A stretch of DNA of 10,861 bases from Betaproteobacteria bacterium (lineage in GTDB: Bacteria > Pseudomonadota > Gammaproteobacteria > Burkholderiales > Usitatibacteraceae). Below are positions 1-10,861 of the stretch, one piece after another; the stretch's first letter is position 1, and each line of letters opens with the position of its first letter. The DNA lies in NCBI GenBank assembly GCA_012274175.1, contig JAAOZZ010000329.1:1-10861 (forward strand). The letters run 5' to 3'. The notes beneath the pieces were generated by a model. The model was not told the origin of the DNA, did not search any database, and saw only the letters and a list, made by a program, of their open reading frames with translations. The translations under genes and the position numbers were made by a program.

Positions 1-110
1 ACTGAGGCGCGCGCTTCGCCGGGACGGGCGCCGAACAGCCTATGGCGAGCGGCAAACCTCCGGCCGCGATTCCGATCGAACCCTCCATGGAATCGAAAAA
101 GGAAGCCGCC

Positions 111-482
111 ATGGGCGCATTCTCCCCCTGCCTCGCGATCACCGCGCTCGCCGTGGCGCTTTCCGCCACCCTCGCCCACGGGAAGTCGCCGGCGCCCGCC
201 TTGCCCGTCCCGCCCGCGACGCGCGACGCCGCCCCCTTCGACGCCGGCACCGGATGGTTCGGCAACGAAACGATCGCGCCCCGCGAGCGCCCTGCCGGCA
301 CGAGCGCGGCTACCGCGGCTTCGACGCGTACGCCGTTGCCCAACGAAATCACGCGCTCGGAGCTGGACCACGAAGCCCGCGACCGGGCGCGGCGCGACAC
401 CCCGCGGGTGATCGGCATCGCGCCGCGCACGGATGCCGATCGCACCGACGAGATGCCCGACGATCCGATCATCCGGTATTGA
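111..482 (+). CDS. Small secreted protein of unknown function
   Basis: I do not recognise this 123-residue protein. The first 24 residues form a hydrophobic stretch (CLAITALAVALSATLAHG) that looks like a Sec signal peptide, with cleavage after the Ala-His-Gly region, so an exported periplasmic product is likely. The mature part is rich in Pro, Ala, Arg and Asp, has no cysteine and no evident domain, and is probably disordered. It ends in the acidic-then-aromatic tail PDDPIIRY. I chose the ATG at 111 because AAGGA (99-103) lies 7 bases upstream. The in-frame ATG at 87 has a weaker ribosome site but would add two lysines, giving a more typical charged signal-peptide start, so it remains possible. 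An in-frame ATG at 42 is less likely. The gene ends just before a strong stem-loop and appears to be transcribed apart from the downstream operon. Confidence 0.6.
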   Translation: MGAFSPCLAITALAVALSATLAHGKSPAPALPVPPATRDAAPFDAGTGWFGNETIAPRERPAGTSAATAASTRTPLPNEITRSELDHEARDRARRDTPRVIGIAPRTDADRTDEMPDDPIIRY

Positions 483-499
483 CGGTTCCGCGTCCGGGG

Positions 500-527
500 A
501 AAATGCCGGCTTCCACGCCGGCATTTT
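500..527. terminator. Bidirectional-type stem-loop terminator
   Basis: A perfect 11-base inverted repeat, AAAATGCCGGC (500-510) and GCCGGCATTTT (517-527), is separated by a 6-base loop. The GC-rich core flanked by an A-run on one side and a T-run on the other is the classic form of a rho-independent terminator that can work on both strands. It lies 17 bases after the stop codon of the small secreted gene and separates that gene from the operon starting at 698. Confidence 0.8.
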
Positions 528-561
528 CACGCCGGGCCGCGGCCGACGCTCGTCGGTGCGA

Positions 562-578
562 ATGTCCTACCCGGACAT
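562..578. promoter_or_regulatory. Inverted repeat, candidate operator
   Basis: ATGTCC (562-567) and GGACAT (573-578) form a perfect 6-base inverted repeat around TACCC. There is no T-run after it, so it is unlikely to be a terminator. It overlaps the -35 region of the candidate promoter at 572-601, the right place for a repressor or activator dimer to control the carrier-protein operon. The binding protein is unknown and no regulator gene is adjacent on the operon side. Confidence 0.35.
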
Positions 579-601
579 CGAGTTCCGGTCCTTGAAATAA
601 T
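572..601 (+). promoter_or_regulatory. Candidate promoter of the carrier-protein operon
   Basis: An extended -10 is visible as TG at 593-594, one base, then AATAAT at 596-601 (5 of 6 to TATAAT). Eighteen bases upstream sits CGGACA (572-577), which matches TTGACA at 4 of 6 positions. This is the only AT-rich patch in the gap and it points towards the operon, leaving a leader of roughly 90 bases before the ATG at 698. The rest of the leader (602-697) shows no clear ribosome site or riboswitch fold. This is prediction by eye only. Confidence 0.4.
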
Positions 602-697
602 CCGGGCGGACGATCAGGCGCAGCGCGTGGGCGTCCCATTCGGCGCTCATCATCCGGAGCAATGTCCCCGCTCCTCCAGCCGCCGGCACCGACCACC

Positions 698-964
698 ATG
701 TACTCCGAGCAGATCCGTCCTCTCGTCGCCCAGCACGCCCGCCTGCGCATGGCCGTGGACGAGCTCACCGACGAGAGCGACCTCTACCGAGCCGGGCTCA
801 CGTCGCTGTCCACGGTGAACCTGATGCTCGCGCTCGAGGAGCATTTCGACGTGGAATTCCTCGACCGCATGCTGGGACGCCAAACGTTCGGATCCATCCG
901 CTGCCTCGCCGAGGCGATCGCCGAGTTGCGGGGCGCGACGGATCGCGACCGGATCGCGGGGTGA
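698..964 (+). CDS. Stand-alone acyl/peptidyl carrier protein
   Basis: This 88-residue protein has the size and four-helix pattern of a free-standing carrier protein. The phosphopantetheine site is GLTSLSTVNLMLALEE, with Ser36 as the predicted attachment serine. The usual Asp of the DSL motif is replaced by Thr (TSL). The following helix (MLALEEHFDVEF) is typical of the helix II to III region of carrier proteins. In the family, a phosphopantetheinyl transferase adds the arm and acyl or aminoacyl groups ride on it as thioesters. No such transferase is seen here, so a general host enzyme must act. The amino acid:[carrier protein] ligase two genes downstream is the natural loading partner. Start choice: the ATG at 698 gives the usual carrier-protein length but has no clear Shine-Dalgarno. 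The in-frame ATG at 662 would add 12 Pro-rich residues and has GGAG only 2 bases upstream. It is the first gene of the six-gene run. Confidence 0.88.
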   Translation: MYSEQIRPLVAQHARLRMAVDELTDESDLYRAGLTSLSTVNLMLALEEHFDVEFLDRMLGRQTFGSIRCLAEAIAELRGATDRDRIAG

Positions 965-968
965 GGCG

Positions 969-2162
969 ATGAACGTCGCGCGCCGAGCGATCCTCCCGGC
1001 CCCGCCCGACTCGCGCGCGCTGCTCGAGCGCGTGCACGCCATCGGCCGCGAGGCCGTGGCGCCCCATGCGGACGCGGTCGACCGCGACGCGCGCTTTCCC
1101 CACGAAGCGTTCGCGGCCCTGAAGGCGGAGAAGCTGCTCGGGGCCTACGTGCCGGCCGAATGCGGCGGAATGGGCCTCGACGTGTCCCAGGTGGCGCAAG
1201 TGTGCGAGGCGCTCGGGCACCACTGCGCGTCCACGGCGATGATCTTCGCTATGCACCAGATCCAGGTGGCGTGCATCGTGCACCACGCGCTCGACGCACC
1301 TTTCTTCCGCGACTACGCGCGCGAGCTCGTCGCTCGCCAGTACCTGCTCGCCTCCGCCACCACGGAGCTGGGCGTCGGGGGCGACGCGCGCTCGAGCGTG
1401 TGCGCGGTGAAGGTGGAGGACGGGCGCTTCACGCTGGAAAAGCAGGCGCCCGTCATCTCCTACGGCGCGACGGCCGACGCGATCCTGGTCACGTGCCGCA
1501 GGTCGGAGGACGCGGCGAGGAGCGACCAGGTGCAGGTGCTCGTGCGCAGGCAGGACTGCGCGCTGCGGCAGCTCTCGCAGTGGGACACGCTCGGGTTCCG
1601 CGGCACCTGCAGCCCCGGCTTCGAGGTGAAGAGCGCCGGGGACGCCGCCCAGATATTGCCCGCGCCCTACGCGGAGATCCACGCCCGCACGCAGCATCCG
1701 TTCGCCCACGTGGTATGGGCATCGCTTTGGGTGGGCCTCGCCACGGATGCGCTGAACCGCGCGCGCGGCGCAGTGCGCTCCGAGGCGCGCAAGACGCCGG
1801 GCACGATCCCCCTGTCCGCCACGCGCCTCGCGGAGGCCGACCTCGTGCTCGACACGATGCGCGGCACGCTTGCTTCCACGCTCGCGGAATACGCGCGCCT
1901 GCTCGCGCAGGCAGACCCGGATGCGTTCGGGGACTACCGGTTCGTGGTCCGCATGAACAACCTCAAGCTCACCGCCTCGCAGCTCGTGGTCGACGTGGTG
2001 GGGCGCGCCATGGTGATCTGCGGCATCGCGGGGTATCGCAACGACTCCAAGCTTTCCCTGGGCCGGCACCTGCGCGACGCGACCGGCGCGGGCCTCATGG
2101 TCAACAACGATCGCATCCTCGGCCAGAACGCCACGATGCAGGTCGCGCTGCGGGAGGGCTGA
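969..2162 (+). CDS. Acyl-CoA dehydrogenase-like flavoprotein
   Basis: The 397-residue length and domain order fit the acyl-CoA dehydrogenase superfamily. There is an N-terminal helical domain (about 15-125) with the hallmark YVPAECGGMGLD (60-71), a middle beta domain (about 126-235) with a modified acyl/FAD motif TTELGVGGD in place of TEPxAGSD and the conserved TLGFRGTCS (207-215), and a C-terminal helical domain with CGIAGYRND and LGRHLRDA. Near the end, where typical dehydrogenases carry the catalytic Glu in a YEGT/YGGT motif, this protein reads LMVNNDRI with no Glu, so normal CoA-ester dehydrogenation is uncertain. The gene starts 4 bases after the carrier-protein stop and is followed at once by the ligase gene. 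By analogy with FAD enzymes that oxidise aminoacyl groups on carrier proteins (such as the prolyl-carrier oxidases of pyrrole pathways), I infer that its substrate may be carrier-bound. That is inference. It is soluble, with no signal peptide. Confidence 0.85.
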   Translation: MNVARRAILPAPPDSRALLERVHAIGREAVAPHADAVDRDARFPHEAFAALKAEKLLGAYVPAECGGMGLDVSQVAQVCEALGHHCASTAMIFAMHQIQVACIVHHALDAPFFRDYARELVARQYLLASATTELGVGGDARSSVCAVKVEDGRFTLEKQAPVISYGATADAILVTCRRSEDAARSDQVQVLVRRQDCALRQLSQWDTLGFRGTCSPGFEVKSAGDAAQILPAPYAEIHARTQHPFAHVVWASLWVGLATDALNRARGAVRSEARKTPGTIPLSATRLAEADLVLDTMRGTLASTLAEYARLLAQADPDAFGDYRFVVRMNNLKLTASQLVVDVVGRAMVICGIAGYRNDSKLSLGRHLRDATGAGLMVNNDRILGQNATMQVALREG

Positions 2163-2167
2163 GGGCG

Positions 2168-3121
2168 ATGTGCGTCCAGCCCGCGGAGCATGGTGACCTT
2201 GCGCTGCCGACGGGCGACGCATACCGGGAATACCTGGGCGAGCTCGTCGCCGAAGGCCTGCTGGTGCCCATGGGCGTGCGCGGCGTGTACGGACGGGGGC
2301 GCGACTTCGAGCGCGTCATCGTGCGCTTCGACGAGTACGTCGCCCGTGCGAGCGCCGAGCTCGCTCCCGAGGTGCTGCGCTTCCCGCCGCTCTTCAATCG
2401 CAGCGACTACCGGCGCATCGACCACATCCACAATTTTCCCGACCTCATGGGATCGGTCCACACGTTCACCGGGGGCGAGCTCGAGCATCGCGAGATGCTC
2501 GGAAAATTCGAGCGCGGGGAGGACTGGAGCCGCAACCTCGCGCCGGCCGAAGTCATGATGACGCCCGCGATCTGCTACCCGCTCTATCCCACCCTGGCGG
2601 GCGGCACGCTGCCCGAGGGCGGGCGGCGCGTGGACCTGCAGGGTTTCGCCTTCCGCCACGAGCCCAGCGACGATCCCGCCCGCATGCAGATCTTCCGGAT
2701 GCACGAGGTCGTGCGGCTGGGCTTGCCCGGGGAGGCCCTCGAGCACCGCGACTACTGGCTCGCCCGCGGCGGCGAGCTGCTGCGCGCGGTCGGGCTGCAT
2801 GCCACGCCGGTCGTGGCCAACGACCCGTTCTTCGGCCGCGGCGGCAAGGTGCAGAAGGCGATGCAGCGCGAGCAGAGCCTCAAGTACGAATTCGTGGTGC
2901 CGATCTGCTCCGCCGAGAAGCCCACGGCCGTGGGCTCGTGCAACTACCACCTCGACCACTTCGGCGCGGCGTTCGACATCCGTAGCCACGACGGCAGCAC
3001 GGCCCACAGCGCGTGCGTGGGCTTCGGGCTGGAGCGCGTCGCACTCGCGCTGTTCCGGGCCCACGGACTCGCGATCGGCGCCTGGCCCCGGGACGTCCGC
3101 CATGTGCTGGCCCTCGACTGA
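2168..3121 (+). CDS. Amino acid:[carrier protein] ligase, SerRS-like
   Basis: This 317-residue protein resembles only the catalytic core of class II seryl-tRNA synthetase and lacks the coiled-coil tRNA-binding arm. Motif 2 is visible as FRHEPSDDPARMQIFRMHE (162-180) and motif 3 as GFGLERVALALF, with the ATP-binding Arg290. Cys136 (TPAICYPLYP), Glu180 (RMHEVVRLG) and Cys258 (VGSCNYHLDHFG) fit the three zinc ligands known from methanogen-type SerRS and from the characterised Bradyrhizobium and Agrobacterium amino acid:[carrier protein] ligases. Those enzymes form an aminoacyl-adenylate with ATP and transfer the amino acid (glycine or alanine in the studied cases) to the phosphopantetheine of a small carrier protein, not to tRNA. 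The carrier gene at 698 is the expected partner. The amino acid used here cannot be read from sequence by eye. GGAGG at 2153-2157 serves as the ribosome site, and the 3' end overlaps the next gene by 20 bases. Confidence 0.9.
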   Translation: MCVQPAEHGDLALPTGDAYREYLGELVAEGLLVPMGVRGVYGRGRDFERVIVRFDEYVARASAELAPEVLRFPPLFNRSDYRRIDHIHNFPDLMGSVHTFTGGELEHREMLGKFERGEDWSRNLAPAEVMMTPAICYPLYPTLAGGTLPEGGRRVDLQGFAFRHEPSDDPARMQIFRMHEVVRLGLPGEALEHRDYWLARGGELLRAVGLHATPVVANDPFFGRGGKVQKAMQREQSLKYEFVVPICSAEKPTAVGSCNYHLDHFGAAFDIRSHDGSTAHSACVGFGLERVALALFRAHGLAIGAWPRDVRHVLALD

Positions 3122-4103
3122 GCCGCGGCGCCTGAGGATCGCCGCGCTCGACCCCGCCACCTATCGCCGCCATGCGATCCACGGCGAGGGCCGCACCTGG
3201 GCGGAGACCAATTGCTACACGGACCTGCTGGTGGAGCTCGCCCACGGCCTGGGACACGAGCCGGTCGCGGCGCTGCCCTTCACGCTCGCGATCGACTTCG
3301 AGGGCGACCAGTGGACCTTCTTCAAGCCGCCCGCGGCGGACCTCTACGAGCTGTACGGATTCGACCTGCAGGAGCTCGCGATCTGGCGGCCCCTGGTGGA
3401 GCACGTGGTCGAGCAGCTCGAGGCGGGGCGCCCGGTGCTGGTGGAGCTGGACGCGTGGTTCCTTCCCGACACCGCCGGCACCGCCTATCGCCGCGAGCAC
3501 AGCAAGACGACCGTGGGCATCAACGAGATCGACGCGCAGGGGCGGCGGCTGGGCTACTTCCACAATGCGGGCTACTTCGCCCTCGAGGGCGACGATTTCC
3601 GCGAGCTCTTCCAGCTGGACGGTCCCGCCCACGAGCGCGTGCTGCCGCCCTACGTCGAGTACGTGAAATCGCGCCCCGGGTTCGCCGCCCCGCGCGGTGC
3701 GGCACTCGCCGAGGCCTCGCTCGCGCTGCTGCGCCGCCATGTCGCCCGCATGCCGCGGGACAATCCCTTCGCGCGCTTCAAGGCGCGCTTCGCCGCCGAC
3801 CTGGAATGGCTCGTGCAGTCCGACCTCGAGCACTTCCACGCGTACTCGTTCGCGAACCTGCGCCAGTACGGAGCGTGCTTCGAGCTGGGCGAGACGTACC
3901 TGCGTTGGCTGGGCGGGCACGGCGTGGGCGGCCTCGAAGCCGCTGCCGATGCGCTGCGGGACATCGCCTCGACCGCCAAGGCATTCCAGTTCCAGCTCGC
4001 CCGCGCGATGGCGCGCCGCAAGTCCCTCGATCTCGCGCCGCTCGACGCCATGGGCGCCCGATGGGAGCTCGCGGCTGGCGCCCTGCGCGAGCGCTTCGGG
4101 TGA
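3102..4103 (+). CDS. DUF1839 protein, possible papain-like acyltransferase
   Basis: The 333-residue product matches my recollection of the DUF1839 family, which is repeatedly found beside amino acid:[carrier protein] ligases and has no proven function. The N-terminal half has a papain-like layout. Cys38 in ETNCYTDLL starts a helix, the strand VLVELDAWFLPD comes next, His133 follows in REHSKTTVGINEID, and Asn155 lies in YFHNAGYF. This order (Cys, the D-x-x-x-LP strand, His, then Asn) recalls the N-terminal domain of BtrH, the butirosin enzyme that transfers an aminoacyl group from a carrier protein to an aminoglycoside. I therefore infer a role in moving or releasing the aminoacyl group. The C-terminal half is mostly helical and unassigned. 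The ATG at 3102 lies inside the end of the ligase gene (20-base overlap), with GGGAC 8 bases upstream, and suggests translational coupling. Family call likely; catalytic role speculative. Confidence 0.78.
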   Translation: MCWPSTEPRRLRIAALDPATYRRHAIHGEGRTWAETNCYTDLLVELAHGLGHEPVAALPFTLAIDFEGDQWTFFKPPAADLYELYGFDLQELAIWRPLVEHVVEQLEAGRPVLVELDAWFLPDTAGTAYRREHSKTTVGINEIDAQGRRLGYFHNAGYFALEGDDFRELFQLDGPAHERVLPPYVEYVKSRPGFAAPRGAALAEASLALLRRHVARMPRDNPFARFKARFAADLEWLVQSDLEHFHAYSFANLRQYGACFELGETYLRWLGGHGVGGLEAAADALRDIASTAKAFQFQLARAMARRKSLDLAPLDAMGARWELAAGALRERFG

Positions 4104-4113
4104 GGAGCCCGCG

Positions 4114-6666
4114 ATGACCGGACTGCCCTCCGGCACCGTGCTCGGCACCGGACGCATCGCGTGGCTGCACGAAGGCTGGGAGCTCGCAAGCACGCCCGCC
4201 GGCGCCTGCGCGAGCCCTGACGGGCTTGCGCAGGCCGCGCTCGAGTGGCGCCCCGCGAAAGTCCCGGGAACCGTGGCCTCCAGCGTGCACGGAGACCTCG
4301 ATGCGCCGGGTCCCTACGACGCCGACGACTGGTGGTACCGGATGCGCTTCGCGACGCCGAAGGAAGCCCCGGGCACGCTCTATCGCCTGCGCTTCGAGGG
4401 CCTGGCCACGCTCGCCCAGGTGTGGCTCAACGGCCAGGCGCTGCTGTCCTCGCGCAACATGTTCGTCGCGCAACGGGTCGACGTGACGGGGATCCTGCGC
4501 GCCGATGGGGAGAACGAGCTCACGATCCGATTCGCTTCCCTCGACGCGGCCATGGCGCGCAAGCGGGCGCGGCCGCGCTGGCGCACCGCGCTCGTGGCGC
4601 GGCAGGAGCTGCGCTGGTTTCGCACCACGCTGCTCGGGCGCATCCCCGGATGGACACCGGCAATCGCGCCCGTGGGCCCGTGGGCTCCCGTCGCGCTCGA
4701 GAGCGTGGGGCGGGTCGAGCTCACCGCGCTCGACGTGCAGGCGCGCGCCGAAGGATCCACGGGACGCCTTCGCATCGAGGCGGTGGTCGCGCTGCACGGC
4801 GCCCGCGCGCTCGAGGAGGCGAGGCTGCGCCTGGGCGATCGCACCCACGTGCTCCAGGTCGAGCCCGGGGCGTCGGCGGCGATCCACGGCGAGCTCGCCA
4901 TCGCGAACGCTCCGCTGTGGTGGCCCCATACCCACGGCACGCCCCACCTCGTCGCCTGCCGGCTGGAGCTTCGCATCGACGGCGAGTGGCTGAACGTGGA
5001 CTGCGCGAGCGTGGGTTTCAGGGAAATCGTCCTCGACCAGGCGGGCGAGCGGATGCGGTTCATCGTGAACGGCGTGCCAGTGTTCTGCCGCGGCGCGTGC
5101 TGGACCCCGATCGACATCCTCGCCCTGAGGGGCGAGCCCGCGGCGTTGCGCGCGGCGCTGGAAGCGGCGCGCGACGCGGGCGTCAACATGCTGCGGGTGG
5201 GCGGCACCATGGCCTACGAGTCCGAGGACTTCTACCGCCTGTGCGACGAGCTGGGCATCCTCGTGTGGCAGGATTTCATGTTCGCCAACATGGACTACCC
5301 GGTGGCCGACCGCGAGTTCCGCTCCGAGGTCGAGGCCGAAGTGCGCCACCAGCTGGGTCGCCTGCAACGGCATCCCTGCATCGCCGCCTACTGCGGCGGA
5401 AGCGAGATCGCGCAGCAGGCGGCGATGCTAGGGCTGCCCGCCGAGCAGTGGAACAACGAGTTCTTCCGCGAGGCGATCGCGCGCCACTGCGCCGCGTTGC
5501 ACGCCGGCGTCCCGTATTTCCCCTCGACGCCGTGTGGCGGGGCGCTCCCGTTCCACGTGGGCGCGGGCATCTCCCACTACTACGGCGTGGGCGCCTACCG
5601 CCGGCCCGTGAGCGACGCGAAGCTCGCGCGCGTGAAGTTCACCACGGAATGCCTCGGCTTCTCCAACGTGCCCGACGTGGAGACCATCACGCGGGCTTTC
5701 GGCACGCCCACGCCCGCGCCCCACCATCCCCTCTGGAAGGCGCGCCAGCCGCGAGATGCCGGCGCCGGCTGGGACTTCGAGGACATCCGCGACCATTACG
5801 TGAAGGAGCTCTTCGCCTGCGACCCGGTGGCGTTGCGCAGCCAGGACCTCGCGCGCTACTACGCGGTCTCCCGCGCCGTCACGGGCGAGGTGATGCGGCG
5901 CGTCTTCGCCGAGTGGAGGTCCCCCGCGAGCGACTGCGCCGGCGCGCTCGTGTGGTTCCTGCGCGACTTCGTGCCCGGGGCGGGATGGGGCATCGTCGAC
6001 GCCCTGGGGCGGCCCAAGGCGGCGCTGTGGCAGCTCAAGCGCGCGTGGGTGCCCCGGTCGGTGCACCTCACGGACGAGGGGCTCGACGGCCTCGCCGTGC
6101 ACGTGATCAACGAATCCCCGCGGCCGCTCGAGGCGCTGCTCGAGCTGCGGATGCTCCGGGCGGGAGGTGGCGAGGCCGATGGCGCGACGCAAGCGGTCTC
6201 CGTCGCGCCCCACGGCGCGATCTCGCTCAACGCGGACGGCATGCTGGGCTACTTCTCCGACAGCACCGCGGCCTATCGCTTCGGGCCGCCGCGCCACCAG
6301 GTGATCGCCGTGTGCCTCAAGGACATGGACGGAGAGGTGCTCGGGGAAGATTTCCACTTCCCGGTCGGCATGGACCTTCCCGTGATGCAGGCCGCGGCGG
6401 TGGAGCTCGCGGCGCGATGGCGAGCCGACGGCAAGGTCGAGGCGACGATCCGCTGCGACGAATTCCTGCAGGCCGTGGTGTTCACATGCGAGGACTTCGC
6501 GCCCGACGACAACCATTTCCACCTGGCGCCGGGACGCACGAAGACGATCGTCTTCACGCCGCGGGAGCACGACGGGTCGCAGTTCAAGGCGCACGTGGAG
6601 GCGCTCAATCTCGCGCCAAGCCTCACGGTGCGCGCGCAACGTCCGGCGGAAGGGACCGGCGGATGA
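4114..6666 (+). CDS. GH2 beta-mannosidase-like glycoside hydrolase
   Basis: At 850 residues this has the full-length architecture of GH2 beta-mannosidases: a sugar-binding jelly-roll domain (about 1-190, with AQVWLNGQ), an Ig-like domain ending near APLWWPHTHGTPHL (about 265-285), a TIM-barrel (about 300-600), and beta-rich C-terminal domains. The likely acid/base is Glu431 in YCGGSEIAQQ and the likely nucleophile is Glu512 in FTTECLGFSNVP. The residue before the acid/base is Ser431-1, whereas GH2 enzymes normally have Asn there (CGNNE), so specificity or mechanism may differ from true beta-mannosidases. There is no signal peptide, so it should act in the cytoplasm, which argues against a role in digesting external mannan. 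GAGGAG at 4102-4107 is a good ribosome site 6 bases before the ATG and overlaps the upstream stop. Its 3' end overlaps the next gene by ATGA. In this operon it may trim or transfer a sugar on the product. Confidence 0.85.
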   Translation: MTGLPSGTVLGTGRIAWLHEGWELASTPAGACASPDGLAQAALEWRPAKVPGTVASSVHGDLDAPGPYDADDWWYRMRFATPKEAPGTLYRLRFEGLATLAQVWLNGQALLSSRNMFVAQRVDVTGILRADGENELTIRFASLDAAMARKRARPRWRTALVARQELRWFRTTLLGRIPGWTPAIAPVGPWAPVALESVGRVELTALDVQARAEGSTGRLRIEAVVALHGARALEEARLRLGDRTHVLQVEPGASAAIHGELAIANAPLWWPHTHGTPHLVACRLELRIDGEWLNVDCASVGFREIVLDQAGERMRFIVNGVPVFCRGACWTPIDILALRGEPAALRAALEAARDAGVNMLRVGGTMAYESEDFYRLCDELGILVWQDFMFANMDYPVADREFRSEVEAEVRHQLGRLQRHPCIAAYCGGSEIAQQAAMLGLPAEQWNNEFFREAIARHCAALHAGVPYFPSTPCGGALPFHVGAGISHYYGVGAYRRPVSDAKLARVKFTTECLGFSNVPDVETITRAFGTPTPAPHHPLWKARQPRDAGAGWDFEDIRDHYVKELFACDPVALRSQDLARYYAVSRAVTGEVMRRVFAEWRSPASDCAGALVWFLRDFVPGAGWGIVDALGRPKAALWQLKRAWVPRSVHLTDEGLDGLAVHVINESPRPLEALLELRMLRAGGGEADGATQAVSVAPHGAISLNADGMLGYFSDSTAAYRFGPPRHQVIAVCLKDMDGEVLGEDFHFPVGMDLPVMQAAAVELAARWRADGKVEATIRCDEFLQAVVFTCEDFAPDDNHFHLAPGRTKTIVFTPREHDGSQFKAHVEALNLAPSLTVRAQRPAEGTGG

Positions 6667-8465
6667 AGCGCGATGACGTGCTCTTCGAGCCCTGCGCGCT
6701 GGCGCAGGGCTCGAGGGTCGAAAGGCGCGCGCTATTCCTCGATGGCGCGAGCCGGCCGATCTTCGCCTGGTACCACGAAGCGCCGGCCGCGGCACCCCGG
6801 GACTGCGTGGCCGTTGTCTGTCCGCCGGTAGGCTCGGAGTACACGCGCTCGCACCGTTCGCTGCGCCACCTCGCCGATCGACTCGCCCAGGCCGGCATTC
6901 CGTGCTTGCGCTTCGACTACGACGGCACCGGTGACTCGCCCGGCGGCGACCTCGATCCGGGACGCGTCGAGGCGTGGCAGGCGAGCATCCGCACGGCGAT
7001 CGGCCATGCCCGCAGGCTCAGCGGGCGCGCCCGTGCGTGCCTCGTCGGAGTGCGCTTCGGGGCGACGCTTGCCGCGCTCGCAGCGGCCGAAACGCCCGTG
7101 GAGCACCTGGTGCTCTGGAACCCGTGCGTGAAGGGGCGGGGATACGTGCGCGAGCTGCGGGCAATCGCCCTCGCGGCCGAAGACGGCGATCGCTCCATCG
7201 AGGGCGCGGCCGAAGGCGCCATCGAAAGCGCGGGCTTCATGACGAGCGCCGAGACCCTCGCTGCCATGGGCGCGGTGGACCTCCTCGCGTGCGCCCCGCG
7301 CGTGAGCGGCCGCGCGCTGGTTATCCACCGCGACGACCTCGTCGCCGATGGCGCCCTCGCGGCGCACCTGGGCGCGCTCGGCATCGCCACCGACGGCGCC
7401 CGCCTGCCGGGGTGGGCCGGGATGATGGCCGAGCACCAGTTCACCGTCGTGCCCGAGGCGGCGATCGCCACGCTGGTCGATTGGGCCGCGATGCATGCCG
7501 GGCCAGCGCTCGATTCGCACGGATCCGGAGCGCAGCCGGTCCTCCGAGAGGAGACCTCCACCGTGGCCGTGTCGTCGAACGTGGAAGAGGCCATCTGCCG
7601 CTTCGGCGAGGAGGGGCACCTTTTCGGAATCCTGAGCCGCCCGCAGTCGCCTTCGCGGCACCCGGCCGTCGTCCTGTGCAACGCGGGCGCCGCACACCAC
7701 GTGGGCCCGCACCGGCTCTACGTGACGCTCGCGCGCGAGCTCGCCGCGCGGGGCTTCCCGTGCCTGCGGTTCGACCTCGAGAGCCTGGGCGACAGCGTGA
7801 ACCGCGCGCCGGGCCGCGAAAACTATCCCTACCCGCGCACGGCCACGCAGGACGCGCGCCGGGCGGTGGAGCACCTGCGCTCGCTCGGCCACGGCAGGCT
7901 CGTCGTGATGGGCCTGTGCTCGGGCGCCCATACCGCGTTCCATGCGGGGCTCGAGATCGAGGATGCGGCCATCGAGGAGATCGTCCTGATCAACCCGATG
8001 CAGTTCCACTGGGTGGACGGCATGAGCCTCGACACGTCGCGCCGGTTCGAGGACATGCTGCAATACCGCCGGTCCCTGCGCGATCCCCGGCGCTGGCTCA
8101 AGCTGCTGCGGGGGGACGTGAACTTCCGCCGCATGCTCGAGCTCGCGCGCTCCTATCCGCGCACGGTGGCGCGGACCTACCGGGACGCGCTCTGGGAGTT
8201 GCTGGCGCCCGCGGGAGGACCGCGCCTGTCCCGGGACCTTAAGCGCCTGTTCGCGATGGGGCGGCGCGTGACGCTCTTCGTCTCCGAAGGCGACCCGGGG
8301 CGCGACGTGCTGATGGCCCATGCGAAGGTGACTGCCACCCGCGCCCTGCGCAGCGGCCGCATCCACCTGGAGAGGATCCCTCGCGCCGACCACACGTTTT
8401 CCCGGTGGAACGCCCGGAGGAAGCTGCTCGACCGCCTCCTGGCGCGCCTCGACCGCACCGCATGA
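6663..8465 (+). CDS. Tandem alpha/beta hydrolase fusion protein
   Basis: This 600-residue protein contains two alpha/beta hydrolase domains joined near residue 280-310. Domain 1 has the usual PCLRFDYDGTGDSPG strand-loop, but its nucleophile elbow is GVRFGA with Arg131 where Ser should be. Asp (HRDDLV) and His (AEHQFT) remain, so it looks catalytically impaired or repurposed. Domain 2 has the matching PCLRFDLESLGDS, an elbow GLCSGA with Cys419, Asp544 (SEGDPGRD) and His577 (ADHTFSR), giving a Cys-His-Asp triad like that of dienelactone hydrolase. Possible roles are thioester or ester cleavage or acyl transfer. Similar hydrolases appear with exosortase/PEP-CTERM regions, but nothing else here points to that system. 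There is no signal peptide, so it is likely cytoplasmic. The start ATGA overlaps the stop of the GH2 gene, showing translational coupling, and it is the last gene of the operon. Confidence 0.82.
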   Translation: MKRDDVLFEPCALAQGSRVERRALFLDGASRPIFAWYHEAPAAAPRDCVAVVCPPVGSEYTRSHRSLRHLADRLAQAGIPCLRFDYDGTGDSPGGDLDPGRVEAWQASIRTAIGHARRLSGRARACLVGVRFGATLAALAAAETPVEHLVLWNPCVKGRGYVRELRAIALAAEDGDRSIEGAAEGAIESAGFMTSAETLAAMGAVDLLACAPRVSGRALVIHRDDLVADGALAAHLGALGIATDGARLPGWAGMMAEHQFTVVPEAAIATLVDWAAMHAGPALDSHGSGAQPVLREETSTVAVSSNVEEAICRFGEEGHLFGILSRPQSPSRHPAVVLCNAGAAHHVGPHRLYVTLARELAARGFPCLRFDLESLGDSVNRAPGRENYPYPRTATQDARRAVEHLRSLGHGRLVVMGLCSGAHTAFHAGLEIEDAAIEEIVLINPMQFHWVDGMSLDTSRRFEDMLQYRRSLRDPRRWLKLLRGDVNFRRMLELARSYPRTVARTYRDALWELLAPAGGPRLSRDLKRLFAMGRRVTLFVSEGDPGRDVLMAHAKVTATRALRSGRIHLERIPRADHTFSRWNARRKLLDRLLARLDRTA

Positions 8466-8474
8466 AAGGCTTCC

Positions 8475-8492
8475 GGGCTCTTGCCCGAGCCC
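8475..8492 (+). terminator. Short stem-loop after the operon
   Basis: GGGCTC (8475-8480) pairs with GAGCCC (8487-8492) over a 6-base loop, starting 10 bases after the last operon stop codon. No T-run follows, so alone it would be a weak terminator. It may stabilise the mRNA end or add to the stronger stem just downstream. Confidence 0.35.
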
Positions 8493-8504
8493 CTCGCCTA
8501 GCCC

Positions 8505-8534
8505 CGCGGCCGCCCGAAAGCGGCCGCGATTCCT
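8505..8534 (+). terminator. Operon terminator stem-loop
   Basis: CGCGGCCGC (8505-8513) and GCGGCCGCG (8520-8528) form a perfect 9-base all-GC stem with loop CCGAAA, followed by the moderately T-rich ATTCCTTTC. It lies between two convergent genes, after the hydrolase gene on the plus strand and just beyond the stop of the minus-strand lipoprotein gene. It may serve both, although the minus side lacks a T-run. Confidence 0.6.
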
Positions 8535-8538
8535 TTCG

Positions 8539-9834
8539 TCAGCGGTCCCGCACCAGGCGCAGCTGGGGCGCGGACGCGGTTCCCACCAGATACACGGTGT
8601 AGACCGCTCCCGCATCGATCTCCACGGGTGTGAGCGTCGCGAGCACGGTGATTCCTCCCGGGGTCGCGAAGGTGAACGTGTAGGTGAGGGAGGGCGCGAA
8701 CGTGTAGTAGCTCGACGCGCTCTTGTACGCGAGGCCGCTCACCTGGCTCGCGAAATTCACCAGCACGTCGGCGCCGGGGGCGCTCGCGAGCGCATTGGCG
8801 AAGCGGATCTTCGCGAACCCGGTCGCGGGAAGCGAGTTGTCGTCGGCGAACGTGACGAGCTGCGCCTGGGCGAGGGAATTCACGGCGACCGCGGTGTAAT
8901 CGCGGGCGGGATCCACCTGCAGCGGGAGCGTGGCGACGTTCGTGCCCGGCACGTTGGACGCCTCGAGCTGGAGCGTGCGTGCCCCGGTGGCGAGGGAAAC
9001 GTAGCTCGAGCTGCCGCCGAACGGCACGTTGGAGAGCAGCATCGTCCCGTCGGCCTTGAAGTTGAAGCCGTTCGAGTCGGGCACGGCGTTCACCGCCTTG
9101 ATGCGCCCGCTCGGGTTGGCCAGCAGCGTTCCCGTACCGCCCTGGCCCTGCAGGAGCAGCAGCGCATTGGCGAGCTTTCCGCCGCCGGAGGGGACCACCA
9201 CGAGGGAATAGATCGAGCCCGCGGCGAAGGTCTGGGGAGCGGACTGGAACAGGACGTCCTTGGTGCCCGTCACCGTGAGCACGATGCGGTAGCTTCCCGC
9301 CGCGCTCTCCGAGTAGCCCGAGACCGACGTGAAGGAGATCGAGCCGATCGTGGCGGGCGAGTTCGAGATGTCCGCGGCCTGGGTCACGTAGACGTCGACG
9401 GGACCCGAGTCGGCGGACGCGCCCACCGCGCGGATCTTGAAGTTTCCGGAGGCCGGCGCCGTATCGGGGCTCACGATGTCGTCGGTGAGCTGCAGGGCCG
9501 ACATGGCGCTGCGCGTGCCGTAGATCACGAGCGTGTAGTTCGCCCCGCTGCCGAAGTTGAGGTTCTTGTCGAAGAAGACCGCCTGGTTGCTGGCGGAGCG
9601 CAGCGTGACTTCGCGGCCCCCGGAGGAGAACTCGCTGAAGGGCGAGGTCGCGCCGAAGGCGAGGCCCCCGAATTTCACGTCGTTGTCCACCAGCACGTCG
9701 AGGGGCTCGGCGTCGATCACCGCGTTCACGGCCCGCATGTCGGTGGAATTCTGGGTGTGTCCGCCGTGGCAACCCGCCACGAGCGTGAGCAAGGCCGCGA
9801 GGGCGGCCAGACGCCAGTTCTTGTTCTTGAACAC
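8539..9834 (-). CDS. DUF4397-repeat lipoprotein
   Basis: The 431-residue product begins MFKNKNWRLAALAALLTLVAGC, a lipoprotein signal with lipobox LVAGC and Cys22 as the lipidated residue, so it should be membrane-anchored in the envelope. The rest is beta-rich and low in cysteine. It holds four repeats of about 100 residues whose starts are recognisable as MRAVNAVIDAEPLDVLVD, FKIRAVGASADSGPVDVYV, GRIKAVNAVPDSNGFNFKA and AKIRFANALASAPGADVLV. This pattern fits DUF4397 domains, which are Ig-like surface modules of unknown function. The start is a GTG at 9834: AAGGAGT (minus strand, 9847-9841) lies 6 bases before it, and the resulting N-terminus is an ideal lipoprotein signal. The upstream in-frame ATG codons at 9930 and 9870 would lengthen the signal and place the Shine-Dalgarno inside the gene. 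The gene is convergent to the operon and divergent from the response regulator, so it is a separate unit. Confidence 0.82.
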   Translation of the reverse strand: MFKNKNWRLAALAALLTLVAGCHGGHTQNSTDMRAVNAVIDAEPLDVLVDNDVKFGGLAFGATSPFSEFSSGGREVTLRSASNQAVFFDKNLNFGSGANYTLVIYGTRSAMSALQLTDDIVSPDTAPASGNFKIRAVGASADSGPVDVYVTQAADISNSPATIGSISFTSVSGYSESAAGSYRIVLTVTGTKDVLFQSAPQTFAAGSIYSLVVVPSGGGKLANALLLLQGQGGTGTLLANPSGRIKAVNAVPDSNGFNFKADGTMLLSNVPFGGSSSYVSLATGARTLQLEASNVPGTNVATLPLQVDPARDYTAVAVNSLAQAQLVTFADDNSLPATGFAKIRFANALASAPGADVLVNFASQVSGLAYKSASSYYTFAPSLTYTFTFATPGGITVLATLTPVEIDAGAVYTVYLVGTASAPQLRLVRDR

Positions 9835-9840
9835 GAAAGG

Positions 9841-9847
9841 ACTCCTT
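9841..9847 (-). promoter_or_regulatory. Shine-Dalgarno that decides the GTG start
   Basis: On the minus strand AAGGAGT reads at 9847-9841, followed by 6 bases and a GTG (9834-9832). It is nearly the full anti-16S complement and is the strongest ribosome site in the window. It is the main reason for choosing GTG over the upstream in-frame ATGs of the lipoprotein gene. Confidence 0.75.
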
Positions 9848-9902
9848 GCCAAGGTTGGATTCACGCGCATGCTAGCAATTCCAGCGCCGGAGGGGGCATC
9901 GA

Positions 9903-9937
9903 TTGCAACGGAAGTCGCGCTTCCGGCCACGTTGCAA
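9903..9937. promoter_or_regulatory. Nested inverted repeat in divergent region
   Basis: Outer arms TTGCAACG (9903-9910) and CGTTGCAA (9930-9937) match perfectly over a 19-base gap. Inside them CGGAAG (9909-9914) and CTTCCG (9920-9925) form a second inverted repeat around TCGCG. The structure lies between the lipoprotein and the response regulator genes and just upstream of a TACAAT -10-like hexamer at 9946-9951. It may be an operator, for example for autoregulation, or a cruciform-prone element. It is not a typical terminator, although AAAATTT follows the outer right arm. Confidence 0.4.
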
Positions 9938-9945
9938 AATTTGCT

Positions 9946-9951
9946 TACAAT
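9946..9951 (+). promoter_or_regulatory. Candidate -10 box of the two-component operon
   Basis: TACAAT matches TATAAT at 5 of 6 positions and lies 44 bases before the response regulator ATG, in the only AT-rich patch there. No good -35 is found at normal spacing. The region where it would be is occupied by the right arms of the nested inverted repeat, which suggests activator dependence. The call is by eye. Confidence 0.35.
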
Positions 9952-9995
9952 TGCCGCCCCGCCGCGGGCGCCGGGTTCGGTGACGATAAGGACCC

Positions 9996-10736
9996 ATGCC
10001 GAAGCATATCCTCGTCGTCGACGACGACCTAGACATCCGCACCCTACTCGCCGAGTACCTCGAACGCAACGGCTTCCGCGTTAGCGTGCTCCCTGACGGC
10101 CGCGAGCTCGCCCGCACCCTCGAGGAGCGCTCGGTGGACCTCGTGGTGCTCGACCTCATGATGCCGGGCCCGGACGGGCTGGCGCTCTGCCGCAACCTGC
10201 GCGCGCGCAGCCGCATTCCCGTGCTTATGCTCTCGGCCCGCGGCGAGGACGTCGACCGCATCGTGGGCCTGGAGATGGGCGCGGACGACTACCTCGCGAA
10301 ACCCTTCCACCCGCGCGAGCTGCTCGCGCGCATCCGGGCCATCCTCGCGCGCGCGCAGCCCGAGGAATCCGCCACCGAGGTGGCCGAATACCGCTTCGAG
10401 GGATTCCGCATGGACCTGCTGCGCCGCGCCCTCACCCGGCCCGACGGCACGCGGGTCGCGCTCTCGGGGGCGGAGTTCGAACTGCTGGGCATCTTCCTCG
10501 CCCGGCCCAACCGGGTGCTCACGCGCGACCTGCTGGTGGAGCTCACCCAGGGGCGCGAGGCTCCGGCCTACGACCGCAGCATCGACGTGCGGGTGAGCCG
10601 CCTGCGCCAGGCGCTGGGAGACAAGGGCGAGGCCCGGCTGCTGCAGACGGTTTACGGAGAGGGTTACGTCCTGAGCGCGCAGGTCGACGCGGTCGGCGCG
10701 GCGCGCCGGCGCGGCGGCGCCCCGGCCGGCCGGTGA
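9996..10736 (+). CDS. OmpR-family response regulator
   Basis: This 246-residue protein has a receiver domain (about 1-120) followed by an OmpR/PhoB-type winged-helix DNA-binding domain (about 132-232). The receiver shows the acidic pocket Asp10/Asp11 (LVVDDD), the phospho-acceptor Asp53 (VVLDLMMPGPDG), Ser80 in the switch position (LMLSARGE) and Lys102 (YLAKPFHP). The effector domain ends with the typical RSIDVRVSRLRQALGD recognition helix and a VYGEGYVL wing. The family binds direct repeats at target promoters after phosphorylation by a partner kinase, here the overlapping sensor gene. AAGGA (9988-9992) lies close, 3 bases before the ATG. The last 18 residues are an Ala/Arg/Gly-rich tail past the fold. 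The subfamily and regulated genes cannot be told from the sequence, and a link to the carrier-protein operon is not shown. Confidence 0.95.
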   Translation: MPKHILVVDDDLDIRTLLAEYLERNGFRVSVLPDGRELARTLEERSVDLVVLDLMMPGPDGLALCRNLRARSRIPVLMLSARGEDVDRIVGLEMGADDYLAKPFHPRELLARIRAILARAQPEESATEVAEYRFEGFRMDLLRRALTRPDGTRVALSGAEFELLGIFLARPNRVLTRDLLVELTQGREAPAYDRSIDVRVSRLRQALGDKGEARLLQTVYGEGYVLSAQVDAVGAARRRGGAPAGR

Positions 10737-10861
10737 ACGTTCCGCGGGCCGGGGCGGCAGGGCCGCGCACGCTTGTGGGGCGTGTGCTCCTCGTCATCAT
10801 CGGGGGACTGGTGGTGGCGCACCTTGCGAGCTTCGCCTTCTTCGAGCTCGAGCGGTCGCGC
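10733..10861 (+). CDS. Sensor histidine kinase, 5' part only
   Basis: Only the first 43 codons are in the window. The GTG start overlaps the response regulator stop (GTGA at 10733-10736), a usual coupling for regulator-sensor pairs. The visible part has a short Arg-containing N-terminus and one hydrophobic segment (about residues 15-37, including VLLVIIGGLVVAHLASF), fitting the first membrane helix of a membrane sensor kinase. No kinase motif is present in the window, so the call rests on operon position and this helix. Confidence 0.7.
   Translation, partial: MNVPRAGAAGPRTLVGRVLLVIIGGLVVAHLASFAFFELERSR

Follow-up and report, generated by a model that had tools for sequence, protein, structure and literature searches.

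The six-gene set described here, a putative operon, is real, highly conserved and previously predicted, and its function is a prediction. We propose, with a probability of roughly 60%, that the operon makes an amide in the cytosol by joining a carrier-bound oxidised amino acid to an acceptor with an amino group, which is most likely an amino sugar in a precursor of a surface glycan. The operon lies in what we call the window, the whole 10,861-base contig (C447) that was analysed; it belongs to a draft genome of 3.14 Mb in 479 contigs, 80.6% complete. On the forward strand, the genes encode a carrier protein (88 aa; 698 to 964), a flavoprotein of the acyl-CoA dehydrogenase fold (397 aa; 969 to 2162), an amino acid:[carrier protein] ligase (317 aa; 2168 to 3121), a DUF1839 protein (333 aa; 3102 to 4103), a GH2 glycosidase of the beta-mannosidase type (850 aa; 4114 to 6666) and a fusion of two alpha/beta hydrolases (600 aa; 6663 to 8465). 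The layout given in an earlier note, with gaps of 4, 5 and 10 bases and overlaps of 20 and 4 bases between six same-strand genes, was recomputed and is exact throughout. The six family assignments of that note were also borne out, since each protein matched its named family above the curated cut-off (in brackets): the carrier matched PP-binding (PF00550) with 32.2 bits (20.8) and NF005480 with 102.7 (72), the flavoprotein Acyl-CoA_dh_N with 65.2 (22.9), the ligase NF005479, amino acid--[ACP] ligase, with 417.2 (357), the DUF1839 gene product DUF1839 with 414.7 (22.5), the GH2 protein Glyco_hydro_2_N2 with 92.0 (27), and the double hydrolase Hydrolase_4 with 65.6 (27) and Abhydrolase_1 with 37.0 (25.8). 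An NRPS was considered and rejected, as the note had already done: no ANL adenylation or condensation family of Pfam was found in the six proteins at an E value of 0.1.

A promoter-like site (CGGACA-18-AATAAT, 572 to 601, forward strand; a consensus match only) ends 97 bases 5' of the first start codon, and a terminator-like hairpin (8505 to 8528, forward strand; a pattern match only) lies directly 3' of the last operon gene. Each occurs once in the window, against means of 0.0 and 0.1, respectively, in shuffles. No known RNA family or tRNA was found in the window. Upstream of the operon, a short ORF (42-482, forward strand) matches no Pfam family and has a start resembling a signal peptide; it may encode a small secreted protein. 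Downstream and convergent with the operon is a gene for a DUF4397 protein (8539-9930, reverse strand; 191.8 bits in four stretches, lipoprotein-like N-terminus), followed near the contig end by a gene for an OmpR/PhoB-type response regulator (9996-10736, forward strand); no kinase was seen in the window.

The co-occurrence check set by the earlier note came out strongly in favor of the six families belonging together. Two samples that were not chosen by ligase similarity were used. Among 250 genomes of the same order, the ligase exceeded its cut-off in 7 (10 at E 0.001) and DUF1839 was found in 6, all of them among these 7 and with the two genes adjacent. Among 398 genomes of the phylum, the ligase exceeded its cut-off in 28 (44 at E 0.001); all 16 genomes with DUF1839 fell within these 28, and the gene adjoins the ligase gene by coordinates. 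Chance clustering was rejected (hypergeometric p 2e-11 and 2e-21, values that overstate independence because the sampled genomes are related), since the gene order is retained in distant relatives.

We then counted partners in 84 loci, namely the best 80 of at least 578 candidates, ranked by similarity to a seven-sequence ligase alignment, plus L018, L020, L021 and L024; the count excludes the window, L019, which has no ligase, and L022 and L023, which share their contigs with L026 and L034. Co-occurrence in the 80 loci is enriched because they were chosen by ligase similarity. Close relatives remain in the set, and therefore the 84 loci were also counted as 37 groups at 75% ligase identity. 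With contigs ending inside the operon counted as misses, the carrier was found in 81 loci (34 groups), the flavoprotein in 83 (36), DUF1839 in 81 (34), GH2 in 74 (32), the double hydrolase in 55 (26) and all six families in 55 (26). According to our own codon-usage gene caller, which set the gene starts in the other loci, the ligase and DUF1839 genes share a strand in all 72 measurable loci, where -60 to 150 bases separate them. The double hydrolase gene is on the same strand as GH2 in 40 loci and on the opposite strand in 15. At L021, L049 and L050 the ligase has one or none of its partners; the Sorangium homologue at L050:10001-10888 has none of the five within its 10-kb flanks.

Among the loci from the best 80 of at least 578, the gene order recurs in seven phyla: Pseudomonadota, Planctomycetota, Myxococcota, Acidobacteriota, Chloroflexota, Gemmatimonadota and Abditibacteriota. 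The last three are represented by one record each, and the Chloroflexota locus has the carrier gene on the other strand. Pairwise distances of the operon families correlate (Pearson 0.43-0.86). In the ligase tree, which was rooted arbitrarily, the window falls in a 27-row set with support 100/100. This set mixes Pseudomonadota with Planctomycetota, Acidobacteriota, Myxococcota and Abditibacteriota, and many tree rows are metagenome bins. In the order sample, two genomes of the same genus and three of the same family have no ligase. The mixed tree and the close relatives without a ligase suggest that the operon was likely transferred between lineages. In Phyllobacterium sp. 628 the operon is located on a plasmid (L080), and in another genome a ligase match interrupted by one stop codon (G439:C23:92354-93265) is possibly a decayed copy.

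The predicted phosphopantetheine site of the carrier, Ser36 in the sequence GLTS, is a serine in 35 of 35 aligned rows. AcpS would put the phosphopantetheine on this residue; AcpS genes adjoin the carrier gene in seven loci from four ligase groups. Residues 27-316 of the ligase align to 43-332 of Bll0957, in keeping with a class II core that lacks a tRNA-binding domain. C136, E180 and C283 of the window's ligase, presumably the zinc ligands, are invariant in 38 rows. A homologue of the ligase reportedly uses ATP to activate an amino acid, which it then loads on a carrier, and we infer by analogy that the window's aaRS-like ligase would do the same with the window's carrier.

Counted from ATG 3102, the DUF1839 protein has 333 residues, a length more frequent than any other among the homologues listed (68 of 120, which include two labelled Usitatibacter and one labelled Rhizobacter). 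In its confident structure model, the sole clear full-length fold matches were CcbD, the AziU2-U3 complex and CtaG, a resemblance to acyltransferases that had been overlooked when the protein was correctly placed in its family. A papain-like fold with a C(T/S)H triad has been described for DUF1839 (PMC10318531), in a paper whose consulted text does not mention CcbD, CtaG or AziU3. The residues Cys38 (34/35 rows), Thr137 (33/34) and His154 (34/34) are conserved accordingly. CcbD transfers a carrier-bound amino acid to an amino sugar via a Cys thioester (CcbD/LmbD; PMC12945683, PMC4351081). A basic C-terminal helix of CcbD, which includes R316, Q319 and R324, docks the carrier (same sources). 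With a C-terminal offset of 23 (333 to 356), these would correspond to K293 (30/34 rows), Q296 (29/33) and R301 (33/33) of DUF1839, a match by offset and not by residue alignment, in which the entry numbering may differ. DUF1839 is predicted from its modelled fold to be a CcbD-like aminoacyl-carrier:amine acyltransferase, in which Cys38 would take the acyl group and pass it to the acceptor amine in a ping-pong reaction. With this prediction, the question becomes open to a simple test in vitro, for which a catalytic residue is named and the acceptor class is defined.

The search of PDB sequences with a DUF1839 profile down to E 1 detected no CcbD, CtaG or AziU chain, and a single-sequence search against solved structures gave no relevant match. 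The CcbD triad is Cys-His-Glu, whereas that of DUF1839 is Cys-Thr-His. Since sequence homology is lacking and the triad differs, DUF1839 can be said to work like CcbD and not to be a member of the CcbD/LmbD family; both points count against the amide model. A CcbD-like fold is also no proof of function, because AziU3 has the same fold and is not known to make an ordinary amide. A degradative operon, with DUF1839 as a peptidase or amidase that breaks a bond, would fit the papain-like fold (PMC10318531) and the fact that GH2 and the hydrolases are degradative families; we consider it highly improbable. Second DUF1839 copies were seen in two genomes, G557 and G158 (L146:12235-13197, reverse strand; L019, near a contig end). 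The copy at L146 is found past the operon, on the other strand, and outscores the operon copy.

In the amide model, the flavoprotein would oxidise the carrier-bound aminoacyl group before transfer. Its structure model (pLDDT 92.0) has an ordinary acyl-CoA dehydrogenase fold, and the fold search ranked ordinary dehydrogenases together with nitrososynthases. The best single-sequence match among solved structures was the nitrososynthase DnmZ (59.8 bits); with a profile, 5gj7 (131.8 bits) ranked above butyryl-CoA dehydrogenase (120.3) and DnmZ (112.2). At the C-terminal YEG sequence, which we take to be the catalytic Glu site of acyl-CoA dehydrogenases, the window has Val378 (V in 20, I in 15 and P in 1 of 36 rows), in a register set from the aligned RDA motif and this YEG sequence. 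Some dehydrogenases have their catalytic base elsewhere. His247 is conserved in 37 of 37 rows of one alignment and nearly invariant (at least 90%) in another. Amine N-oxidation of the nitrososynthase/N-oxygenase type (DnmZ, KijD3) may be a candidate activity. Because the dehydrogenase base is missing and the protein is paired with ligase and carrier where glycan genes are absent, we lean slightly toward an oxygenase rather than a dehydrogenase, the weakest chemical step of the model.

This pairing was seen in the phylum sample, where DUF1839 is absent from 12 of the 28 ligase-bearing genomes. In seven of these 12 (L139-L145), ligase and flavoprotein genes adjoin in 7/7 and a carrier gene is present in six, on the opposite strand. 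Unlike the window, these loci have no DUF1839, GH2 or double hydrolase within 14-18 kb. DUF1839 matches of up to 136 bits at L139-L145 were rejected; they came from untrimmed profile rows and overlap the ligase, and a trimmed-sequence profile gave no match there, nor did PF08893 in those genomes. Since ligase and flavoprotein, mostly with a carrier, occur without glycan genes, loading and modification appear to be the more general core, and the flavoprotein probably acts on the aminoacyl-carrier rather than on a glycan. Ligase matches below the cut-off were found in 16 further phylum genomes; three such loci (L147-L149) showed no partners except one weak carrier match. A known pair with a ligase of the same family is Bll0957/Bll0958 of Bradyrhizobium (PDB 3mey), whose locus tags place the two genes, for ligase and flavoprotein, side by side. 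In a phaR mutant of Bradyrhizobium diazoefficiens, the Bll0957 and Bll0958 transcripts were both 3.0-fold up and the proteins were up too (PMC10888616), which is published co-expression of this pair, not of the window operon.

The occurrence of the ligase-flavoprotein-carrier set without GH2 also bears on the acceptor. It speaks for an amine of a protein, lipid or polyamine instead of a sugar, with GH2 serving a neighboring function, as does the range of amino-containing substrates accepted by CcbD in vitro (PMC12945683, PMC4351081). In contrast, GH2 with intact catalytic glutamates accompanies DUF1839 in 74 of 81 loci (from the best 80 of at least 578 plus 4), shares its strand wherever this could be measured (71 of 71 loci) and lies within 150 bases of it in 58 of these 71, which makes a non-sugar acceptor quite unlikely. 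The GH2 protein is closest to beta-mannosidases. Glu431 (30/31 rows) and Glu512 (31/31), with roles assigned from GH2 motifs, are presumably its two catalytic glutamates. Neither the window's protein nor any of 76 relatives has a signal-peptide-like start by a hydrophobicity heuristic; therefore, GH2 is probably cytosolic. It might trim or remodel a glycoside.

An amino sugar of a surface glycan as acceptor is suggested by the neighborhoods. Bac_transf (undecaprenyl-phosphate sugar transferase) was found in the fetched flanks of 23 loci from 7 of the 37 ligase groups (best 80 of at least 578 plus 4), against an expectation of about 1% (17 copies in 7 genomes, 32.6 Mb; binomial p 1e-7, assuming independent groups). 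Of 14 Burkholderia seeds, 12 were used in the search, at E 1e-15, so that remote copies may be missed. G113 belongs to the family of the window's own genome, and its only Bac_transf gene lies directly upstream of the carrier gene on the same strand; a Bac_transf gene has this position in G158 and G557 as well. In Rhizobacter Root1238, the position is taken by genes for a UDP-sugar dehydrogenase and an epimerase. A glycan neighborhood everywhere was rejected: the fetched flanks of 30 of 37 groups contained no Bac_transf (of the 87 loci L018-L104, 22 span less than 18 kb). Glycan families were among the largest classes, with 3-4 members each, in the 171 of 175 listed flank ORFs scanned by Pfam, and TPR, response-regulator and Crp-type families were about as frequent. 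The window's 10.9-kb contig holds no glycan gene but GH2. Both this and the 30 groups count against the amide model.

The same chemistry could instead yield a diffusible small metabolite, such as an aminoacyl or oxidised aminoacyl aminoglycoside or amide, with GH2 as a self-protection or maturation glycosidase. CtaG and AziU3 act in antibiotic pathways, which favors such a product. The operon is also patchy among relatives and crosses phyla; in Thiomonas it is followed by an MFS gene, and in Agrobacterium a gene for an ABC transporter is found past its end. CcbD, too, acts in an antibiotic pathway (PMC12945683, PMC4351081). However, no resistance or scaffold family is prominent in the flanks, the recurrent flank classes include polysaccharide genes (though regulators and TPR proteins recur too), and the hydrolase pair is common to exosortase-A loci. 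A small metabolite is thus rather unlikely.

This hydrolase link had been overlooked when the last gene was recognised as a double alpha/beta hydrolase. The protein resembles a fusion of hydrolases 2 (N half) and 1 (C half) from polysaccharide loci of the exosortase-A type; all 26 double hydrolases scanned matched both TIGR03101 and TIGR03100. For the window's protein, the scores were 147.2 and 107.2 bits, both halves below the curated cut-offs of 168.45 and 202.75 (TIGR03100 and TIGR03101). The N half has a GVRFG elbow with Arg131 in the place of the nucleophile (24/27 rows), and the C half a GLCSG elbow with Cys419 (27/27 rows) and His577, so that the GLR elbow of hydrolase 2 and the GLC elbow of hydrolase 1 are present. 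Genuine exosortase-A hydrolase 1 exceeded its cut-off in 15 of 100 order genomes. A pattern too strict to find every elbow picked out GLR in 7 of the 15 loci and GLC in 2; the L134 pair shows both. In the seven of these 15 loci that were enlarged, a carrier-like gene was found in 7/7, adjoining the hydrolases in 6, and a TIGR03098-like AMP ligase in 5. Carrier-like genes of two such loci scored 20.1 and 21.9 bits in Pfam against the cut-off of 20.8. The hydrolases are two genes in six enlarged loci; at L132 (7473-9212, reverse strand), they are fused in the order 2 + 1 as in the window and adjoin the carrier-like gene. No exosortase lies next to the operon; four of seven ligase-bearing genomes, including the window's own, have one, on another contig in each. 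The double hydrolase might clear stalled or wrong thioesters or esters.

Of the pathway read from these genes at the outset, three steps have evidence from family, conservation or fold behind them: loading of the carrier, modification on it, and transfer to an acceptor. Its description as complete did not hold: the acceptor and its precursor lie elsewhere, the AcpS family (PF01648) had no match in the window's own, incomplete genome, and the 12 phylum genomes above have the ligase without DUF1839. The last two observations also count against the amide model.

The operon type is already known. Such a neighborhood was described by Iyer and Aravind in 2010, in a note in proof predicting that an amino acid is ligated to an amino sugar of the cell surface, which is nearly the reading of the earlier note (PMC2922099). 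Their Agrobacterium Atu2574 neighborhood comprises a ligase, an ACP, a redox enzyme, a conserved uncharacterised protein and a glycosidase; the note in proof itself does not assign a fold to the conserved protein, point to exosortases or give counts. From the gene order in the Agrobacterium loci L101 and L103, we infer that Atu2574 is a DUF1839 protein; the nearby locus tag Atu2573 is listed as a hub gene (PMC11941606). The window is a new instance of this neighborhood, to which the present analysis adds the predicted CcbD-like fold of DUF1839, the kinship of the hydrolases with exosortase-A and the count-based glycan link.

Compared with the CcbD/LmbD system of lincosamide biosynthesis (PDB 7yn1, 9dks), the predicted DUF1839 fold matches over its full length, whereas that system has a stand-alone NRPS-type adenylation domain and the window an aaRS-like ligase. 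In DltABCD, an amino acid is likewise loaded on a small carrier and then transferred to a surface polymer, with an ANL ligase, an ester to teichoic acid and a membrane acyltransferase, none of which is seen in the window. Exosortase-A loci share hydrolases 1 and 2 in the same order, the GLR and GLC elbows and a carrier next door, and differ in ligase class, which is ANL (TIGR03098) there and class II aaRS-like in the window. This link suggests that two unrelated ligase classes serve one kind of surface-glycan modification. Tentatively, DUF1839 could found a Cys-Thr-His branch of CcbD-fold condensing enzymes, with tRNA-independent operons in seven phyla putting an amino acid oxidised on its carrier onto amino sugars of surface polysaccharides; the exosortase-A loci could then encode a pathway parallel to this one, in which the hydrolase pair is the same and the ligase class another.
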